Assembly: GCA_005879605.1 (NCBI GenBank)
Contig: VBKE01000001.1
Span: forward strand, 1 to 64,000
Direction: 5' to 3'
Length of the DNA stretch: 64,000 nucleotides
Origin: Deltaproteobacteria bacterium
GTDB lineage: Bacteria > Desulfobacterota > Binatia > UBA9968
The notes below the pieces were generated by a model that was given only the letters and a program-made list of their open reading frames with translations, was not told where the DNA came from and did not search any database. How positions within the stretch are numbered: the stretch's first letter is position 1; each line of letters opens with the position of its first letter. Below, in pieces: positions 1 through 64,000 of this stretch. The position numbers were made by a program, and so were the translations under genes.

Positions 1-200
1 CCTACTGTAGCGGCGTACAACTCTCCGACGAACACGCCGATCAATGCCCGTCCGACCGCCAATCGCAAACCCGTCAAAACAAAAGGCACCGTAGAAGGAG
101 CTACCACGCTTTTAAATATCTGCCACTGCGAAGCGCCAAAGCTTCTTGCCGCATCGACCAGACTGATCATCTGACTCTCCGTGGCGTTGCATTTCTGAGA
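1..200 (-). pseudogene. ABC transporter permease fragment (SsuC/TauC type)
   Basis: Translating the minus strand from about 200 to the window edge gives the cytoplasmic-loop and last-helices part of a nitrate/taurine/sulfonate-type ABC permease. It contains DAARSFGASQWQIFKSVV followed by PFVLTGLRLAVGRALIGVF and a conserved GELY. The loop is the EAA-type coupling helix that docks on the ATPase. A full permease is about 250 residues, with some 150 before this loop. Only about 240 bases separate the loop from the next gene's stop at 444, and the in-frame sequence there has no membrane segments. The gene is therefore N-terminally truncated, probably a pseudogene. Its C-terminus lies beyond the window. 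Confidence 0.7.
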
Positions 201-443
201 CACCCTTTCCAACTGAGGACCCAGACTTATTTGTTCTTCGCAGTTGACAGTTTGGACCGCATCGGAAAGAATTTCTCTGCTTGGCGGGCGTGTGATCGAC
301 TGGAGGGACGTATGGCGTTGTTGGGGAGCGGAGTCAAAGGCTGCGTATCGCCGGTCAGAGTATCGCCGATTTCGCGGCCTTTGGCGGTCAACTCAATTCA
401 GTTAAACTAACGGTTGTCCTCGGAGCGGTATGAGTCCCGCATA

Positions 444-2402
444 TTAATCGGCGCGACCGCCGCGGTAATCATAACCCACGCGCCAATAAAAGTATCCGAC
501 CGTATCTCCGTTCCTTTCGATGGACTCCCGGAAAACATCGCTGGTGCGAGAGAAATAACGGGCTAAGAGAGGATTCGATAGCGTGTCATGCCTGAAGTCG
601 ATCATGACCATCGTTCTGCCGACCTCTGCCGAGCTTGGGAACCAATATTCCCACATCAGACCTCGGCCGCCGAACAGGTGAGGTCCGCCCGCGTTTTGAA
701 ATCTATCCAGATCGAGCGGATCATCGTAGAAGGCTAGCTCGCTGGATATAAAATATTTGTCCATCCCGAAGATTAATGGTTGGGAGCCCGTTTCGTTTTC
801 CATTTTTCTCTCGATGACATCCACCTTTTCCCCCATGCTCTTCCATGGGCCAAAAAGCTGCTTCGATGACATCGGTCCAATGCCCGGCAGCCCGAGCGCA
901 AGATAATAGAACCATAGGCCGATAATCAGTAGGAGCGCGGCAGCCGTCGGCACCCAGACTCGCTCCATGAATGAGAATAGTGTGCGGGCTGTTTGACGCA
1001 GCGGCATGGCCATGTCTTGAGCGACCCAGGGGAGGCATGCAAGCCAGAGCGGTCCCGTCCAGTTGAGCCTTGGTGCGTGCTGGAGGCTATAAATAACAAA
1101 AAGCGAAAGGGGGACTAACGTGAACACTAGAGCGAATAGTCGTTGCCGGCGCTCGCCGGTCGGTGGCGAGAAAGGCGTTGAGAGCGCGGTTACCGAGTGG
1201 AAGAGCGTTTGAACCACTCCGGCGACACCCACCGGAGTGAGCAGCAGTAGAATCGAGCCGATCAACACAGGCAGGGAAAACTCTGCGGGGCCAGCCCATC
1301 TGTCTGACCCTTGAAAGATGAACGACGCCCAGCCGTTTTTCGCGTTCCACAACAGTACCGGAAAAAAAAGGGCCAACGACAGCAAGGCTGCAAAGTACGG
1401 CTCGCCCCGGCGCCACCATCTCCTTGACCGCTGGTCGAGTAGCAGATAAATCCCGGTGCTCAGACCCAGCAGTAGAATACTGTACTTCGACAGCATGCCC
1501 AGCCCCATGCATAGACCGACACCCCACCACGCACGGCCCTTTTGAGTCACCAAGGCCTGGTGGAGATAGTAGAGGCAACCCGCCCAAGCAGCCAAAAGCG
1601 GCGCGTCGGGCGTCATAAAAAAACCGAACCCAAAATAGATGGGCAGGAGGGTGAGCAATAACAGACAGCAGCACGCTGTTACCCTTGAGAAAAGGGAGCG
1701 GGTCCATTGAAACATGAACGCGGCGGCAACGGCCCAGGAGATCAGCGACGGAAGACGAACCGAGAGCTCCGACTTGCCCAGAAGATAGGTGGAAAGCCAT
1801 ATGAGCCAGGCGACCATGGGCGGATGATCCAGATAGCTCCAGTCCAGATGCTGTGCGTAGTTCCAATAATAGGCTTCTTCAGGGATCAGATTAATCGGGC
1901 CCATGCACGCCAGCCTTAAAAGGACGGTATAGGCAACGGCGGCTATGGCGAGCACCTGCCAACGGGACGGGGACGGACGCAGCCACGAGCCCGGAACAAA
2001 TACGATCAGCCCTAATCCGATCGACTGGGCGAGTTGGCCCACGAAGGCGGCGAGAAAGATCGCGACTTGGGGCGACCAGTTCCAGGCTCCCGTCAACTGA
2101 GCAAGCAAAGCACCTTGGAGCAGCAGCACAAGCACTGAGGTGATCAGCGCGCGGCCAACGATGGCACGCTTCGACGGAACATCGGAGTCGAATGAAACCG
2201 GTGCGCTTCGCATGAGCAACATGAAAGCCAACACGGCTCCAAATGAAAAGCCGAGTACATTTGCCGTCAAGATGTTTAAACGAGCTGTGGATAACCCTTG
2301 AAAGACCAAAAGGTTCAGGAGGTAACTTAATATTCCGACGGACGCCAAACGCGCCCAGTCGGACGCCGCGCTTGCGTCAAAGTTCCAGTTGGTTCGATTC
2401 AT
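444..2402 (-). CDS. GtrA-like/GT39 membrane glycosyltransferase (ArnT/PMT type)
   Basis: A 652-residue polytopic membrane protein. Residues about 15-135 form four hydrophobic helices resembling a GtrA-like flippase domain. From about 150 onward it matches family 39 glycosyltransferases (PMT_2/ArnT), which move a sugar from a polyprenyl-phosphate donor onto lipid or protein outside the inner membrane. The diagnostic loop is PEEAYYWNYAQHLDW followed by YLDHPPMVAW at residues about 173-200, where the acidic pair and the DHPP motif bind donor and metal. Many further helices follow, then a soluble C-terminal tail. It stands alone, divergent from the DUF1989 gene. The acceptor cannot be told from sequence. 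The GT39 assignment is firm; the GtrA part is an inference. Confidence 0.85.
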   Translation of the reverse strand: MNRTNWNFDASAASDWARLASVGILSYLLNLLVFQGLSTARLNILTANVLGFSFGAVLAFMLLMRSAPVSFDSDVPSKRAIVGRALITSVLVLLLQGALLAQLTGAWNWSPQVAIFLAAFVGQLAQSIGLGLIVFVPGSWLRPSPSRWQVLAIAAVAYTVLLRLACMGPINLIPEEAYYWNYAQHLDWSYLDHPPMVAWLIWLSTYLLGKSELSVRLPSLISWAVAAAFMFQWTRSLFSRVTACCCLLLLTLLPIYFGFGFFMTPDAPLLAAWAGCLYYLHQALVTQKGRAWWGVGLCMGLGMLSKYSILLLGLSTGIYLLLDQRSRRWWRRGEPYFAALLSLALFFPVLLWNAKNGWASFIFQGSDRWAGPAEFSLPVLIGSILLLLTPVGVAGVVQTLFHSVTALSTPFSPPTGERRQRLFALVFTLVPLSLFVIYSLQHAPRLNWTGPLWLACLPWVAQDMAMPLRQTARTLFSFMERVWVPTAAALLLIIGLWFYYLALGLPGIGPMSSKQLFGPWKSMGEKVDVIERKMENETGSQPLIFGMDKYFISSELAFYDDPLDLDRFQNAGGPHLFGGRGLMWEYWFPSSAEVGRTMVMIDFRHDTLSNPLLARYFSRTSDVFRESIERNGDTVGYFYWRVGYDYRGGRAD

Positions 2403-2664
2403 GCGAACGCCTTGCGCTCGAGATTGATGCCGCTTCGTTGATCGTTAATAAATCGCCCGTAGCATCTCTCGCCACCGACAAGCGTGACGGCGAAATTTAA
2501 CACACTTATCATCTCTCTTGATATTCTTCCACCACCGCAGGCCGGGCGTCGGGTTCAGCGAAGGACGCGGAGACAATCCGGAATGCGTTTCGGTGATTGA
2601 TGTTGTCTACTCGGAGTGAAACAATTAGCCTGCTTGACGGGCGTGTACTGAAAACGGAGATCGT

Positions 2665-3303
2665 ATGGCGTCGTTGCAGAGTGAAGTCGTGCCGAAAAAT
2701 TCCGGTGCGGCCTTTGAGATGAGAAGGGGACAGAGGCTGCGAGTCGCCGGCAAGAGCATCGTCGACTTCGTCGCCTTTAACCTGCGCGATTTAAACGAGC
2801 GATTCGATCAAGCGAGAACAAAGACGAATCAGGTGAAAATCTTCATCAGCACCGGCGACGCGTTATTCTCGAAGCGGAACAATCCAATGCTGACAATCGT
2901 TGAAGATACCTTCACGGAAGGGCGGCACGATCTGCAGAAGGGGATGTGCAGCCGGAAGCGCTTCGAAATGGTGGCGCAGGGGACGGCTAAGCGGGTGTTT
3001 GCTGAAGGAGTCGATATCAATCCCAAAAAGCCGGAGGAAATCCCCGATCACGGCTGCTGGGAGAATCTCAGCGAGGCGGTGAAGCCATGGAATATCTCGC
3101 CGGACGATGTGCCGAGCCCGTTTAATATCTTTCAGTGCATGCGCATCGATCCCGAGACGGGCATGATGTACGACACGATGATTCGTCCGAAGGATGAAGC
3201 GCACGTAGATTTCCGAGCGGAAATGGATTGTCTTGTGGCGGTCAGCGCTTGTCCGGAATCGGGAAGAGGACAGGCGATTAGGGTCGAGATATTTGACGAT
3301 TAG
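2665..3303 (+). CDS. DUF1989 urea-carboxylase-associated family protein
   Basis: A 212-residue soluble protein of the DUF1989 family, whose members often sit beside urea carboxylase, allophanate hydrolase and amino-compound ABC transporters. The biochemical activity of the family is not settled. Family hallmarks visible here are DFVAFNLRDLNERFDQART near residue 35-55, where substrate or metal residues cluster, and HDLQKGMCS near residue 90, carrying the conserved His and Cys. A later segment, IPDHGCWENL then SPFNIFQ, is also typical. The paralogue at 9592-10215 on the other strand shares these blocks. The ATG at 2665 follows a purine-rich GGAGAT. It is monocistronic and divergent from the glycosyltransferase gene. 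Confidence 0.85.
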   Translation: MASLQSEVVPKNSGAAFEMRRGQRLRVAGKSIVDFVAFNLRDLNERFDQARTKTNQVKIFISTGDALFSKRNNPMLTIVEDTFTEGRHDLQKGMCSRKRFEMVAQGTAKRVFAEGVDINPKKPEEIPDHGCWENLSEAVKPWNISPDDVPSPFNIFQCMRIDPETGMMYDTMIRPKDEAHVDFRAEMDCLVAVSACPESGRGQAIRVEIFDD

Positions 3304-3349
3304 TGTCTCACGTCGTTATCTACTACAGCTTGAGCGAAAAGTAAGTCAC

Positions 3350-3434
3350 GTCATGCCCACGAAAAGCGAGCATCCTGGGTCGTTCTGGACAATCCAAGAA
3401 CACAAAGACTGGATTCCCGCTGGCGTGATAATGA
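3350..3434. repeat. Short palindromic dispersed-type repeat (about 85 bp)
   Basis: The stretch begins with CGTCATGCCCACGAAAAGCG and ends with GGCGTGATAATGACG. The two ends are imperfect inverted repeats of about 25 bases around a unique centre. Elements with this layout, opening GTCATGCCC and closing with a GGATTCCCGC...ATGAC arm, are commonly dispersed in bacterial genomes as REP/MITE-like units. It lies in the convergent gap between the DUF1989 gene and the Ldh gene, so it may also work as a bidirectional transcription end. Only one copy is in the window. Confidence 0.5.
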
Positions 3435-3513
3435 CGGAAGGATAGGTAGATCGGCTCTCCATTAAACATTTTTGAAATCGCACGGCTTGAAGCCGGGGAG
3501 AGTGGGATAGTTG

Positions 3514-4581
3514 TCAAAGAGCCTTGGGGATGTTCCCTACGCCAAGCGTAGTCGCCAATTTTTTTAATTCGGTCCACGCTCCTTCGTCAACCTCTACGCC
3601 TTCTTTAATTTGTCGCGCCTCGTTTTTTCGCCCCTGCTCGCCCGGCAAAAGAATTTCTTTGACTCCTGGAGCTGTCTTTCGCGATTTTACGAAGGAAACG
3701 AGTTCATCGATTCGATCCAGAAATTCATCAAGCGGCTGGAATTCCTCTACGGCGATCGCTTGAAGAAAGACTCCGTTGATGCCGTGGCCGCCTTTTTCCC
3801 ACCAATTTTTGGCCAAGCCGTTGCCTGACAGTAGACCGCCAAGAATCTCGGTGATCAGGGCGACGCCTGAACCTTTGTAGCCGCCAAAGGGTAAAAAGAC
3901 GCCGCGCGGCGGACCACGGAAAGCTTTGAAATCGTTTGTCGGGTTGCCGCGCCCGTCGAGCATGACGCCGTCGGGAATGGTTTCTTTTCTCGCCACCTGT
4001 TTTTGGATCTCGCCCATGCTCATGGACGCTGTGGCAAAATCGAGGATGATATGCCGGCCGTTTCTCGCGGGTATGCCGAAGGCCATCGGATTGGTCCCGA
4101 CGATGCGTTCCATGCCGCCGTAGAGAGTGGTCGTGCCTGAGCCGACGCTTACGGCGCCCATTCCGATCAGGCCTGCTTCGGTCGCCATCTCCATGTAGTC
4201 TGCGAGCCGTCCAGTATGGCTGGCGCGGCGAAGAGAGACAACTCCGACGCCGTGTTCTTTGGCTTTCGCAATTGCCAATCCCATTCCCATTCGAGCAACA
4301 ACCTGGCCGATGTAGTGATTGCCATCGATCACGGCCGTTGTTTTGCCGTCGCGCAGGACCTTGGGGTTTTCACGGATGTTTATGGTGCCATTCTGAATAA
4401 ACGATAAATACTGGGGAATGCGAGTCACTCCATGTCCTGGATACCCACGCAGCTCTGCTTTGACGAGAAGCTCGGCGACGAGCTTCGAGTCAGCTTGCGG
4501 CATGCCGCCAGTTGAGAGCAGTTGTTCGCTAAAGCTTAGTAGTTCGTTGTGATCAAGTCTGGGCACGGAACAATCCTTCAA
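3514..4581 (-). CDS. Ldh family NAD(P)-dependent oxidoreductase (malate/L-lactate dehydrogenase type)
   Basis: A 355-residue member of the malate/L-lactate/ureidoglycolate dehydrogenase family (Ldh_2), cytosolic enzymes that oxidise 2-hydroxyacids with NAD(P) and do not use a Rossmann fold. Typical blocks are the N-terminal helical region, SKLVAELLVKAELRGYPGHG near residue 37 with the conserved GHG-type loop, the VSLRRASHTGRL active-site segment around 120 with its histidine, DFATASMS near 200, and GGYKGSGVALITEILGG around 250. Length matches the family. It is the last gene of a probable minus-strand run with the hydrolase and binding-protein genes upstream, separated by a hairpin pair. The substrate is unknown; the context suggests a carboxylate or aromatic breakdown product. 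Confidence 0.88.
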   Translation of the reverse strand: MKDCSVPRLDHNELLSFSEQLLSTGGMPQADSKLVAELLVKAELRGYPGHGVTRIPQYLSFIQNGTINIRENPKVLRDGKTTAVIDGNHYIGQVVARMGMGLAIAKAKEHGVGVVSLRRASHTGRLADYMEMATEAGLIGMGAVSVGSGTTTLYGGMERIVGTNPMAFGIPARNGRHIILDFATASMSMGEIQKQVARKETIPDGVMLDGRGNPTNDFKAFRGPPRGVFLPFGGYKGSGVALITEILGGLLSGNGLAKNWWEKGGHGINGVFLQAIAVEEFQPLDEFLDRIDELVSFVKSRKTAPGVKEILLPGEQGRKNEARQIKEGVEVDEGAWTELKKLATTLGVGNIPKAL

Positions 4582-4633
4582 CGAGATTATTTCTGATAGC
4601 GGTCCAATTTGATTTCGACAACGCGGCTATGGT

Positions 4634-4684
4634 ACGGGCAAGCCCCCGTGCTTGCCCGTTTTGGGCGACCAGAGGGGGTCGCCC
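4634..4684. repeat. Tandem perfect hairpins
   Basis: Two stem-loops lie side by side. The first pairs ACGGGCAAGC (4634-4643) with GCTTGCCCGT (4650-4659), a perfect 10-bp stem with a 6-base loop. The second pairs GGGCGACC (4663-4670) with GGTCGCCC (4677-4684), a perfect 8-bp stem. Neither has a clear U-tract on either strand, so a REP-like dispersed element fits better than a simple intrinsic terminator. It separates the hydrolase gene from the Ldh gene. Confidence 0.6.
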
Positions 4685-4714
4685 CGACAATTTTCGCGAA
4701 ACTGAACCCCTAAC

Positions 4715-5587
4715 CTATTTCTGGACAGGGAAGTAGCGCGCCAGCCACTCGGAGACGATGCGCGTTAAACGCGGATTTTCTTCGTTGAACGTGAAGTGGT
4801 CGACGTCGGACAGCAAATGCAGTTCAGCCGGCTGTCCCGCGCGCTTGAACATTTCGATCGATTCATAGGTCGGAGTTACCGAATCGTTGGCACTGTGCAA
4901 CAGCAGCAGCGGCCGGGGTGAAATGTTACCGACCTGATCGTCGGCGCGAAAATCGTTCATGCTCTGCGCCGTCTCGGCGGGAAATTCCATGATGGAGCCT
5001 GCGCTCATATTGCGGCGCAGCCGTTCGGGAATGGGCACGATATCGTAGCGCGGTACCATCAGCGACTTGCCCGTGCGCTCGCGGTGGCGTTTCCCTTCTT
5101 CCAACATGTTAGTGAAGCGAGCCCACGCCTCGGGCGTCGGATGCTGGCCGCGAAACTTGCGTTCGCCGTTTCCCCAACCGCCGCAAGAAATCACGGCGGC
5201 GACGCGCTGGTCCGCGCCTCCTGTGAATACGGCCACCGCGGCGCCGAAGCTGCTGCCTACCAAAGCGATGCGATTGGGATCCACTTCTGGACGCGTGGCG
5301 AGGTACGTGATGGCGTTGCGCGTGTCGGCCACCTGATCGAGGCAGATAATTCGGCCGTGCTCGCCTTCGCTTTCGCCGCAGCCCCTGAAATCGATGCGCA
5401 GCGTGACGTAGCCCCACTGGGTAAATTGCTTGGCGACAACGGTCTGCCCCTGGCCGTCTTTGTTGCCGCCGAAGCCGTGCAGTACCACAAACGCCGGCCG
5501 GCGCTCGCCGGGACGGAGATCCTCCGGAGTGTTCACTATGCCGGCCAGCTTTAGTCCATCTGATTGAAAACTAATTTTCTCTTCCAT
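4715..5587 (-). CDS. Alpha/beta hydrolase (prolyl-oligopeptidase-like or acyl esterase)
   Basis: A 290-residue cytosolic alpha/beta hydrolase. The oxyanion-hole region is VVLHGFGGNKDGQGQ (residues about 33-48), the nucleophile elbow is VGSSFGAAVA (serine near residue 113), the acid lies near HSANDSVTP (about 232), and the catalytic histidine is in LLSDVDHFTF (about 262). The fold is that of S9/dienelactone-type hydrolases without an N-terminal propeller. It starts 12 bases downstream of the binding-protein gene, so the two are probably co-transcribed. The substrate is presumably an ester or C-C-bonded compound linked to whatever the binding protein recognises; this is an inference. Confidence 0.88.
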   Translation of the reverse strand: MEEKISFQSDGLKLAGIVNTPEDLRPGERRPAFVVLHGFGGNKDGQGQTVVAKQFTQWGYVTLRIDFRGCGESEGEHGRIICLDQVADTRNAITYLATRPEVDPNRIALVGSSFGAAVAVFTGGADQRVAAVISCGGWGNGERKFRGQHPTPEAWARFTNMLEEGKRHRERTGKSLMVPRYDIVPIPERLRRNMSAGSIMEFPAETAQSMNDFRADDQVGNISPRPLLLLHSANDSVTPTYESIEMFKRAGQPAELHLLSDVDHFTFNEENPRLTRIVSEWLARYFPVQK

Positions 5588-5599
5588 CGCCGTCGCTCC

Positions 5600-6649
5600 T
5601 TAGCTCTTTTTTTCTTTCAGCAGAAGGTCGCCGCCCCAGATCTCTTTCAGGAAGCCACTTTTCTCCAGGTTTTCCGCAAAACTATTATCGTAGACTTCTT
5701 GGGGTTTTCTTCTTATCTGGGTTCCCGCCTGGCGCTCCGCCTCCACCGCCTCTGCCACGGCGTCTCCCGGCACTACCATGCGGCGATTTACCAGGGATTT
5801 GGCGTAGGCTTCATAGGCGGACTGCAGGACCTCCTGATCATTCAAGTTGAGGACCTTCGCCAAGGCGGCCTTGCCTTTCTCCGGATTCTTCTCGACGAAG
5901 TTAACGGACTCTGCCAGGGCTGCGACAAAACGCTGGACTAAGACCGGCCGCTCTTTCAAGCTTTTGAAGTTCGTAAATATCGAGCTGTAGACGGCCGGGG
6001 CATTCAGCTCGTTGAGGTTGTAGATTATAGCGAAACCGTCTCTTTTCGCATGAACATCCAAGGGAGGCGTGAGAAGGACGGCCTGGACCAGACCCTGCAA
6101 CATGGCGTTGTAGGGCTCGAGTTGGCCCGTGCCGCCAATGTGAACGAGCTTGACATCCTGCGTTGTCAGATTGAATTTTTTTAGCACTGCTTTGGCGAGT
6201 TGGTCCGTCAGCCCTCCGGGGCGGGCGACCGCGATGCTTTTACCCTTCAGGTCCGCGGGTCTTTTAATATCTTTACGCCCCACTAGCACCCATGGGAGGC
6301 CTACCAGCGGCGATCCCACGAGCTTAGCCTCGGCGCCCGCAGCCACGCGGGGAATCATGGCATCGGCGGAGCAATAGACGAACTGTATTTCGTCGGCGGC
6401 CAGGGCCGCGAGGCTTACAATTCCGCCTCGAAGCACAACGTACTCGACTTTGATGCCGTATTTGTCGAACAGGCCGTTGAACAACGCGCTGTAAAAGTGA
6501 ATGAAGCCGCCGGTGATCGCGCAGGTGCCGACGCGCGCCGGTACCGGCGCTTCACCGGCTTTGGGAAGATAGGGATTGGCCCCGGCCGATCCTGCCGTAA
6601 GTGACAGGGTTATGGCGAAAATCCAAGTGTACCCAGGCGTTTTTTTCAT
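5600..6649 (-). CDS. Orphan ABC transporter substrate-binding protein (NMT1/SsuA-like)
   Basis: A 349-residue periplasmic binding protein with a Sec signal (MKKTPGYTWIFAITLSLTAG, cleavage near ASAN-like GANPYLP). Type-II periplasmic-binding-protein features follow: FYSALFNGLFDKYGIKVEYV, a small-domain segment LAADEIQFVYCSADAMI, the hinge PADLKGKSIAVARPGG, and a C-terminal helical part. Relatives bind sulfonates, thiamine precursors or aromatic carboxylates. No permease or ATPase gene is adjacent; the only ABC-permease remnant is the fragment at the window start. The downstream hydrolase starts 12 bases away, which suggests a binding-protein/catabolic pair. Confidence 0.85.
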   Translation of the reverse strand: MKKTPGYTWIFAITLSLTAGSAGANPYLPKAGEAPVPARVGTCAITGGFIHFYSALFNGLFDKYGIKVEYVVLRGGIVSLAALAADEIQFVYCSADAMIPRVAAGAEAKLVGSPLVGLPWVLVGRKDIKRPADLKGKSIAVARPGGLTDQLAKAVLKKFNLTTQDVKLVHIGGTGQLEPYNAMLQGLVQAVLLTPPLDVHAKRDGFAIIYNLNELNAPAVYSSIFTNFKSLKERPVLVQRFVAALAESVNFVEKNPEKGKAALAKVLNLNDQEVLQSAYEAYAKSLVNRRMVVPGDAVAEAVEAERQAGTQIRRKPQEVYDNSFAENLEKSGFLKEIWGGDLLLKEKKS

Positions 6650-6705
6650 TCCGTCGTTAGGCTGAAGTCAGAGCGACCCAGGTTCCGACACTTAAGCTGC
6701 ATGAT

Positions 6706-7524
6706 TCAACGCGCAATCTGAAACTGAATAATCTCCCGTGGCGCTTTCTGGTAGACCTCGAGCCCGCTATCCTCGCTCATTCCGCCTTCGATCGACAACA
6801 TGCGCGCGCGCACGGAGACACGCAGGGGCGAGACGTCAAACGGATAGGGATCGAAGCGCACCGCGTTGCCGTCAGGAACAATGCGCAGCTCAACTTCCTC
6901 GGTGCTGTCGTAAGCGACGCGCACAGGCGCGATGCTATATTCCTTGAACTGGCTGTCGGACGCATAACCGTCACAGCAAAAGTAAAGCGACAATAGATCA
7001 AAGATCTGCAACGCGCGGTAGTTATACGCCAGCTCGTTTTCGAAACCGGGATTGCCCGCTGCCAGCTCCTGCTTGTACTCCTCTTGTTTTCTCTCCAACT
7101 CTTTTTTGACGGCTTGCACTTCAGGACTTCGTTCCCGAAGCCTCATGGACGGTTGAGTAAAGACGTTGTAACGATTTTGCCAGAGTCCGGTTCGGTGCAT
7201 GGAAACCAGCAAGCCGGCATACGGATCGTGCGAGCGCACCCAATCGACGTTCCTGCCGTAGGCTTGGAGCTCGATGGCCTCAAACGACGGCACCTCCTCA
7301 CGGTGCGCGTAGGGGCGGCCTTTTTGGACATTGATCGGCGGGTTGCCTTCAAATTCTCGGTAGCCGCTGTCGTGAAACGTCGTCGCGAACACCATGGTCT
7401 TGTAAGGACGTAATTGTGAAAACCGCTCGTTCCCCCAATGCGCTGCAAATTGCGCCGAAAGCTCCGCGTGATCTTCTTGCGTGCTGACAAAGCAGCGCCC
7501 GTCTTTTAATTCTCGTACGACCAT
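6706..7524 (-). CDS. DUF3891 family protein
   Basis: A 272-residue soluble protein of the DUF3891 family. The N-terminus, LKDGRCFVSTQEDHAELSAQ, places the family's conserved His early. A second histidine/aspartate block, TTFHDSGYREFEGNP near residue 48, and VSMHRTGLWQNRY near residue 107 complete a layout reminiscent of metal-dependent phosphohydrolase (HD-like) folds. The enzymatic role of the family is not established, so the HD-like idea is an inference. Its start follows GGAGGGAGC. The binding-protein gene follows downstream with a 56-base gap, so they may form one transcription unit. Confidence 0.8.
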   Translation of the reverse strand: MVVRELKDGRCFVSTQEDHAELSAQFAAHWGNERFSQLRPYKTMVFATTFHDSGYREFEGNPPINVQKGRPYAHREEVPSFEAIELQAYGRNVDWVRSHDPYAGLLVSMHRTGLWQNRYNVFTQPSMRLRERSPEVQAVKKELERKQEEYKQELAAGNPGFENELAYNYRALQIFDLLSLYFCCDGYASDSQFKEYSIAPVRVAYDSTEEVELRIVPDGNAVRFDPYPFDVSPLRVSVRARMLSIEGGMSEDSGLEVYQKAPREIIQFQIAR

Positions 7525-7609
7525 TTTGCTCCCTCCTATGTTGAAACTGCTCCATCCGAACTCTCGCTTTTACTTAAAACCCAAAACTCGGAACGCGAAA
7601 CCATTTTCC

Positions 7610-8833
7610 TTATCCCCACGGGCCCAGGAAAGGTTCACCCATGTAAGCATTCGAATCCCCATCAAGCAGTTCCGGCCAATCCTTCAGGCTCCGCGGCTTT
7701 CTGGACTCCTTCGGTCGCGGCTTTCCCTCCCAGCCGATCTGTTCCATCGCGTAATAGAGTTGGATACAGTGACCGTCCGGGTCAAAAACATGGGCCGCAT
7801 AGTCGATGCCCGGGTGAAGCTCGGGCGGTATCGCGTCCGTGACTCTCACGTCGTGCGCTTGCAAAAACTTTACGGCTTCCCGCAGTTGTCGGTAGTTGGC
7901 GAGCTGCAGTCCAAACGCGGCGCATTTCGAATGAGAGCTGAGACCGAGAACTTCCCGGAGCGCGAGCGGGAAAAGCGCCAAAGAGTGATGCTCCGTGTTG
8001 CAGCGCAGGAACAAGCAGCGGTGCCCGTTCCAGATGATTTCCTCGGTCAGCGTGAAGCCCAAGGTGTCACGGTAAAATACTTCGGCGGCTTCGAGATTCT
8101 CCACGAAAAGATTGACCGGCCCGAGGCGCACAGTCTTGAAGGGACGCGGCAGCAAAATGCCATCTACATCGTACCTGGCCGGAAGCCGCTCAAGATGGCG
8201 GTAGCCTGATTGCAAATCTACGTTCTTGGCTAACGCATCTTGGACTTCCTGTTGTTCCGAGATCTGGGGTAGAGGGGGCGGCTCATTGAAGCCCCGGTCG
8301 TACATGACCCTCGGCTTGCTGTGGCCGTTCCAGCCGATTTGCTCGATACCATAATACAGCTCGTTCTGGTGGCCGTCCGGATCAAAAAGGTAGGTGTGCC
8401 AGTTAGATCCGGGCATGTCGCGGCCCGACCGCTGAATCTTGATGTTGCGTTCCCGGAACCATTTGATACCTTCACCGACCTCCTGCAAGCTTCCGACCTG
8501 CCAGGTGATTTGATTGACGGTGATACCCGGCTTTTCACTTCGGCCCAGTGCATCGCGCACCCGCTTGGGGAATAACACCATCGCATGGTGATCCGTGCCG
8601 TATCGGGTGAAGTAACCGTTAGGATCTCCCAGACCCGCGACCTGGTCGGGGCTCTTTGCGCGCTTTGAATAGTCCATCACGTCGGAGATGCGAAATCCCA
8701 GGAGATCGACGTAGAAACGCACGCCTTCATCCATATTGACGAGATTGAACCCGAAATGACCCAGGCGACGAATCTTGAAGGGCTGACGCAGAAGAACTCC
8801 GCCGACATTGAACGCGCCGTTCGAGGCTGGCAT
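7610..8833 (-). CDS. Two-domain VOC (type I extradiol-dioxygenase-like) protein
   Basis: A 407-residue protein of two vicinal-oxygen-chelate domains (residues about 20-170 and 225-370), the architecture of catechol 2,3-dioxygenase-type ring-cleavage enzymes. Domain 1 has LGHFGFNLVNMDEGVRFY, TDHHAMVLF and DPDGHQNELYYG, keeping the first-strand His and last-strand Glu; the middle-strand ligand position reads NQITWQV rather than HH. Domain 2 starts LGPVNLF, has CAAFGLQL at the middle strand and HCIQLYY where Glu is expected, so it appears metal-free. Classical enzymes keep the C-terminal site; here the N-terminal one is better preserved. The product may therefore be a divergent dioxygenase, a lyase or a binding protein. 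An AGGAGGTG site precedes the ATG. Confidence 0.8.
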   Translation of the reverse strand: MPASNGAFNVGGVLLRQPFKIRRLGHFGFNLVNMDEGVRFYVDLLGFRISDVMDYSKRAKSPDQVAGLGDPNGYFTRYGTDHHAMVLFPKRVRDALGRSEKPGITVNQITWQVGSLQEVGEGIKWFRERNIKIQRSGRDMPGSNWHTYLFDPDGHQNELYYGIEQIGWNGHSKPRVMYDRGFNEPPPLPQISEQQEVQDALAKNVDLQSGYRHLERLPARYDVDGILLPRPFKTVRLGPVNLFVENLEAAEVFYRDTLGFTLTEEIIWNGHRCLFLRCNTEHHSLALFPLALREVLGLSSHSKCAAFGLQLANYRQLREAVKFLQAHDVRVTDAIPPELHPGIDYAAHVFDPDGHCIQLYYAMEQIGWEGKPRPKESRKPRSLKDWPELLDGDSNAYMGEPFLGPWG

Positions 8834-8928
8834 GTCGCACCTCCTGAAAGGACAAGTCGGGTTTCATATATAACGTTTCGAGACGGTCAACAACAGCGGC
8901 AAGAAGAAATGGGGTAATGGAGTAACGG

Positions 8929-8965
8929 CTGGAGTGTTGGAGTAATGGTCCCCCCAACACTCCAG
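8929..8965. repeat. 12-bp perfect inverted repeat in a GGAGTAATGG-rich segment
   Basis: CTGGAGTGTTGG (8929-8940) is repeated inverted as CCAACACTCCAG (8954-8965) around a 13-base loop, inside a stretch rich in GGAGTAATGG-like words from 8910 to 8985. It lies between two minus-strand genes and has no U-tract, so it resembles a dispersed palindromic element more than a terminator. Confidence 0.55.
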
Positions 8966-8988
8966 TACTCCACTATTCCATTTCGGTC

Positions 8989-9522
8989 CTAGCGAAAGAG
9001 AAAGCGGATTTTTTTTCGGATGCCTCGGCCCAGCCGCTTTTTTGACTCGAACCAGATGCGCAGCAACCAGTTCCGCGAAAACCAAGCGAAGGATGTCGAG
9101 GTGCTGATCCACTGGTGGTCGAACTCGAAGTCGGCTTTGAATTTTCTGATATGAAGGGTCTTGCCAAACTTTCTCTTGAAGATCGCTTTGACGCTCACAG
9201 CGTTTCGCGATTCGACGAAAACGGTGATGGTTTCCACCGGCAGAAGATCGCGCACTCGTGAGAGTTTTTGTGCTAATGCCTGCTCATTGGAGGCGCTCAC
9301 TTCGAAGATATTGTTCAAGAGCTCCTGATCTTGCAGCGTTTGATTGACAATTTCTCTGCGTAGTTTGATTTCCTGTCCGGCATCGCTGTCGTAGCCGCCA
9401 ATGACCAGGTAGGTCCTATGCTTCGAGGTGAGCATCGACTTCTGCCACCAGTCCAGGGCCTTGTCCAAACCGATACGCGAGGCCTGGGAGAGCTTTTCGG
9501 AATCCAGACAGCCATAGGGCAT
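8989..9522 (-). CDS. YdcF/SanA-like (DUF218) protein, start uncertain
   Basis: A protein of at least 177 residues resembling the DUF218 family (YdcF/SanA/ElyC), whose members act in envelope metabolism or bind S-adenosylmethionine. Visible matches are SRIGLDKALDWWQ with TYLVIGGYD, NEQALAQKLSRVRD, and ITVFVESRNAVSVKAIFKRK; the C-terminus is very basic. The first ATG is at 9522, but the reading frame extends upstream as ISSIVILAMPYG. That supplies the family's first beta strand and is preceded by a strong AAGGAG. No ATG, GTG or TTG exists between the previous in-frame stop and 9522, so initiation may be at an ATT (9546) or ATC. Family assignment is moderate. Confidence 0.55.
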   Translation of the reverse strand: MPYGCLDSEKLSQASRIGLDKALDWWQKSMLTSKHRTYLVIGGYDSDAGQEIKLRREIVNQTLQDQELLNNIFEVSASNEQALAQKLSRVRDLLPVETITVFVESRNAVSVKAIFKRKFGKTLHIRKFKADFEFDHQWISTSTSFAWFSRNWLLRIWFESKKRLGRGIRKKIRFLFR

Positions 9523-9591
9523 AGCAAGAATGACGATGGAAGAAATAGAGCTGTTCTCCTTTGCTACCGAAAGCTTGTGGCGAGCCGCCTC

Positions 9592-10215
9592 TCACGGCTC
9601 ATAAATCAAGACGTCGACTGGTTGGCCGCCGACGGGAAGGTCAGGGCAGGCGCTTAATGCCACGAGCAAATCTATCTCGGCGCGGAGCTCCATGTAATTG
9701 CCGGGCTTGGGCCGAACCTGCGTGTGCTCCATGCGTCCGGTGACGCCATCGATCTTCATATGTTGGTTCAAGTTGAAGGGGCTTGGAATATCCTCCGGGA
9801 TGATCCCAAAGGGCGCCAAAGCCTTGGACAAATTCTCATAGCAGCCGTGATCGGGAATCTCGTTGATTTGCCGCGGATAGTATTCGCCGAGTCTGCCCTC
9901 CTGTTTGGCGAGCTGAAATCGGTAGCCGCTGCACATGCCCTTCTGCAGGTCGTGAGTGCCTTCTTTAAAGCCGTCCGCCAGGATGGTCATCATATGTTGA
10001 TTGTTGCGGCCCATCAGCTTGTCACCCGTCGTGATGAATAATTTCATGTTGTAGACTTTGGTGCGGGCCTGGTCGAAGCGCTCGCGGAGATTCTGCCGAC
10101 GAAGGCAGACGAAGTCTACCGTCGTCGTGGCGCTGATGCGAATCACCTGATCCTGCTTAAGCTCGCCCGCCCAGCCGGTGTTGTGGGGCACATGGACTTC
10201 ATTGATTTTTTCCAT
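9592..10215 (-). CDS. DUF1989 urea-carboxylase-associated family protein, second copy
   Basis: A 207-residue paralogue of the protein at 2665-3303. Shared blocks are ATTTVDFVCLRRQNLRERFD, KLFITTGDKLMGRNN, THDLQKGMCSGYRF with conserved His and Cys, IPDHGCYENLSKAL and PSPFNLNQHMKID. The start chosen is the ATG at 10215, preceded by GGAGGAAG; the frame could begin 18 residues earlier without such a site. It begins 31 bases after the binding-protein gene, so the two are probably co-transcribed. Family members next to solute-binding proteins have been linked to urea and amino-compound use, but no urea carboxylase is nearby. Confidence 0.87.
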   Translation of the reverse strand: MEKINEVHVPHNTGWAGELKQDQVIRISATTTVDFVCLRRQNLRERFDQARTKVYNMKLFITTGDKLMGRNNQHMMTILADGFKEGTHDLQKGMCSGYRFQLAKQEGRLGEYYPRQINEIPDHGCYENLSKALAPFGIIPEDIPSPFNLNQHMKIDGVTGRMEHTQVRPKPGNYMELRAEIDLLVALSACPDLPVGGQPVDVLIYEP

Positions 10216-10246
10216 AAAGCTCTTCCTCCTTCTGGCGAGAGCGGCC

Positions 10247-11272
10247 TCAACGGCCTTTGTAGAGGGCATCGACGAAGCCGCTTGAGACTAGCTCGCGAAT
10301 GAATCGAGACTCGACAAAACGTTGTGGGGTGATGCCGCCAGGCAAGGGACGGGTGGCGGAGATCTCTTCGAGAATGGTTTGAATTCCGGCCGGGCCTGCC
10401 TCCGGTATCCTCTTTATGTATTGATTCGCGTAAACTTCGTAAATCTTTTCGGAGGCGGATGTCTGTTTTTGCTTCATGTGTTTCTCGAGCGTCATGAGCG
10501 CGAATTCTTTGTCCGTTTTGAAGCGGTGAATGCCCTCGACATACGCTTTCATGAAACGGCTGACTAAATCCGGATGACTCTTGAGAAACGACAGACGCGC
10601 AGCGAAAGGGCCAAACGGGTAGGCGAGTCCCGCCGCCGAAACATCGGCGAGGCGGAAATATCCGTCAGCTTGCGCGCGAACCGTCTCAACGCCCGTGGAA
10701 AGAACGCCGCTTTGGACCGATCCGCCTTTTAACGCGGCATAAACCTGAGGGCCAGCGCCCGCCTGAAAAATAGCCACGTCTTTGTCCGGCTGCAGTCCCC
10801 ATTTCTTTAAGAGATAGCGCGCGATGAAATCGGTGGTCGCGCCGATCCGGCTCACCCCCAGCTTGGTGCCGCGGAGCTGATTCGACTCTTTGATCGTCGG
10901 CAGTGAATAAAGCTCGAAAGGCAGGCTATCAATGGTCGTGCCGATCAACACCACGTCCGAGCCGGATAAATTAGCGGCAACCACAGCGCCTGCGGCGGTG
11001 AACGAAATCGCGACATCCCCGGCAATCAATGCCTGCAACGAAGGCGGACCGCCGGCGATGTAGAGAAGTTCCGGGTCGATATTGTACTTTTTAAAGATCC
11101 CCGCTTCCTTGGTGAGCCACAGCGGGCCGTAGACCATCGCGATGGAGGTATAAGCGATGCGCAGCGGCTCGGCAAATGAAGCCGCGATGGTAAAGAAAAG
11201 GGCGGCGGTAAAAATGACGATGGCGAGAAAAGAATTCAAGGTCGATAGCAAACGGCTTTGATGGGCGTGCAT
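10247..11272 (-). CDS. Orphan ABC transporter substrate-binding protein (NMT1/SsuA-like)
   Basis: A 341-residue periplasmic binding protein. The start is set at the ATG at 11272 (MHAHQSRLLSTLNSF), which gives a clean signal peptide with hydrophobic core FLAIVIFTAALFFTIAASFAE and cleavage before EPLRIAY. Family features include YGPLWLTKEAGIFKKYNID, LQALIAGDVAISFTAAGA, RGTKLGVSRIGATTDFIARY, the middle domain, and the C-terminal RFVESRFIRELVSSGFV typical of the TauA/SsuA/NMT1 group. No permease or ATPase gene accompanies it. The DUF1989 gene follows directly, an arrangement suggesting uptake or sensing of a nitrogenous compound; this is an inference. Confidence 0.85.
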   Translation of the reverse strand: MHAHQSRLLSTLNSFLAIVIFTAALFFTIAASFAEPLRIAYTSIAMVYGPLWLTKEAGIFKKYNIDPELLYIAGGPPSLQALIAGDVAISFTAAGAVVAANLSGSDVVLIGTTIDSLPFELYSLPTIKESNQLRGTKLGVSRIGATTDFIARYLLKKWGLQPDKDVAIFQAGAGPQVYAALKGGSVQSGVLSTGVETVRAQADGYFRLADVSAAGLAYPFGPFAARLSFLKSHPDLVSRFMKAYVEGIHRFKTDKEFALMTLEKHMKQKQTSASEKIYEVYANQYIKRIPEAGPAGIQTILEEISATRPLPGGITPQRFVESRFIRELVSSGFVDALYKGR

Positions 11273-11432
11273 GATGAACCTCGCCGCATGGGTAAAAGAG
11301 CTGTAAGTTAATTCGACGGTTCTGTCAAGCAAGATGTGAGGAGATAACGCTCTGCCCCTTCGAGTGGACTGTCATATTAAAATCGCTAGCCCCGTGGTTT
11401 GACAAAGCTCGCCATGAACGGCGTTTTCGCTG

Positions 11433-11469
11433 TTCCGTTCGTACTGAGCATGTCGAAGTGCGAACGGAA
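11433..11469. repeat. REP-like palindrome TTCCGTTCG...CGAACGGAA
   Basis: TTCCGTTCGTACT and AGTGCGAACGGAA form a 13-bp stem with a single mismatch around GAGCATGTCGA. Related units lie at 56108-56196, so this is a dispersed family in the genome. It sits between the alpha/beta hydrolase gene and the binding-protein gene. Confidence 0.65.
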
Positions 11470-11499
11470 TATTAGCAGCAAATCGACTGTTACAATCCA

Positions 11500-12762
11500 C
11501 TAATGCGGAAAGTAATCCCGGAAAGCCGTGACCATTAGATTCGCGAGCCTTTCATTGTAACTCTCAACATGCCCGTAGTGTGTCAGCCTCGGGACGACGA
11601 TCAGACGCAGATCCTCAGCGTAGGTCGCAAAACGTTTGAACGCGTAAACCTCGCGACGGAATTCAACTCCCTTCTCGCCGCCTTCAATCCAGTGTCCTTT
11701 GTCATACTCGCCGACGATGTGCAGCAGCTTCTTGCCGCGAAGGCGATTGAGATCGGCTTTGTACGTGACGAATAACTCTTCATCCGGTAAGCGGGATAGT
11801 TTCCGAATTTCCGGCAAGAGAACATCGTGGGCGCTGTGCTCTATGTCTTGCAGAAACGGCTTGAACTGCGGCCGGCGATGATTTTCCAATTCGAACCAGC
11901 GCTCGGCGCTGCCCCACGGTTGATTCGGCCCGGCGTAGCCGCTCTTCACATAGCCCTTCGGCGACCGCCGGCTCAAGTCGGTGAGGTTACGAAACGGCGC
12001 GCGCTCTTCGGGAGATTTTTGGGCGCAAACCAAATCCCATTCTTTGCGTATCCAAGCCGGCATTCCGGTACCGAAACCCAAGCCGCCGATAAGTTTGTTC
12101 CTCAGACCGTACTGTTCCAGCAAGTAAAAGTATTCGCCGCCGGTGGAGTGGCCCCAACAGAAGATTTTGAGATCGGGAAGAGTTTTCTCGATCAAGACTT
12201 TGATCGCCTCGACGCACATGCGGAAAGTGTAAACTGCAAGACGATTTTTCAGCTCTTCATCGCTCGGAATCTCGCCGATGATGAACTCCGGTCGCCGGTC
12301 GGGAATGGGCGGCCACGGACTTCGGCTGTAGTGGCCGGGCAACGAAATCGCCAGCACGGGAATTCCAAGTGAGGCCATATGCTGGGCGACACCCACGCGC
12401 GATTCAGTTGGCGATGTTTTTGTGAGATCCAGATACTTCTCCGGGCCGTCCGGCGTGAAGATGAATTCGTACTCATTCACGGCGCCGCCAGGGACCATCA
12501 CAACGGCGATCCCGGGAATTGACGGCTTCGCCGGCGTGAAGAGTCTGCCGTGAATGTCCCATTCAAAAAGCTCTCCAGGTTTTCCGGGGTTGGAATATCG
12601 GCTGATGCGCGCTTCTGTTTCGGTTACCTTGAAAGTGGTGCGAGGATACGGGTCGGGAAAAGTTTTGTACTCGTCAAACGTCATCGAATAGATGAAGTCA
12701 TCGTGCAAACCTTTACCTTTTGTCAGCGCGGCGACGTATCGCTCTATTGCTTCTTGGCTCAT
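11500..12762 (-). CDS. Alpha/beta hydrolase, large cytosolic form
   Basis: A 420-residue protein with alpha/beta-hydrolase organisation. The N-terminal part (about 1-85) is a beta-rich cap leading to VVMVPGGAVNEYEFIF (oxyanion region, near residue 95-110). The elbow FCWGHSTGGEYFYLLE has GHSTG with serine near residue 205; a histidine occurs near the C-terminus in VPRLTHYGHVESYNE, and an acid lies in HIVGEYDKGHW (about 360). The start at 12762 follows AAGGAGAGAG and drops five extra residues of the open frame. It is upstream of the SBP/DUF1989 pair, separated by 227 bases and a REP-like palindrome. The substrate is unknown. Confidence 0.8.
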   Translation of the reverse strand: MSQEAIERYVAALTKGKGLHDDFIYSMTFDEYKTFPDPYPRTTFKVTETEARISRYSNPGKPGELFEWDIHGRLFTPAKPSIPGIAVVMVPGGAVNEYEFIFTPDGPEKYLDLTKTSPTESRVGVAQHMASLGIPVLAISLPGHYSRSPWPPIPDRRPEFIIGEIPSDEELKNRLAVYTFRMCVEAIKVLIEKTLPDLKIFCWGHSTGGEYFYLLEQYGLRNKLIGGLGFGTGMPAWIRKEWDLVCAQKSPEERAPFRNLTDLSRRSPKGYVKSGYAGPNQPWGSAERWFELENHRRPQFKPFLQDIEHSAHDVLLPEIRKLSRLPDEELFVTYKADLNRLRGKKLLHIVGEYDKGHWIEGGEKGVEFRREVYAFKRFATYAEDLRLIVVPRLTHYGHVESYNERLANLMVTAFRDYFPH

Positions 12763-12988
12763 TTCTCTCTCCTTCAATCACTTCGAGTGAATTAGCAACG
12801 ATTGTTGGCAAACATCTCGGCCCGCTGTCAAGCATGGTTCAAAGCTTGAAGCATTTATCGTGTGATATTCATCGGATCTACTTGACAATCTCGCTGAGTT
12901 CCAGCTAGAGAAATCCAGCGAATTTTTGCAGAAGAATGTACGAAATCCGGCGCCGAAGTAAAGATGCCCAAGTTCCCTTAAGCGGCGA

Positions 12989-13018
12989 TTGACAAGGATG
13001 AGGGTTTTTCTTAATAAT
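12989..13018 (+). promoter_or_regulatory. Sigma-70-like promoter for the VOC gene
   Basis: A perfect -35 TTGACA (12989-12994) is followed after 18 bases by AATAAT (13013-13018), five of six matches to the -10 consensus. This puts the start of transcription about 35-40 bases before the VOC gene's ATG at 13065. Confidence 0.6.
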
Positions 13019-13064
13019 AGTTTTGTAACACTTCAATTACTAAACGAATTTGTGGAGGCAAAGG

Positions 13065-13895
13065 ATGCTTAAACCGGTCGGACTCATCAACGGGCATTAT
13101 GAATGCCGTTCGCTGGACGAAACACTTCCGATCTTTACCGACTTGCTCGCGTTGGAAGTAATGGAGCGCAAAGAAAAGGAGGCGATAGTTAAGCATCCCA
13201 ACACCGAGTGGCGCTTGATCGTCCACGAGGGTGGGCCGAACGCTGCGAACAAGCCGCACAGCAATCACTATGGCTTCCGGGTCGGGACCTCCAAAGAGAT
13301 CCCGAAGGCGTACGAATATCTCTCCGATCACAAAGCGCAATATAAACTCAAAAGCGTGACCAAGCCGCACGAAGCCCACTTCGCGTATTCGGTTTATTTC
13401 AAAGAGCCAGGCGGCAACGACCTCGAAATCGAGTATTACAATCCCGCGGCCATAAAACAGGGCCGAACCATCGCCGCGCCGCACTGGAAAGAACCCCTTA
13501 CTGAAGAGCAATTCCCCGGTCGGGGTTACATTCCTCAGGCGATGACCCACGGCACGCTCAATTGTGATGATAAGCCCACCAACGACCGATTCTTGGAAGA
13601 AGTGCTGGGGTTTAAGATGGTCGGCGGTGGAAGAACTTCGACTTACATTCGTCACCCGGACACGCCGTGGTACATCGTCGTGCTGCCGACGACGCGACGT
13701 GAATACTTATCGCCTGCCAATCGCTTCACACTAAAAGTGGCGTCGCCCGAGGAAGTTGAAGACGCCCACCAAGGCTTTTCTAAGAACGGCAAACAGATCG
13801 GTATCCACGAGCTTTGGGATATGGAAGAGGAAAACGGACGAGCTTTTTTTATCTTCAGCGACATCAGCAAGAACTGGTGGGAAGTGACCTCGTAA
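13065..13895 (+). CDS. Two-domain VOC family protein (glyoxalase/extradiol dioxygenase-like)
   Basis: A 276-residue protein with two VOC domains. The start at 13065 follows GTGGAGG and begins MLKPVGLINGHYECRS, the first beta strand; the longer frame adds five residues without a site. Domain 1 keeps a complete potential metal triad: His in NGHYECRS (about residue 11), His in SNHYGFRVG (about 69), and Glu in GGNDLEIEYY (about 127). Domain 2 has THGTLNC and NWWEVTS but RFTLKV at the middle position, so its site looks incomplete. It is monocistronic, with a promoter before it and a hairpin terminator after it. The substrate may be a catechol-like or other vicinal-oxygen compound; this is not determinable. 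Confidence 0.82.
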   Translation: MLKPVGLINGHYECRSLDETLPIFTDLLALEVMERKEKEAIVKHPNTEWRLIVHEGGPNAANKPHSNHYGFRVGTSKEIPKAYEYLSDHKAQYKLKSVTKPHEAHFAYSVYFKEPGGNDLEIEYYNPAAIKQGRTIAAPHWKEPLTEEQFPGRGYIPQAMTHGTLNCDDKPTNDRFLEEVLGFKMVGGGRTSTYIRHPDTPWYIVVLPTTRREYLSPANRFTLKVASPEEVEDAHQGFSKNGKQIGIHELWDMEEENGRAFFIFSDISKNWWEVTS

Positions 13896-13933
13896 ACGAT
13901 TCAATTCACAAGGGTGCAATCCCTCAAAACCGG

Positions 13934-13980
13934 AACGCCGCCGGCACTTAACGTGTGAGCGGCGTTGCTATTTTCTCGCG
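13934..13980 (+). terminator. Hairpin terminator after the VOC gene
   Basis: AACGCCGC (13934-13941) pairs with GCGGCGTT (13959-13966), and is followed by a T-rich GCTATTTTCTC. It lies 38 bases past the VOC stop codon. The long loop makes it weaker than a textbook intrinsic terminator. Confidence 0.5.
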
Positions 13981-14020
13981 ACGCGAACACCTCCTTGATT
14001 AGGTTGGGATGCTCGGAAGT

Positions 14021-14155
14021 TCACTTTCGAAACCGAGGTTTGACCTCTGTTGCAAAAGCTTCCACCGTCTCATGGTAGACCTTCCGCGCCGGCGTAAGCG
14101 TCGTAACCAAGCTCCGCGGCTCGCTGGGCCCGTCGATGGATTTCTTCGATAGTTT
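14021..14155 (-). pseudogene. C-terminal remnant of an enzyme gene (possibly luciferase-like monooxygenase)
   Basis: The minus strand reads about 44 codons without interruption to a stop at 14021: SKKSIDGPSEPRSLVTTL, then PARKVYHETVEAFATEVK and PRFRK. The ending ETVEAFATEVKPRF resembles the C-termini of LLM-class flavin oxidoreductases and related catabolic enzymes. An in-frame TGA at 14156-14158 closes it upstream and no start codon or longer frame exists, so it appears to be the 3' remnant of a deleted gene. The family guess is weak; the protein-like character is clearer. Confidence 0.4.
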
Positions 14156-14229
14156 TCACGCTGCGTGAACGCTGTGAAGGCTGAATTCCATGCTGAACTT
14201 GATTTCCTCCGCGCGGATGAGAATGGTAA

Positions 14230-15048
14230 TTAGGAACGGCTGAAGGTAACCAGGCCGCAACCGGTTGCCCACGGAGCTACCGGCTCGTAGGCGAGCAGCG
14301 TGGCTTTCCAGTCGGGCAACGCGCCGGCAAGCGTGATCCATGTCCTGATTTCATGCCCGCCTGAGCCGGCTCCGACGTTTATTTCTTCATGGGTATATCC
14401 GGCTAGTTGGCTACGATCGCCAGTCGTTAGAATGTCCAAGAATCGTTTGTCGAAGGGGATGTTGATCTTTCCATGCTTGGCTTCTCCTGGCCAATGGGAC
14501 AGGCCGCCGGTGGCGACGATAGCAATTCGTTTAGAATGTTTCTCAAGCGTCTCTCCGAGCACACGACCCAATGCGTAGCAGCGCTTCGGTGATGGCATGG
14601 GTGGGGTGAGAGTATTGAGGATGAGCGGAACGACCGGAATATCCATTCTCGGCGTCAGGAAGTGAATCGGCAGCATGGTAGCATGATCGAAGAGCAGCTC
14701 ATCGGAGAACGACAGATCGAATCCAGCCTCGAGACAGCCATCCAGCAGTTCTGCGGATAATTGACTGTCTCCGGGAATGCGGCTCTTCGAGATGCGCAGC
14801 CATTCTTCGACCGGTCCGTCGTAGTGATCCGCTCGTCCGATGCAGAAAGTCGGCATCTGGTTGAGAAAAAAATTCGCCCAGTGTTCGACACTGATGGCGA
14901 GGAGGGCATCCGGCTTCGTCGCGTCGAGCATCGCCTGAAGCTTGTGGTAACTGCCGATGATTTTGTCGGCTTGTTCTTTTGGTGCTGCTTCGGTCCAAGC
15001 CGTGATTCCCGGCGCGTGACTCGCGGCACAGGCAAAAACGACAGCCAT
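14230..15048 (-). CDS. LigB-type extradiol ring-cleavage dioxygenase, catalytic subunit
   Basis: A 272-residue type II (LigB superfamily) extradiol dioxygenase. These non-haem Fe(II) enzymes, such as protocatechuate 4,5-dioxygenase, open catechol-type rings. Signature residues visible are ASHAPG at residues 9-14, whose His is an iron ligand; AISVEHWANFF around 52-62, supplying a second His; FDHATMLPIHFLTP near 125, typical of the acid-base region; and VATGGLSHWPGEAKHG at about 183-198. The small subunit gene ends only 3 bases upstream of its ATG, fitting a LigAB heterodimer. The upstream alpha/beta hydrolase would suit cleavage or ester steps in the same pathway. The substrate is not determinable. 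Confidence 0.87.
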   Translation of the reverse strand: MAVVFACAASHAPGITAWTEAAPKEQADKIIGSYHKLQAMLDATKPDALLAISVEHWANFFLNQMPTFCIGRADHYDGPVEEWLRISKSRIPGDSQLSAELLDGCLEAGFDLSFSDELLFDHATMLPIHFLTPRMDIPVVPLILNTLTPPMPSPKRCYALGRVLGETLEKHSKRIAIVATGGLSHWPGEAKHGKINIPFDKRFLDILTTGDRSQLAGYTHEEINVGAGSGGHEIRTWITLAGALPDWKATLLAYEPVAPWATGCGLVTFSRS

Positions 15049-15051
15049 AGC

Positions 15052-15306
15052 TCACTCCAATCCTGCCAAGGCCTTGGCGTAATCCTCGTTTGAAACTTTA
15101 TGGAGCAGCGTGAACGGCCGCAGTAGCAGGGAATGAACGCCAAGCGTGTAAAGCGCGCGCACATCCACGTTCAATGCCGCGGCGGCTTCCTGCTCGGTGA
15201 GGTCATAGCCTTTGATGAATTCCGCGGGATTTTGGCGATAGCGCTCGCGCTGGGCCTCATCGCGGTTTACGTGGTAAATCAATTTTTGCAGTTGATAGAG
15301 ACTCAT
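15052..15306 (-). CDS. LigA-like small subunit of extradiol dioxygenase
   Basis: An 84-residue all-helical protein matching the LigA family, the alpha subunit that caps the active site of protocatechuate 4,5-dioxygenase-type enzymes. Visible features are the helix MSLYQLQKLIYHVNRDEAQR, the QNPAEFIKGYDLTEQEAAAL motif typical of LigA and related standalone domains, and VRALYTLGVHSLLLRPF at 50-66. The ATG at 15306 lies 2 bases past the hydrolase stop; an alternative 10 residues longer would overlap that gene. The large subunit begins 3 bases downstream, indicating tight translational coupling. Confidence 0.85.
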   Translation of the reverse strand: MSLYQLQKLIYHVNRDEAQRERYRQNPAEFIKGYDLTEQEAAAALNVDVRALYTLGVHSLLLRPFTLLHKVSNEDYAKALAGLE

Positions 15307-15308
15307 CT

Positions 15309-16403
15309 TTAGGTCTCCAGCCGTTTGTGTAGCCACGGGATAACAGTTTCAAACACGAACGGAATGTTTCCCATGTGGCCGCCGGGAAAGAGGCGGATCG
15401 TCTTGGGATTGCCGTGTTCCAGCAGGAGGTAGAAATCTTCTGGCGGCACCTGCTTGTCTTCTTTGCCGTTGACGAGCAGCATCGGCGCGCAAGGCTTGTC
15501 GAGCCAGCCTTGATCCAATAACGAAAGCGCCGGCATGGCCTGACATAATTCCTCGAAGGTCTTCTTTCCGAAGAGGTTGGCGCGGGCTTCGATGAGATCG
15601 AACAGGTAGGAATCGGCGTTGCGCGATCTCTCTTGCCACTCGGGCTGGAAAAATTTGTGGATACCGCCGCCCCAGTTCACGACTGCCCGCAATCGCTCGG
15701 GCTCTACGTGAGCCAACTTGGTTGCCCAGTAACCGCCGAAACTGGCGCCGACCACGGCAAGCCGATTGGCATTGACTTCGGGCCGGTTGGTCAAATAATT
15801 CAGCGCCGCGACATAGACTTGATGAGCCTCGGGGGACGCCAGCATCGGGCATTCGCCTGTGCCGGGGCTGTCCAGCACAAAACAGCCCCATCCTTCCTTC
15901 ACGAACCGCTCCGCGAAGATGTAGCGTTCTTCTTTCCAATTATCGATGCCGCCCCAGTGCATGATCAGTGGTGCCGGAGTTTTCTTGGGTAGCCTCAAGT
16001 GGCCGACGATCTCCTTGCCTTGAAAAGGGATCGCGATCCGCTCCAACGGTATCTCAAAATAGCGCGATGCCGCGAGATGCATCTCACGCGCTTTTTGGTA
16101 AGCATATTGTTTCCCAGGCGTGCTCGGAAAGGGATGGCGACCGATGCCGTAGTAACCAAACGCCTTGAGGTAGGCTTCTTTCGCTTCCGCGCGGTTGCCG
16201 GCGGCCTCTGCTTTGCAAGCTTTTTCCTCGTAGCGCGCTCCGAGCTCGTTCCACGCGCTCGCCCAAGTCTCGCCATCTACGCTGGTCAGCTGCGCCAACG
16301 CTTCCTCGGCTTCCTGCTTATCAGCGTGATTGAACGGTGACCGATGGCCCACTCGGCTACGGATATCATTTTTGATTTCGTCCAGCGTGCGTGGCTTGTC
16401 CAT
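15309..16403 (-). CDS. Alpha/beta hydrolase (FrsA/2,6-dihydroxypseudooxynicotine-hydrolase-like)
   Basis: A 364-residue hydrolase with a helical N-terminal half (about 1-135, with several Ala/Glu-rich helices) followed by an alpha/beta domain. Features are PLIMHWGGIDNWKEERY (oxyanion region, about 155), VLDSPGTGECP, the elbow VVGASFGGYWA with the serine near residue 226, a probable acid in VNGKEDKQVPPE, and the histidine of FPGGHMGN near the C-terminus. The architecture matches FrsA-like and 2,6-dihydroxypseudooxynicotine hydrolases, some of which cleave C-C bonds next to aromatic rings. The start at 16403 follows AGGAGCG. It is the first gene of the hydrolase-LigA-LigB operon, so a ring-fission or side-chain-removal role is a reasonable inference. 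Confidence 0.83.
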   Translation of the reverse strand: MDKPRTLDEIKNDIRSRVGHRSPFNHADKQEAEEALAQLTSVDGETWASAWNELGARYEEKACKAEAAGNRAEAKEAYLKAFGYYGIGRHPFPSTPGKQYAYQKAREMHLAASRYFEIPLERIAIPFQGKEIVGHLRLPKKTPAPLIMHWGGIDNWKEERYIFAERFVKEGWGCFVLDSPGTGECPMLASPEAHQVYVAALNYLTNRPEVNANRLAVVGASFGGYWATKLAHVEPERLRAVVNWGGGIHKFFQPEWQERSRNADSYLFDLIEARANLFGKKTFEELCQAMPALSLLDQGWLDKPCAPMLLVNGKEDKQVPPEDFYLLLEHGNPKTIRLFPGGHMGNIPFVFETVIPWLHKRLET

Positions 16404-16644
16404 GGCGCTCCTGTGCCCTGTTATCAAACTGTCATTTTCCTATCAAAACCCATTGTAGAAAGATAGATTGGTCGCAGTCATCGTTCGGTGGCCGCAGAAA
16501 ATCCCCATAAAGTGACCCTGAATTGACATTTTGTTTACACCGCTTCACTGGCTTGGGTCGGCTCACCGCATGGCGCCTGCTTAATCGGTGAAAAGGGGTT
16601 GACCTTTGTCTGGCTCCATGTCATGCAAATAGAGGCATCACTTC

Positions 16645-16672
16645 TTTACAAACTTTTCTTTTTCGGTATAGG
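16645..16672 (+). promoter_or_regulatory. Candidate promoter of the folD-gcv operon
   Basis: TTTACA (16645-16650) and TATAGG (16667-16672) are spaced by 16 bases, 26 bases before the folD ATG. No glycine-riboswitch-like structure is evident in the roughly 290-base leader. A further TTGACC at 16599 lacks a good -10. Confidence 0.35.
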
Positions 16673-16697
16673 TTTTCAATCTTGATACGGAGTGAAT

Positions 16698-17558
16698 ATG
16701 GCATTCATCATAGACGGTAAAGCCGTAGCCAAAGAAGTGCAAAAACAAATCAAAGAAGAGGTCGAGGGATTGGAACGACGTTGGGGAATGGTGCCGGGGT
16801 TGGGAGTCGTATTGGTGGGAGATGACCCAGGTTCTCACCTCTATGTGAAGAACAAAGAGAAGGCGTGTAAAGAGGTAGGCATCAAATCTTACGAGCATCT
16901 GCTTCCCGCGACGATATCCGAAAGAGACCTGTTATCGCTGGTTCACAATCTGAACAAAGACAAGAATGTTCACGGAATTTTAGTTCAGCTGCCCTTGCCC
17001 GCCCATATCCGATCGGAGAAAATTCTGGAATCCGTCTCTCCGCACAAGGACGTGGATGGTTTCCACCCCGTGAGCCAGGGAATGCTTCTCCTCGGCGCCG
17101 ATGGTTTCAAACCGTGCACCCCAATGGGGATTATCAAGCTTTTGGAATCAGTACATTGCGATCCGAAAGGGAAGAGCGCGGTGGTGGTCGGCCGGAGCAA
17201 TATCGTCGGCAAGCCGGTCGGGTTAATGCTCCTCGAGCGGCACGCGACGGTAACGATCTGTCACTCGCGAACCGCAAGTTTACGCGATGAGGTGTCTCGC
17301 GCCGATATTCTTGTCGTCGCCATCGGCAAGGCGGGCTTGGTTCGGGGCGAGTGGATAAAGCCGGGCGCCGTCGTTATCGACGTCGGGGTGAATCGGTTGC
17401 CGAGTGGAAAGTTGGCCGGTGACGTCGAGTTTGAAACCGCAAAAGAACGCGCGTCGGCGATCACGCCGGTCCCCGGCGGGGTCGGCCCTATGACGATCTG
17501 CATGCTTCTGTACAATACGTTAAAAGCGGCCAAAGATTCTCTGCAGCGCGAACGTTAG
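16698..17558 (+). CDS. folD: Bifunctional methylenetetrahydrofolate dehydrogenase/methenyltetrahydrofolate cyclohydrolase
   Basis: A 286-residue FolD, which interconverts 5,10-methylene-THF, methenyl-THF and 10-formyl-THF using NADP. Visible motifs are the substrate loop [20 protein letters not shown] (residues about 42-61, with the catalytic Tyr-Lys pair YVKNK), [11 protein letters not shown] (about 95-105), KDVDGFHP, the cofactor-binding [17 protein letters not shown] (about 160-176) and the C-terminal [11 protein letters not shown]. The start at 16698 follows GGAGTGA. It heads an operon with four glycine-cleavage genes, which makes sense because that system produces methylene-THF, FolD's substrate. 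Confidence 0.97.
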
Positions 17559-17586
17559 ACGAGCCGCAGCTAGAATTGAGAAATCT

Positions 17587-18678
17587 GTGGCGCCAGCAAT
17601 AAAGAGAACCCCGCTTTATGCCGCGCATCGGCGCGCGGGGGCTAAGATGGTCGAGTTTGCCGGCTGGGAGATGCCGGTTCAATACAGCGGTGTCATGGGC
17701 GAGCATGTGGCGGTTCGTACTCACGCAGGACTCTTCGACGTAAGCCATATGGGAGAAATCGAGATTCGTGGTCCCGGCGCGCTGGCGCTCTGTCAAAAAA
17801 TAACCGCCAACGACGTCTCGCGGATGAAATTGCAACAGGCCCAGTACAATCTTCTCATGAACGAAAACGGCGGCATCGTCGATGACGTCATTTTCTACCG
17901 GATCGAGCCCAGCTATTTTTTAATCTGCGTCAATGCGTCCAACAGCGATAAAGATTTCGCCTGGATCCAGAAACACGCGGACGGCGAGGTCGAGGTAGCA
18001 AACGCCAGTTCTCGCTATGCTCAGTTGGCCCTTCAGGGTCCGTTGGCAGCCAAGATCTTGCAGGCTTTGACGTCACTCCAACTCGGCGAGATAAAGCCAT
18101 TCTTTTTCGCATCGGGCGACGTGTCGTCGATCCGTTGTTTGGTGGCGCGCACGGGCTACACGGGCGAAGATGGTTTCGAGGTTTATTGCGATTCGGCTGA
18201 CGCCGAGAAGTTGTGGAATGCGTTGCTTGAAAGCGGGAGACCGATGGGGCTTGAACCCGCCGGTCTCGGCGCCCGTGACACGCTCCGACTCGAAAAGGCC
18301 TATCCTTTGTACGGTCACGAGTTGGATGATACGACCACACCACTGGAAGCGGGTTTGGAGTGGGTGATTAAGTTAGCCAAAGGGCCATTCGTTGGGCGCG
18401 AAGTCTTGCTAAAACAGAAAGAGGAAGGCGTTAAGCGTAAGCTCGTCGGGTTGGAACTCTTGGAACCGGGAATTGCGCGCAGCGAGTATCCCCTGTTCAA
18501 GGACGGAAAATCGATCGGTCGCGTGACCAGCGGGACGAAGTCTCCCTCGCTCGGGAAGTCGATCGCCCTCGCATACGTGACTATTGAGGAAGCTGAACTT
18601 GACAATACCGTCGATGCGGAGATTCGCGGTCGAAAAATTTCCGCGAGGATTGTTTCTTTACCGTTTTACCGGCGGTAA
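17587..18678 (+). CDS. gcvT: Glycine cleavage system T protein (aminomethyltransferase)
   Basis: A 363-residue GcvT, which transfers the methylene carbon from aminomethyl-lipoyl GcvH to tetrahydrofolate and releases ammonia. Family features are [25 protein letters not shown] at the N-terminus, [17 protein letters not shown], the folate-binding segment [29 protein letters not shown] (about residues 193-205), [21 protein letters not shown] and the C-terminal [13 protein letters not shown] domain. It begins at GTG, 28 bases after folD, with only a weak GAG-type ribosome site; coupling to folD may help. It is the second gene of the operon. Confidence 0.96.
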
Positions 18679-18710
18679 CGGGATCGTTAAGAAGCACAAG
18701 GAGGTCAGAT

Positions 18711-19148
18711 ATGGAGTTTCCCGAAGGCCTAAGATATTCCAAAGAACATGAGTGGGTCCAGGTGGAAGGCAATACCGCCACGATTGGAATTACAGAGTTC
18801 GCCCAAGAAGAACTGGGCGACATCGTTTACGTGGAATTGCCGGAGATCGGGGAAAAGGTCGTGAAAGATGATCCGTTCGGCGCCGTCGAGTCGGTGAAGG
18901 CCGTTTCCGACGTTTACGCTCCCGTCAGCGGCACCGTTCTGGAAGTGAATGACGTGCTTCCGGATAATCCCGAAACAATCAACGACGATCCTTACGGCGA
19001 CGGCTGGATGGTTCGGGTTGAAATGACGGACGAGGACGATCTCAAGGATCTTATGACTGCGGAAGAATACGCAGAATATGTGCAGCAGCAGAAGGAAGAA
19101 GAGGATGAGGAAGAAGAGGACGAAGCTGAAGACGAGGAAGAGGAATAA
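18711..19148 (+). CDS. gcvH: Glycine cleavage system H protein with an acidic C-terminal tail
   Basis: A 145-residue GcvH, the lipoyl shuttle of the glycine cleavage complex. The lipoylated lysine lies in [19 protein letters not shown] (near residue 63), and the flanking [20 protein letters not shown] and LVRVEMT-like segments are normal. Typical GcvH proteins end near residue 125-130; this one adds about 25 residues made almost entirely of Glu, Asp and Gln (positions about 122-145, after EYAEYVQ). A strong AAGGAGG precedes the ATG. Its neighbours supply the T and P subunits. The tail could affect docking to P or T proteins; that is an inference. Confidence 0.96.
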
Positions 19149-19157
19149 AATCGAGGA

Positions 19158-20504
19158 ATGCGCTACACGCCCCATACCCCTTCCGATAAGGAGCAGATGC
19201 TCCGCGTCATTGGAATCGATTCTGTCGAGGAGCTGTATCGTCACGTCCCGGAAACGCTGCGTAACCGCGCGAAGATTGATCTTCCCGAGGGTTTGACCGA
19301 GCTGGCGGTTCGCAAACGGCTGGCAGCCCTAGCTTCAAGGAATGCGGCCGCTTCGGACTGGAGCTTCTTTCTGGGCGGCGGAATCTACCACCATTTTATA
19401 CCCAGCGCGGTGGACGCCGTTATTTCGCGCTCGGAGTTTTCTACCTCATACACGCCTTACCAGCCGGAAGTCAGCCAGGGAACTCTGCAAGCGCTGTTCG
19501 AATATCAGACGTTGATCTGTCAGCTCACCGGGATGGAAATATCAAATGCCGGAGTTTACGACGGGGCGTCGGCGGCGGCCGAAGCCGTCCTCATGTCGCG
19601 TCGCATCCAATCCCCGAGTCGACGGCGCGTGTTGATATCGAGAGCCCTGCATCCGCATTATCGCGCGGTCATCGCGACCTATTTGAGGAATCTCGATGAT
19701 ATGCAGCTGGAGGAAGTCCCGTTCGACGCTGCCGGGGCAACGGATGTGGAAGCGCTCGCGCGGAAGCTTAATGACCAATCGATGTGCGTCGTCGTGGGTT
19801 ATCCCAATTTCTTCGGCGTTGTCGAAGATCTCACGCCGATACGATCCGCCTGTGCAAATTCCGGCGCGCAGCTGGTGAGCGTTACCACCGAACCGTTGGC
19901 CCTGGGTCTATTGAAGCCGCCCGGCGCTTTCGGTGTCCACATGGCGGTCGGCGAAGGGCAGAGTCTGGGTGTGCCGATGTCGCTCGGCGGACCGGCTTTC
20001 GGATTTTTCGCAACGCGCAAATCGTTCATTCGTAACCTTCCGGGGAGACTGGTGGGCGAGACCGTCGACGTCGATAGCCAGCGCGGTTTTGTGTTAACCC
20101 TGGCGACGCGCGAGCAACATATCCGCCGTGAGAAGGCGACCTCCAATATTTGCACCAGTCAAACGTTATGCACCTTGGCATCAACCGTGTTTATGTCCCT
20201 GTTGGGAAAGAGCGGTATTCGGCGGCTTGCCGAGGTGAACGTCTCGCGCGCCCATGAGGCACGCGATCGGCTCGTCAGCCGGGCGAAGCTCGAAGCATGT
20301 TTCTCCGGTCCATTTTTTAACGAGTTCGTTCTCCGCGCAGGGAACTTGGAAGAGATTTTGAAACGCTGCGCGACGGCGCACATCGTGCCCGGAGTTCCAT
20401 TAGGTCAGTGGTATTCCGAGCTCAGCGACTGCCTGCTGATTTGCGTCACGGAAATGAATGACAGAGAGGAGATCGATCGACTTGTCGGAGCCATCTGCAG
20501 TTAA
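19158..20504 (+). CDS. gcvPA: Glycine dehydrogenase (decarboxylating) subunit 1
   Basis: A 448-residue N-terminal half of P protein, the PLP enzyme that decarboxylates glycine and loads the aminomethyl group onto GcvH lipoate. It matches the split (alpha2beta2) form found in many bacteria and archaea: RYTPHTPSDKEQML at the start, FLGGGIYHHFIPSAVDAV (about 72-90), the SEFSTSYTPYQPEVSQGTLQ block, MEISNAGVYDGASAAAEAVL, and the VGEGQSLGVPMSLGGPAFGF loop. This subunit carries no PLP lysine; that lies in the partner. It follows gcvH by 9 bases and overlaps the start of gcvPB. Confidence 0.96.
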   Translation: MRYTPHTPSDKEQMLRVIGIDSVEELYRHVPETLRNRAKIDLPEGLTELAVRKRLAALASRNAAASDWSFFLGGGIYHHFIPSAVDAVISRSEFSTSYTPYQPEVSQGTLQALFEYQTLICQLTGMEISNAGVYDGASAAAEAVLMSRRIQSPSRRRVLISRALHPHYRAVIATYLRNLDDMQLEEVPFDAAGATDVEALARKLNDQSMCVVVGYPNFFGVVEDLTPIRSACANSGAQLVSVTTEPLALGLLKPPGAFGVHMAVGEGQSLGVPMSLGGPAFGFFATRKSFIRNLPGRLVGETVDVDSQRGFVLTLATREQHIRREKATSNICTSQTLCTLASTVFMSLLGKSGIRRLAEVNVSRAHEARDRLVSRAKLEACFSGPFFNEFVLRAGNLEEILKRCATAHIVPGVPLGQWYSELSDCLLICVTEMNDREEIDRLVGAICS

Positions 20505-21987
20505 TCGCCCGTCGCGGGTCGCTCCGCCCCGGCTTCTCTTTGAGAGCGGGTCACTCGGGAGGAGTGGCTTTTATTGGCCAGCGGAGAATGGAAAAGTCCA
20601 GGCGGCGATTCCGGCTGGGCTACGGCGCGATGATATCCCTGGATTTCCCGAATTGGGCGAACTGGAAGTGTTGCGCCATTTTACCCGCCTGTCGCAGCGA
20701 AATTTCGGTATCGAAAGCCAATTCTATCCTTTAGGGTCTTGTACGATGAAGTACAATCCAAAGGTCAACGAAGTCGTGGCGCGTTTCCCGGGATTTGCGC
20801 TCATCCACCCGTTGGCTCCGATTGAGCTGCTGCAGGGAGCCATCGAGCTGCTTTACGAGCTTGAGCACATCCTGAGCGAAATAAGCGGAATGGAACATGT
20901 GAGCTTGCAGCCTTCGGCCGGCGCTCAGGGCGAGCTCACGGGATTGATGTTGATTCGCGCTCATCTGGCGGAAGAGGGAAATCCCCGAAAAAAAATCATT
21001 GTGCCGGACACCGCCCATGGAACCAATCCAGCGAGCTCAACGCTCTGCGGCTACGACGTGGTCCAAATTTCGTCCAGTGCCGGGGGAATCATCGACGCGG
21101 CGAGCGTTGAAAAAATGATGGACGAGGATGTGGCCGCTCTCATGATCACTAACCCGAACACCCTGGGACTCTTCGAGAAGAACATCGAGGCCGTAGCCGC
21201 GGTGGTTCACGCGAAGGGAGGCTTGGTTTATCTCGACGGCGCAAATCTCAACGCGCTGGTAGGTGTCGCCAAGCCCGGTCACATGGGCGTCGACGTACTG
21301 CATATGAATTTGCACAAGACGTTCTCCACACCTCACGGCGGGGGAGGGCCTGGGGCAGGCCCCGTCGCGGTCAAGGAACGTTTGCGCGCTTATCTTCCGG
21401 TTCCGCGGATCGTGAAAACGGCTGGCGTCTTCGCATTGCGAGACGATTGTCCCAAGTCCATCGGACGCGTGCGGTCGTTTTTCGGTAATTTCGGCGTATT
21501 GGTCCGCGCCTATAGCTATATCATCTCATTGGGGGCTGACGGGCTCGAGGAAGCAAGCCGCATGGCCCTGCTCAACGCCAACTATATTCGCAAGAAGTTA
21601 GAAAAGAGCTACCAGATTGCTTACGACGAACCTTGTATGCACGAGTGTATTTTTACCGACCGAATCCAACATAAGTCCGGTGTCAGTACGCTCGATATCG
21701 CCAAGCGGCTCTTGGATTACGGCTTCCACCCGCCGACCATTTACTTTCCGTTGGTGGTCGCCGGGGCGCTCATGATCGAACCCACCGAGACCGAAACCCC
21801 CGAGACCTTGGACGGCTTCGTGGAAGCAATGCTCTCCATCGCCCAGGAGGCCAAAGAAAACCCCGAGCTCGTCAAGAGCGCTCCCCATTCGACGCCGGTG
21901 AGACGTCTCGATGAAGCAAGAGCTGCCCGCAAACCGGTGGTGCGCTGGGAGCGACAAAGGGCCGACGGCGATGAGCGGCAAGGGTGA
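20458..21987 (+). CDS. gcvPB: Glycine dehydrogenase (decarboxylating) subunit 2
   Basis: A subunit of about 500 residues carrying the PLP site: the cofactor lysine is in MNLHKTFSTPHGGGGPGAGP near residue 285. Other family blocks are FYPLGSCTMKYNPKVNE, HPLAPIELLQGAIELLYELE, SLQPSAGAQGELTGLML and DTAHGTNPASS. The end is a normal C-terminal domain with a short Arg-rich tail. Two starts are possible: the ATG at 20458, overlapping gcvPA by 47 bases, or a TTG at 20482, behind GAGGAG with 10-base spacing and beginning LSEPSAVNRPSR. The TTG has the better ribosome site. It completes the folD-gcvTHPAPB operon. Confidence 0.95.
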   Translation: MTERRSIDLSEPSAVNRPSRVAPPRLLFESGSLGRSGFYWPAENGKVQAAIPAGLRRDDIPGFPELGELEVLRHFTRLSQRNFGIESQFYPLGSCTMKYNPKVNEVVARFPGFALIHPLAPIELLQGAIELLYELEHILSEISGMEHVSLQPSAGAQGELTGLMLIRAHLAEEGNPRKKIIVPDTAHGTNPASSTLCGYDVVQISSSAGGIIDAASVEKMMDEDVAALMITNPNTLGLFEKNIEAVAAVVHAKGGLVYLDGANLNALVGVAKPGHMGVDVLHMNLHKTFSTPHGGGGPGAGPVAVKERLRAYLPVPRIVKTAGVFALRDDCPKSIGRVRSFFGNFGVLVRAYSYIISLGADGLEEASRMALLNANYIRKKLEKSYQIAYDEPCMHECIFTDRIQHKSGVSTLDIAKRLLDYGFHPPTIYFPLVVAGALMIEPTETETPETLDGFVEAMLSIAQEAKENPELVKSAPHSTPVRRLDEARAARKPVVRWERQRADGDERQG

Positions 21988-22024
21988 TTTGGACGGACTG
22001 CGTAGGGCACGGAGCTTCGGTTCT

Positions 22025-22831
22025 TCAACGGCCGAGCCAGGCTTTAAAGCGACCGTCGCGGTATTCCATCGTGGCCGAAATCCACAAACGCTTCGGCTCT
22101 ATCCAGCTCGGCAATCGTCGAAAAGGAGAGGATGCTTGGATGGCGCGGAGTACTTCTTCGTCGAGCAGCCGCGAACCCGACGACCGCACTAATCTGAGGT
22201 CTTCGACGCGGCCATTTTCCAGAATCATGAACTCGATGACAACTGTCCCTTGTAGTCCATACTGAATAGCTAATTCGGGATACTGCCAGTTTGCGTCAAT
22301 TATTCTCTCAACATCTACCAGGTAGGTCCGATACTGCGGGTCACTGGTATTCAGCGGAATCGGTCTCTCGCTGGCTTTGCCGCTCCGCTCGCCTGACGGT
22401 CCGCCCAGCCTTGGCAGCAAGTCTTTAACCGTGGGCAGAGAGCGTTCCGCGACTACTGGATTTTCCTCGAATTCCTTCTGCGCAGCCGGTTCCTGCCGGT
22501 TCGCTTCCCTTGGTGCGAGCTTTTCCTGGGGCGCTATCGGCTTGTCTTGGAGGATCGGGGAATTTTTCTTGGCAATAATGGCGGGCGCCTGGGAAATGCG
22601 AGTGGGAGCTTCTTTAGGCATGCCTCTGGGAATTTTTTTCGCTGCCGGCGGTCGAGGAGTCGCTGCCGGTTTATCGGGCAGTTTCTCAGGAGCAGGGAGC
22701 AACGCAACCGGTATCGGTATGCTGGCCGGTCTGTTGATTGAAGACCTGGGCCAGAGTAATAACAAGACGAGATGAATGGCCAAGGACACTGCGAAAAAAC
22801 GCAAAAAAGAACTGTCGAGATGAGCCACCAT
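22025..22831 (-). CDS. TonB-like energy transducer protein
   Basis: A 268-residue TonB-family protein. One N-terminal transmembrane helix (FFAVSLAIHLVLLLLW, about 11-26) with the conserved SxxxH-like SLAIH that couples to ExbB/ExbD is followed by a Pro/Ala/Lys-rich periplasmic spacer (about 35-150). A C-terminal TonB domain (about 175-268) follows, with YPELAIQYGLQGTVVIEFMI and GRVEDLRLVRSSGSRLLDEE. Such proteins relay proton-motive force to outer-membrane receptors. No exbB, exbD or receptor gene is adjacent. It converges on gcvPB with a 37-base gap. Confidence 0.88.
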   Translation of the reverse strand: MVAHLDSSFLRFFAVSLAIHLVLLLLWPRSSINRPASIPIPVALLPAPEKLPDKPAATPRPPAAKKIPRGMPKEAPTRISQAPAIIAKKNSPILQDKPIAPQEKLAPREANRQEPAAQKEFEENPVVAERSLPTVKDLLPRLGGPSGERSGKASERPIPLNTSDPQYRTYLVDVERIIDANWQYPELAIQYGLQGTVVIEFMILENGRVEDLRLVRSSGSRLLDEEVLRAIQASSPFRRLPSWIEPKRLWISATMEYRDGRFKAWLGR

Positions 22832-22919
22832 CTTATGGTACCGACTAGGCGCCGGAGGAGCAAACGGTCAGTTGCAAAGATTTCCTCCGGAGGCGTAATA
22901 TGCGCTCAGAGGAGAATCA

Positions 22920-23099
22920 ATGTTCGGTCTCGGCCTCGGTGAATTGCTGATCGTCCTGCTGATTGTCGTGCTTCTCTTCAATCGGCGCTTGCCCGATCTG
23001 GGCGAGAGTCTGGGTATGACTGTAAGAAAGTTTCGCAAAGCTATGCGTCAGTCTGACGAGATCGATGTCACGCCGAAAGAGGAGAGCGACAAAAAATAA
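22920..23099 (+). CDS. tatA: TatA/TatE-type twin-arginine translocase subunit
   Basis: A 59-residue small membrane protein. The ATG at 22920 follows GAGGAGAATCA. It has MFGLGLGELLIVLLIVVLLF as a single N-terminal transmembrane segment, then NRRLPDLGESLGMTVRKFRK, the amphipathic helix with the conserved LPxLG hinge, and a short charged tail ending SDKK. This is the TatA pore-component layout; TatA forms the translocation element for folded proteins with RR signal peptides. The usual FG before the hinge is replaced by FN. No tatB or tatC is adjacent. Divergent from the TonB-like gene. Confidence 0.85.
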   Translation: MFGLGLGELLIVLLIVVLLFNRRLPDLGESLGMTVRKFRKAMRQSDEIDVTPKEESDKK

Positions 23100-23124
23100 T
23101 TGTCTTCACCAATAACTCATCCGG

Positions 23125-24156
23125 CTAAGCAACTTCACCTTCCGCCGCGATCACCGCGCAGCGAAAATCTTTGATCCCCCTGGCGGATTTGAGAAAAACG
23201 ATGGTGAAAGGCACCGAGTCGCCGGGTGGGATGTCGAAGGTTTTCAGAGGCGGGAGCCGCTGAAGATCAGAAATGTCCTGGGCCGTCATGCCACGGACGA
23301 TTTTCGCCGAGATGGCGTTGCCGATCCAGACGGTCTGCTGCTCGACCTCTTTGCCTTCCTGGTTGTAAATCTGTCCTGCAAGTCTGACTTCACGAATCTT
23401 AACCGGATTCTGGTTCAACGCGACCCCGGTGATTACGAACACCTCTCGGTTCCCTTGGATGCTGTGATAATCCGCGCGAATGGATTGAAGAAGAACTCCG
23501 TTTTTCAAATGATTGTTTTTGAGCACCGAGGATCCGACTAGCGGAATTTTTCGTACGACACTTTCGGTGGCCGTCGGATGGGCGTAGTTGAAGACTGCCA
23601 CAAACGAGTAAAAGAGGACCAGCAGTCCGAAGAGGGTCAAGTAGGGCATGATGGAAGCTTGCTGATCTCTGTACGGGTCAAGAGACAAAATATTGTCACC
23701 GGTCTCATGTTGGCTCGAAGTTGACCGGAATTGGGGTGCTTGTGGTCGCGTGTTCTCAGGCGCGCCGATGATCTTCTCGGTGTTTTCGGAAGCGTGTACA
23801 TCTGAGAACGTAAAGCGTTGTTCTTTCTTTGATTCGCTATCGCTCATCGACCACTGATCCAAATGCTCTTTGCCTTCGGCTGAACGGGTCTCGCCTTGTG
23901 CGGCGGTGTCCGTGAATGACTCCGCATCCTCTTTCGCTTTGTGCGCAAACGCAAAGCTCAGCTCCCGATCTTCTGCCGGCCCAGGGGCGGCATGTTCCGG
24001 TGACGACGCTTCTTCGGTGGGCTCCTCTGCCGGCTCCTGCGCTTCAAGGTCAAACGTGTGCTTGCAGCGGGAGCAGCGAAACGCCGGAGCGATACCCTTG
24101 AGAGCTTCGTCTGATACTTTATAGGTGGTCTTGCATTGAGGGCATTTGACCAGCAT
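23125..24156 (-). CDS. Zinc-ribbon (MJ0042) and DUF3426 membrane protein
   Basis: A 343-residue protein. It opens with an MJ0042-type zinc ribbon, MLVKCPQCKTTYKVSDEA then FRCSRCKHTFDLEA, with two CxxC pairs at residues about 5-8 and 28-31. A long acidic, disordered stretch (about 40-160) leads to one transmembrane helix (YLTLFGLLVLFYSFVAVFNY, about 170-190) and a C-terminal DUF3426 beta-rich domain with ITGVALNQNPVKIREVRLAG and IPPGDSVPFTIVF. The family is widespread in proteobacteria and has no settled function; a regulatory or envelope role is usually assumed. It is divergent from the ECF sigma gene, 158 bases away. Confidence 0.85.
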   Translation of the reverse strand: MLVKCPQCKTTYKVSDEALKGIAPAFRCSRCKHTFDLEAQEPAEEPTEEASSPEHAAPGPAEDRELSFAFAHKAKEDAESFTDTAAQGETRSAEGKEHLDQWSMSDSESKKEQRFTFSDVHASENTEKIIGAPENTRPQAPQFRSTSSQHETGDNILSLDPYRDQQASIMPYLTLFGLLVLFYSFVAVFNYAHPTATESVVRKIPLVGSSVLKNNHLKNGVLLQSIRADYHSIQGNREVFVITGVALNQNPVKIREVRLAGQIYNQEGKEVEQQTVWIGNAISAKIVRGMTAQDISDLQRLPPLKTFDIPPGDSVPFTIVFLKSARGIKDFRCAVIAAEGEVA

Positions 24157-24314
24157 TAGAGTAGGCCTCTGATATTTTTAGGATGAAATTCGTGAAAGTG
24201 TAAGAAAATCACAATAATTCTATGACAATTCGCGAAAAATTCAAGGTTTTGGTATGAACTTTGTTGCTTGTCTGAATAAACCTTGCTGTGGAACGTCTAA
24301 AAAACAGGATCCTT

Positions 24315-24869
24315 GTGGAGTTAAGCGACTGGGAGCTGGTCCAGAAGTGTCAATCGGGAGAGATGAGCGCATTTGAGGACCTCGTCTCACGATACTATCA
24401 GAAAGTCTACATGGTGATACTCGGGTTGTTGCGTAACCGTGACGACGCCATGGAAGTTGCGCAGGAAACATTCTTTCGCGCCTACAGGAAGATTAAGAGT
24501 TTCCAGGGAGGTTCGTCGTTCTACACCTGGCTTTATCGCATTGCCGTCAACATCGCGATTGATACGCAACGACGTCAAAAGAGAAATCCGTTAGACTTTC
24601 GCGAAACGATGGACGAGGTGTTAGAGGAGCAAAACGAGGTGGCGAAGGATCCGTTTTCAGACGTTCATGACAAAGAATTGCGAGACCGGCTGGTTGAAGC
24701 CATCAATGATTTGACGCCTGAGCACAAAGCGGTCATCGTCTTAAGGACCCTTGAAGGCCTTTCCTACAAGGATATCGGAGAAATCCTCGGCTGCTCCGAG
24801 GGCACCGTCATGAGTCGGCTTCACTATGCGCGAAAGAAATTACAAAGTAAGTTGGGCGGGTTTTTATGA
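24315..24869 (+). CDS. ECF RNA polymerase sigma factor (RpoE-like)
   Basis: A 184-residue ECF sigma factor. Region 2 covers about residues 15-80: SAFEDLVSRYYQKVYMVILG, then DDAMEVAQETFFRAYRKI for promoter melting and core binding, then FYTWLYRIAVNIAIDTQRRQKR. Region 4 covers about 125-180: LTPEHKAVIVLRTLEGLSYKDIGEILGCSEGTVMSRLHYARKKL, a helix-turn-helix that reads the -35. The GTG at 24315 follows AGGA with 5-base spacing; a GTG at 24288 would add nine residues but lacks a site. The stop overlaps the anti-sigma gene's start (ATGA), so the pair is translationally coupled. The target promoters are not evident. Confidence 0.93.
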   Translation: MELSDWELVQKCQSGEMSAFEDLVSRYYQKVYMVILGLLRNRDDAMEVAQETFFRAYRKIKSFQGGSSFYTWLYRIAVNIAIDTQRRQKRNPLDFRETMDEVLEEQNEVAKDPFSDVHDKELRDRLVEAINDLTPEHKAVIVLRTLEGLSYKDIGEILGCSEGTVMSRLHYARKKLQSKLGGFL

Positions 24870-25399
24870 AGAACTGCGATAGCACAAGAGAGTCCCTCGG
24901 GGCTTGGTTAGATGGCGAGTTGGACCGGGCCGAATCGGAAGCGGTTCGCGCACATCTCGAGGGATGCGTGGCCTGCAAAGAAGAGCAGCGGCAGTTAGAG
25001 AAATTACAGGTTGCTCTGAAGAGTGTTTTGGATTCGGAAGCGTCGCGCATCGCGTTTCCTCCTTTTTGGAGCAGTGTGCAACAACGGATAACAGAGAAAA
25101 GCGCGTGGCGTGAAGATCTCGTGGATTGGCTCCGTTCGGTTTTTAGCGGACCCAGAATCGCGTGGGCTATTCCCGCGGTGATCCTGCTGTTGCTTGGCGT
25201 GTTATCGGGGGATTCGTTGGTTTCCGGTTTCCGCAGCTTCGGGCAACGCAACAATTTCGCGTCCGTCGAGTCGATCGATGCTTATGGACGGAACGTCGCC
25301 CTGCTGCGTGAAGACGAAACCAAAACGACGGTCATTTGGTTATACCAGAATCAAGAAGGTGAAGATGAGTCAACGACTGAAACAAGGCATTCTTTTTAG
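24866..25399 (+). CDS. Anti-sigma factor with zf-HC2 zinc finger
   Basis: A 177-residue membrane anti-sigma factor. The anti-sigma domain has CDSTRESLGAWLDGELDRAE and then AHLEGCVACKEEQRQL, the HxxxCxxC zinc motif near residue 31-38. A single transmembrane helix (IAWAIPAVILLLLGVLSG, about 95-112) and a short periplasmic tail follow. Such proteins hold the cognate ECF sigma factor until an envelope signal arrives. Its ATG overlaps the sigma stop by four bases. The third gene of the operon begins inside its last 35 bases. Confidence 0.9.
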   Translation: MKNCDSTRESLGAWLDGELDRAESEAVRAHLEGCVACKEEQRQLEKLQVALKSVLDSEASRIAFPPFWSSVQQRITEKSAWREDLVDWLRSVFSGPRIAWAIPAVILLLLGVLSGDSLVSGFRSFGQRNNFASVESIDAYGRNVALLREDETKTTVIWLYQNQEGEDESTTETRHSF

Positions 25400-25823
25400 C
25401 AGCTTGACGTTCTTCGTCGCGGCTTATTTGCGCGCGGCGGAGAATAGCCCACAAACAGTCTCAGTTAAAATCGAAACCATCCTGGCGAGTAACCAGTCCG
25501 GTGAGTTCGATTCGAGACTAAAGGCGTTAGAGAAACAACTGAGGGTGCTGAAGTATCGGTCCTATCGATTGCTGAATGAGGAAAGCAAGAACGTCCCTTC
25601 CCAGGGAAGTGCAAGTTTTGAAATTCCCGGCGGCCGCTCACTGATAGTTTGGCCCCAGGATTTTCGTAACCAGCAGGTGGCTCTCAAGGTTCGGTTGCAG
25701 GGAGGACAGAAGCCGTTGTTGGACACGACTATTCGGTTGCCGAACAAGGGCAACTTTATTTTAGGTGGTCCGCCGCACGATGGCGGGGTGCTGGTTCTTT
25801 CGATTTCAGCGAACGTACAGTAA
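25365..25823 (+). CDS. Exported protein of the sigma/anti-sigma operon
   Basis: A 152-residue protein starting at the ATG at 25365, preceded by GAAGGTGAAG; the frame continues 57 codons upstream inside the anti-sigma gene but that part looks like shadow sequence. A signal peptide (MSQRLKQGILFSSLTFFVAA, cut near LRAAEN) leads to a beta-rich domain with VSVKIETILASNQSGEFDSR, LKALEKQLRVLKYRSYRLL, ASFEIPGGRSLIVWP and VALKVRLQGGQKPLLDTTI. I do not recognise a named family. Overlap with the anti-sigma gene by 35 bases points to translational coupling. It may be an envelope sensor or effector for this sigma factor; this is an inference. Confidence 0.75.
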   Translation: MSQRLKQGILFSSLTFFVAAYLRAAENSPQTVSVKIETILASNQSGEFDSRLKALEKQLRVLKYRSYRLLNEESKNVPSQGSASFEIPGGRSLIVWPQDFRNQQVALKVRLQGGQKPLLDTTIRLPNKGNFILGGPPHDGGVLVLSISANVQ

Positions 25824-25830
25824 GAAGCGC

Positions 25831-26094
25831 CTACTCGATAACATTCTTTTCAATCGGCTCGACAATCACGCCTTTTTCTTTGAGCCAACCGATAGCTTTT
25901 TCGACTTCGGCTGACTTCCCGTCGATTTCCAAGGCGACCAAACCCATTTCCGCCGTGACGGTGGAGCCGCGGATATTGAAAACGACGTCGAATTGTTTTG
26001 CCAGCAGGCTGAGGATCGGTTCCTTGATCAGGTCTTTGGGAAAAGTCAAATAAACCCGCTCGCGGACGCGCTCTTTTTTTGCTTTCATCGCCAT
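25831..26094 (-). CDS. NIL domain protein
   Basis: An 87-residue protein made of one NIL (ACT-like) domain: RERVYLTFPKDLIKEPILSL, LLAKQFDVVFNIRGSTVTAE, and GLVALEIDGKSAEVEKAIGW. NIL domains occur at the C-terminus of methionine ABC transporter ATPases (MetN), where they sense methionine. They also occur fused to ferredoxin in proteins involved in homocysteine synthesis by methanogens. It begins 6 bases past the cysteine-synthase stop and is the last gene of the SAM-riboswitch operon. Sensing methionine or acting in sulfur transfer are both plausible; neither can be shown from sequence. Confidence 0.88.
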   Translation of the reverse strand: MAMKAKKERVRERVYLTFPKDLIKEPILSLLAKQFDVVFNIRGSTVTAEMGLVALEIDGKSAEVEKAIGWLKEKGVIVEPIEKNVIE

Positions 26095-26100
26095 CCGAGT

Positions 26101-27108
26101 CTAGATGGAAAATTTGAGATTTCCAACCGCCATCCGGTCACGCCAGCCGACCCACAAGTTTGTCGTGAGATATTTATCACCGAAGTCGGGAAATAGGGTA
26201 ACGATGGTACCGGAGCGTAATTTGCGCGCAATTTTCAAGGCGGCAAACAGGGCCGCGCCCGACGACTGGCCGACGAGAAGGCCTTCTTCCTGACTGAGAC
26301 GATAAACCATCGCGTAGGCGTCATCCGTTGCTACGGAAATCTTCTCGTCCAACTCCTCTTCATGGTAAATGCCCGGAACAATGGAGCTGGCCATGTGTTT
26401 AAGTCCCTCAAGTCCGTGAAGCGCGTCGTCGGGTTCTACGGCAATCACCTGAATCGCCGGATTCATTTCCTTGAGATAACGGCCGGTGCCCATGACCGTG
26501 CCGCCGGTACCGATTCCCGCAACAAAATGAGTGATGGTCTGATTCGTCTGCCGATAAATCTCAGGCCCGGTGGTATCATAGTGGGCCTGCGGATTCATTG
26601 GATTAAAATACTGGTCGGGTTTGAAATACTTATCGGGGTTTTCGTCGAGAATCTGGCGGCAAAGACGAATCGCGCCGTCGGATCCTTCCAACGGATCGCT
26701 ATAGGTCACCTTTGCACCGTAGGCATAAATGATTTTTTTGCGCTCGATACTAACGTTGGCCGGAACGATCAGTTCGACCGGGTAGCCCAGAATTCTTCCG
26801 ATCAGGGCGAGAGCAATACCCGTATTGCCCGAAGTCGAATCTAGAATTGTTTTGCCGGAACGTAACTTTCCTGTCCGAATCCCTTCCTGGACCATTCGCA
26901 GCGCCGGACGGTCCTTCACCGAGCCGCCGGGGTTAAACCCCTCAAGTTTAGCAAAGATCCGAACCCGTGAAGGTACGATTCCTTCCGTGATTTTGTGGAT
27001 TTCCACAAGAGGGGTGTCGCCGATCAGGTCGAGAGCCGAGTCGACTTTCTTCGGCCCACTCGACGGCGATGGAATGAGGCGTAATTTTGTGGTGGCGATT
27101 GCCATCAT
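26101..27108 (-). CDS. PLP-dependent cysteine synthase family (CysK/CysM)
   Basis: A 335-residue fold-type II PLP enzyme of the cysteine synthase group. Blocks are ALDLIGDTPLVEIHKITEG, FAKLEGFNPGGSVKDRPALR with the PLP lysine near residue 60, LDSTSGNTGIALALI with the substrate loop, GIGTGGTVMGTGRYL (phosphate-binding loop, about 195) and LLVGQSSGAALFAAL. The normal reaction replaces the beta-acetate or phosphate of O-acetyl- or O-phosphoserine with sulfide or a thiocarboxylate. The adjacent MoaD-like gene favours a CysM-type enzyme accepting a thiocarboxylated sulfur carrier, as for Mycobacterium CysM/CysO; the actual acceptor is not proven. Two ATGs near 27105-27108 are possible starts. Confidence 0.9.
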   Translation of the reverse strand: MMAIATTKLRLIPSPSSGPKKVDSALDLIGDTPLVEIHKITEGIVPSRVRIFAKLEGFNPGGSVKDRPALRMVQEGIRTGKLRSGKTILDSTSGNTGIALALIGRILGYPVELIVPANVSIERKKIIYAYGAKVTYSDPLEGSDGAIRLCRQILDENPDKYFKPDQYFNPMNPQAHYDTTGPEIYRQTNQTITHFVAGIGTGGTVMGTGRYLKEMNPAIQVIAVEPDDALHGLEGLKHMASSIVPGIYHEEELDEKISVATDDAYAMVYRLSQEEGLLVGQSSGAALFAALKIARKLRSGTIVTLFPDFGDKYLTTNLWVGWRDRMAVGNLKFSI

Positions 27109-27123
27109 CGACTTCAATTCAGC

Positions 27124-27402
27124 TCAACGGCCCCCCGCAATGGCCGGCACGATGGAGATATTATCTCCTTCTTTTAGCGCAGTATCCAGGTTTTGCAGAA
27201 AACGGATATCGTCACCATTGACGTAAACGTTAACAAAGCGCCGAATTTTGCCGGTCTCATCGCAGATTCGTTCTTTGATCCCCGGAAAGTTTTTTTCAAG
27301 ATCTTCCACCAGCGTTCGCACATTGTTACCTTGTGCATTCACCTCGTCGGCGCCCTGGGTAAACTTGCGCAACGGGGTAGGGACACGAACTCGCATCGCC
27401 AT
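27124..27402 (-). CDS. MoaD/ThiS/CysO-like ubiquitin-fold sulfur carrier
   Basis: A 92-residue beta-grasp protein: MRVRVPTPLRKFTQGADEVN, NVRTLVEDLEKNFPGIKERI, FVNVYVNGDDIRFLQNLDTA, and DNISIVPAIAGGR at the end. The C-terminal GG is the site that MoeB/ThiF-type enzymes adenylate and convert to a thiocarboxylate. Oddly, one Arg follows the GG, so the tail may need trimming or this variant may be used intact. Close relatives such as CysO donate sulfur to cysteine synthase. An AAGGAGG site precedes the ATG. It lies between threonine synthase and cysteine synthase in the SAM-riboswitch operon. Confidence 0.92.
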   Translation of the reverse strand: MAMRVRVPTPLRKFTQGADEVNAQGNNVRTLVEDLEKNFPGIKERICDETGKIRRFVNVYVNGDDIRFLQNLDTALKEGDNISIVPAIAGGR

Positions 27403-27515
27403 ATCAAACCTCCTTAAACGATTCTCGCGTGGTTCCGGACACTTTTTATAAACTTTCCCCCGAGACCTTTCAAGGCAAGTAACCCGATGGCGCTCCTCAA
27501 GGAAGGTCCCGCTCT

Positions 27516-28778
27516 CTAGATACCGGCCGCCTTTGCCTCGGCGGGCTGATCGAGCCGCTGATAGAGCTCGTCGAAATTCTGCAAAGTCGCGCTAATAGCG
27601 TAGGGCTTCTCAACGCTCTGCGCTACGGTTTCCAGCGTCTTGTAGCCGTTTCCAGTGATGCTGATCACGATGGATTCGTCTCTGGGAATCCTGCCGCTCT
27701 CAATCAGCTTTTTGGCGACGGCCACCTCGGTTCCGCCAGCGGGTTCAGTGAAGATCCCTTCGGTTCGCGCGAGCAACTTGATGCCTTCGAGGATTTCCTC
27801 ATCCGTGACGCTCTCACCCCAGCCGCCGGATTCGCGCACCGCCTGAAGGACATAGTAGCCGTCAGCGGGATTGCCGATCGCGATTGAGCTGGCGATCGTA
27901 TTGGGTTTCACGGGGCTGATCAGATCGGTCCCTTTCTTGAGTGCATTGATAATCGGCGCACACCCGGAAGCTTGTGCCGAATATATTTTACAGCCGGTAT
28001 CGTTCACCAGCCCAATCTTCACCAGCTCTTTGAAAGCCTTGGCCAACTTTGGGAGGATCGTGCCTCCGGCGGATGCGACCACGATGTGCTTGGGGAGCTT
28101 CCAACCGAGTTGTTCGGCCACTTCAAATCCGTGGGTTTTTGCACCTTCGGAATAGTACGGCCGCAGATTGACGTTCACAAAAGCCCAACCGTATTTGTCG
28201 CCGATCTCGCTACAGAGACGATTCACATCATCGTAATTGCCTTTGATCGCGACGGTCCGCGGCCCGTAAATGGCAGAGCCGATGATTTTTCCTTGTTCCA
28301 AACCGTCGGGAATAAACACATAGCAATTTAGCCCAGCCTTGGCGGCGTGAGCGGCCACCGAATTGGCGAGATTGCCTGTCGAGGCGCACGAGACCGTGTC
28401 GAAGCCGAATTCGATCGCTTTGGAAATAGCCACGGAAACCACCCGGTCTTTGTAAGAAAAGGTTGGATGGTTGACGGAGTCGTCCTTGACATAAAGTTCT
28501 TTCACCCCAAGGGCCGCTGCGAGCCGGTGAGCTCGGACAAGCGGAGTGAATCCGGAATACAGTCCCACGCGAGGCTCGCCGTCGATCGGCAGTAATTCAC
28601 GGTATCGCCAAAGGTTCTTCTCGCGCGCCGCGATCTTCTCCCGACTTATGGCTTTTTGAATGCCTTCGTAGTCGTAGACAATTTCCAGTGGGCCGAAGCA
28701 GGTTTCACACACGTGCAGCGGCTTCTTGGGATATTCCTGCCCGCATTCCCTGCATTGAAGTCCTTTGACAAAACCCAT
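27516..28778 (-). CDS. thrC: Threonine synthase
   Basis: A 420-residue PLP enzyme converting O-phosphohomoserine to threonine. The N-terminus has a rubredoxin-like pair LQCRECGQEYPKK and VCETCFGPLEIVYDY (two CxxC), typical of one threonine-synthase subgroup. The PLP lysine is in NHPTFSYKDRVVSVA near residue 115, followed by CASTGNLANSVAAHAAKAG and SAGGTILPKLAKAF. The chosen ATG at 28778 follows AAAGGAACC; the open frame continues 86 codons upstream into moeB, which is rejected. Its place in a SAM-riboswitch sulfur operon is notable because O-phosphohomoserine is the shared branch-point precursor of threonine and homocysteine. Confidence 0.92.
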   Translation of the reverse strand: MGFVKGLQCRECGQEYPKKPLHVCETCFGPLEIVYDYEGIQKAISREKIAAREKNLWRYRELLPIDGEPRVGLYSGFTPLVRAHRLAAALGVKELYVKDDSVNHPTFSYKDRVVSVAISKAIEFGFDTVSCASTGNLANSVAAHAAKAGLNCYVFIPDGLEQGKIIGSAIYGPRTVAIKGNYDDVNRLCSEIGDKYGWAFVNVNLRPYYSEGAKTHGFEVAEQLGWKLPKHIVVASAGGTILPKLAKAFKELVKIGLVNDTGCKIYSAQASGCAPIINALKKGTDLISPVKPNTIASSIAIGNPADGYYVLQAVRESGGWGESVTDEEILEGIKLLARTEGIFTEPAGGTEVAVAKKLIESGRIPRDESIVISITGNGYKTLETVAQSVEKPYAISATLQNFDELYQRLDQPAEAKAAGI

Positions 28779-28804
28779 GTTGGTTCCTTTCTGCGCCTCC
28801 AGTT

Positions 28805-29599
28805 TCAGGCGGTCGTTGAAATTACCGGATCTGCTATTCTTGCGTCGCCGCACGCATTGCAACCGGGATCTCTTTTCACCTCGACAGTATGAAAGCTCAT
28901 GGCCTTCGCATCGTAAGTCAGCAGCCGGTCTGTGAGTAAACCCTCTTCGAATCCGGTCAGATACTTGATGGCTTCCGTGGCTTGAATGGAGCCTAGGGTG
29001 CCCGCAACGGCGCCGAGAATACCGGCTTGTTGACAACTGAGAATCTCTTCGGGAGGCGGAGGCGCCTTAAAGAGACAGCGGTAGCAGGCGCTTTTCTTTG
29101 GAATCACAGTCATTGTCTGGCCTTGGAGCCGCACGATTCCTGCGTGAGAAAAAGCGATGCCGAGCTTTACAGCGATATCGTTTACGAGGAATTTAGTCGG
29201 AAAGTTGTCGCTGCCGTCGATGGCAAAGTGGTAATTAGCAAGTATCTCAGCAGCATTATTTTCTTCGAGCCGGACGGGATACGGCCTAACTTCCACTTCG
29301 GGATTCAATTGGTTCAACTTTGTGCTCGCCGATTCGACCTTCTGACGCCCGATGTCCGGAGTCGCATGAAGAATTTGACGTTGTAGGTTGGATAATTCGA
29401 CTTTATCTGGATCGACTAATCCTAACGTTCCGACTCCGGCGGCGGCTAGATAAAATGCCGCGGGCGAACCTAAGCCGCCCGCGCCGATGACAAGGACTCG
29501 CGCTTGCCGCAGCCGTATCTGTCCCTTGCCGCCCAAATCAGGAACCATGATTTGGCGGCTGTAACGTTCGATCTGGTCGCTCGTGAGACGAATACTCAT
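28805..29599 (-). CDS. moeB: MoeB/ThiF-type sulfur-carrier adenylyltransferase
   Basis: A 264-residue ThiF/MoeB-family enzyme that adenylates the C-terminal glycine of a small sulfur carrier. Motifs: RQIMVPDLGGKGQIRL, the ATP loop VIGAGGLGSPAAFYLAAAG (about residues 35-53), DKVELSNLQRQILH (about 63-76, with the catalytic Arg), IDGSDNFPTKFLVND (about 132-146), and two zinc-binding pairs CYRCLF and CNACGD. CQQAGILGAVAGTLG holds the conserved Cys. It lacks the C-terminal rhodanese domain of MOCS3-type proteins. It is the first gene after the SAM riboswitch, with the carrier two genes downstream, so the pair is more likely sulfur assimilation than molybdopterin synthesis. Confidence 0.93.
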   Translation of the reverse strand: MSIRLTSDQIERYSRQIMVPDLGGKGQIRLRQARVLVIGAGGLGSPAAFYLAAAGVGTLGLVDPDKVELSNLQRQILHATPDIGRQKVESASTKLNQLNPEVEVRPYPVRLEENNAAEILANYHFAIDGSDNFPTKFLVNDIAVKLGIAFSHAGIVRLQGQTMTVIPKKSACYRCLFKAPPPPEEILSCQQAGILGAVAGTLGSIQATEAIKYLTGFEEGLLTDRLLTYDAKAMSFHTVEVKRDPGCNACGDARIADPVISTTA

Positions 29600-29614
29600 G
29601 CTAATTTTCGGTCC

Positions 29615-29651
29615 AAAAAAAAACCTCTTCCCAATGATAAGAAGAGGTTTT
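29615..29651 (-). terminator. Intrinsic terminator (attenuator) of the SAM riboswitch
   Basis: On the minus strand AAAACCTCTTC and GAAGAGGTTTT form a perfect 11-bp stem with a 10-base loop, followed by a run of nine T. It lies 16 bases before the moeB ATG. The 5' arm's AACCTC can pair instead with GAGGTT (29659-29664) next to the aptamer P1 helix, giving the classical antiterminator. Confidence 0.92.
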
Positions 29652-29663
29652 GGTGTTCAACCT

Positions 29664-29776
29664 CACCTTATCTTTCCCCCCGGTTAAGGGGGGGTAGGAA
29701 TTAGCACCAGCGTTCCTATTGGAACCGGTTGCTGTGGCTTCGAAGGGCCGATCCCTCCACCACTCTGGATAAGGTG
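29664..29776 (-). promoter_or_regulatory. SAM-I (S-box) riboswitch
   Basis: The minus strand carries a near-consensus S-box aptamer. P1 pairs CACCTTATC with GATAAGGTG (9 bp, perfect). The 5' side continues CAGAGTGGTGGAGGGAT with the kink-turn, then CGGCCCTTCGAAGCCACAGC, then AACC, a variable hairpin, GGTGCTAATTCC and a C-rich/G-rich P4-type helix. All invariant SAM-binding blocks (AGGGA, GGCCC, GCAACC, GGTGCTAATTCC) are present. Downstream lie an antiterminator strand and an intrinsic terminator, so SAM should switch the operon off by attenuation. It controls moeB-thrC-moaD-cysK/M-NIL. Confidence 0.97.
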
Positions 29777-30022
29777 TCCAGATAATATTTAACGTTAACC
29801 TTAGCCGAGCAATCATGACCTGTCAAGAACCGTCGAGATTTCGAGCATCCGCGGGTGGTATGATTATGATATGGTTTGATCTGATGATGCGAGCAGGATT
29901 CTGATAGCGGTGGCCGTGGACTGGCAATAGATGCCTAACGCGCTAGGAAAGTAGATGAAAAACATCCTCAGTAGTGATATCAGTCTTTACTCGATGGTGA
30001 TGATCGGTGAAGGGGTTTGAAG

Positions 30023-31471
30023 ATGGGTTTGACGCAAGATGTCGCTAATTTCGTCTCGAAGACAAGGTATCGGGATATTCCGACGGAAGTTGTGTGTTTG
30101 GCGCGGGGCTTTATATTGGACGGGCTGGGAGTAGCATTGGCCGGTTCAACCGATGATTGTGCCCGTATTTTGCAAGCGCATGTTCGTCAAATCGGGGGCA
30201 GGGAGGAGGTGACGCTGCTGGGAACGGGTCTATCGGCCCCCGTGCCTAAGGCTGCCCTGGCCAACGGTGTCGCCGGTCACGCAATGGATTATGATGACAC
30301 GCAACTCTCAACCTCCAAAGAAGCAGTCTACGGATTGCTCACCCACCCGACTACGCCTGTGCTCGCGGCAGTATTAGCCACAGGAGAAAAAGAGAAGATT
30401 CGCGGAAAAGATTTTCTGTTGGCGTATATTTTGGGAGTCGAGGTGGAATGCCGTATTGCCGATGCCATTAACCCGCACCATTACCAATCGGGGTTTCACT
30501 CCACGGCGACGATGGGCGGGTTCGGCGCGGCCATGGCGGTGGGGAAGATTTTGGCTCTCAAGGAAGAGGCGCTGATTCGCACTCTCGGAATTGCCGCCAG
30601 CATGGCCTCCGGCCTGCGGGAGAATTTTGGTACGATGACCAAGCCGCTCCATGCCGGACGCGCGGCGGAGAATGGCGTGACCGCCGCATGGTTGGCGCGG
30701 GAGGGATTCACTGCGGCCCTCAATATTTTGGAAGCGCGCAGAGGTTTTTACAACGCCATGGCTGGCGGATACGACGAGAGTAAAATCGCCGGCCGGTTGG
30801 GCCGCCCCTATTTTATGCAGGAGCCGGGGATCTCGATCAAGCCGTATCCGTCGGGTTCTCTCTCACATCCGGCCCAGGATCTCATTCTCGATCTAGTAAA
30901 AGAACACGATCTCCACGCTGAGGATATCGAGTCCATCGAAGTCGGAACCAATTCCAACGTTCCCAATGCGCTCATTTACCCCATGCCGAAGACGGCGCTG
31001 GAAGCGAAGTTCAGTATCCCTTTTTGCATGGCCATCGGGGTTCTGGAACGCAAAGCCGGCATCGCCCAGTTCAAAGATCGGAAGGTGCGCGATGCGAAAG
31101 TTGTCCAGCTTATGAAACGCGTGAGTCTCTATGTTGACGGCGAGTTGGAGTCGCTAGGTTACGACCAAGTTCGATCGCGTATTCGGATCAAACTCAAAAA
31201 CGGCAAAATGATCGAAGGACGATACGACGTTGCGCGCGGTCACCCGGAAAAGCCCATGAGCTGGGCTGAACTCGGAGAGAAGTTTAAAGACTGCGCGAGC
31301 CTCGTGTTGCCTCGCAAGCACGTGGACGAAGCGATTCAGCTCGTGGCGCGGCTGGAGCAGCTTGAGACTTTGCGTCCGCTTCTGCGCACGCTCGCCGGGG
31401 GCAAAGATCGGCGCGCTAAAAGACTCAAGAAATCAGGGAGCAGAAAGTGGAGCCATACTCGCAAGTCGTAG
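30023..31471 (+). CDS. MmgE/PrpD family protein, first copy
   Basis: A 482-residue protein of the MmgE/PrpD family, which includes 2-methylcitrate dehydratase and cis-aconitate decarboxylase. Features are LARGFILDGLGVALAGSTDD near the N-terminus, ALANGVAGHAMDYDDTQLST (about 75-95), the substrate loop HPTTPVLAAVLA, LGVEVECRIADAINPHHYQSGFH with GFHSTATMGGFGAA, and IEVGTNSNVP in the C-terminal domain. An Arg/Lys-rich C-terminal tail ends at the overlap with the second copy. The ATG at 30023 follows AAGGGG. It heads the five-gene operon with an iron-type ABC importer. The true substrate is unknown. Confidence 0.88.
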   Translation: MGLTQDVANFVSKTRYRDIPTEVVCLARGFILDGLGVALAGSTDDCARILQAHVRQIGGREEVTLLGTGLSAPVPKAALANGVAGHAMDYDDTQLSTSKEAVYGLLTHPTTPVLAAVLATGEKEKIRGKDFLLAYILGVEVECRIADAINPHHYQSGFHSTATMGGFGAAMAVGKILALKEEALIRTLGIAASMASGLRENFGTMTKPLHAGRAAENGVTAAWLAREGFTAALNILEARRGFYNAMAGGYDESKIAGRLGRPYFMQEPGISIKPYPSGSLSHPAQDLILDLVKEHDLHAEDIESIEVGTNSNVPNALIYPMPKTALEAKFSIPFCMAIGVLERKAGIAQFKDRKVRDAKVVQLMKRVSLYVDGELESLGYDQVRSRIRIKLKNGKMIEGRYDVARGHPEKPMSWAELGEKFKDCASLVLPRKHVDEAIQLVARLEQLETLRPLLRTLAGGKDRRAKRLKKSGSRKWSHTRKS

Positions 31472-32820
31472 GGCGATTCGCGCAGGGGCTGAGCCTCGCC
31501 GACGTCCCTCGTCATGTCATCGAGAAAGCCAAACTGGTTTTCCTCGACACTGTCGGTGTGGCTTTGGCCTCATCCACCATGGACTTCGGCCGGATGGTAG
31601 CAGGCGTGGCGCGAAAGCTAGGAGGCGCTGCAGAGAGTCATTTGATCGGCTCTTCAGTCAGAGTGGCAGCCGCCAACGCCGTGCTTGCCAATGGAACGTT
31701 GGCTCATGGCCTCGATTACGACGACACCTTGGAGGAAGCGATCGTTCACACCGGCTGCTGCGCCGGCATGACGGCGTTGGCGGTTGGGGAAGAATTAGCC
31801 GCCAGTGGTCGATCGGTCCTCGAAGCCGCTATCGCCGGCACTGAGGTCATGTGCAAGGTCGGCCTCGTCGCCGCCGGCAAGTTTCACGCGCGGGGCTTCC
31901 ATCCCACGGCGCTTTGCTCGACCTTTGGCGCCGCAGCGGCGGCGGGCAAGCTCTACGGGCTTGACATATCCCGATGGACGGACGCATTTGGATTGTGTGG
32001 GAGTCAAAGCTCGGGGATCATCGAATATTTGGCGGATGGCAGTTGGACGAAGCGACTCCACCCGGGATGGTCGGCGCATGGCGGGATTATCGCGACCTTG
32101 CTCGCGCGCGAAGGCTTTCGCGGCCCTGGTACCGTATTCGAAGGCACGCATGGCTTTTACCGCTCCTTCGGCGGCGCGAACGACTACCCATTCGAAAAAC
32201 TCGCGGAACTCGGCAAAGTCTGGGAGATCCCGCGGTTGACGTTCAAATCCTATCCCTGCGGTTCAATATCGCATCCTTACATGGATTGCGCGTTAAAGCT
32301 GAAACAAAAATATTCCTTCAATCCCGAGAGCGTCGTTGAGGTCGTGTGCCGGACGGCCGAGGGACCGGTGCACCGGCTTTGGGAGCCGCTTGCGGACAAG
32401 CAGCGACCGGCGAGCTCTTACGGTGCTAAATTCAGTTTGCCCTATAGCATCGCCGTCATGTTAATTCGGGGCAGGGCGGGACTGGAGGAATTTACCGACG
32501 AGGCGATCCGTGATTCTAGGGTGCTCGATTTGGCAAAGAAGGTTGGTTACGAACTCGATCCAACCATCGACTATCCGCGCCACTTTTCCGGCCATGTGAA
32601 GATCAAACTAAAAGGCGGTACCGTTTTGGAAGAGAACCAGCCTTATCCTCGAGGCGGCTTGGAAGAGCCGCTTCCGCCGGAAGAAATAGAGGACAAATTT
32701 CGCGCCAATGCGCGGCTGGCTTTGGCGGACGTGCGAGTTGAGCGAATTATCGATGCGGTGAGACAAATAGAGCAGCTTTCGTCCATTACAAGTCTTGCTG
32801 ATCTCTTGGTTCCTGCATGA
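31447..32820 (+). CDS. MmgE/PrpD family protein, second copy
   Basis: A 457-residue paralogue of the preceding gene, starting at a GTG at 31447 behind GGGAGC and overlapping it by 25 bases. Shared blocks: LVFLDTVGVALASSTMDFGR, LANGTLAHGLDYDDTLEEAI, CKVGLVAAGKFHARGFHPTA, FGAAAAAGKLYGLD, and SYPCGSISHPYMDCALKLK. It differs clearly from the first copy, so it may be a functional partner or a second specificity. The ABC importer genes follow 34 bases downstream. Confidence 0.88.
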   Translation: MEPYSQVVGRFAQGLSLADVPRHVIEKAKLVFLDTVGVALASSTMDFGRMVAGVARKLGGAAESHLIGSSVRVAAANAVLANGTLAHGLDYDDTLEEAIVHTGCCAGMTALAVGEELAASGRSVLEAAIAGTEVMCKVGLVAAGKFHARGFHPTALCSTFGAAAAAGKLYGLDISRWTDAFGLCGSQSSGIIEYLADGSWTKRLHPGWSAHGGIIATLLAREGFRGPGTVFEGTHGFYRSFGGANDYPFEKLAELGKVWEIPRLTFKSYPCGSISHPYMDCALKLKQKYSFNPESVVEVVCRTAEGPVHRLWEPLADKQRPASSYGAKFSLPYSIAVMLIRGRAGLEEFTDEAIRDSRVLDLAKKVGYELDPTIDYPRHFSGHVKIKLKGGTVLEENQPYPRGGLEEPLPPEEIEDKFRANARLALADVRVERIIDAVRQIEQLSSITSLADLLVPA

Positions 32821-32854
32821 CCTTAAGAACTAATTTGGCTAGGAGGTAATGAAC

Positions 32855-33874
32855 ATGAGAAAGAGTTTCTACTTTTTACTATTCCCTCTATGGGTTTCCC
32901 CCGCCTCTGTTTCTCTTGCCCAAGATGCTGCTCTTATTCAAGCGGCAAAAAAAGAGGGGAAGGTCGTCTGGTATACGTCGTTGGCGATTCCCTCATCCAC
33001 GGCGATCGCCCACGCGTTTAGAACCAAATACGCGGGAGTCGACGTCGAGGTTCATCGCACCGGCTCACAACGCGTTTTACAGCGGGTCATGCAGGAGGCC
33101 GGGGCGGGGATCAAGAACGCCGATGTCATTCATACCTCTGACGCAGGCCACTTCGTGCTGTTCAAAGACAAAGGCATGCTCATGAAATATATTCCCAAAG
33201 GAGCGGAGATTTTTCCCGCAGGTTTCAAAGATAAAGACGGTTTTTACTTTGGCATGAGAGCGACTCTCTCCGTGATCGCGTACAATCCAAAAAGCGTTGC
33301 CGAAAAGGATGCGCCGAAAACCTGGAAGGATCTGCTAAATCCAAAATGGAAGGGCAAAATGGTCAGCGCTCATCCTGGCTACAGCGGAATTATTATGACC
33401 CATGTCTTGGCGCTGGTGAATCTCTATGGCTGGGAGTACTTCCGCGAGCTTGCGAAAAATGGTCTGCACGTGGTTCAATCAGCCAACGATCCGGCAGGCG
33501 TCGTCGCTTCAGGAGAGCGGCCCGTGGGTGCCAACGGGGCGGAATACTTTTATTATAAAACACAAAAACAGGGGAACCCGATCAAAATCATCTATCCCAA
33601 CGAGGGAATTCCATTGGTCGTTTCGCCGGTGGCGATAGCCAAAGACGCGCCGCACCCAAACGCGGCCAAATTGTTTAGCGAATACATTTTTGCCAAAGAG
33701 TCGCAGCAATTGTTGGCGGATCGCGAAGGGCTCTATACGGGTCATCCGGAAGTCACCTATCCGGCGGACAAACCGAAGCTCAAGGATCTAAAGCTTTTGT
33801 CCGTGGACGCGGATGAGCTGGAAAAGAAAAACGCTGAAATCAAAAAGCGCTTCGTCGAATTTTTCGGCGCTTAG
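32855..33874 (+). CDS. ABC transporter extracellular solute-binding protein (iron(III)/family 1 type)
   Basis: A 339-residue periplasmic binding protein resembling ferric-iron and related family-1 binding proteins (FbpA/FutA-like). The signal is MRKSFYFLLFPLWVSPASVS, cleaved near LAQDAAL. Features include VVWYTSLAIPSSTAIAHAF, the FDGVDVEVHRTG-like segment at residues 60-70, KYIPKGAEIFPAGFKDKD, a WKDLLNPKWKGKMVS block (about 160-175) and YGWEYFRELAKNGLHV. The ATG at 32855 has AGGAGG with 8-base spacing; an ATG two codons earlier is too close to it. It is followed by the permease and ATPase genes, giving a complete importer. Confidence 0.88.
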   Translation: MRKSFYFLLFPLWVSPASVSLAQDAALIQAAKKEGKVVWYTSLAIPSSTAIAHAFRTKYAGVDVEVHRTGSQRVLQRVMQEAGAGIKNADVIHTSDAGHFVLFKDKGMLMKYIPKGAEIFPAGFKDKDGFYFGMRATLSVIAYNPKSVAEKDAPKTWKDLLNPKWKGKMVSAHPGYSGIIMTHVLALVNLYGWEYFRELAKNGLHVVQSANDPAGVVASGERPVGANGAEYFYYKTQKQGNPIKIIYPNEGIPLVVSPVAIAKDAPHPNAAKLFSEYIFAKESQQLLADREGLYTGHPEVTYPADKPKLKDLKLLSVDADELEKKNAEIKKRFVEFFGA

Positions 33875-33886
33875 ATTATAGAGTTC

Positions 33887-35602
33887 ATGCTGGCAGCCGA
33901 GACAAGCGGCAGATATTGGGGCGGGCTCAAGCTGAAGGGCTGGGATTCCACCCTTCCCGTCTGGGCCGGCGCGTCGTTGCTCCTGGTGCTTTTGATGGCG
34001 TTTCCGCTGGGCGCCATTTTCTCGACCAGCGTACGCAATCAAGCAGGGCTGACGTTTGGCAACTATGCCGAGGTTTTTACCAAGCCGGCTTTTCTCACCG
34101 CTATCCGTAACACGATTATCATCTCCTTTTGGGTGGGGCTCATCGCCGTCATTGTCGGCGGATTACTCGGTTGGCTGGTGACGCGCACCGATCTTCCCTG
34201 GAAAAAAACGGTTCGCGCGCTGGTCATGGCGTCTTTCGTGACACCGCCGTTTCTCGGCGCTTTTGCCTGGACCCTGCTCGCCGGCCCCAACGCCGGCGCT
34301 CTCAACAAGCTATTTCGCGCCGTGACGGGGGGCGACGAGTTTCTCTTCAATATTTTTACGATGACAGGGCTGATCTTTGTCATGGCGCTCTACAGCTTCC
34401 CATACGCTTTTTCCATGATCGCCAACGTATGCGAGCTGATCTCCTCGGATTTGGAGGACGCAGCGGTTATCTTAGGGGCGAACAAGCTCAAGACCGCATG
34501 GACGATTACCTTACCCCTGGCCTTGCCGGCGTTGCTGAGCGGATTTATCATCGCTTTTCTCCATTCGCTTTCGCTCTTTGGCGCGCCGGCGATCCTTGGG
34601 CTGCCGGCAGGAATTCATACGATTACGACCCAGATCTGGACTTTGTTTCAGTACCCGCCGCGCCTGGAGCTAGCCGCGGCCTTTTCCGTACCGCTCCTGC
34701 TCGCTACCATGGTGCTGATCGGATTGCAAAAGAGAATTCTCGGCCGGCGAGGTTTTAGCACCGTCGGAGGCAGAGGCGGACAGAAGCGGGTGGTGAAGTT
34801 AGGCTGGGGCCGCGTTCCGGTTTTTATACTCGTGCTCGCCATACTTTCCTGTTCGGTATTTTTGCCCTACTGGATTCTGTTGAAGGCGGCTTTCTCAAGG
34901 GCGTGGGCGATGCCGCTGGACTGGGGTAATTTCACAGTAGAAAATTTCAGCTACGTTCTCTTCCAATACAGCGACACGCAGCGCGCAATCCTCAACACGT
35001 TCAAACTGGGTATTCTAACCGCGACCACGGGAACTCTCTTGGCGATGCTGATCGCCTACATCACGAATCGCAATATCTTGCGCGGAGCGCGGTATCTCTC
35101 GTTTTTTGCGCTCGCGCCGCTGGTCATCCCGGGCATCGTGCTTGCCGTCGGATTGTTCATCGTTTACACCCAGCCGCCGGTGGTCCTGTACGGCACGGTT
35201 TGGATCCTCTTCATTGCCTTTTTGACCAAGGAGATGCCCATCGGCTTTTCTCAAGCCGAATCAACTTTTAAGAGCATTCATGTGGAACTGGAGGATGCCA
35301 GTCGAATTCTCGGTGCCAATCGCTTGGTTTCATTGAAAGACGTGACGGCGCCGCTCGCCCGGTCGGGACTGATCGCCGCGTGGTGTTTCATTTTTATCGG
35401 CGTCATCCGCGAACTCAGCGCGGCGATCCTGCTTTTCGCCCCGAGCTCGAAGGTCATATCCGTTGTCATCTTCGATCTTAAGGAAGAGGGACAGGTCGGC
35501 GCGATCTCGGTATTGGGTATTCTCCTGCTGGCGGTTTCGTTTCTCATCATACTGGCGGTCCAACGACTCTTGGGTCGGGACCTGGTGACGGCGAGAGAAT
35601 AA
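33887..35602 (+). CDS. ABC transporter permease (FbpB-type fused double permease)
   Basis: A 571-residue inner-membrane protein with two permease halves in one chain, the FbpB/ThiP pattern. Each half has about six helices and an EAA-like coupling loop: SDLEDAAVILGANKLKTAW in the first half (near residue 190) and LEDASRILGANRLVSLKDV in the second (near 470). Helical segments such as FPLGAIFSTSVRNQ and VIRELSAAILLFAPSS are typical. It starts 12 bases after the binding protein. Together with the ATPase it should import ferric iron or another metal/organic substrate. Confidence 0.9.
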   Translation: MLAAETSGRYWGGLKLKGWDSTLPVWAGASLLLVLLMAFPLGAIFSTSVRNQAGLTFGNYAEVFTKPAFLTAIRNTIIISFWVGLIAVIVGGLLGWLVTRTDLPWKKTVRALVMASFVTPPFLGAFAWTLLAGPNAGALNKLFRAVTGGDEFLFNIFTMTGLIFVMALYSFPYAFSMIANVCELISSDLEDAAVILGANKLKTAWTITLPLALPALLSGFIIAFLHSLSLFGAPAILGLPAGIHTITTQIWTLFQYPPRLELAAAFSVPLLLATMVLIGLQKRILGRRGFSTVGGRGGQKRVVKLGWGRVPVFILVLAILSCSVFLPYWILLKAAFSRAWAMPLDWGNFTVENFSYVLFQYSDTQRAILNTFKLGILTATTGTLLAMLIAYITNRNILRGARYLSFFALAPLVIPGIVLAVGLFIVYTQPPVVLYGTVWILFIAFLTKEMPIGFSQAESTFKSIHVELEDASRILGANRLVSLKDVTAPLARSGLIAAWCFIFIGVIRELSAAILLFAPSSKVISVVIFDLKEEGQVGAISVLGILLLAVSFLIILAVQRLLGRDLVTARE

Positions 35603-35606
35603 AGCG

Positions 35607-36695
35607 ATGGCGACCGTATCGCTGGTTGGACTGACCAAAAAATTTGCGACGCTGCCTGCGGTCGACAACCTTCATCTAGAAATCGGCGACGGGGAGTTCG
35701 TCTCGCTTTTGGGCCCTTCGGGTTGTGGGAAGACCACGACGCTTCGCTTGATCGCGGGATTTCTGGAGCCGGATGGAGGGGAGATCAAGGTCGGCAACGA
35801 GGTCATTTCGTCGTCCACGGTGATGGTTCCGCCCGAGCGGCGCGCCATGTCGATGATTTTCCAGAGCTACGCGGTTTGGCCGCATATGACCGTATTTCAG
35901 AACGTCGCCTATGGACTCAAGTTTCAAAAGTTATCGACGCGCGAAGCCGACCAGCGGGTCAGTCAGTTTTTGAGTTTGGTTCGCCTGGACGCCTTGAAGG
36001 ACCGCTATCCCGCGGAGCTATCCGGCGGCCAGCAGCAACGGGTCGCCCTGGCGCGCGCTTTGGTTGTGGCACCGCGGATCCTTCTGATGGATGAACCGCT
36101 GAGCAATCTGGACGCACACCTGCGCGAGGAGATGCGTTCCGAGATTCGGCGGTTGCACGAGGAGATTCGCATAACGACCATCTATGTGACTCATGATCAA
36201 GCCGAGGCCATGGCGACGTCCGACCGTATCGCTGTGTTGAACAGCGGACGGATGGTTCAAGTGGGTCGACCGGGGGAAATCTTCGATCATCCGAAGACTC
36301 GCTTCGTGGCGGAGTTTGTCGGAAAAACCAATATCTTATCGGGGCGTTTTGACGGCGGTAACCAGATGTTTGTGCGGGACGGGTTGCAAATTCGAGTCGC
36401 GGGTGGAGCCGAATTCAATGCGCGAAGCGACGCATTTGTCTGTCTCAGACCTCACAACATCGTGCTGATGGCAGATGAATCCAGGGCGCGCGAGATGGAA
36501 CGACAGGGTTATAATCTTTTTGCTGGGCTCGTGCGGCGGCAAATCTACTTCGGGGACGCCGTCGACTACACGGTTGAATTACCTGCCCATTCACTCAACC
36601 TGCGTATCATCACTCCTCCGTCCCAACGCTATGAGCAAGGCCAAAAGATCTACGCGTTAGCTCATCCGGACCACTGTGTCGTCATAAAAGAATGA
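35607..36695 (+). CDS. ABC transporter ATP-binding protein (FbpC/PotA type)
   Basis: A 362-residue ATPase. Motifs: Walker A LLGPSGCGKTTTLRLIAG (about 35-52), Q-loop in FQSYAVWPHM, signature LSGGQQQRVALARAL (about 135-149), Walker B RILLMDEPLSNLDA, H-loop ITTIYVTHDQAEAMAT. A C-terminal TOBE domain (about 275-362) with PHNIVLMADESRAR and FGDAVDYTVELPAH is typical of importers of this group. It starts 4 bases after the permease gene and is the last gene of the operon, converging on the CPBP protease gene. Confidence 0.95.
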   Translation: MATVSLVGLTKKFATLPAVDNLHLEIGDGEFVSLLGPSGCGKTTTLRLIAGFLEPDGGEIKVGNEVISSSTVMVPPERRAMSMIFQSYAVWPHMTVFQNVAYGLKFQKLSTREADQRVSQFLSLVRLDALKDRYPAELSGGQQQRVALARALVVAPRILLMDEPLSNLDAHLREEMRSEIRRLHEEIRITTIYVTHDQAEAMATSDRIAVLNSGRMVQVGRPGEIFDHPKTRFVAEFVGKTNILSGRFDGGNQMFVRDGLQIRVAGGAEFNARSDAFVCLRPHNIVLMADESRAREMERQGYNLFAGLVRRQIYFGDAVDYTVELPAHSLNLRIITPPSQRYEQGQKIYALAHPDHCVVIKE

Positions 36696-36715
36696 TGCGG
36701 CGGCCGATGGCGCGG

Positions 36716-37639
36716 TCAGCTGGGCTCGCGGACGGCGAAGAGCCGGGCGTGTTTTTGAGTAAATTGGCGCACCGCGAGCGCGACGATGACCAAACCGAGC
36801 CACGTGACGACTCCACTCACGATCTTGGGATCCGTGGAGCCGAACAGCCATCCCAAATCCTGTCTCCTGAAATCGCCAAAGATCCGGATCGTTTTGAGGC
36901 TGAAAATCCAACCGGCGTGGAGCCCGATGGACAGATAAAGTGTTCCGGTGCGCTCGAAGGCGTAGCACAGCACGGCGCCGATCAAAAAGAGTCCCAAGAG
37001 TCCAGGGAAGAGCGTCTCTAGATCGAGAAATGGGTGGAACGAATCGACCACGTGCCGTACACCCGCCCATGGATCGATGCCCGTTAAGAGCGCGTCATCG
37101 GCAGGCTGGACAAAATGAATCGCTGAAAAAAAAAGGCTGGCGAAAAGATAACCGCGGAAACGCCCCAAATCCTCGCGCATACCCTTAAAGATGATGCCAC
37201 GAAAAAAGATTTCTTCCACAAAACCCGCCGCCACGGCCGCAAGCAGCGCTTTACCGCAACGAGCCAAAGATTGGGAAAACGAAAGCCGGAAAAAGGGAAC
37301 AAAGACGTCAGTCAGCGACATGACCATCACCAGGGATGCCATTGACACGATCGCGAATGCGGCCCCAACGGCCAGGTTCCGCGCAGCCTCGGTGCGCGGC
37401 GTAAGACCCAATTGATTCAACGAGCCGATTTTCAGCAGTGGCCGGCAGGCGAAGAACAGAATAATCCCCGAGATCATGAAGAACCGGTCGAAGATGCGCG
37501 AAAAGGGATAGCGATATTCCTCCCACCCCGCGTGAGCGCTGATAAATTGTTCCCACGCCGCGGCCGCCCACGGGCTGAGTAATGCCGTGAATGCGAGCGC
37601 TACCAGGCCGAAAATCAGCAATCTTTGATAGCTCTTCAT
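36716..37639 (-). CDS. CPBP family intramembrane metalloprotease
   Basis: A 307-residue multi-helix protein of the CPBP/CAAX-protease family (Abi). The two glutamates and the arginine of the catalytic core are in FVEEIFFRGIIFKGMRE (near residue 140-156); the first histidine is in FFSAIHFVQP near residue 172, and another motif histidine falls in the later helices (LSIGLHAGWIFSL, about 240). Such enzymes cleave within membranes, process prenylated proteins in eukaryotes, and in bacteria are often immunity or maturation factors. It stands alone; no bacteriocin gene is adjacent. Confidence 0.88.
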   Translation of the reverse strand: MKSYQRLLIFGLVALAFTALLSPWAAAAWEQFISAHAGWEEYRYPFSRIFDRFFMISGIILFFACRPLLKIGSLNQLGLTPRTEAARNLAVGAAFAIVSMASLVMVMSLTDVFVPFFRLSFSQSLARCGKALLAAVAAGFVEEIFFRGIIFKGMREDLGRFRGYLFASLFFSAIHFVQPADDALLTGIDPWAGVRHVVDSFHPFLDLETLFPGLLGLFLIGAVLCYAFERTGTLYLSIGLHAGWIFSLKTIRIFGDFRRQDLGWLFGSTDPKIVSGVVTWLGLVIVALAVRQFTQKHARLFAVREPS

Positions 37640-37680
37640 AAATTTTACGACTTGGGTGACTATGATATAACATCTCTATT

Positions 37681-38424
37681 GTGGGAAGCGAAATTCCGAA
37701 CAAATTGGCGGGCACGGTCGCTCTCGTAACGGGCGGCAGCCGCGGTATCGGCAGAGCCATCGCGTCGGCGTACGCCCGCGCAGGCGCTAAAGTTTTTATC
37801 TGCGGGCGTCGAAATGATGAGCTCAACCGCGTGTTGAGCGATCTCCGGCGTATCGGAGGTCAGGTTGATGGGACTGCTGGCGACGTTGGCAGCTCTGAAG
37901 ATGTGAAGCGCATCGTGCGGTCGACTATGGACCGTTACGGTACGGTCCATGTTCTTGTAAACAACGCCAGCTTGCTAGGGCCGCGGGAGTCGATTGCACG
38001 TTATCCCCGGGAGGCTTGGGAAGACGTTATCCGAGTCAATCTGACCGGAGCCTTTCTTATGACGCAGGAAGCTCTGAAAACCATGCTCCCTCAGCGCCAC
38101 GGTTCGATCATCAACGTATCATCGGGTGTCGGCAGGGTCGGTAGACCTCGTTGGGGAGCTTACGCGGTTTCAAAGTTCGGTTTGGAGGGATTCACTCAAA
38201 TCCTCGCCGAAGAACTAAAAGAAGTGGGAATAAGGGCGAACGCGGTAAATCCGGGGCCAACCAGGACGGAAATGCGCGCGAGCGCCTATCCAGATGAGGA
38301 TCCGATGACACTTTCCACTCCAGATGACATTGTGCCGGTATTTTTATATCTCGCCTCAGACGACTCGATCGGCGTCTCGGGCAAATCATTTGACGCTCAA
38401 GGGTGGCTCAAGCCCGCTGTTTGA
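37681..38424 (+). CDS. SDR family NAD(P)-dependent oxidoreductase
   Basis: A 247-residue classical short-chain dehydrogenase/reductase. The cofactor motif is ALVTGGSRGIGRAIA (TGxxxGIG, about residues 12-26), then CGRRNDELNR, VNNASLLGPR, the catalytic serine in IINVSSGVGRVGRPR, and the YxxxK motif AYAVSKFGLEG (about 160-170). PGPTRTEMR closes the substrate loop. The GTG start at 37681 is divergent from the CPBP gene; a TATGATATAAC sequence sits only 15-20 bases upstream and no clear ribosome site is present, so the mRNA may have a very short leader. The substrate is unknown. Confidence 0.9.
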   Translation: MGSEIPNKLAGTVALVTGGSRGIGRAIASAYARAGAKVFICGRRNDELNRVLSDLRRIGGQVDGTAGDVGSSEDVKRIVRSTMDRYGTVHVLVNNASLLGPRESIARYPREAWEDVIRVNLTGAFLMTQEALKTMLPQRHGSIINVSSGVGRVGRPRWGAYAVSKFGLEGFTQILAEELKEVGIRANAVNPGPTRTEMRASAYPDEDPMTLSTPDDIVPVFLYLASDDSIGVSGKSFDAQGWLKPAV

Positions 38425-38605
38425 CCCCCAAGCATATTTCCTATAAAAGAATCTCAAACTTATGCCTTGGGTTAGTAGAAAGACATCTTCAAGCGTTAGA
38501 CTGCAGAGCGGGAAAACTTCTCATCCAATACGGTAGCAGGCGTTGCGTCCTATTAAGCCAGCCAAAACCGACACGAAGCGGGGCGCCACGAGTCGACACT
38601 TACTA

Positions 38606-39592
38606 ATGAAGAAATTTGCGCCGATTGCCGCCGTGATCGTATGGGCGGCATGCGTGCGTGTCGACGCTCAAGAACTGAAGAAAATAAAAATCGGTTATCC
38701 CGCGGTCTCTTATAATCAGGTCCACATCTGGGTTGCCAAAGATGCCGGGCTTTTTCACAAGCACGGCCTTGACGCCGAAGTAGTTTTCTTTCGCGGCGGG
38801 CAGATGGCCACCCAGGCATTGGTCGCCGGCGACCCTCCGATCGTAAACATCGGCACGGTGGTTCAGGCAGGGCTCCAGGGTCATGACGTGGTGCTGATCG
38901 CCTCCTCGGAAAGCGCCTACAACTATTCCGTCGTCGCGCGCCCCGGTATTGCGAAGGTGGAACAGCTTAAAGGAAAGAAGCTGGGCGTGAGCGGTTTCGG
39001 ATCCGCATCCCATAATGCAGCGCTTATCCTGTGTAAAAAGTTTAATCTTGAACCCAATAAGGATGTGGCCGTTGTCGTAGCCGGACCGACCATGGAACGT
39101 TTAGCTGCAGTGGACGGCGGGCGGATCGACGCGACGATTCTAACACCGTCGGAACTGCCCCGTGCCCGAAAGCAAGGACTTGTTGAAGTCTTCGACATGC
39201 TCGATCTCGGCATCGAAGTCCAAGGCAACGGGTTTGCGACGACGAGGTCGTTCATCCGTAGCCAGCGCGATACCGTTCTGGCTGCATTGAAGGCGTACGT
39301 CGAAGCGCTTTATTACATTCCGCGCAATCGGGATGAAACCCGGCGCATTACGGCCAAGTACATGCGTACCACGGACGCGGATGTTCTCGACGCGACGTAT
39401 GACTGGTTCATTAAGCGGGTTTCCAAACGGCCCTATCCCACGCTCAAGGGCATTCAGTTTCTACTGGACGAAGTGGCCGGGAAAATGGCCAACGCCAAGA
39501 CCGCTAAACCCGAGCAATTTGTAGATCTTACGCTCTTGCAGCAGTTGGACAAAGAAGGATACTTTGCGGAGATGGGGAAACGATATCCGTGA
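38606..39592 (+). CDS. Orphan ABC transporter substrate-binding protein (NMT1/SsuA-like)
   Basis: A 328-residue binding protein with a signal peptide (MKKFAPIAAVIVWAACVRVD, cut near AQEL). Features: QVHIWVAKDAGLFHKHGLD, QALVAGDPPIVNIGTVVQAG, QLKGKKLGVSGFGSASHNAA, DGGRIDATILTPSELPRARK, and the late YPTLKGIQFLLDEVAGK typical of this group. The ATG at 38606 replaces a 21-residue-longer frame without a signal sequence. It is 25 bases upstream of the selenocysteine-containing gene, so they may be co-transcribed, but no permease or ATPase gene is present. Confidence 0.85.
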   Translation: MKKFAPIAAVIVWAACVRVDAQELKKIKIGYPAVSYNQVHIWVAKDAGLFHKHGLDAEVVFFRGGQMATQALVAGDPPIVNIGTVVQAGLQGHDVVLIASSESAYNYSVVARPGIAKVEQLKGKKLGVSGFGSASHNAALILCKKFNLEPNKDVAVVVAGPTMERLAAVDGGRIDATILTPSELPRARKQGLVEVFDMLDLGIEVQGNGFATTRSFIRSQRDTVLAALKAYVEALYYIPRNRDETRRITAKYMRTTDADVLDATYDWFIKRVSKRPYPTLKGIQFLLDEVAGKMANAKTAKPEQFVDLTLLQQLDKEGYFAEMGKRYP

Positions 39593-39617
39593 TGCACTGA
39601 AGTAGGGAGGTTTTGTC

Positions 39618-40127
39618 ATGAACCAAACCATTGGACGGCGATTTCCGGATTTTGAACTGACCGATCATGACGGCCAGATCGTCAAACTCTCGCAATTCGC
39701 CGGGAAGTTTCCCCTGATCGTGACCTTTTATCGCGGCTACTGGTGAGGAAAATGCCAGGTGCAGTTGCGCCACTATGTCGAATTTCAAAAAGAGCTGGCG
39801 ATCAATTACTGCAAGCTCGTTGTCGCGAGCGTCGATCCGCCGGAGGTAAACGCGGCCCTTCGCGCCGGCCTCGACGCTGAATTTCCGTTCTTGAGCGATC
39901 ACGACCGAAAAGTCGTTCAAGCGTTGGATATGACTGAGACTTCCAAGAGTCGTGGCGTTACGGCGATTCCTTACACTTTCTCCTTGATGCCTGATTTGAC
40001 CGTGCACAACATTTATTGCGGTTACTGGTACGTCGGACGACCGACATTGGATGAATTGCGCATGGATCTGCGGGCGATGATGAAGAAAGTCCGTAGCGAC
40101 TTCGATCCCCAGGCCAAAGGCGAATGA
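39618..40127 (+). CDS. Selenocysteine-containing AhpC/TSA (peroxiredoxin-like) protein
   Basis: A 169-residue thioredoxin-fold protein of the AhpC/TSA group if the in-frame TGA at 39744-39746 is read as selenocysteine. Before it the frame encodes IGRRFPDFELTDHDGQIVKL and FPLIVTFYRGYW; after it comes GKCQVQLRHYVEF. Relatives have Cys at this exact place (FYRGxWCxxC), so Sec43 would replace the peroxidatic/active-site Cys in a UxxC pair with Cys46. A hairpin compatible with a bacterial SECIS lies 11 bases downstream. The ATG follows GGGAGG. Protein-like sequence continues to the TGA stop at 40127. The alternative is a cysteine-to-stop pseudogene. Confidence 0.85.
39744..39771 (+). promoter_or_regulatory. 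Candidate bSECIS: recoded TGA and downstream hairpin
   Basis: The TGA (39744-39746) is followed by GGTGC (39758-39762) and GCGCC (39767-39771), a 5-bp stem (one G-U pair) with loop AGTT. A G at loop position 2 and a UGA-to-loop distance of 16 bases match the published bacterial SECIS consensus for SelB recruitment. Confidence 0.6.
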
Positions 40128-40179
40128 GATTGCGGGCTTTCGAAGCTTGAAAGGGCACTCCTAAGCCTGTAATATTCTG

Positions 40180-40437
40180 ATGATGATTACACCAGAAGAG
40201 ATTAAAGAGACGTTAGCAAAAGTATTGCCGGCTTCCTTGATTGAGACCCAAGACCTCACCGGCGGCGGTGATCACTGGCAGGTAATCATTGTCTCACCAG
40301 CTTTTGAGGGCAGAGGGTTACTAGAACAGCAACGGATGGTCAACGATGCACTCAAAGAAGCTATGAATTCAGAACGCATCCATGCGCTTACCATGAAACT
40401 GTACACACCAGCTCAATGGGAAAAGCTCGGATCCTGA
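40180..40437 (+). CDS. BolA family protein
   Basis: An 85-residue BolA-like protein: MITPEEIKETLAKVLPASLI, then DLTGGGDHWQVIIVSPAFEG, LEQQRMVNDALKEAMNSERI and HALTMKLYTPAQWEKL. BolA proteins pair with monothiol glutaredoxins in iron-sulfur cluster handling; the ligand histidine (HAL near residue 69) is present. The monothiol glutaredoxin gene follows 25 bases later, giving the classical BolA-Grx4 pair. Two adjacent ATGs are possible starts. Confidence 0.93.
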   Translation: MMITPEEIKETLAKVLPASLIETQDLTGGGDHWQVIIVSPAFEGRGLLEQQRMVNDALKEAMNSERIHALTMKLYTPAQWEKLGS

Positions 40438-40462
40438 GGCGGAACTCGGAAGGAGTATTTTT

Positions 40463-40786
40463 ATGGCAGACGAAATTTTGACCCAGATCGATGAGAAAGT
40501 AAAAAAGAATAAAGTCATGCTCTACATGAAAGGAACGCCGGATTTTCCCCAATGCGGCTTCTCGGCACATACCGTGGAGATTCTAAAGTCCTACGGTGTT
40601 CCGTTCGCGAGTGAAGATGTGCTAGCCGATCCCACGGTTCGGGAAGGGATCAAGCGTTACTCCAATTGGCCGACCATCCCGCAGATCTACATAGACGGGA
40701 AATTCGTCGGCGGCTGCGATATTCTCCACGAGCTGCACGAGAGAGGCGAGCTCGAACCGATTTTGAACGCAGCGTTCGGTAAGTAG
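40463..40786 (+). CDS. grxD: Monothiol glutaredoxin (Grx4 type)
   Basis: A 107-residue CGFS glutaredoxin: VMLYMKGTPDFPQCGFSAHT carries the CGFS active site near residue 32, and NWPTIPQIYIDGKFVGGCDI holds the glutathione-binding TIPQ and GGCD segments. This class binds a [2Fe-2S] cluster with glutathione and delivers it with BolA partners. It starts behind GGAAGGAG and directly follows bolA, consistent with co-translation. The selenoprotein gene lies two genes upstream. Confidence 0.96.
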   Translation: MADEILTQIDEKVKKNKVMLYMKGTPDFPQCGFSAHTVEILKSYGVPFASEDVLADPTVREGIKRYSNWPTIPQIYIDGKFVGGCDILHELHERGELEPILNAAFGK

Positions 40787-40892
40787 CCAGCCATTACGGC
40801 CGCTCCGATAGGACCGGAGGATTCCTCTAGTTAGCTGCTGCGACATGCTACAATCACCGGTCGCATTCGTCTAACCGGATTGAGGTGTAGCC

Positions 40893-41276
40893 ATGAAAAT
40901 TGCGGTTCCCTGGGTCGTCATCGGATTGGTACTTTTTAGCTCTTGCGCCACCTTGAGGCACTTTCGTGCCGATGACAGCTTTGAACGGGGGTTGGCGCTT
41001 TTTAATCAAGGCCATTTCGAAGAAGCGATTCCTCATTTCAAACGGGCCACCGAGCAGGAACCGGAGTTCGCGGAAGCCTATTTCTATCTTGGCCGCTCTC
41101 ACCTAAGCGTGCGCCATTGGCGCGAGGCGATCCAGCCGCTCCGAACCGCTTATCGGCTTGCACCCGAAGGCGCCAAGCAGGAAATTTTCAATGTACTTAT
41201 GGACGCATTTTTTGCCGCCGCCCTTCCGCCCGAGGGAGTCAGACCATCCTCGGAACGCTTCAAAGACACTCTTTGA
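40893..41276 (+). CDS. TPR-repeat lipoprotein
   Basis: A 127-residue protein with a lipoprotein signal: VIGLVLFSSCATLRHFRADD carries the lipobox LFSSC at residues 14-18. Two or three tetratricopeptide repeats follow, FERGLALFNQGHFEEAIPHF, then PEFAEAYFYLGRSHLSVRHW and EAIQPLRTAYRLAPEG. TPR domains bind other proteins. It stands close to the DUF4197 gene 57 bases downstream, but the pairing's meaning is unknown. Confidence 0.83.
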   Translation: MKIAVPWVVIGLVLFSSCATLRHFRADDSFERGLALFNQGHFEEAIPHFKRATEQEPEFAEAYFYLGRSHLSVRHWREAIQPLRTAYRLAPEGAKQEIFNVLMDAFFAAALPPEGVRPSSERFKDTL

Positions 41277-41333
41277 TTCGCCGCTGGTAGCAAAGTCGAT
41301 CGGTTCACTTTAATTCGAAGAAGGAGAATACCC

Positions 41334-42065
41334 GTGATCCGGATGATGACGTTGGTGTTGGTCGCGACATTCTTGGTTTCTGCGAATCCCGCATCGGCCC
41401 AGCTGGACAAAATGTTCAAGGGCTTGAGCGGAACTATTGGAGGTGGTGGCGGCGGTTTGAGTGACGCGAAGATCGGTTCCGGGCTGCAAGAAGCCTTAAA
41501 GGTCGGGACGGAGAATGCGGTGGTCCAAACCGGTCAGATGGACGGATTTTTCGCCAATAAGGCGATCAAAATCCTGATGCCGAAATCGCTCCAGGCTGTG
41601 GAACAGCCGCTGCGACTTGTCGGCTTCGGTCCGAAGATCGACGAATTCGTTTTAGGTATGAATCGCGCCGCGGAAAAAGCGGTTCCATTCGCCAAAGAAA
41701 TTTTCTGGGATGCCATCGGGCAGATGACCTTCGACGACGCCAGAAAGATCCTGAATGGCCGCGATACCGCGGCGACGGATTACTTCAAAGGGAAAACTTC
41801 GACAAAGCTACACACCGCCTTCCGCCCAACCGTCGAGAAGGTCATGAACGATGTCGGCGTCAACCGGCAGTACAATGAGCTCATCGGCAAATATCAAAGC
41901 GTGCCCTTTACGAAGAGCATTAGCTTCGACGTCAATCAGTATGTCACTGAAAAGGCGACCGACGGTCTGTTCCTCGTCGTGGGGCAGGAGGAGAAAAAAA
42001 TCCGCACTAATCCGGCCGCCCGGGTGACCGATCTTCTTAAAGACGTGTTCGCCAACCGAAGGTAG
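41334..42065 (+). CDS. DUF4197 exported protein
   Basis: A 243-residue protein with a signal peptide ([19 protein letters not shown], cut at ASAQLD). Family blocks: [80 protein letters not shown] and the late [23 protein letters not shown]4197 proteins are common in proteobacteria and have no proven function. The GTG start at 41334 follows GAAGGAGAA. It ends a plus-strand run and converges on the racemase-like gene. Confidence 0.88.
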
Positions 42066-42147
42066 CCGCTGTCGCAAGAAGTTCCGCTGCCTGTTGGAAT
42101 CGAGGCTTCACGTGTGATGAGCCTACCCGCTTGCCGCCCTTCGTGAG

Positions 42148-42873
42148 TCAGTTAGCCAACGAGGCCATGAGCTGGCCGAACCCGGAAACGGTTTCTTTCA
42201 CTTTCGCCATTCGTATGGCATGCCAGATGTAGGCCTGGCAGCTGGTGACGACCGGCTTGCCGATCTCGTGTTCCAAGAGATCCACATCGGTAATCGTCGG
42301 CCAGCGAGGGCAGGGGACGAAGACGCCGTCGGCCTCTGGCGCTTGCTCGTAGAGTTTCTTGGCGATTTTATAGGCGGCATGGATGTCCATGTCCGTCAGG
42401 TCGGCGTTCTTTCGTACTCCATAGCCCTCGATTTTCAGGACCTGAAAGCCGGAAGCTTCAAGAAACGCTTTCATTCTTTGGTTGAGCGAATCTTCGTGCG
42501 GGGTCGCCACCACGACTTTTTTGATGTTAAGGGACCTGAGGGCTTCGACTTCGCCGGTGATGCCGGGCGAAACGGGCACCCCGAATTTCGCCGTTAACTT
42601 CTTTCCCATCTCGATATCACTGCCGTAGCCGAGCTTGGTGAAAAGCGGTGAACCGCCGATGATGATGGCATCGCACTTGTTCTCGACTAGGTCCTGGGTC
42701 GCCTCTTCAATGCGCTGGAGCTGCCGCTCGAAGTCGGCATCCACCAGCTGGCGAATCGTTCCCGTGCTGTTCAAGAGCATGAAGCCCTCCGGCAGCATCC
42801 GATAAAATTCATAGACCAGAGTATCCCCGCGAGACGGGGCGACATGGCCGATCTTTGCCCGCCATCCGTACAT
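42148..42873 (-). CDS. Asp/Glu racemase-superfamily protein (arylmalonate decarboxylase/maleate isomerase type)
   Basis: A 241-residue protein of the Asp/Glu/hydantoin racemase superfamily: RAKIGHVAPSRGDTLVYEFY, then AIIIGGSPLFTKLGYG, GVPVSPGITGEVEALRSLN, KKVVVATPHEDSLNQRMKAF and GVFVPCPRWPTITDVD. Racemases have two cysteines; here the first position reads GGS (near residue 75) and only the second Cys (VPCPRWP, near 190) remains, the arrangement of arylmalonate decarboxylase. The start at 42873 (MYGWRAK) has GGGAGG with 9-base spacing; the longer frame would translate a 9-bp tandem repeat. Substrates may be malonate- or maleate-like acids. Confidence 0.8.
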   Translation of the reverse strand: MYGWRAKIGHVAPSRGDTLVYEFYRMLPEGFMLLNSTGTIRQLVDADFERQLQRIEEATQDLVENKCDAIIIGGSPLFTKLGYGSDIEMGKKLTAKFGVPVSPGITGEVEALRSLNIKKVVVATPHEDSLNQRMKAFLEASGFQVLKIEGYGVRKNADLTDMDIHAAYKIAKKLYEQAPEADGVFVPCPRWPTITDVDLLEHEIGKPVVTSCQAYIWHAIRMAKVKETVSGFGQLMASLAN

Positions 42874-42900
42874 ATGAGTCATCCTCCCGTGTATCGTACT

Positions 42901-42973
42901 GTTCGGACCGTTCAAACGGTTCGAGCCGTTTAAGCAGTTCAAACTGTTCAAGCCATTCAAAGTGGTTCAAATC
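42901..42973. repeat. 9-bp tandem repeat GTTCAAACG-like
   Basis: Eight units of 9 bases, consensus GTTCAARCC, run from 42901: GTTCGGACC, GTTCAAACG, GTTCGAGCC, GTTTAAGCA, GTTCAAACT, GTTCAAGCC, ATTCAAAGT and, one base out of phase, GTTCAAATC. It lies 27 bases upstream of the racemase-like start on the minus strand, so it forms part of that gene's leader. If translated it would encode Leu-Asn-rich tripeptides. Confidence 0.85.
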
Positions 42974-42996
42974 GTACCGTCGCCGCGAAAAGGGTC

Positions 42997-43569
42997 TCAT
43001 TCGAGATAGTCAAAGAGTTCGGCTAAATCCTGTATCCGCTGGACTCTCGGGTGATTGAACGACTGGTTGTAAATCCGGTGTGGCATGAGCACGACCGCGC
43101 CGGTGCGCTCGGCTACATCACGACAGTTTTCATGACGGTCGTCGACAAACAACTCTATTTTCAATTTGCTGATCAGCTCGGACTTATAGTTTTGAGTGAA
43201 ATAGACCGCCGGCTGAGCGATGCCATGTTGCTTGAGCCAGTCGCAAGTTACTTCATGAATGCTGTAGCTCTCGCGCTCATATCGGTGGGTCACAAAGACC
43301 AATCTCTCTTGCCGGCTGAGATCATCCAAAAGCTTCCATTGTTCCGGGGAAGGTAGCGGCGCCAGCTGCCGCCAGAATTTTGGGTCGTTGGAGACGCTCA
43401 GGATGCATTCAGTGACGATCTCATTCGATAAGAAAGGATGATCCGAGAAATTCAGGTCCGTGATGGATTCCGGGTCGATCGGACCATTGCCCGCGTATTG
43501 TTCCATGAACCGCAAAAAAGGCGAGATGAAATCCGCCAAAACCCCGTCGATGTCCAAACCGACCTTCAT
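42997..43569 (-). CDS. HAD-superfamily 5'(3')-deoxyribonucleotidase-like (NT5C)
   Basis: A 190-residue HAD phosphatase: KVGLDIDGVLADFISPFLRF holds the catalytic DxDGVxAD (nucleophile Asp and acid near residues 6-8). LVFVTHRYERESYSIHEVT contains the motif-II threonine; KLKIELFVDDRHENCRDVAE the motif-IV DD. It resembles NT5C-type deoxyribonucleotidases and the related YorS/YqfW group, which hydrolyse 5' or 3' phosphates of nucleotides. It sits 124 bases upstream of the racemase-like gene on the same strand. The substrate is inferred from the family only. Confidence 0.8.
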   Translation of the reverse strand: MKVGLDIDGVLADFISPFLRFMEQYAGNGPIDPESITDLNFSDHPFLSNEIVTECILSVSNDPKFWRQLAPLPSPEQWKLLDDLSRQERLVFVTHRYERESYSIHEVTCDWLKQHGIAQPAVYFTQNYKSELISKLKIELFVDDRHENCRDVAERTGAVVLMPHRIYNQSFNHPRVQRIQDLAELFDYLE

Positions 43570-43685
43570 GGAGACCCAATTTAAGCAAATCGGCGATGAG
43601 GGTCAACAACGTTTGTTGGCAGCGCGGCGCGAGTGTGCTACAGAAAAAATTCAACCCAAAGTCTCAACGGCCGAGAGGAGCGCGA

Positions 43686-44924
43686 ATGGAAGAACAAGTT
43701 TTGGAGCAAGTGGATCGAGAAAGGATCGTCGAGCTGGCGCGCCACGTGGCGGATATCGTCAGCATCACGGGCGAAGAGAAGGAGATCGCTGAGTACCTTG
43801 GAAGCCAATTCGAAAAGTTAGGCATGCAGGTGAGTTATCAGGAAGTGGAAGAGGGGCGACCCAACGTCATCGGCACTTTGAAAGGAACGGGTGGCGGGGC
43901 GACCTTGATGTTTTGCGCCCACATGGACCACTTCGACAATCCCCAGGAGACGGTGGTTGAAGATAACCGTATTTACGGCCGCGGGCTGGTGAACATGAAA
44001 GCGGCCTTTCCCTGCTACATCGAGGCGGTCTCAGCGATTCAAAAAGCGGGAGTGAAGCTCAAGGGGGATATTATTATCTCCGGTGTTGTCGGCGAGATTG
44101 AAAAAGCCCAGATCGGACGATTTCAGGGCAAGACTTATCGCGGCGCCGGCGTCGGCGCGCGTTACATGATGGATCACGGTGTGATGGCGGATATGTGTAT
44201 CATCGGCGAGCCCACCGGCCTGCAGCTTCAGATCGGCAATGCCGGACTGGTGTGGGCGCGGGTCAGCATCGACGGGAAAGCGACGAAGTTCGTGCTCGCT
44301 GCGGCGAAGGTCGCCCAGGCGATCCAGGATTGGGAGAGAGATTATCAACGAAAGTACAAACACAAGTTCATGTTGCCCACGGTTCAGATCGGCGCCATCG
44401 AAGGGGGAAACCCCTTCAAGCCCGGCACGCGGCCGACGACGGATATGTTTGTGATCGTAAAGACATTGCCCGGCACGCCGCCGTTGGCGATCCAACGGGA
44501 GATCGAAGCGGTTTGCGAAAAAGTTCGCAAACGGGAAAGCGATATTCTCGACATCCGCGTCGATCTCTACCTTTCCACGGACGGTTATGAGATCTCCAAG
44601 AGCGAATATGTGGTAAAGGCGATGGAAAGAGCTCACAAGACGGTATTCGGCAAGCCAGTTCCCTATGCGAAACCTATTCGCTACGGCATTACGAGCGATG
44701 GGTCGCGCATTGCCGCCTACGGTGTTCCGAGCATCACTTACGGTCCGGGTTTTGGCACGCACCTCGTCGATCCGACGGAAACCAAAGCGCTGGCGGAGTG
44801 GGATACGCCGACCGGAGTCAGGAGGGGAGTCGGCATCGAGAATATGGTCAACTGTGCCAAGGTTTATGCGGTGGCCGCGGTGGACGTTTGCAACAAGAAA
44901 AGGGCAGAGGTAGCGAAATCGTGA
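43686..44924 (+). CDS. M20 family metallo-hydrolase (ArgE/DapE-like deacylase)
   Basis: A 412-residue M20-family enzyme that removes acyl groups from amino acids or related amides using two metals. Motifs: LMFCAHMDHFDNPQ with the first His and the Asp, YGRGLVNMKAAF, VGEIEKAQ with the catalytic/metal Glu, CIIGEPTGL, and the C-terminal YGPGFGTHLVDPTE with the last His. The dimerisation lid, which in relatives reads GxAxHxSxPxxGxNAI, is shortened here to DGKATKFVLAAAKVAQAI, losing the usual lid His. The ATG at 43686 follows GAGGAGCG. The binding-protein-like gene follows 9 bases downstream. Confidence 0.85.
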   Translation: MEEQVLEQVDRERIVELARHVADIVSITGEEKEIAEYLGSQFEKLGMQVSYQEVEEGRPNVIGTLKGTGGGATLMFCAHMDHFDNPQETVVEDNRIYGRGLVNMKAAFPCYIEAVSAIQKAGVKLKGDIIISGVVGEIEKAQIGRFQGKTYRGAGVGARYMMDHGVMADMCIIGEPTGLQLQIGNAGLVWARVSIDGKATKFVLAAAKVAQAIQDWERDYQRKYKHKFMLPTVQIGAIEGGNPFKPGTRPTTDMFVIVKTLPGTPPLAIQREIEAVCEKVRKRESDILDIRVDLYLSTDGYEISKSEYVVKAMERAHKTVFGKPVPYAKPIRYGITSDGSRIAAYGVPSITYGPGFGTHLVDPTETKALAEWDTPTGVRRGVGIENMVNCAKVYAVAAVDVCNKKRAEVAKS

Positions 44925-44933
44925 GGGAAAATC

Positions 44934-45815
44934 ATGGATCTAACTTTTGCGCACTATCGAAACCGTTTTTGCATGTTTCGTACCTATTATGCTCTGGCCG
45001 CCGGCAAGGTGAAGCCTGACGGTTTTAACATGAAGGTCATCGAGTTGCCGGACCCGCCGAGCCATGAGCAGGAAGAGGCATTGATTCGCGGCGACGTGCA
45101 AGTCGCGAATCTATACTTGCCCAACTTTCTACACCGCAAGCTCGCGGGCGCGCCGATCATCGGCCTCTGCACCGAATGGAAGTCGACGGTGAAGGGTAAT
45201 GGCGTTTTCGTGCGCGCCGATGGTCCCGTGCAAAAACCGCAAGATCTCGGGGGCAAACTCATCGCTACCCATCAAGGGGCACATGCGTTTCATCGTTACC
45301 TGCTGCGCCGAGCGTATGGCGTGGATGACGCAACGCTCCGTTGGGAGTCTTACCCGCAGGAGCAGCTGCTCGACGTGCTGAAGAGTGGCAGAGTCGATGC
45401 GGTGGTCTTGCTCGACCATTTCTTTTTTCGTGGCGAGGTCGCGGATGATGTCCGTTGCTTGTACACGGACGGCGAAGCTTGGAAGATGCTTCACGGCTTC
45501 GATCAAATGATCAAGCATATGATCGCGGGAAGGGAGGATCTGCTCCGAGAACATCCGGAGCTGAAGGACAAGCTCCTGAAAGTTTTCCGAGCCTCTTTCT
45601 CCTATAGCGAGCGGCACCTGGATGAGATCGGCGATGCCTTCATCCAGCGCTACGGCGGGGATAAAGAGGCGCTGCTGGCATCGGCCCGCTATCCGAAGAT
45701 CGAGTTTACCTTCACTGAAGAGGAACAAAAGCTTGCCGAAGCGGAGATGGAGATGTTGGTCGACGTCGGGCAGATTTCGCGCAAGGCACCGCTGTCGTCA
45801 TTCTTCGCGATGTAA
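44934..45815 (+). CDS. Cytoplasmic substrate-binding-fold protein (SsuA/NMT1-like, no signal peptide)
   Basis: A 293-residue protein with type-II periplasmic-binding fold features but no signal sequence: it begins MDLTFAHYRNRFCMFRTYYA. Blocks are FNMKVIELPDPPSHEQEEAL, GDVQVANLYLPNFLHRKLAG, QKPQDLGGKLIATHQGAHAF, LKSGRVDAVVLLDHFFFRGE. Such unsecreted relatives include 4,5-dihydroxyphthalate decarboxylase-like and other enzymatic variants, so an intracellular enzyme or sensor is possible. It follows the M20 gene by 9 bases, indicating co-transcription and possibly one pathway. The cytoplasmic location is inferred from the N-terminus. Confidence 0.8.
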   Translation: MDLTFAHYRNRFCMFRTYYALAAGKVKPDGFNMKVIELPDPPSHEQEEALIRGDVQVANLYLPNFLHRKLAGAPIIGLCTEWKSTVKGNGVFVRADGPVQKPQDLGGKLIATHQGAHAFHRYLLRRAYGVDDATLRWESYPQEQLLDVLKSGRVDAVVLLDHFFFRGEVADDVRCLYTDGEAWKMLHGFDQMIKHMIAGREDLLREHPELKDKLLKVFRASFSYSERHLDEIGDAFIQRYGGDKEALLASARYPKIEFTFTEEEQKLAEAEMEMLVDVGQISRKAPLSSFFAM

Positions 45816-45849
45816 CTCTCGGTTTATAAATAACAGCGTAGATTCACTG

Positions 45850-46839
45850 ATGGCTTCAACTGTTGCTAACGGACAACTCAGCCGACGGCAATGGAGCCGA
45901 TTTGCCGCCGCTGTTCTTCTCACATGCAGCCTCTGTTCCTGCGCAGTTGCCCAACGACAGGAAAGCGATGCTTCCCGATTGCGCGAAACCGCCGCTCTCG
46001 TAGAAGAAGTCAAAGCCTTCGAAAAGTCTCTCGGCATCGAGCCGACGGCGGCCTTGAGTCAAACCACGCGAAATGCACCTGCGCTTTCGATGCTGTGGTT
46101 TTGGATGCAGCGCTTGGGGACTCTGGCGTTGCGCAAGCCTGTCGATATCCGCATGGCCATTGGTTTCTCCACCCTTAAAGAGCAATTAAAGTTAGAGCAA
46201 GTCTATCGAGTCGACGGTTACAGCGTGTATTACCGTCAGGGAAACGAGTTCGCCGATCCCCGCTCCATTGCCACGGTCGGCTTCGCCGAGGAGGGCATGG
46301 TGAGACGAGTCAAGGTCATTCTCCACGAAGATCTTCACGGCGACAAAAACTTCGATTTACCCTGGGATATTGAAGAATCCATCGTCACGCCACTAGGGTC
46401 GCTAGCGGCGGTGGAATTCTTCAAGCACAAGGGTGACATCGAAAACCTGAGGCGAGCGCTGGCATCCGTCGATGAAGAGAGAGAGTTTTCGCGCCAATTG
46501 AACGATTTGGCCAAAGAGGCCAAGCGTCTGTTCGAGACCGAGCCGCTGGAACAAGCTAAACACAAAATCCTCGATTCGATTGGATCTTATGCGATTTATT
46601 CTCGTCAATTTCGGCGCCAAATTGCCGGGCAAAACCCTTCCACCGTTCTTGAAGCGAAGCTCAGTCACGATCTCGCCTACTATCGGTATTTCGATACCAT
46701 CGCCGCGCTATCGGAAAAAGCGCCGGATTTGAGAACGCTAATTGAGGACCTTAAAAATCTTCCCGACGATGCCGGCTTCGAAACTTTGGAAAAATACCTG
46801 CAGGATTTAAATTCGAGGTATAGCGCCAGACAAAGATAG
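45850..46839 (+). CDS. Lipoprotein with HEDLH (HExxH) motif, putative metallopeptidase-like
   Basis: A 329-residue protein starting at the ATG at 45850; the open frame upstream is shadow of the previous gene. A lipoprotein-type signal (FAAAVLLTCSLCSCAVAQ) has the lipobox LCSC near residue 30. Near residue 160 it has VKVILHEDLHGDKNFDLPWD, matching HExxH, followed 15 residues later by the glutamates of WDIEESIVTP. That is the pattern of gluzincin-type zinc sites, for example the DUF2265-like aminopeptidase group. The rest is helical. I do not know the family with certainty; the peptidase idea rests on these residues. Confidence 0.6.
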   Translation: MASTVANGQLSRRQWSRFAAAVLLTCSLCSCAVAQRQESDASRLRETAALVEEVKAFEKSLGIEPTAALSQTTRNAPALSMLWFWMQRLGTLALRKPVDIRMAIGFSTLKEQLKLEQVYRVDGYSVYYRQGNEFADPRSIATVGFAEEGMVRRVKVILHEDLHGDKNFDLPWDIEESIVTPLGSLAAVEFFKHKGDIENLRRALASVDEEREFSRQLNDLAKEAKRLFETEPLEQAKHKILDSIGSYAIYSRQFRRQIAGQNPSTVLEAKLSHDLAYYRYFDTIAALSEKAPDLRTLIEDLKNLPDDAGFETLEKYLQDLNSRYSARQR

Positions 46840-46865
46840 AACACACGGGCTCGCTTCTTTACCGT

Positions 46866-49346
46866 CTAACGTCCGAGGCAATCCTTGAGGCCTTTCCGAA
46901 TGAGATCCTCCGTGGAGCTCTTTTTTCGTTCCTTGCGATCTGAAGGCGCCGATTCTTCTTTAGGAGAAGCGGATTCTTTCTTGCCTAAAAACCGTTGTTG
47001 AAGTTCTTCTGTCCCTTTTTGCAGGAAGCCGCGCTGAAGCGACTTAGCAAGATAGCTGGCATCGGGTTTGGGTTTTACTTTAGGTAGTTTGCCGGTCACT
47101 GAAAAGGGAATCTCCAGTTGCTTTTGGTCGTTGAACAGATATTTGATCTCACGGGCCGATCCGCCTATGTCGGCGGACAGTTGGGGAGAAAGCATCAGCG
47201 AGGAGCGGAAGTTCACGTTCCTTTCAAAGTCGACCCATCCGTTTCCATCGACGTTAAAATCGGCCCCGGTGATGCGGAGATTTTTGACGTTCATCCGCCC
47301 GTTTGCCAAATCAAAGTCGGCCTTTAATTCCTTAAACTGGGTATCCTTGGCTTCGAACGTTTCGGGATATTTCTTTCGAATCGCCGGTTTGATCATGTTG
47401 GTCAACCCGGGCATGCCTGTTGCTCCCGAGAGAACGCTGTCGGCGAGGTTGAAGTTGAGGAGCGCCCCGTCTAACACTTCCGCCTGTCCCTGGCCGCGGA
47501 GCGCGGGCTTCATCTCTTCCCAGGTTTTGCCGCTGCCCGTGACCTTCATATCCGCGTTCAACCGCCCGCGGATGTCTCTTTGTGAATCGTTTTCGGCCTT
47601 TGAGCCAAAGGTACTGTACAATTCTTTGAGATCGACTCCCCGGACTTTGGAAGCGAGGGAAAAATTGGGCACTGGACCTTTGAAGGCGTATTCTCCCTCT
47701 GCTTGCACGGCGCCGTTCAGGGCATTGACGTTGAAATTGCGGATGTGGGCGACTTTATCCGCCATGGAAAGGGTCGCTTGGAGATCTTTGTAGTCGATTG
47801 CGTAAAGGCTTCCATTGCTCGAGGCGATCTTCCCCTGGGCTGTAACATTGCCATTTTGTATGCCGACTTGCCCTTCACTGCTGAGGTTATGGATCACGTC
47901 TTTTTTTCGCTCTTCAGACAAAGCCGCTTGAAATTCCCCCGGAGATAGTTCGGGTGTGGATATCTTGTAGGTGACGGTGAGCGGAGAAAATCTTTCGATA
48001 GTCGCTGCCAGGCGGATATTGGAATTGCCTAACTTCAATGTCATTTCTTTAATATCAGCCCGCTGCCCTGTAAAGTTAATCTTCGTATTCAGATTCTCGA
48101 TGGGCTTGGAAAACTGAGGGGGCTTGGCGCTCGCGTTCTCTAAGCTGGCGTTACCCTGGATTTGCGGGGTGGCTCCTTTGCCGACCTCGCCGCGAATGGT
48201 TCCGCGGACCTGCATTTTTCCTGAAAGCTGATAGCCGGCGATGGCGGGAATAATTTTTTCCCAACCATCCAAAGATACCGGCTTGGAGTCGATGGACAAA
48301 TTCAGCAAGGTGCGGTCGCCTAGTCTCACCTCTCCTTTGCTTGCGAGCTCCAGATTATGCAATTTAATCTCGGCTTGCCGAAGAACGATCCTATCGCCGG
48401 CGTGTTGCGCGTCGGCCGAGATTGTCAGAGGTATGCCGGGCTGCTTTTGGAAAGAGTTGCCCAAGCGGATCGACCCGTCGTTTCCTACAATCTGTCCTTT
48501 GAGCGCAAGATTTTTGAGAGTTCCTTTTAGTTTTAGATTCTCGATTCTGAAGACTCCCGCAAGATCCAAATTCTTCGGCAGGGCGCTCCTGACCTTCGGC
48601 ACCGCGGCTTCCAGTTGACTGAGGTCGAGCGGATCGACATTGATCTCGCCGTCCAAGGGGACGTCACGAAAGTCAGCGCCCCGAGAAAGAGGACCGACGG
48701 CGGTCTTGATTTTGAGATTCTGCTTCGAGGCGAACAGGGCAGCCGCCAGGTTGACGGTGAAAGGCCTGTCGAAATCCAGGTCTTCCACCTCCAAGTTGAT
48801 CTGTCGAAGCTGAAGATTGGTGCCGTCCTTCTGGTCTCGATAGCTTACGTCTCCAGCCGAAATATCGACGAGGGATACGAAAAAAGTCGAAGGCGCCTCT
48901 TTCTCCTTGGGAGCGGCTTCTTTCTTTTGCTTTTTGGCGCCGTCCTCCTTTTCGGTTTTTGCGATGGTGGAGAAATTAAAATCGCCCTTTGCGTTTCGAA
49001 TGATGCTTATGGCGGGATTGTGGAGAATCAGCTTTTTAACCCGCACGTCCCTGCGCAAGAGGGGCAGAAACTTGAGGTTGACTTGCAGATCTTTGGCGCG
49101 GACAAATTCAGCCGACGAAAATGCCGGATCGTCTGACATGGCGAAATTGGTTAATCGAAAACCGATGCCGTTCCAGAGGCTGACCTCGACGTCATCCACT
49201 GAAACTTTACGGCCAAGCGCCTGCTCGGCTTGACTGATCAAGTAGTCTTTGTTGCGCGCGATATACGAATTGACGTTGAGTACCGCGACAACACCGGCCA
49301 CGCACAATAAAAGCAGGACAACCCCAACTATAATCCACTTGCGCAT
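46866..49346 (-). CDS. AsmA family protein
   Basis: An 826-residue envelope protein of the AsmA family: an N-terminal signal-anchor helix (WIIVGVVLLLLCVAGVVAV) is followed by the AsmA opening ALGRKVSVDDVEVSLWNGIG, long beta-helical repeats, and a C-terminal AsmA_2-type region with NFNLADSVLSGATGMPG, ADFDLANGRMNVKNLRITGA and DFNVDGNGWVDF. The C-terminus is charged. AsmA-like proteins span the periplasm and help phospholipid transport to the outer membrane. The start at 49346 follows CGGAGA. It converges on the lipoprotein gene. Confidence 0.9.
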   Translation of the reverse strand: MRKWIIVGVVLLLLCVAGVVAVLNVNSYIARNKDYLISQAEQALGRKVSVDDVEVSLWNGIGFRLTNFAMSDDPAFSSAEFVRAKDLQVNLKFLPLLRRDVRVKKLILHNPAISIIRNAKGDFNFSTIAKTEKEDGAKKQKKEAAPKEKEAPSTFFVSLVDISAGDVSYRDQKDGTNLQLRQINLEVEDLDFDRPFTVNLAAALFASKQNLKIKTAVGPLSRGADFRDVPLDGEINVDPLDLSQLEAAVPKVRSALPKNLDLAGVFRIENLKLKGTLKNLALKGQIVGNDGSIRLGNSFQKQPGIPLTISADAQHAGDRIVLRQAEIKLHNLELASKGEVRLGDRTLLNLSIDSKPVSLDGWEKIIPAIAGYQLSGKMQVRGTIRGEVGKGATPQIQGNASLENASAKPPQFSKPIENLNTKINFTGQRADIKEMTLKLGNSNIRLAATIERFSPLTVTYKISTPELSPGEFQAALSEERKKDVIHNLSSEGQVGIQNGNVTAQGKIASSNGSLYAIDYKDLQATLSMADKVAHIRNFNVNALNGAVQAEGEYAFKGPVPNFSLASKVRGVDLKELYSTFGSKAENDSQRDIRGRLNADMKVTGSGKTWEEMKPALRGQGQAEVLDGALLNFNLADSVLSGATGMPGLTNMIKPAIRKKYPETFEAKDTQFKELKADFDLANGRMNVKNLRITGADFNVDGNGWVDFERNVNFRSSLMLSPQLSADIGGSAREIKYLFNDQKQLEIPFSVTGKLPKVKPKPDASYLAKSLQRGFLQKGTEELQQRFLGKKESASPKEESAPSDRKERKKSSTEDLIRKGLKDCLGR

Positions 49347-49696
49347 GCTTTTTTCTCCGCGGGTATGGCGACGCAAATTGTCTCGACCACGGCGGCTACT
49401 TCCAGGAATGGGACAAAAGGAGGGATGAGAACCGTGAGATTGATAATAGTCGCCGGATAAAATTTAGCAAAAAAATGGTCTCGATTTAAGCCAAGCTCCA
49501 AAGCTTTTCTTCCATATTGTACTCTGATCCCTTTTGTCAAGATAGAGAGGCCAACTCAAGTCGAGAAGTGAGAAGACCTTCCGAAAAACGCAACAACCAG
49601 TTTTTTCGCGCTCAAGGAAATGCGCCGATCTGCGGCGCTTGTGAGAAAAGCGCCAAAAATTATAGGATCTTATAAACGAAATTATTTGGAGGCTGT
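49347..49696. other. Intergenic region between asmA-like and PPOX genes
   Basis: About 350 bases without a recognisable gene. The minus strand has a TTGACA (49535-49540) that may belong to the AsmA promoter, though its -10 is poor. GCGCCG and CGGCGC form a small hairpin near 49622-49640. Nothing else stands out. Confidence 0.4.
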
Positions 49697-50110
49697 ATGG
49701 AAATTGTCGAGGCGGAGGAATTCTTGAAACACAACCATCAAGGCGTGCTGGTGGCGCGCAAGCGCGACGGTTCGCTGCAGATGACCCTGGTTTCTTCGGT
49801 TATCGACGGGCAAGGCCGGGTGATCCTCACCGCGCGGGAGAGAACTTACAAGGTAAAAAACATTCGGCGCAACCCCCAGATCTCCCTGCTGGTCTTCGGC
49901 GATCGATTTCATGGATCCAATTACATCCAAATCGACGGCAGGGCGGAGATCGTCCGACATCCGGAGGCGATGGATATCGTGATCGATTGGTACCGGCAGC
50001 TTAACGGCGAGCATCCGAAGTGGGACGAGTACAGAGAGAAAGTGAAAGCCGAAGGCCGCATCGCTATGCGTGTTACCATCGAGAAGGTCGGGCCACAAAA
50101 TAGGCGCTAG
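49697..50110 (+). CDS. PPOX-class flavin-dependent oxidoreductase (F420/FMN split-barrel)
   Basis: A 137-residue split-barrel protein of the pyridoxamine-5'-phosphate-oxidase-like group: LKHNHQGVLVARKRDGSLQM, then VILTARERTYKVKNIRRNPQ, YIQIDGRAEIVRHPEAMDIV, and RIAMRVTIEKVGPQ. The RxxYKxxNIxRNP stretch resembles F420-dependent PPOX proteins. Reductase or oxidase activity on unknown substrates is expected. An ATTTGGAGG site precedes the ATG. PPK2 follows 54 bases later. Confidence 0.87.
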   Translation: MEIVEAEEFLKHNHQGVLVARKRDGSLQMTLVSSVIDGQGRVILTARERTYKVKNIRRNPQISLLVFGDRFHGSNYIQIDGRAEIVRHPEAMDIVIDWYRQLNGEHPKWDEYREKVKAEGRIAMRVTIEKVGPQNRR

Positions 50111-50164
50111 CCGAAAGGATCAGCATCCAGGCCGAGCATAATCATCCCCTTGCGGAAGGATGCA

Positions 50165-51034
50165 ATGAGAGTCCATGCAAAAGATTTTCGCGTGCGCGAA
50201 GGAAACAAGATCGATCTCAAAGAGTGGACGACGCGGGTGGACCCGTATTACCGCTCAAAGAAGCAGTACAAAAAAATACTTCGCGAGCACATCACGGAGA
50301 TGAGCGCGCTGCAAAATCTTCTTTATGCGTCGAACAGCTATGCCGTGCTGATTATTTTCCAGGGCATGGATGCCGCCGGCAAAGACAGCGCCATCAAGCA
50401 TGTGATGTCCGGCGTCAATCCTCAAGGCTGCGAGGTCCATAGTTTTAAGCATCCGAGCATGGAGGAGCTAGAACACGATTTTTTGTGGCGCACCACTCGT
50501 TACCTGCCGGAGCGCGGTCGCATCGGCATCTTCAATCGTTCTTACTACGAAGAAGTGCTGATCGTTCGAGTCCACCCCGAGATTCTCCACAGCGAGGGGC
50601 TGCCGAAAGAACTGCTCGACGAAAAGACCATCTGGCGGGACCGGTATCGTTCCATCGTGGATTTGGAAAACCATCTTTACCGCAACGGAACCCGCATCGT
50701 TAAATTTTTCCTCCACGTTTCCAAGGACGAGCAGCGCCGCCGCTTTCTTGCCCGCATCGACGAGCCGGATAAGAACTGGAAATTCAGCCGGGGCGACCTC
50801 GAGGAGAGGAAATTCTGGAACGACTACATAAAGGCCTATGAAGCCTGCCTGAGCGCGACCAGCAGCCGGGAGGCTCCCTGGTATGTCGTACCCGCCGATG
50901 ACAAGAAAAACGCCCGCTTGATCATCTCCCGGACCATCCTCGACACTTTGCATGGGCTCAAGATGGCTTACCCGGAGCTGAGCAAAAAACAGCAGAAGGA
51001 ATTGCGCGAGCTGCGAAGATTGCTTACGAAGTAA
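50165..51034 (+). CDS. Polyphosphate kinase 2 family protein
   Basis: A 289-residue PPK2 enzyme, transferring phosphate between polyphosphate and nucleotides. Motifs: [20 protein letters not shown] (Walker A, near residue 65-85), [20 protein letters not shown] with the Walker B aspartate replaced by asparagine-rich FNRSYYEE typical of PPK2, and [20 protein letters not shown] with the lid. The start at 50165 follows GGAAGGATG; five extra residues are possible. Class I/III PPK2s generate NTPs from NDP or NMP; the class cannot be assigned here. Confidence 0.92.
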
Positions 51035-51183
51035 GCTTTACAGGCGATGGCTGTGGCCGGGCAATTCTCCTTCGGCTGGATTGAATGGTCCGGGACGCCG
51101 AGCAACTCCTTCCGGCTTCCACGCCATCGGCGTAATTTGAAGGGGCATTGAGCCGATGCTATCTTGAGTGGCTGGTACGCGGT

Positions 51184-52368
51184 ATGAATTTCTGGCAAAC
51201 GATTCCCAAGCCCATTATCGGTCTCTCGCCGATGGATGGAGTCACCGATGCTTCTTTCCGCTTTATCACGGCCAAGCACGGTGGCCCTGATGTCGTGTTT
51301 ACAGAATTTGTCAACGTCGAGACCGCTTTCTTCGCGCCGGACACGCTTATAAAAGATTTCACGTATTCCGAGATCGAGCGTCCAATCGTGGCGCAGATCT
51401 ACGGCCATACACCGGAGATGTTCTACAAAGTCGCACATATTGTGTGCGAGCTCGGATTCGATGGCGTGGATATCAATATGGGTTGCCCGGCGAAAAAGGT
51501 TGCGGCCAAGGGCAGTGGAGCGGCGCTGATTCTCAATCCTTCCTTAGCTCGATCGATTATTCAAAGGGTATACCAAGGTGTCAAAGACTGGTGCGAAGGA
51601 CAAAGCTTGAGCGACTTAAACATTGATCCGGGCTTTATTCAAAAAACCAGGATTGCGAATCGGCTCAGGACCGGCGTAGAGCGTCCTCTCAGGCGCCGCC
51701 TCATCCCAGTCTCGGTCAAAACTCGAATCGGATATGATCAGGTCGTCGTGGAAGAGTGGATGCAGACTCTGCTGGAGGAAAAGCCGTCGGTTATCTCGCT
51801 GCATGGGCGAACGCTCAAACAAGGATACAAGGGAAGCGCAGATTGGGAATCCATTGCACGTGCGGTCGATGTATCCCGGAATTCGGGAATCTTGCTTCTC
51901 GGCAACGGCGACCTGCAGGATATGCAGGACGTATACCGGCGGATAAGCCAAAGCAAGGTTGACGGGGTTCTTCTCGGACGCTCTGCGCAGGGAAATCCGT
52001 GGATCTTTAGAGGGAAGGAGGAGGTGAAACGGGCGCTTTCTTCAAACGGCGGCGTGTCGATTGATCCAATGCCGATCAGATTAGAGGAGCGGTTCAGGGC
52101 GCTGCTGGAACATAGCAGCCATTTTGAAAAACATTGGGGCCTTCAATGTTTCGTCGGCATGCGAAAACATCTGGCGTGGTATTGTCGTGGCTCGCCGAGG
52201 GCGGCGGAACTCCGGTCTCAAATGGTTCAGCTGAGCAATGTCGGAGAGGTGATGGATTGCCTCAGAAACTATGCGGCGTCTATCGCTTCAGAGTTTCAAC
52301 CGAAGGAGCGTGCCCCGTCGCCGAGGCCATCGCGTTCTTCCATGGCCTCTGAACCTTTGATTTCATGA
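51184..52368 (+). CDS. dus: tRNA-dihydrouridine synthase
   Basis: A 394-residue Dus flavoenzyme that reduces uridines in tRNA. Motifs: IIGLSPMDGVTDASFRFITA, FTEFVNVETAFF, the FMN/NADPH core VAQIYGHTPEMFYKVAH, DINMGCPAKKVAAKGSGAAL with the catalytic Cys near residue 108, VSVKTRIGYD, ISLHGRTLKQGYKG and LLGNGDLQDMQD. About 30 extra residues (DWCEGQSLSDLNIDPGFIQK and on) sit between the Cys and the VKTRIG strand compared with DusA/B/C. The ATG at 51184 starts MNFWQTIPKP; no strong ribosome site is seen. It overlaps maf by four bases. Confidence 0.93.
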   Translation: MNFWQTIPKPIIGLSPMDGVTDASFRFITAKHGGPDVVFTEFVNVETAFFAPDTLIKDFTYSEIERPIVAQIYGHTPEMFYKVAHIVCELGFDGVDINMGCPAKKVAAKGSGAALILNPSLARSIIQRVYQGVKDWCEGQSLSDLNIDPGFIQKTRIANRLRTGVERPLRRRLIPVSVKTRIGYDQVVVEEWMQTLLEEKPSVISLHGRTLKQGYKGSADWESIARAVDVSRNSGILLLGNGDLQDMQDVYRRISQSKVDGVLLGRSAQGNPWIFRGKEEVKRALSSNGGVSIDPMPIRLEERFRALLEHSSHFEKHWGLQCFVGMRKHLAWYCRGSPRAAELRSQMVQLSNVGEVMDCLRNYAASIASEFQPKERAPSPRPSRSSMASEPLIS

Positions 52369-52991
52369 GACTCGTTCTTGCCTCCACCTCCCCCCAGCGG
52401 CGCGAGATTTTTGCGCTTTTGGGGTTACCCTTCGACGTGATCGATCCCGAGTTTGATGAAGTTGCCTCACCTGACCGTCCCATAAAAGACGAGGCTTTGG
52501 ACTTCGCTGTGGGAAAAGCTGCATCGGTGGCCAGGAATCATCCTGAAAGCCTTGTCATTGGTAGCGATACCATGATTTTGCTCGACGACACGAAGATCGG
52601 TAAGCCGAGCGGAATCGACGATGCAAGAGCCATTCTTCGCTCTCTTGCCGGCAAAACTCATCTCATCTTCACCAGCATTGCGATTCTCGATGGCTCGCGC
52701 GTCCCACAGCTCGGGATCGTCGAAGAAGTCTCGGTAAAAATGCGCAACTACTCGGAAGAAGAGGTTGACCGTTATCTCGACTGTCAGGAATCTCTCGATA
52801 AAGCGGGCGCCTATTCGATCCAAGGAGAAGGGCGCGCTCTGATCGAATCCATCAGCGGCGACTATCTCGCCGCCGTGGGTCTGCCGCTAAAGCCGATCGC
52901 CGGCTATTTGAAGAGCCGAGGGGTATCGGTTCCGGTTGATGTCGAGAAACTCTACGCTGATAAAGGATTCCGGAACTGGCGGAGTTTCTAA
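52365..52991 (+). CDS. maf: Maf-like nucleotide pyrophosphatase
   Basis: A 208-residue Maf/YhdE-type protein: MRLVLASTSPQRREIFALLG at the N-terminus with the SxxR motif, EALDFAVGKAASVARNHPES, VIGSDTMILLDDTKIGKPSG and GAYSIQGEGRALIESISGDY. These enzymes hydrolyse dTTP, UTP or modified nucleotides and prevent their incorporation. The ATG overlaps the end of dus (ATGA). The substrate subgroup (YhdE or YceF-like) is not assigned. Confidence 0.94.
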   Translation: MRLVLASTSPQRREIFALLGLPFDVIDPEFDEVASPDRPIKDEALDFAVGKAASVARNHPESLVIGSDTMILLDDTKIGKPSGIDDARAILRSLAGKTHLIFTSIAILDGSRVPQLGIVEEVSVKMRNYSEEEVDRYLDCQESLDKAGAYSIQGEGRALIESISGDYLAAVGLPLKPIAGYLKSRGVSVPVDVEKLYADKGFRNWRSF

Positions 52992-53132
52992 CGGGGGGAC
53001 GCGTTGCGAAGTCTCACTGACGATTTACACTTGAGATGTCTGACGATCGGTCGGCCAAAAACTTAATCGAGGAGGCCGTTGATTTCTCCGTCGGCGGACT
53101 TAGCGTCTCATTCTCCAAATTTCGCTCACTTT

Positions 53133-53160
53133 GTTGACAATGGTCGATTCCACCCCTAGT
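53133..53160 (+). promoter_or_regulatory. Heat-shock sigma-32-like promoter before hsp20-lon
   Basis: GTTGACA (53133-53139) and CCCCTAGT (53153-53160) are 13 bases apart. This resembles the sigma-32 consensus CTTGAAA-N13-17-CCCCATNT, with a perfect CCCC block. As hsp20 and lon are typical heat-shock genes, the match is biologically coherent. Confidence 0.5.
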
Positions 53161-53195
53161 CTGAAGCTATCCTAGTAAGTTGAGGGTTATCTTAT

Positions 53196-53621
53196 ATGGC
53201 GGCCCGTGATTGGGATTTTTTGATCTGGCGGCAAGCCAGCGACTTGCTGCAACAAGCTGAGCGAATCCATCGGAATTTTTTACAAATTGCCGTCGGCGCC
53301 CATTATCGGTCGTTTCATGGCAAAAGCTCGTTCTGGGAACCGCCCGTCAATGTCGTCGAGACCGACGAAAGCTTGTGGGTCATCTCGGCCATACCGGGTG
53401 TAGCTGCCGATCGGGTAGACGTCCGTTTGGATGGACGCGAGCTTGTGATCTCCGGCGAACGGCCGCTACCGAAATGCTGTCAGGATGGCGAGTTAAAGAT
53501 ATGGGAGATTCCCCTCGGACGTTTCGAGCGCCGACTTACAGTGATCGACGGAGGAAATCCCTTGTCCCTGGGAGAAACCAAACTCCAGAACGGATTGCTT
53601 ATCATCGAGCTGAGGAAGTAA
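53196..53621 (+). CDS. Hsp20/alpha-crystallin small heat-shock protein
   Basis: A 141-residue small heat-shock protein with a helical N-terminus and an alpha-crystallin domain from about residue 48: WEPPVNVVETDESLWVISAI, then ADRVDVRLDGRELVISGERP and IWEIPLGRFERRLTVIDGGN, ending NGLLIIELRK. The conserved GxLxI-like C-terminal strand is present. It holds unfolding proteins in an ATP-independent way. Lon begins 2 bases after its stop, so the two are one heat-shock operon. Confidence 0.93.
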   Translation: MAARDWDFLIWRQASDLLQQAERIHRNFLQIAVGAHYRSFHGKSSFWEPPVNVVETDESLWVISAIPGVAADRVDVRLDGRELVISGERPLPKCCQDGELKIWEIPLGRFERRLTVIDGGNPLSLGETKLQNGLLIIELRK

Positions 53622-53623
53622 TC

Positions 53624-56032
53624 ATGGCTGCAGAAGAGAAGGAAACTCCTAGATTCAAACCCCGTCTGAACATTCCCGCCGGGGCGCTGGCTATTTTACC
53701 CTTGCGCAATACGGTGCTTTTTCCCTCCACGATCATGCCGCTTGCCGTCGGTCGCGCGGCGAGCCTTCAACTTATAGAAGAAGCGGTTCGTCAACAATGG
53801 TCGGTTGGATTTGTCGCTCAACGGGATCCGAAAATCGAGGGGCCACAGCCGAAGGATCTCTTTGGAGTCGGAACGGCCGCGGATATTCTCAGGATGTTCG
53901 GGCTTCCTGACGGCCAGCGTCAGATCATCATCCAAGGCCGTCAACGCTTTGAAATCGCCGAATTTCTCGAGACCGATCCGTTCCTGGTCGCCCGCGTCAC
54001 TATGGTGGCGGAGACAGTGCCCCACTCCAAAGAGTTTGAAGCAAGAATCTTGAATCTGCGTCAAGAAGCAGCGAGGGCATTGAGTTTGTTGCCCGAGCCG
54101 ATGAGCGAATTGAGAACGACGATCGAAAGGATCGACAATCCGCTGGCGCTGATCGACCTGATCGCTTCGACGTTGGACCTGCCGCTACCCGAAAAACAGG
54201 AAATTCTGGCGACTCTCGATCCGGAAGCTCGCGCTCAAAGAGTTTCCGAGAAACTCGCGCGCCAGATCGAATTGCTGGAACTGAGCAAAAAAATCGGCGA
54301 GCAGGCTAAAGAATCGATGGACCACGCTCAGCGCCAATATTTCCTGCGCGAACAATTGAAGGCGATACAAAAGGAGCTGGGCGAAGACGATGGGCAGGGT
54401 TTAGCGGCTGAGGAGCTGCGGAAAAAAATCTACGAAGCCAAGATGCCGCCCGAGGTGGAAAAAGAGGTGCTGAGAGAGGTCACCCGGCTTGAGCGCATGC
54501 CCGAGATGGCCGCGGAATATTCGTCGGTAAGAACTTACCTCGATTGGATGGTGGAGCTGCCCTGGAGCGTTTCCAGCAAGGAGGAAATCGATCTCCCGAA
54601 GGCGCGCGAGATTCTCGATGCCGATCATTACGATCTCGAGAGGGTCAAAAAGCGCATCGTTGAATTTCTAGCGGTTCGTAAACTGATGCCGCAGGGCAAG
54701 AGTCCGATCTTGTGCTTTGTCGGTCCTCCGGGTGTGGGCAAGACGTCCCTCGGGCAAAGCATCGCTCGGGCCATGAAACGGAAGTTCGTGCGGCAGAGTC
54801 TCGGCGGCGTACACGATGAGGCGGATATCCGCGGTCACCGGCGCACCTATGTCGGCGCTCTGCCCGGCAACATTATCCAAGGAATTCGAAAAGCCGGCAC
54901 CAAGAACCCGGTGTTTATGTTGGACGAAATCGACAAGCTCAGCGCTAGTTTTCATGGCGACCCGTCGGCCGCGTTGCTGGAGGTTTTGGACCCTGCGCAA
55001 AACTCGACTTTTCAGGATCATTATCTCGGCGTGCCGTTCGATTTGAGCCAGACTTTGTTTATTGCGACGGCTAACGTCCTGGATGCCATTCCGGCCCCGC
55101 TTCGCGATCGCATGGAAATTTTAGAATTGAGCGGCTATATCGAGGAAGAAAAGCTCGCGATTGCAAAAAGCTATCTCATTCCCAGGCAGACGGCTGAAAA
55201 CGGCCTGAATGCTGGACAGATAAGCTTTGCCGACGATGCGATTCGCGAAATCATTCGATCCTACACGCGCGAGGCGGGCGTTCGCCAGCTCGAGCGTGAG
55301 TTAGGTTCGGTTTGCCGGAGCGTGGCGACGCGCGTGGCGGAAGGCTCTAGGGAAAAAATAACCATCGACCGCGAGTCAGTGCGGGCGTACCTCGGCCCAC
55401 AAAAGTTCTTCAATGAAGTTGCGCTGCGCACCAGTCTGCCTGGGGTGGCCACCGGCTTGGCGTGGACGCCGTTCGGAGGGGACATCTTGTTCGTGGAAGC
55501 GACCAAGATGCCGGGGGAAGGCAGGCTGCAGCTCACCGGTCAGCTCGGCGACGTCATGAAAGAAAGCGCGCAGGCCGCCTTGAGCCTTGTCAAATCACGG
55601 GCGGAAAATCTGGGAATCGATCCCGATACCTTCAAGAAAAACGACCTGCATATTCACATACCCGCGGGCGCGATCCCCAAAGACGGTCCGAGCGCCGGGG
55701 TAACCCTTTTCGTTGCCTTAGTCTCGCTTCTCACCGGGCGCTGCATCAGCAAAGACATTGCCATGACCGGCGAGATCAGCCTCCGCGGCTTGGTGCTGCC
55801 GGTCGGCGGAATCAAAGAAAAGGTGCTGGCGGCCAAGAGGGCCGGAATTTCGTGCGTGCTGCTGCCGGAATTGAATCAAAGAGATATGGAAGAGATTCCG
55901 GCTGCGGTGCGGGAGGGATTGCGGTTCGAGTTTTTGAAAACCGTCGATAACGCCCTGGCACTGGCTCTAGAGCGCGATACTTCCGCCGACTTCCCGTCCA
56001 CCGAGGAGCTTGCGGCAGGTCCGGTTTCTTGA
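53624..56032 (+). CDS. lon: Lon protease
   Basis: An 802-residue ATP-dependent serine protease. The N-terminal domain (ALAILPLRNTVLFPSTIMPL) binds substrates; the AAA module has Walker A FVGPPGVGKTSLGQSIARAM near residue 360-380, Walker B VFMLDEIDKLSASF and the sensor region. The proteolytic domain has the catalytic Ser in KDGPSAGVTLFVALVS (near residue 690) and the Lys in GGIKEKVLAAKRAGI (near 730). Length is typical. The ATG at 53624 follows GAGGAAGTAATC; the open frame upstream overlaps hsp20 and is rejected. It follows hsp20 by two bases. Confidence 0.97.
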   Translation: MAAEEKETPRFKPRLNIPAGALAILPLRNTVLFPSTIMPLAVGRAASLQLIEEAVRQQWSVGFVAQRDPKIEGPQPKDLFGVGTAADILRMFGLPDGQRQIIIQGRQRFEIAEFLETDPFLVARVTMVAETVPHSKEFEARILNLRQEAARALSLLPEPMSELRTTIERIDNPLALIDLIASTLDLPLPEKQEILATLDPEARAQRVSEKLARQIELLELSKKIGEQAKESMDHAQRQYFLREQLKAIQKELGEDDGQGLAAEELRKKIYEAKMPPEVEKEVLREVTRLERMPEMAAEYSSVRTYLDWMVELPWSVSSKEEIDLPKAREILDADHYDLERVKKRIVEFLAVRKLMPQGKSPILCFVGPPGVGKTSLGQSIARAMKRKFVRQSLGGVHDEADIRGHRRTYVGALPGNIIQGIRKAGTKNPVFMLDEIDKLSASFHGDPSAALLEVLDPAQNSTFQDHYLGVPFDLSQTLFIATANVLDAIPAPLRDRMEILELSGYIEEEKLAIAKSYLIPRQTAENGLNAGQISFADDAIREIIRSYTREAGVRQLERELGSVCRSVATRVAEGSREKITIDRESVRAYLGPQKFFNEVALRTSLPGVATGLAWTPFGGDILFVEATKMPGEGRLQLTGQLGDVMKESAQAALSLVKSRAENLGIDPDTFKKNDLHIHIPAGAIPKDGPSAGVTLFVALVSLLTGRCISKDIAMTGEISLRGLVLPVGGIKEKVLAAKRAGISCVLLPELNQRDMEEIPAAVREGLRFEFLKTVDNALALALERDTSADFPSTEELAAGPVS

Positions 56033-56107
56033 CGCTCGCAGATTTTTCCCGTTGACACTTAAACGAATTTCTCGGTGGCCTGTAACGGTTGATTTGCTAC
56101 TAATGTT

Positions 56108-56196
56108 CCGTTCGCACTTCGATGTGCACCCTTCGACCAGCTCAGGGCGAACGGATAAGGAAGGCCGTTCGTGGTCAGCCGGGTCGAACCACGCGG
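56108..56196. repeat. REP-like palindrome pair related to 11433-11469
   Basis: Two units: CCGTTCGCACTTCG...CGAACGG (56108-56154) and CCGTTCGTGGT...ACCACGCGG (56165-56196). The stem ends CCGTTCG and CGAACGG are the same as in the unit at 11433-11469, showing a dispersed family. They lie between lon and the ABC-F gene in a 283-base gap that otherwise looks empty. Confidence 0.65.
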
Positions 56197-56315
56197 CGCT
56201 AGCGATCTAAATGTTACAGGCAAATGTCGGCTTTCGCGTTAATTCCGAAACGCAAGACTCGGAAGTCGAAACTGCAAAGCGGACTCGATTGTAATTTTCA
56301 GGGCGCCTGGCATCC

Positions 56316-58226
56316 ATGTTTTTACTGCGATTCGATGACGTATCTCTGGCGTATGGCCATCTGCCATTGCTTGCCCACGTCGATTTTCAAATCGAGCCCG
56401 GTGAGCGGGTGTGCCTCGTCGGTCGTAATGGCGCCGGCAAATCGACTTTACTTCGACTCATCACCGGGACTGCGCTGCCGGATGATGGCGAGATCTGGCG
56501 CCGTGACGCTTTGCGCATCGCGCATCTCGAGCAAGAGGTGCCGCCTGATACGGATCAGACGGTCTTCGAAGTCGTGGCGGCCGGGCTGGGTGAATTGGGC
56601 ACGCTGCTGACGGAGTATCATCGGCTGACGCAGCACGCACTCGCAGCGGAGCCGTCGTTCCTTGAGAGAATGGCGCGGTTGCATGCGTGCATCGATACGC
56701 TGGATGGCTGGAACATCAATCAGAAGGTCGAGACGGTTTTGTCGCGCTTGGGTTTACCGGCAGACCAGAGTCTTGCCGACTGCTCCGGCGGGACGCGCAG
56801 ACAGGTCATGCTGGCGCGCGCTCTGGTGAGCGAGCCGGACCTGCTGCTGCTGGATGAGCCGACCAATCATCTCGACATCAGCGCGATCACCTGGCTCGAA
56901 AAGTTTCTGCTCGCTTACCACGGGGCGCTGATCTTTATCACTCATGATCGCGCGTTACTGAAACATCTGGCGACGCGCATCGTCGAGCTCGATCGCGGAA
57001 AACTGACTTCTTTCCCCGGCGATTTTGACGGCTACCTAAGTAGGAAAGAGGAGCTGCTCGAAATCGAGGCGCGCGCGCTTGCCAAGTTCGACAAGAAGCT
57101 GGCGGAAGAGGAGGCGTGGATACGCCAGGGCATCAAAGCGCGGCGGACGCGCAACGAAGGACGGGTGAGGGCCTTGCAGGCGATGCGGCGCGAGCGCGTG
57201 CAACGCCTAGAAGCCATGGGGAAGGCCCGCTTTGGCATCAATGCTGGCGCGCTTTCCGGCAAGCTCGTGGTTGACTTGCGCCGGGTGAGTTTCCGTTACG
57301 GTGACGATGTCATTATTGACGATCTATCGACGCGCATCCTGCGCGGCGATCGGGTCGGCATCATCGGCCCCAACGGCTCGGGCAAGAGCACGCTTCTCGA
57401 GCTGATCCTGGGCGAACTCGCGCCGACCAGCGGGCAAGTGGTGATCGGCACACGCTTGCAGATCGCTTATTTCGATCAGCACCGCCGATTACTGAATCCG
57501 GAAAAAACCGTGCGCGAGAATATGAGCGACTCCGACTATGTTACGGTCAAAGGCCGTTCACGCCACCTCATCGGGTATCTGAAAGACTTCTTGTTTCAGC
57601 CTGAGCGCGTTGATTCCCCGGTCAATGCGTTGTCCGGCGGCGAGCGCAATCGGTTGCTGTTGGCGAAAATCTTTACTCGGTCGGCGAACATGATCGTGCT
57701 GGACGAGCCGACCAACGATTTGGACGTCGAGACGCTCGAGTTATTGGAAGATCTGCTGGCCGATTACGAGGGGACTCTGCTGCTGGTCAGCCACGACCGA
57801 ACCTTTCTTGATAACGTCGTGACGAGCACGCTGGTTTTTGAAGGCCGAGGCAAGGTCGGGGAATATGCCGGAGGGTACGAAGATTGGGAGCGACAACGCA
57901 GTTCCTCGCTGACCATGCCGCCGAAGCGTCCCAGGACGCCACCGCGGGTTACCTTCGCAGACGGGGAGCGCGCCAATGGAACTCGCAAGCTTTCATATAA
58001 GGAACAGCGCGAACTGGAAGCGCTGCCGGCAAAAATCGAAGCGTTGGAAGCAGAGCAAGCACAGCTACATAGGATGATGGCGGGTGCCGAGTTTTATCGA
58101 CAGCCGAGCGATAAAATCGCTGCCACCATGGAACGCCTGCAAGCATTAACGAACGAACTCGAAGCGTGCTACGCGCGTTGGGAATCGTTGGAATTACGAG
58201 CGAACGCCGCAACGCGGGAAGGATAA
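56316..58226 (+). CDS. uup: ABC-F family ATPase (Uup type)
   Basis: A 636-residue soluble ABC-F protein with two ATPase modules and no membrane part. Module 1: Walker A VGRNGAGKSTLLRLI (about 35-50), signature CSGGTRRQVMLARAL; module 2: Walker A IGPNGSGKSTLLELI (about 350-365) and signature LSGGERNRLLLAKIF, with the Walker B LDEPTNDLD. A charged linker joins them and a C-terminal coiled coil (RELEALPAKIEALEAEQAQL) ends the protein, as in Uup. ABC-F proteins act on the ribosome or DNA. A long empty leader precedes it. Confidence 0.94.
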   Translation: MFLLRFDDVSLAYGHLPLLAHVDFQIEPGERVCLVGRNGAGKSTLLRLITGTALPDDGEIWRRDALRIAHLEQEVPPDTDQTVFEVVAAGLGELGTLLTEYHRLTQHALAAEPSFLERMARLHACIDTLDGWNINQKVETVLSRLGLPADQSLADCSGGTRRQVMLARALVSEPDLLLLDEPTNHLDISAITWLEKFLLAYHGALIFITHDRALLKHLATRIVELDRGKLTSFPGDFDGYLSRKEELLEIEARALAKFDKKLAEEEAWIRQGIKARRTRNEGRVRALQAMRRERVQRLEAMGKARFGINAGALSGKLVVDLRRVSFRYGDDVIIDDLSTRILRGDRVGIIGPNGSGKSTLLELILGELAPTSGQVVIGTRLQIAYFDQHRRLLNPEKTVRENMSDSDYVTVKGRSRHLIGYLKDFLFQPERVDSPVNALSGGERNRLLLAKIFTRSANMIVLDEPTNDLDVETLELLEDLLADYEGTLLLVSHDRTFLDNVVTSTLVFEGRGKVGEYAGGYEDWERQRSSSLTMPPKRPRTPPRVTFADGERANGTRKLSYKEQRELEALPAKIEALEAEQAQLHRMMAGAEFYRQPSDKIAATMERLQALTNELEACYARWESLELRANAATREG

Positions 58227-58358
58227 TTGGCCGGAATATTGGAAATGACCAAAAGGCCAAGGCCGTAAGCATAAAGAACGCAAAGAGCACAACGGAATTA
58301 ATAGGTCCGCGACCATTGCGTTCTATGTGTTGAAGGGATGTTTTATCAGGAGGACTTC

Positions 58359-59288
58359 GTGCAGATGCGTATTGCAGCGGTTGATCTCGTCAGCAACACT
58401 TGTTTCCCTGCCCTCGCGGCCGAGGAGTTAGGTTTCTACAAAGCCGAGGGTCTCGATGCTCACATTGAGCTCGTGCCGATGCTTGGAGCAACCAAGGCGC
58501 TGCGAAACGGAGCGGCGGATGCCCTGATTGCCGGCTCGGTGCACGACCTTCTGACAGAGTTTCCCCGCTGGAAAGGGGCGAAGCTGCTCGTAGCGCTCTC
58601 GCAGGGGACGCCTTGGCTGCTCGTAGTCAGGGCTGATCTTGCAGCAAAGCGCGGTGACATCGGCGCTGTGAAGGGGCTTCGGCTCACGGCGGCGGAGGGG
58701 CCGGATCTGGCGCTGCGACAGATGTTGGTCGAGGCCAAGATCGATCCCAACCGAGATCTGCAGATTGTGGAGCTGCCCGGCGCGAAGGCGCGCGACGTTT
58801 CCTTCGGCGTTTTTGCCGCACGCGCTCTCGAAAGCGGTCTGGTTGACGGCTTTTGGGCCAACGCCATGGGCAGCGAGACCGCCGTAAGGCGGGGAGTGGG
58901 CAAAATCCTCGTCGATGTGCGGCGCGGCGATGATCCCGCCGAGGTTCGTCACTTTACCTTTGCCGGGCTCGCGACCACCGAAGCGTTGATCGAGCGCGAC
59001 CCGGAGTGCGCCGCCGCTGCCGTCCGAGCGATTGTGCGGACCCAAAAAGCGCTTCGAGATAACCCGGCCCTAGCCGCTGAGGTGGGAGGGCGCCGCTTTC
59101 CCGCCGACGCCGCGGAGCTGATTTCGACGGTCGTTGAACGAGATTTGCCCTTTTACGATCCTGTCATCTATGAAGAGGCTGTCGTTGGACTTAACCGGTT
59201 CGCACGGTCCATCGGTCACTTGCTCAGTTTGGTGCCCTACGAACAGGTGGTCGCTGTCCGGTTTCGGAATCTGTGGCGTGGCGAATGA
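58359..59288 (+). CDS. Substrate-binding-fold protein (NMT1/SsuA-like) without signal peptide
   Basis: A 309-residue binding-fold protein with no signal sequence: VQMRIAAVDLVSNTCFPALAA leads straight into EELGFYKAEGLDAHIELVPM. Other blocks are NGAADALIAGSVHDLLTEFP, RGDIGAVKGLRLTAAEGPDL and a C-terminal SIGHLLSLVPYEQVV. The start is a GTG at 58359 behind AGGAGG (5-base gap); an ATG at 58365 or 58338 is also possible. No transporter genes accompany it. It probably acts in the cytoplasm, as may the protein at 44934-45815. Confidence 0.78.
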   Translation: MQMRIAAVDLVSNTCFPALAAEELGFYKAEGLDAHIELVPMLGATKALRNGAADALIAGSVHDLLTEFPRWKGAKLLVALSQGTPWLLVVRADLAAKRGDIGAVKGLRLTAAEGPDLALRQMLVEAKIDPNRDLQIVELPGAKARDVSFGVFAARALESGLVDGFWANAMGSETAVRRGVGKILVDVRRGDDPAEVRHFTFAGLATTEALIERDPECAAAAVRAIVRTQKALRDNPALAAEVGGRRFPADAAELISTVVERDLPFYDPVIYEEAVVGLNRFARSIGHLLSLVPYEQVVAVRFRNLWRGE

Positions 59289-59475
59289 AAGAAAAAAAGG
59301 ATGAAGGCGATCCGCGCCTGCGCTCGACGCGTATCGTTTCTTCACATGGGGTTACCAGTTCTTAGCGTTAATCTCGGGCGAAGTACGGGAGTGATTCTGG
59401 GGGCCGAGTGACTCACTGCGTCATGGGGTTGATGGGACGTCGGTTCCTGACGACCCATTTGAAGCCAGGCGTGAG

Positions 59476-59874
59476 TCAGTTATCGCATCTAGTGACGCCG
59501 TGGTGAGCCAGCATTGCGCAGACTCGGTTTCCATAGTCCTCACGAGCTTCGATATCTGCTTCCAACCGCGGCGCTGACGTACCCAGTGTGGCAATCTGTC
59601 TACGGCTCTCCTCGATTCGTCTAATCCACAAATCCTCCCGGAAGAGTTCTCCGCTGTCGTAGCCACGGACAAGGGGGCTTTGGGAGATCAAATGTTCCGG
59701 CTTTGGAGCTGAAGTGGATGGAAGAGTGAATTTCACCATGGGTTTTGTCTCCTGCTTCCGCCGTCGCCAGTTAATGAAATCTTCATACCTGGCGGATGCA
59801 AACGTCACAATCCATCCGAGAGCCAGCGCCGAGGCAGAGTAAGTCATCACGTTTTCGAAATTTAATAGGTGCAT
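59476..59874 (-). CDS. Small membrane-anchored protein of unknown function
   Basis: A 132-residue protein: an N-terminal helix (VMTYSASALALGWIVTFASA, about 9-28) is followed by basic and polar sequence and a charged helix with DLWIRRIEESRRQIATLGTS. An AGGAG lies about 10 bases before the ATG at 59874. I do not recognise a family, and there are no informative neighbours. It is plausibly real given its ribosome site and single anchor, but codon evidence is weak. Confidence 0.45.
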   Translation of the reverse strand: MHLLNFENVMTYSASALALGWIVTFASARYEDFINWRRRKQETKPMVKFTLPSTSAPKPEHLISQSPLVRGYDSGELFREDLWIRRIEESRRQIATLGTSAPRLEADIEAREDYGNRVCAMLAHHGVTRCDN

Positions 59875-61151
59875 ACGTATAGCGCTCCTGATAAGCCGGT
59901 GTCAAGCCCTTTTTTACAGGCCTCCGAAAAGCGTTTGTCGATCTGAAAGGGAGTGAGTTTCTTACGCATTGCTTTTCACTCAGAAGATTCGGAAGAAACC
60001 GTGTACATCCCGTAGGCAATGACGCAGACTTGGAGAAACATTCTCTCAATCCAGCTTGTGAAATCTGATTCCCGGAGTCTTTATCTTTGCGGCATCCCAG
60101 TTCTTTTGGCCGATAATTTGAACGCTTGATTCTTCAAGATCGTTTACCGTCAGTTCCCTAAGCAAAGCTATAATCTTGTCGACCGCTAAACAGCGTCCGG
60201 CTTCGATAAAAATCAGGCTCTTAGACTTGCGGTCCGAATGCTGGATCTGGCTTTTCTTGTTGTAGTTGACTAAGTAAATCATCTTGAAGGTTTAGTAATC
60301 CTGTCGGAGTTGAAGGAAGGTAATGGTCAATGAGGTTCGTGGCATTGGGATTGATTTCGTGCTCCTCCGCCTGCGGCGTTCGATGCTGGTGATTGGAAAG
60401 GCCCACCCGCTTTGCATTGTGGTTAATAAGGGTAGCCGTGATCCTTAAATTAGATGGCAAGTGGAATGGCAAGAAGCGGGCCAGCGATGAGAGGGTTTCC
60501 GCTCCGGCGTAAGTATTGGAAAAACCAAGAATGACTGAACAGCCGCCCGCTATTTCGTTTTGACATACCCTTGACAGCTGTCCATTTCTTGTCAATTTAA
60601 CAAAGACTCGTTGTACAGCAATTTCATTTTTAACCCGTCGGCACTACCTTAACCCGGCCTTAAAAAAACGCCGAAATTCAACGATAACGATCAAGAACCC
60701 CAGTGGCCGTCGCTGCGCCATTCCCGCCATCATTGACCCATGGATTGCCTTGAGTAGCTGCTCACGCGCTTTTAGTGCGACCATGGCGTGAATATAGAAG
60801 CTTGAAATTATTTTGGGAAAAATCTGCTTTCGCGGGAACGGTTCAAAAAGCCTGGTACGTGTCGTGAATGCCAAACTTGCCTTGTCAGCTAGTCTGGCTT
60901 CTGGTTTTCGCGGGATCGCGTCGGGAAGAAGCCGAGAAGAGGGATAGAGCTTGGAATGCGGCCCGTAACCATAGGCGAGTATATTTCTGGGATCATCCTC
61001 TACCAAGAGAACGTTCCTGCCCATATTCCGCAAATACTGCGGCGTCAAAGAAAATCAAAGGCAAGTAGAGGCAAAGTGGGAGAAAGAGGTGCTGTCCAAT
61101 GCGGCGCTTGCCGTCCTGTTCTACGCGGTCGAGTCATCCGGGTTGCTTGAG
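59875..61151. other. Gene-poor stretch with weak frames only
   Basis: About 1.3 kb with no well-supported gene. Minus-strand frames at 60046-60282 (78 codons), 60221-60595 (starting at TTG) and 60644-61048 (also TTG) lack good ribosome sites and recognisable families. On the plus strand, an open stretch from about 60975 reads FRKYCGVKENQRQVEAK and KEVLSNAALAVLFYAVESSG without a start codon, so it may be the tail of a decayed gene. An intrinsic terminator follows directly at 61152. Confidence 0.5.
60046..60282 (-). CDS. Small hypothetical protein, doubtful
   Basis: A 78-residue frame reading MIYLVNYNKKSQIQHSDRKS, then LIFIEAGRCLAVDKIIALLR and ELTVNDLEESSVQIIGQKNW. It looks protein-like with normal amino-acid balance, but no ribosome site precedes its ATG and no family is recognised. 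It overlaps the end of a second minus-strand frame, so it could also be the frameshifted continuation of that one. Low confidence. Confidence 0.3.
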   Translation of the reverse strand: MIYLVNYNKKSQIQHSDRKSKSLIFIEAGRCLAVDKIIALLRELTVNDLEESSVQIIGQKNWDAAKIKTPGIRFHKLD

Positions 61152-61181
61152 CGCCGCACACGAGAGAATTGCGGCGTTTTT
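61152..61181 (+). terminator. Intrinsic terminator
   Basis: CGCCGCA (61152-61158) and TGCGGCG (61170-61176) form a perfect 7-bp stem followed by TTTTT. It is a textbook intrinsic terminator reading rightwards, in a region where no intact plus-strand gene is seen upstream, and 64 bases before the barrel-like lipoprotein gene. Confidence 0.85.
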
Positions 61182-61244
61182 AAATTAAATTTGTTTCTTG
61201 TTCATCGTCATGTGTTAAACTAGTCGGCAATTTTTGACGCAGGA

Positions 61245-62396
61245 ATGATGGTGTACAAAGTAGTTTACGTCATGAAAGCATTATTTGTTCTGATCTTTCT
61301 CCTGACCGGTTGCGCAACGACACAAATCGCTCAACCTCCCGCGGCGCCTGTCATTTTCGCTACCAGCTTTGATCCGCTGGCGCCGCCGTCGTTTGCCGAG
61401 ATGGATGGCATTCAATCGGCGAATGTGCCAGTGAGCAAGGACGTTTCGGTGGATTTGGGCCTGCAGGTTGTCAACCTGAAAACTTCTTTTCTCGAAAAGA
61501 AAGAGAATCTCAACGGCCTGAATGGAGTTATGGAAAAGGGCCTGTCCCGACGCTATCTGAATTTTCTTGCCAACTCCTCATCGCCCGGTGGCGGATTGCA
61601 GACCGAGGCAGAGTTTTCTTACAGTATGCTAGATTCTTTAAAGGCGCAGTGCGGCTGCGAGGAAGAGCCGCGAATGCTGCGGCTGAGTTTGAAGGATCAG
61701 TGGGCGGGGTTTAACTTTGGCGGCGATTACCGGTCGATCGGCAAGGGGTTTGTTTTTATGACCGACCAAAGGGTAGACCAGGCGCGCGATGAGGCCCAGC
61801 TTTGGGGCGAACACAGTTTGGGCCCAGCCAATCTTCGCGGATCCATCGGCGAATCGTGGGAGCGGCTCTCGGAGATCAACCAGTTTCGCCTGACGAAGAC
61901 TGCGGCTACTACGGTCAATTTTAACAGACCGGCATGGGGCGGGGGATGGATCTCAAGCTTCTCTCTGGTGGGGGAGGGCAGCGATACAAATTATGATACC
62001 ACGGTTTTCAACCAGACATTCACGGGCGCCTATCGGCCTATCAACGGCTTATCTCTTGGCTCGAACTTCAGTTTTAAGCAGGAGAGAAATATAAACAGCG
62101 GTATTAGAACGGACACTCCTGGCGCCGGACTAACGCTTTCCTACAGTCCTTTGAAAGATGGGCCTCGTTTGACTGGCACTACATCTTATACGAGAAGCTT
62201 CAGTGCAGACGGATCGAGCAACGTTGGAACAGTCAATCTCATGGCCGGTATAAATTGGAAATTGGGAAAGTTTTTGGCGAAAGACGACGTCCTATCCTTC
62301 AATTTAAGATACAATCACCAACTCGACTTCGTTTCCCCGAACGCGTCACACGAAGATTTTGGCGGGATGTTGCAATTGAAGATCGTGGGATTCTGA
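61245..62396 (+). CDS. Lipoprotein with beta-rich, outer-membrane-barrel-like domain
   Basis: A 383-residue protein with a lipoprotein signal MVYKVVYVMKALFVLIFLLT ending in the lipobox LLTGC near residue 23. From about residue 150 it has alternating beta-strand repeats rich in Ser, Asn, Gly and aromatic ends: LRLSLKDQWAGFNFGGDYRS, GGGWISSFSLVGEGSDTNYD, TGAYRPINGLSLGSNFSFKQ and VLSFNLRYNHQLDF. This alternation suggests an outer-membrane barrel; a lipid anchor on such a protein is unusual. The ATG at 61245 follows AGGAATG. No family is recognised. Confidence 0.7.
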   Translation: MMVYKVVYVMKALFVLIFLLTGCATTQIAQPPAAPVIFATSFDPLAPPSFAEMDGIQSANVPVSKDVSVDLGLQVVNLKTSFLEKKENLNGLNGVMEKGLSRRYLNFLANSSSPGGGLQTEAEFSYSMLDSLKAQCGCEEEPRMLRLSLKDQWAGFNFGGDYRSIGKGFVFMTDQRVDQARDEAQLWGEHSLGPANLRGSIGESWERLSEINQFRLTKTAATTVNFNRPAWGGGWISSFSLVGEGSDTNYDTTVFNQTFTGAYRPINGLSLGSNFSFKQERNINSGIRTDTPGAGLTLSYSPLKDGPRLTGTTSYTRSFSADGSSNVGTVNLMAGINWKLGKFLAKDDVLSFNLRYNHQLDFVSPNASHEDFGGMLQLKIVGF

Positions 62397-62751
62397 GGCT
62401 CCGAAAAATAGTTGGATAAATAGCTCGGGGATACGACTCCCCGAGCGCGGCAGTAGCGCTCGTCGAATCATCTCAGCATTTTCAAAAAAAAATCACCGGG
62501 TTCTTTTACCCGCCTTGTAATACCGAATGGCGCGATTTCGATTGGGTAGCATCGTACAAGTCAGATAACCTCTGGTCATCGCTGTCATATTCGATAAAAT
62601 GAATTATAGCTTTATATCCTCAAGGCTGAGGATCGCGATGATGGTAGCCGATCATCTGCGGAGTGCTGTAGCACGACTGGCAAGAGCCGAGCTGAACTAG
62701 ATCCGTTACGACCGGCCACGAGATTGCAAATTTTGCGTTGGGCTAGACGTC
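62397..62751. other. Intergenic region with a GC-rich hairpin
   Basis: About 355 bases without a gene. GCTCGGGG (62423-62430) and CCCCGAGC (62439-62446) form a perfect 8-bp hairpin 27 bases after the barrel-like gene, but no T-run follows, so termination is uncertain. AT-rich sequence near 62600 may contain the promoter of the next gene. Nothing else is recognised. Confidence 0.4.
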
Positions 62752-63335
62752 ATGAAGACCAGAACGTTTCGTAGCTTTGCTCTCCTGTTTGCATTAGTCG
62801 CATTCACCGGCTGCTCCGCTACGGAAAAGATTGTCAGTCAATGGAGCAACCCCGCTTACGCTTCGCTTTCCTTTAAAAGGATCATAGTGATTGGAGTAAG
62901 TGGGCAGACCAGCATCCGGCGCAACTTCGAAGACCTGTTCGTGGCTCAACTTAAAGCTGCCGGCTACGGTGCGGTGCCTAGCTATCGATATGTAGCGGAA
63001 GACGAAAAATTCGAGCAAGCGAAGCTTAAACAGACGGCGCAAGCGGCTGGCGCCGATGGGGCCATAGTGACGCGACTCGCGCACGTCGAACATAGGACGG
63101 AGGTTAGTCCTGTTGGAGTTCCTTCGCTTGGTATGGCCTGTACGAGCCGCCGCGTTTTTACGGATATGAGGTGTATACCTCAGAGACGACGCTCTACGAT
63201 GTGGCTAAAAACGAGCTGGTTTGGGCCGGCACTATCAGGACTTCGGAGCCGGACGACGTTAATAAAGCAATCAAAGGCTACGTGGAGACGGTCATAAAAG
63301 CGCTCAACGAAAAAAATCTCCTCAGAAAAGGATAG
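62752..63335 (+). pseudogene. Frameshifted lipoprotein (DUF4136-like)
   Basis: The first frame gives a lipoprotein signal (FALLFALVAFTGCSATEKIV, lipobox FTGC near residue 20) and FEDLFVAQLKAAGYGAVPSY, AQAAGADGAIVTRLAHVEHR, then loses sense after about 63130. The next frame continues as YEPPRFYGYEVYTSETTLYD, then VAKNELVWAGTIRTSEPDDV and GYVETVIKALNEKN to a TAG at 63333-63335. The two halves join into a protein of about 195 residues resembling DUF4136-type lipoproteins. A single-base deletion around 63130-63145 explains it. It may be a real mutation or a sequencing error. Confidence 0.8.
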
Positions 63336-63436
63336 CCTCTTCAAAAATAGGCGTGCCGCTAAGTGATAAGCGAGGCTGCGGCGCGGTTGCGCCGGCAATC
63401 TCTCAATGGCAGATTGCTGAGCGAAAGGAGGGCACC

Positions 63437-63895
63437 ATGAACGACAAAGGCAAAAAAAAGGCGCGCGCGTTGGGTATCAACCATGTGGTTTTGGAAGTGG
63501 GGGATTTGGAAGCCGCGCTGGAATTTTACGGCGCGATCTTTGATTTTAAACTTCGCGGCAAAAGCGACCACAATGCTTTTATCGATCTCGGCGATCAGTT
63601 CATCCAATTGAGCCTCGGCAGGACCCAGGAGGCAGACGACAAGCGCCATTTCGGTTTTGTCGTAGATGACAGGGAGCCGGTACGCCGAGCGCTGATACAA
63701 TTGGGAGTTGAGACACTGGATCGGCGGCTCAATTTTCGCGACCCGTGGGGCAACCGAATCGAGGTGGTTTCCTACGATGACATCCAGTTCACTAAAGCAT
63801 CGCACGTGCTCAAAGGGATGGGCGTCGGCGCTATCGAAAAAACCTCCAACGCCATTGAAGAACTTAAGAAGAAGGGTATGGCGCCGGAAAGGTGA
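63437..63895 (+). CDS. Single-domain VOC (glyoxalase/bleomycin-resistance family) protein
   Basis: A 152-residue VOC protein: ALGINHVVLEVGDLEAALEF supplies the first-strand His, DKRHFGFVVDDREPVRRALI a second His, and GNRIEVVSYDD the Glu, so an H-H-E metal site is possible. A basic C-terminal helix (TSNAIEELKKKGMAPER) follows. The ATG at 63437 has GAAAGGAGGG before it; the frame extends upstream without a site. The truncated zinc-ribbon gene starts 5 bases downstream, so they may be co-transcribed. Confidence 0.87.
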   Translation: MNDKGKKKARALGINHVVLEVGDLEAALEFYGAIFDFKLRGKSDHNAFIDLGDQFIQLSLGRTQEADDKRHFGFVVDDREPVRRALIQLGVETLDRRLNFRDPWGNRIEVVSYDDIQFTKASHVLKGMGVGAIEKTSNAIEELKKKGMAPER

Positions 63896-63900
63896 GTGAC

Positions 63901-64000
63901 GTGGCATTTACCATGAGTTTCTGTCATCACACAACGCTCGAACTACTGCCGGAGAAGCAAAAGAAATTTCGTTGCCGACACTGCCATTTGACCCTCGACG
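63901..64000 (+). CDS. Zinc-ribbon protein, truncated by the window edge
   Basis: The first about 33 codons of a gene that runs off the window. It may start at the GTG at 63901 or the ATG at 63913 and reads MSFCHHTTLELLPEKQKKF then RCRHCHLTLD, a Cys-His pair followed by CxxC-His, as in small treble-clef or zinc-ribbon proteins. Its function is not identifiable from this piece. Confidence 0.6.
   Translation, partial: MAFTMSFCHHTTLELLPEKQKKFRCRHCHLTLD

Follow-up and report, generated by a model that had tools for sequence, protein, structure and literature searches.

Evidence for a peroxiredoxin-like selenoprotein gene with a conserved SECIS hairpin next to bolA in a Candidatus Binatia genome

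We analysed a 64,000-nucleotide stretch of a Candidatus Binatia genome (the window), in which a single gene for an AhpC/TSA-fold protein, here termed SecPrx, contains one internal TGA and is followed on the same strand by bolA and a glutaredoxin gene. The features of the locus, all on the forward strand, are as follows.

39604-39610, forward strand: ribosome-binding site AGGGAGG, 7 nt before the ATG (read from the sequence)
39618-40127, forward strand: predicted selenoprotein gene, AhpC/TSA-fold (peroxiredoxin-like), 169 aa (Pfam, orthologues, AlphaFold2 model)
39744-39746, forward strand: in-frame TGA, predicted Sec43, at the N-terminus of helix 44-62 (48 TGA and 11 Cys among 59 homologues; helix limits from the model)
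39753-39755, forward strand: codon of Cys46, putative partner of Sec43, Asp or Glu in most non-Binatia relatives (sequence comparison)
39758-39771, forward strand: predicted bSECIS apical stem-loop GGUGC-AGUU-GCGCC (codon invariance, covariation, largely lost in Cys homologues)
40180-40437, forward strand: bolA (PF01722, 3.6e-17)
40463-40786, forward strand: monothiol CGFS glutaredoxin of the Grx4/GrxD type (PF00462, 1.2e-21; C-G-F-S read in the ORF)

The frame of SecPrx starts at ATG 39618, stays open past the TGA at 39744-39746 and ends at a terminal TGA at 40125-40127, so that read-through would give a product of 169 aa with the active-site string W-Sec43-G-K-Cys46. The Pfam AhpC-TSA domain (PF00578) spans residues 5-129, on both sides of the TGA (E=2.2e-21; 76.5 bits against a cut-off of 26). 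A preliminary description of the locus, made from the sequence, had reported one TGA interrupting an AhpC/TSA-like frame with a good ribosome site upstream and a normal stop, and each of these points holds; a purine-rich stretch is also present at the position of the ribosome site in many orthologues. A mechanical ORF with a GTG start (39759-40127, 122 aa) lies inside the gene, and a gene caller lacking selenocysteine support would annotate this fragment and miss the active site. Genome-wide recoding of TGA was rejected, since SecPrx and bolA both terminate in TGA. Scanning the whole window for other frames that are broken by a TGA and carry both a redox motif and a hairpin yielded no further convincing case.

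An orthologue with TGA at the same codon was found in 30 of the 35 genomes of the order (G000-G034), with protein identities of 60-88%. Ahead of the TGA stands FYRGYW or YYRGYW, behind it GKC, PKC or AKC, and the downstream frame is kept among the orthologues, in agreement with the original account of the flanks as conserved and in one frame. A genome-collection scan with two short peptide patterns, whose taxonomic spread and Sec/Cys proportions are samples and not a census, added homologues from Rokubacteria, Acidobacteriota, Planctomycetota, Chloroflexota, Nitrospirota, KSB1, Neomarinimicrobiota, Poribacteria, SAR324, Spirochaetota, Deinococcota and Actinomycetota. These share the motif RG-x-[YFW]-[U or C]-P-[KR]-[D/E/C], with TGA in 18 and TGC or TGT in 11. 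The 59 homologues together thus have TGA (48) or Cys (11) at the same column; codon 43 is never TAA or TAG among the 48, and only Cys codons replace TGA. The tree of homologues requires at least five Sec/Cys changes. We conclude from this distribution and the repeated changes that the residue-43 column is a genuine Sec/Cys column, and the exchange anticipated there by the preliminary description does occur. Further Cys homologues are found on cyanobacterial and rhizobial plasmids. One gene on a Calothrix brevissima plasmid (L115:1486-2319; BAY66630.1) is annotated as a 'cold shock protein', but the first part of the gene codes for a Cys homologue (FYRGFFCPRD).

The TGA lies one base away from TGC and the data come from a MAG, which would fit a mutated TGC or TGT in a pseudogene, or a base miscalled in sequencing or assembly. 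We give this explanation almost no probability. Same-codon TGA recurs in the 30 genomes of the order, which come from many projects, and in 18 other homologues, mostly from other phyla; the downstream reading frame is conserved and synteny is intact. Sequencing error and pseudogene were both rejected on the independent same-codon orthologues, 29 of which exclude the base error at 39744-39746 that the preliminary description had named as one of two findings that would overturn the selenocysteine assignment.

The hairpin downstream of the TGA has a 5-bp stem (5′ strand GGTGC, 39758-39762; 3′ strand GCGCC, 39767-39771), a 4-nt loop (AGTT, 39763-39766), 16 nt between UGA and loop and a folding energy of -8.0 kcal/mol. 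It satisfies the constraints of the published bSECIS model, namely a loop of 3-9 nt with a G at one of its first two positions, a stem of 4-16 bp and a distance of 16-37 nt (PMC13188914). The folding energy is no better than chance (z of -1.4 for a 24-nt segment and -0.3 to -0.5 for longer segments), and under a synonymous-codon null any bSECIS-like hairpin arose at a rate of 14% and an AGTT-loop hairpin at this place at 1.8%. We dropped energy as evidence for the hairpin because of the unremarkable z and the 14% obtained by synonymous chance. Rfam searches around the TGA returned sub-threshold chance matches only.

Comparison among homologues was more informative. In an alignment of 29 orthologues, 60 columns hold a conserved residue that more than one codon can encode: codons 48-51 (V48, Q49, L50 and R51), which form the hairpin, are invariant in 29 of 29, as against none of the 56 other testable columns, and the chance that the invariant codons would be exactly the hairpin's four is about 2e-6. 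Across phyla, 46 of the 48 Sec homologues have an AGUU loop at the identical 16-nt distance on a stem 5 bp or longer, the other two (Rokubacteria) having GUGCC-AGUUGC-GGCAC. The stem sequence varies among phyla (GGUGC/GCGCC, CGUC/GACG, UCGCC/GGCGA, GUUCUCC/GGAGAAC), with the five inner pairs 100% paired and both sides changed in 10-13 of 32 distinct sequences for four of them; the outer two of seven possible pairs are absent in many Binatia. The stem covariation score was 0.647 compared with 0.173 in shuffles (0 of 500), and the signal vanished when the stem was slid by 1-3 columns. Since the shuffle control ignores relatedness, the argument is carried by the slid control and by the Cys forms, in which the hairpin is largely lost (40% paired cells versus 83%). 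These comparative lines of evidence (codon invariance, covariation and decay in Cys homologues) show that the SECIS hairpin is real, and the GGTGC-AGTT-GCGCC element proposed at the outset is borne out by its conservation in orthologues and covariation across phyla. In two Cys homologues from Acidobacteria and Chloroflexi (L086 and L093), a partly pairing hairpin persists after the TGT or TGC codon; these are apparently decayed SECIS elements, as expected after a change from Sec to Cys.

The source genome (G000) is a MAG of 6.6 Mb in 581 contigs, 94% complete with 7% contamination. All components of the selenocysteine machinery sought are present: selA (612 bits), selB (400 bits) and selD (388 bits), all above cut-off, are adjacent on contig C53, and a tRNA-Sec with anticodon TCA lies on contig C565 (78 bits; ARAGORN). 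We regard the sel operon as native and not contamination, because its SelB is of Binatia type and shares 68-75% identity with SelBs from elsewhere in its family. The locus thus combines an in-frame UGA within a conserved ORF and Cys homologues with a genome that has selA, selB, selD and tRNA-Sec, as looked for in a bacterial selenoprotein gene. No selB above cut-off was detected in four fragmented MAGs of the order with the TGA gene (G005, G011, G023, in one search only, and G025), most simply and probably an assembly gap.

These observations also bear on whether the TGA is a true stop followed by a restart at GTG 39759, which would leave the protein split or truncated. The mechanical ORF from that GTG is what such a restart would use, but the resulting product would be cut inside helix 44-62 and be left without its active site. 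Moreover, a plain stop is hard to reconcile with a TGA that never appears as TAA or TAG and is swapped solely for Cys codons, with a covarying hairpin and with the full machinery. We rejected restart at GTG 39759 on these grounds and consider it extremely improbable.

We next consider where the predicted selenocysteine lies in the fold. In the AlphaFold2 model (pLDDT 91.9), residue 43 comes immediately before helix 44-62, at the first-Cys position of the thioredoxin CxxC. Alignment to solved BCP/PrxQ-type peroxiredoxins puts residue 43 on the Thr/Ser of [T/S]xxC and residue 46 on the peroxidatic Cys. Thus, the TGA stands at the reactive-Cys site, as the preliminary description held, when judged against the family's own Cys homologues, but not at the classical peroxidatic position. 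Compared with a canonical peroxiredoxin, the protein has the fold but lacks PxxxTxx[C/U]: Sec falls on the Thr/Ser and there is no PxxxT before Cys46. The proposed UxxC redox pair likewise stands in Binatia (W-U-G-K-C) but not as a family constant. Cys46 is confined to Binatia and two Rokubacteria, with Asp or Glu elsewhere, and the wider family (Acidobacteriota, Chloroflexota, Planctomycetota, Poribacteria and others) reads U/C-P-K-D. Because of this restricted distribution of Cys46, we take Sec/Cys43 to be the constant redox residue of the family. A second Cys, C65 (39810-39812, NYC), is nearly invariant family-wide, including in UxxD members. As a candidate second resolving Cys it lies at the far end of the helix, and some members of one Binatia family have Ser instead.

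The best PDB fold matches (Foldseek E about 1e-12, TM 0.7-0.8) are BCP/PrxQ, Prx6 and AhpE, followed by ResA, which is also among the sequence matches. This leaves a functional question within the selenoprotein assignment, namely whether the protein is a thiol-disulfide oxidoreductase of thioredoxin/ResA-like type and no peroxidase. A UxxC at the thioredoxin position, Sec on the Thr/Ser of [T/S]xxC(P), Asp in most relatives at the peroxidatic column (position 46) and the ResA matches point in that direction, whereas the top fold matches are peroxidases and UxxD members would be incapable of CxxC-type exchange alone. We put the oxidoreductase function at somewhat less than an even chance.

Prx-like UxxC selenoproteins (PF00578) were already recognised in the Sargasso Sea and GOS surveys (PMC1088965, PMC2398784), and current catalogues list them (PMC13188914, PMC9312934). 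The window gene resembles these Prx-like thiol:disulfide oxidoreductase selenoproteins (UxxC/UxxU; 'Prx-like 1' of the ocean surveys) in its AhpC-TSA domain, in having Sec first in UxxC with a bSECIS right after the UGA, and in having Cys homologues at that column, whereas its wider family differs in the partner Asp (UxxD). The window protein has both the AhpC-TSA domain and the UxxC motif, and the gene belongs by domain and motif to the Prx-like UxxC class, whose curated representative is WP_010940744.1. 'UxxD' is absent from both selenoprotein reviews searched, and in the literature searched we found no paper pairing UxxD with a selenoprotein or linking Binatota with selenoproteins. The window protein stays below the cut-off of every NCBIfam model. 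The best match, the SelL-related redox protein NF040769, is matched weakly by 43 of 44 family members and gives 36.2 bits for the window protein against a cut-off of 120, which by this measure places it outside that family. PrxU (TxxU, NF040737; 20 bits against a cut-off of 270) shares the peroxiredoxin fold and selenoprotein nature but has Sec at the peroxidatic-Cys position, and the window Sec lies three residues earlier. PrxQ/BCP, Prx6 and AhpE, though closest to the query in fold (TM about 0.7-0.8), are only about 13-22% identical, and the window's wider family is without a conserved peroxidatic Cys (Asp46). The window gene is thus a so far uncatalogued selenoprotein of a known Prx-like kind, possibly with a new subfamily around it.

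The adjoining bolA and CGFS glutaredoxin genes noted at the outset were confirmed by PF01722, PF00462 and the C-G-F-S motif. In the window's family the conserved order is SDR, (NMT1-like ABC substrate-binding protein), SecPrx, bolA and CGFS grx. Among loci of this family extending further downstream there are two exceptions, L068 with neither gene and L065 with both about 4 kb away. Where a Binatia locus reaches far enough downstream, bolA is almost always close to the orthologue; the other family of Binatia (52-54% identity) has it within about 2 kb downstream, and grx was not detected near the orthologue there. Loci outside Binatia showed no shared neighbour gene, and the BolA/Grx linkage is absent there. 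Synteny makes it reasonable to propose a functional tie between SecPrx and the BolA-Grx4 iron-sulfur/redox module.

Taken together, we consider it nearly certain that 39618-40127 is a genuine selenoprotein gene, in which SelB and the hairpin would direct insertion of Sec43 into a peroxiredoxin/thioredoxin-fold redox protein. During translation, SelB with Sec-tRNA(Sec) and GTP would bind the AGUU-loop hairpin 16 nt past the UGA and selenocysteine would be inserted at residue 43, as suggested by the machinery, hairpin and conservation. The product would be a soluble protein, probably with enzymatic activity, and its Sec selenolate, located where the first active-site helix begins, would act as the family's constant nucleophile. 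In Binatia and two Rokubacteria, Sec43 probably pairs with Cys46 (UxxC), and because of this pairing the most likely cycle runs through a selenenylsulfide that either thioredoxin or a glutathione/glutaredoxin route would resolve; in phyla with Asp46 the resolving thiol would have to lie elsewhere or be supplied by another protein. The fixed linkage with bolA and CGFS glutaredoxin suggests a role in Binatia serving the BolA-Grx module, perhaps a peroxide- or disulfide-reducing one that protects or signals to its iron-sulfur function. More tentatively, and with slightly less than even confidence, we propose an uncatalogued multi-phylum Prx-like family, RGx[YFW]-U-P-K-[D/C], with an AGUU SECIS at a fixed 16 nt family-wide, consisting mostly of one-Sec UxxD enzymes, in which UxxC is lineage-specific and the Binatia enzyme is dedicated to the BolA-CGFS glutaredoxin module.

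Standard annotation truncates the gene at the UGA and thereby overlooks, across the class Binatia, the active site of this conserved redox protein. The family also offers a natural experiment, with a one-column Sec/Cys switch and SECIS presence or decay alongside it. The U-C and U-D active sites within one family form a biochemically testable contrast, and the bolA and CGFS glutaredoxin neighbourhood would allow a connection of selenium with iron-sulfur homeostasis to be tested.

Other genes of the source genome also have in-frame TGA codons. selD has one at L056:5579-5581 (KAAG-TGA-AAK), and SelD is itself likely to be a selenoprotein. Three further AhpC/TSA-type genes are likely to encode additional Prx-like selenoproteins: one at L052:856-858 (+), with FYRGHW-TGA-LLC and, 16 nt beyond the TGA, a loop that contains AGTT; one in L053, with the TGA at 1254 of the reverse complement (FYRGHW-TGA-PYC); and one at L054:921-923 (+), with FYRGRW-TGA-PWC.
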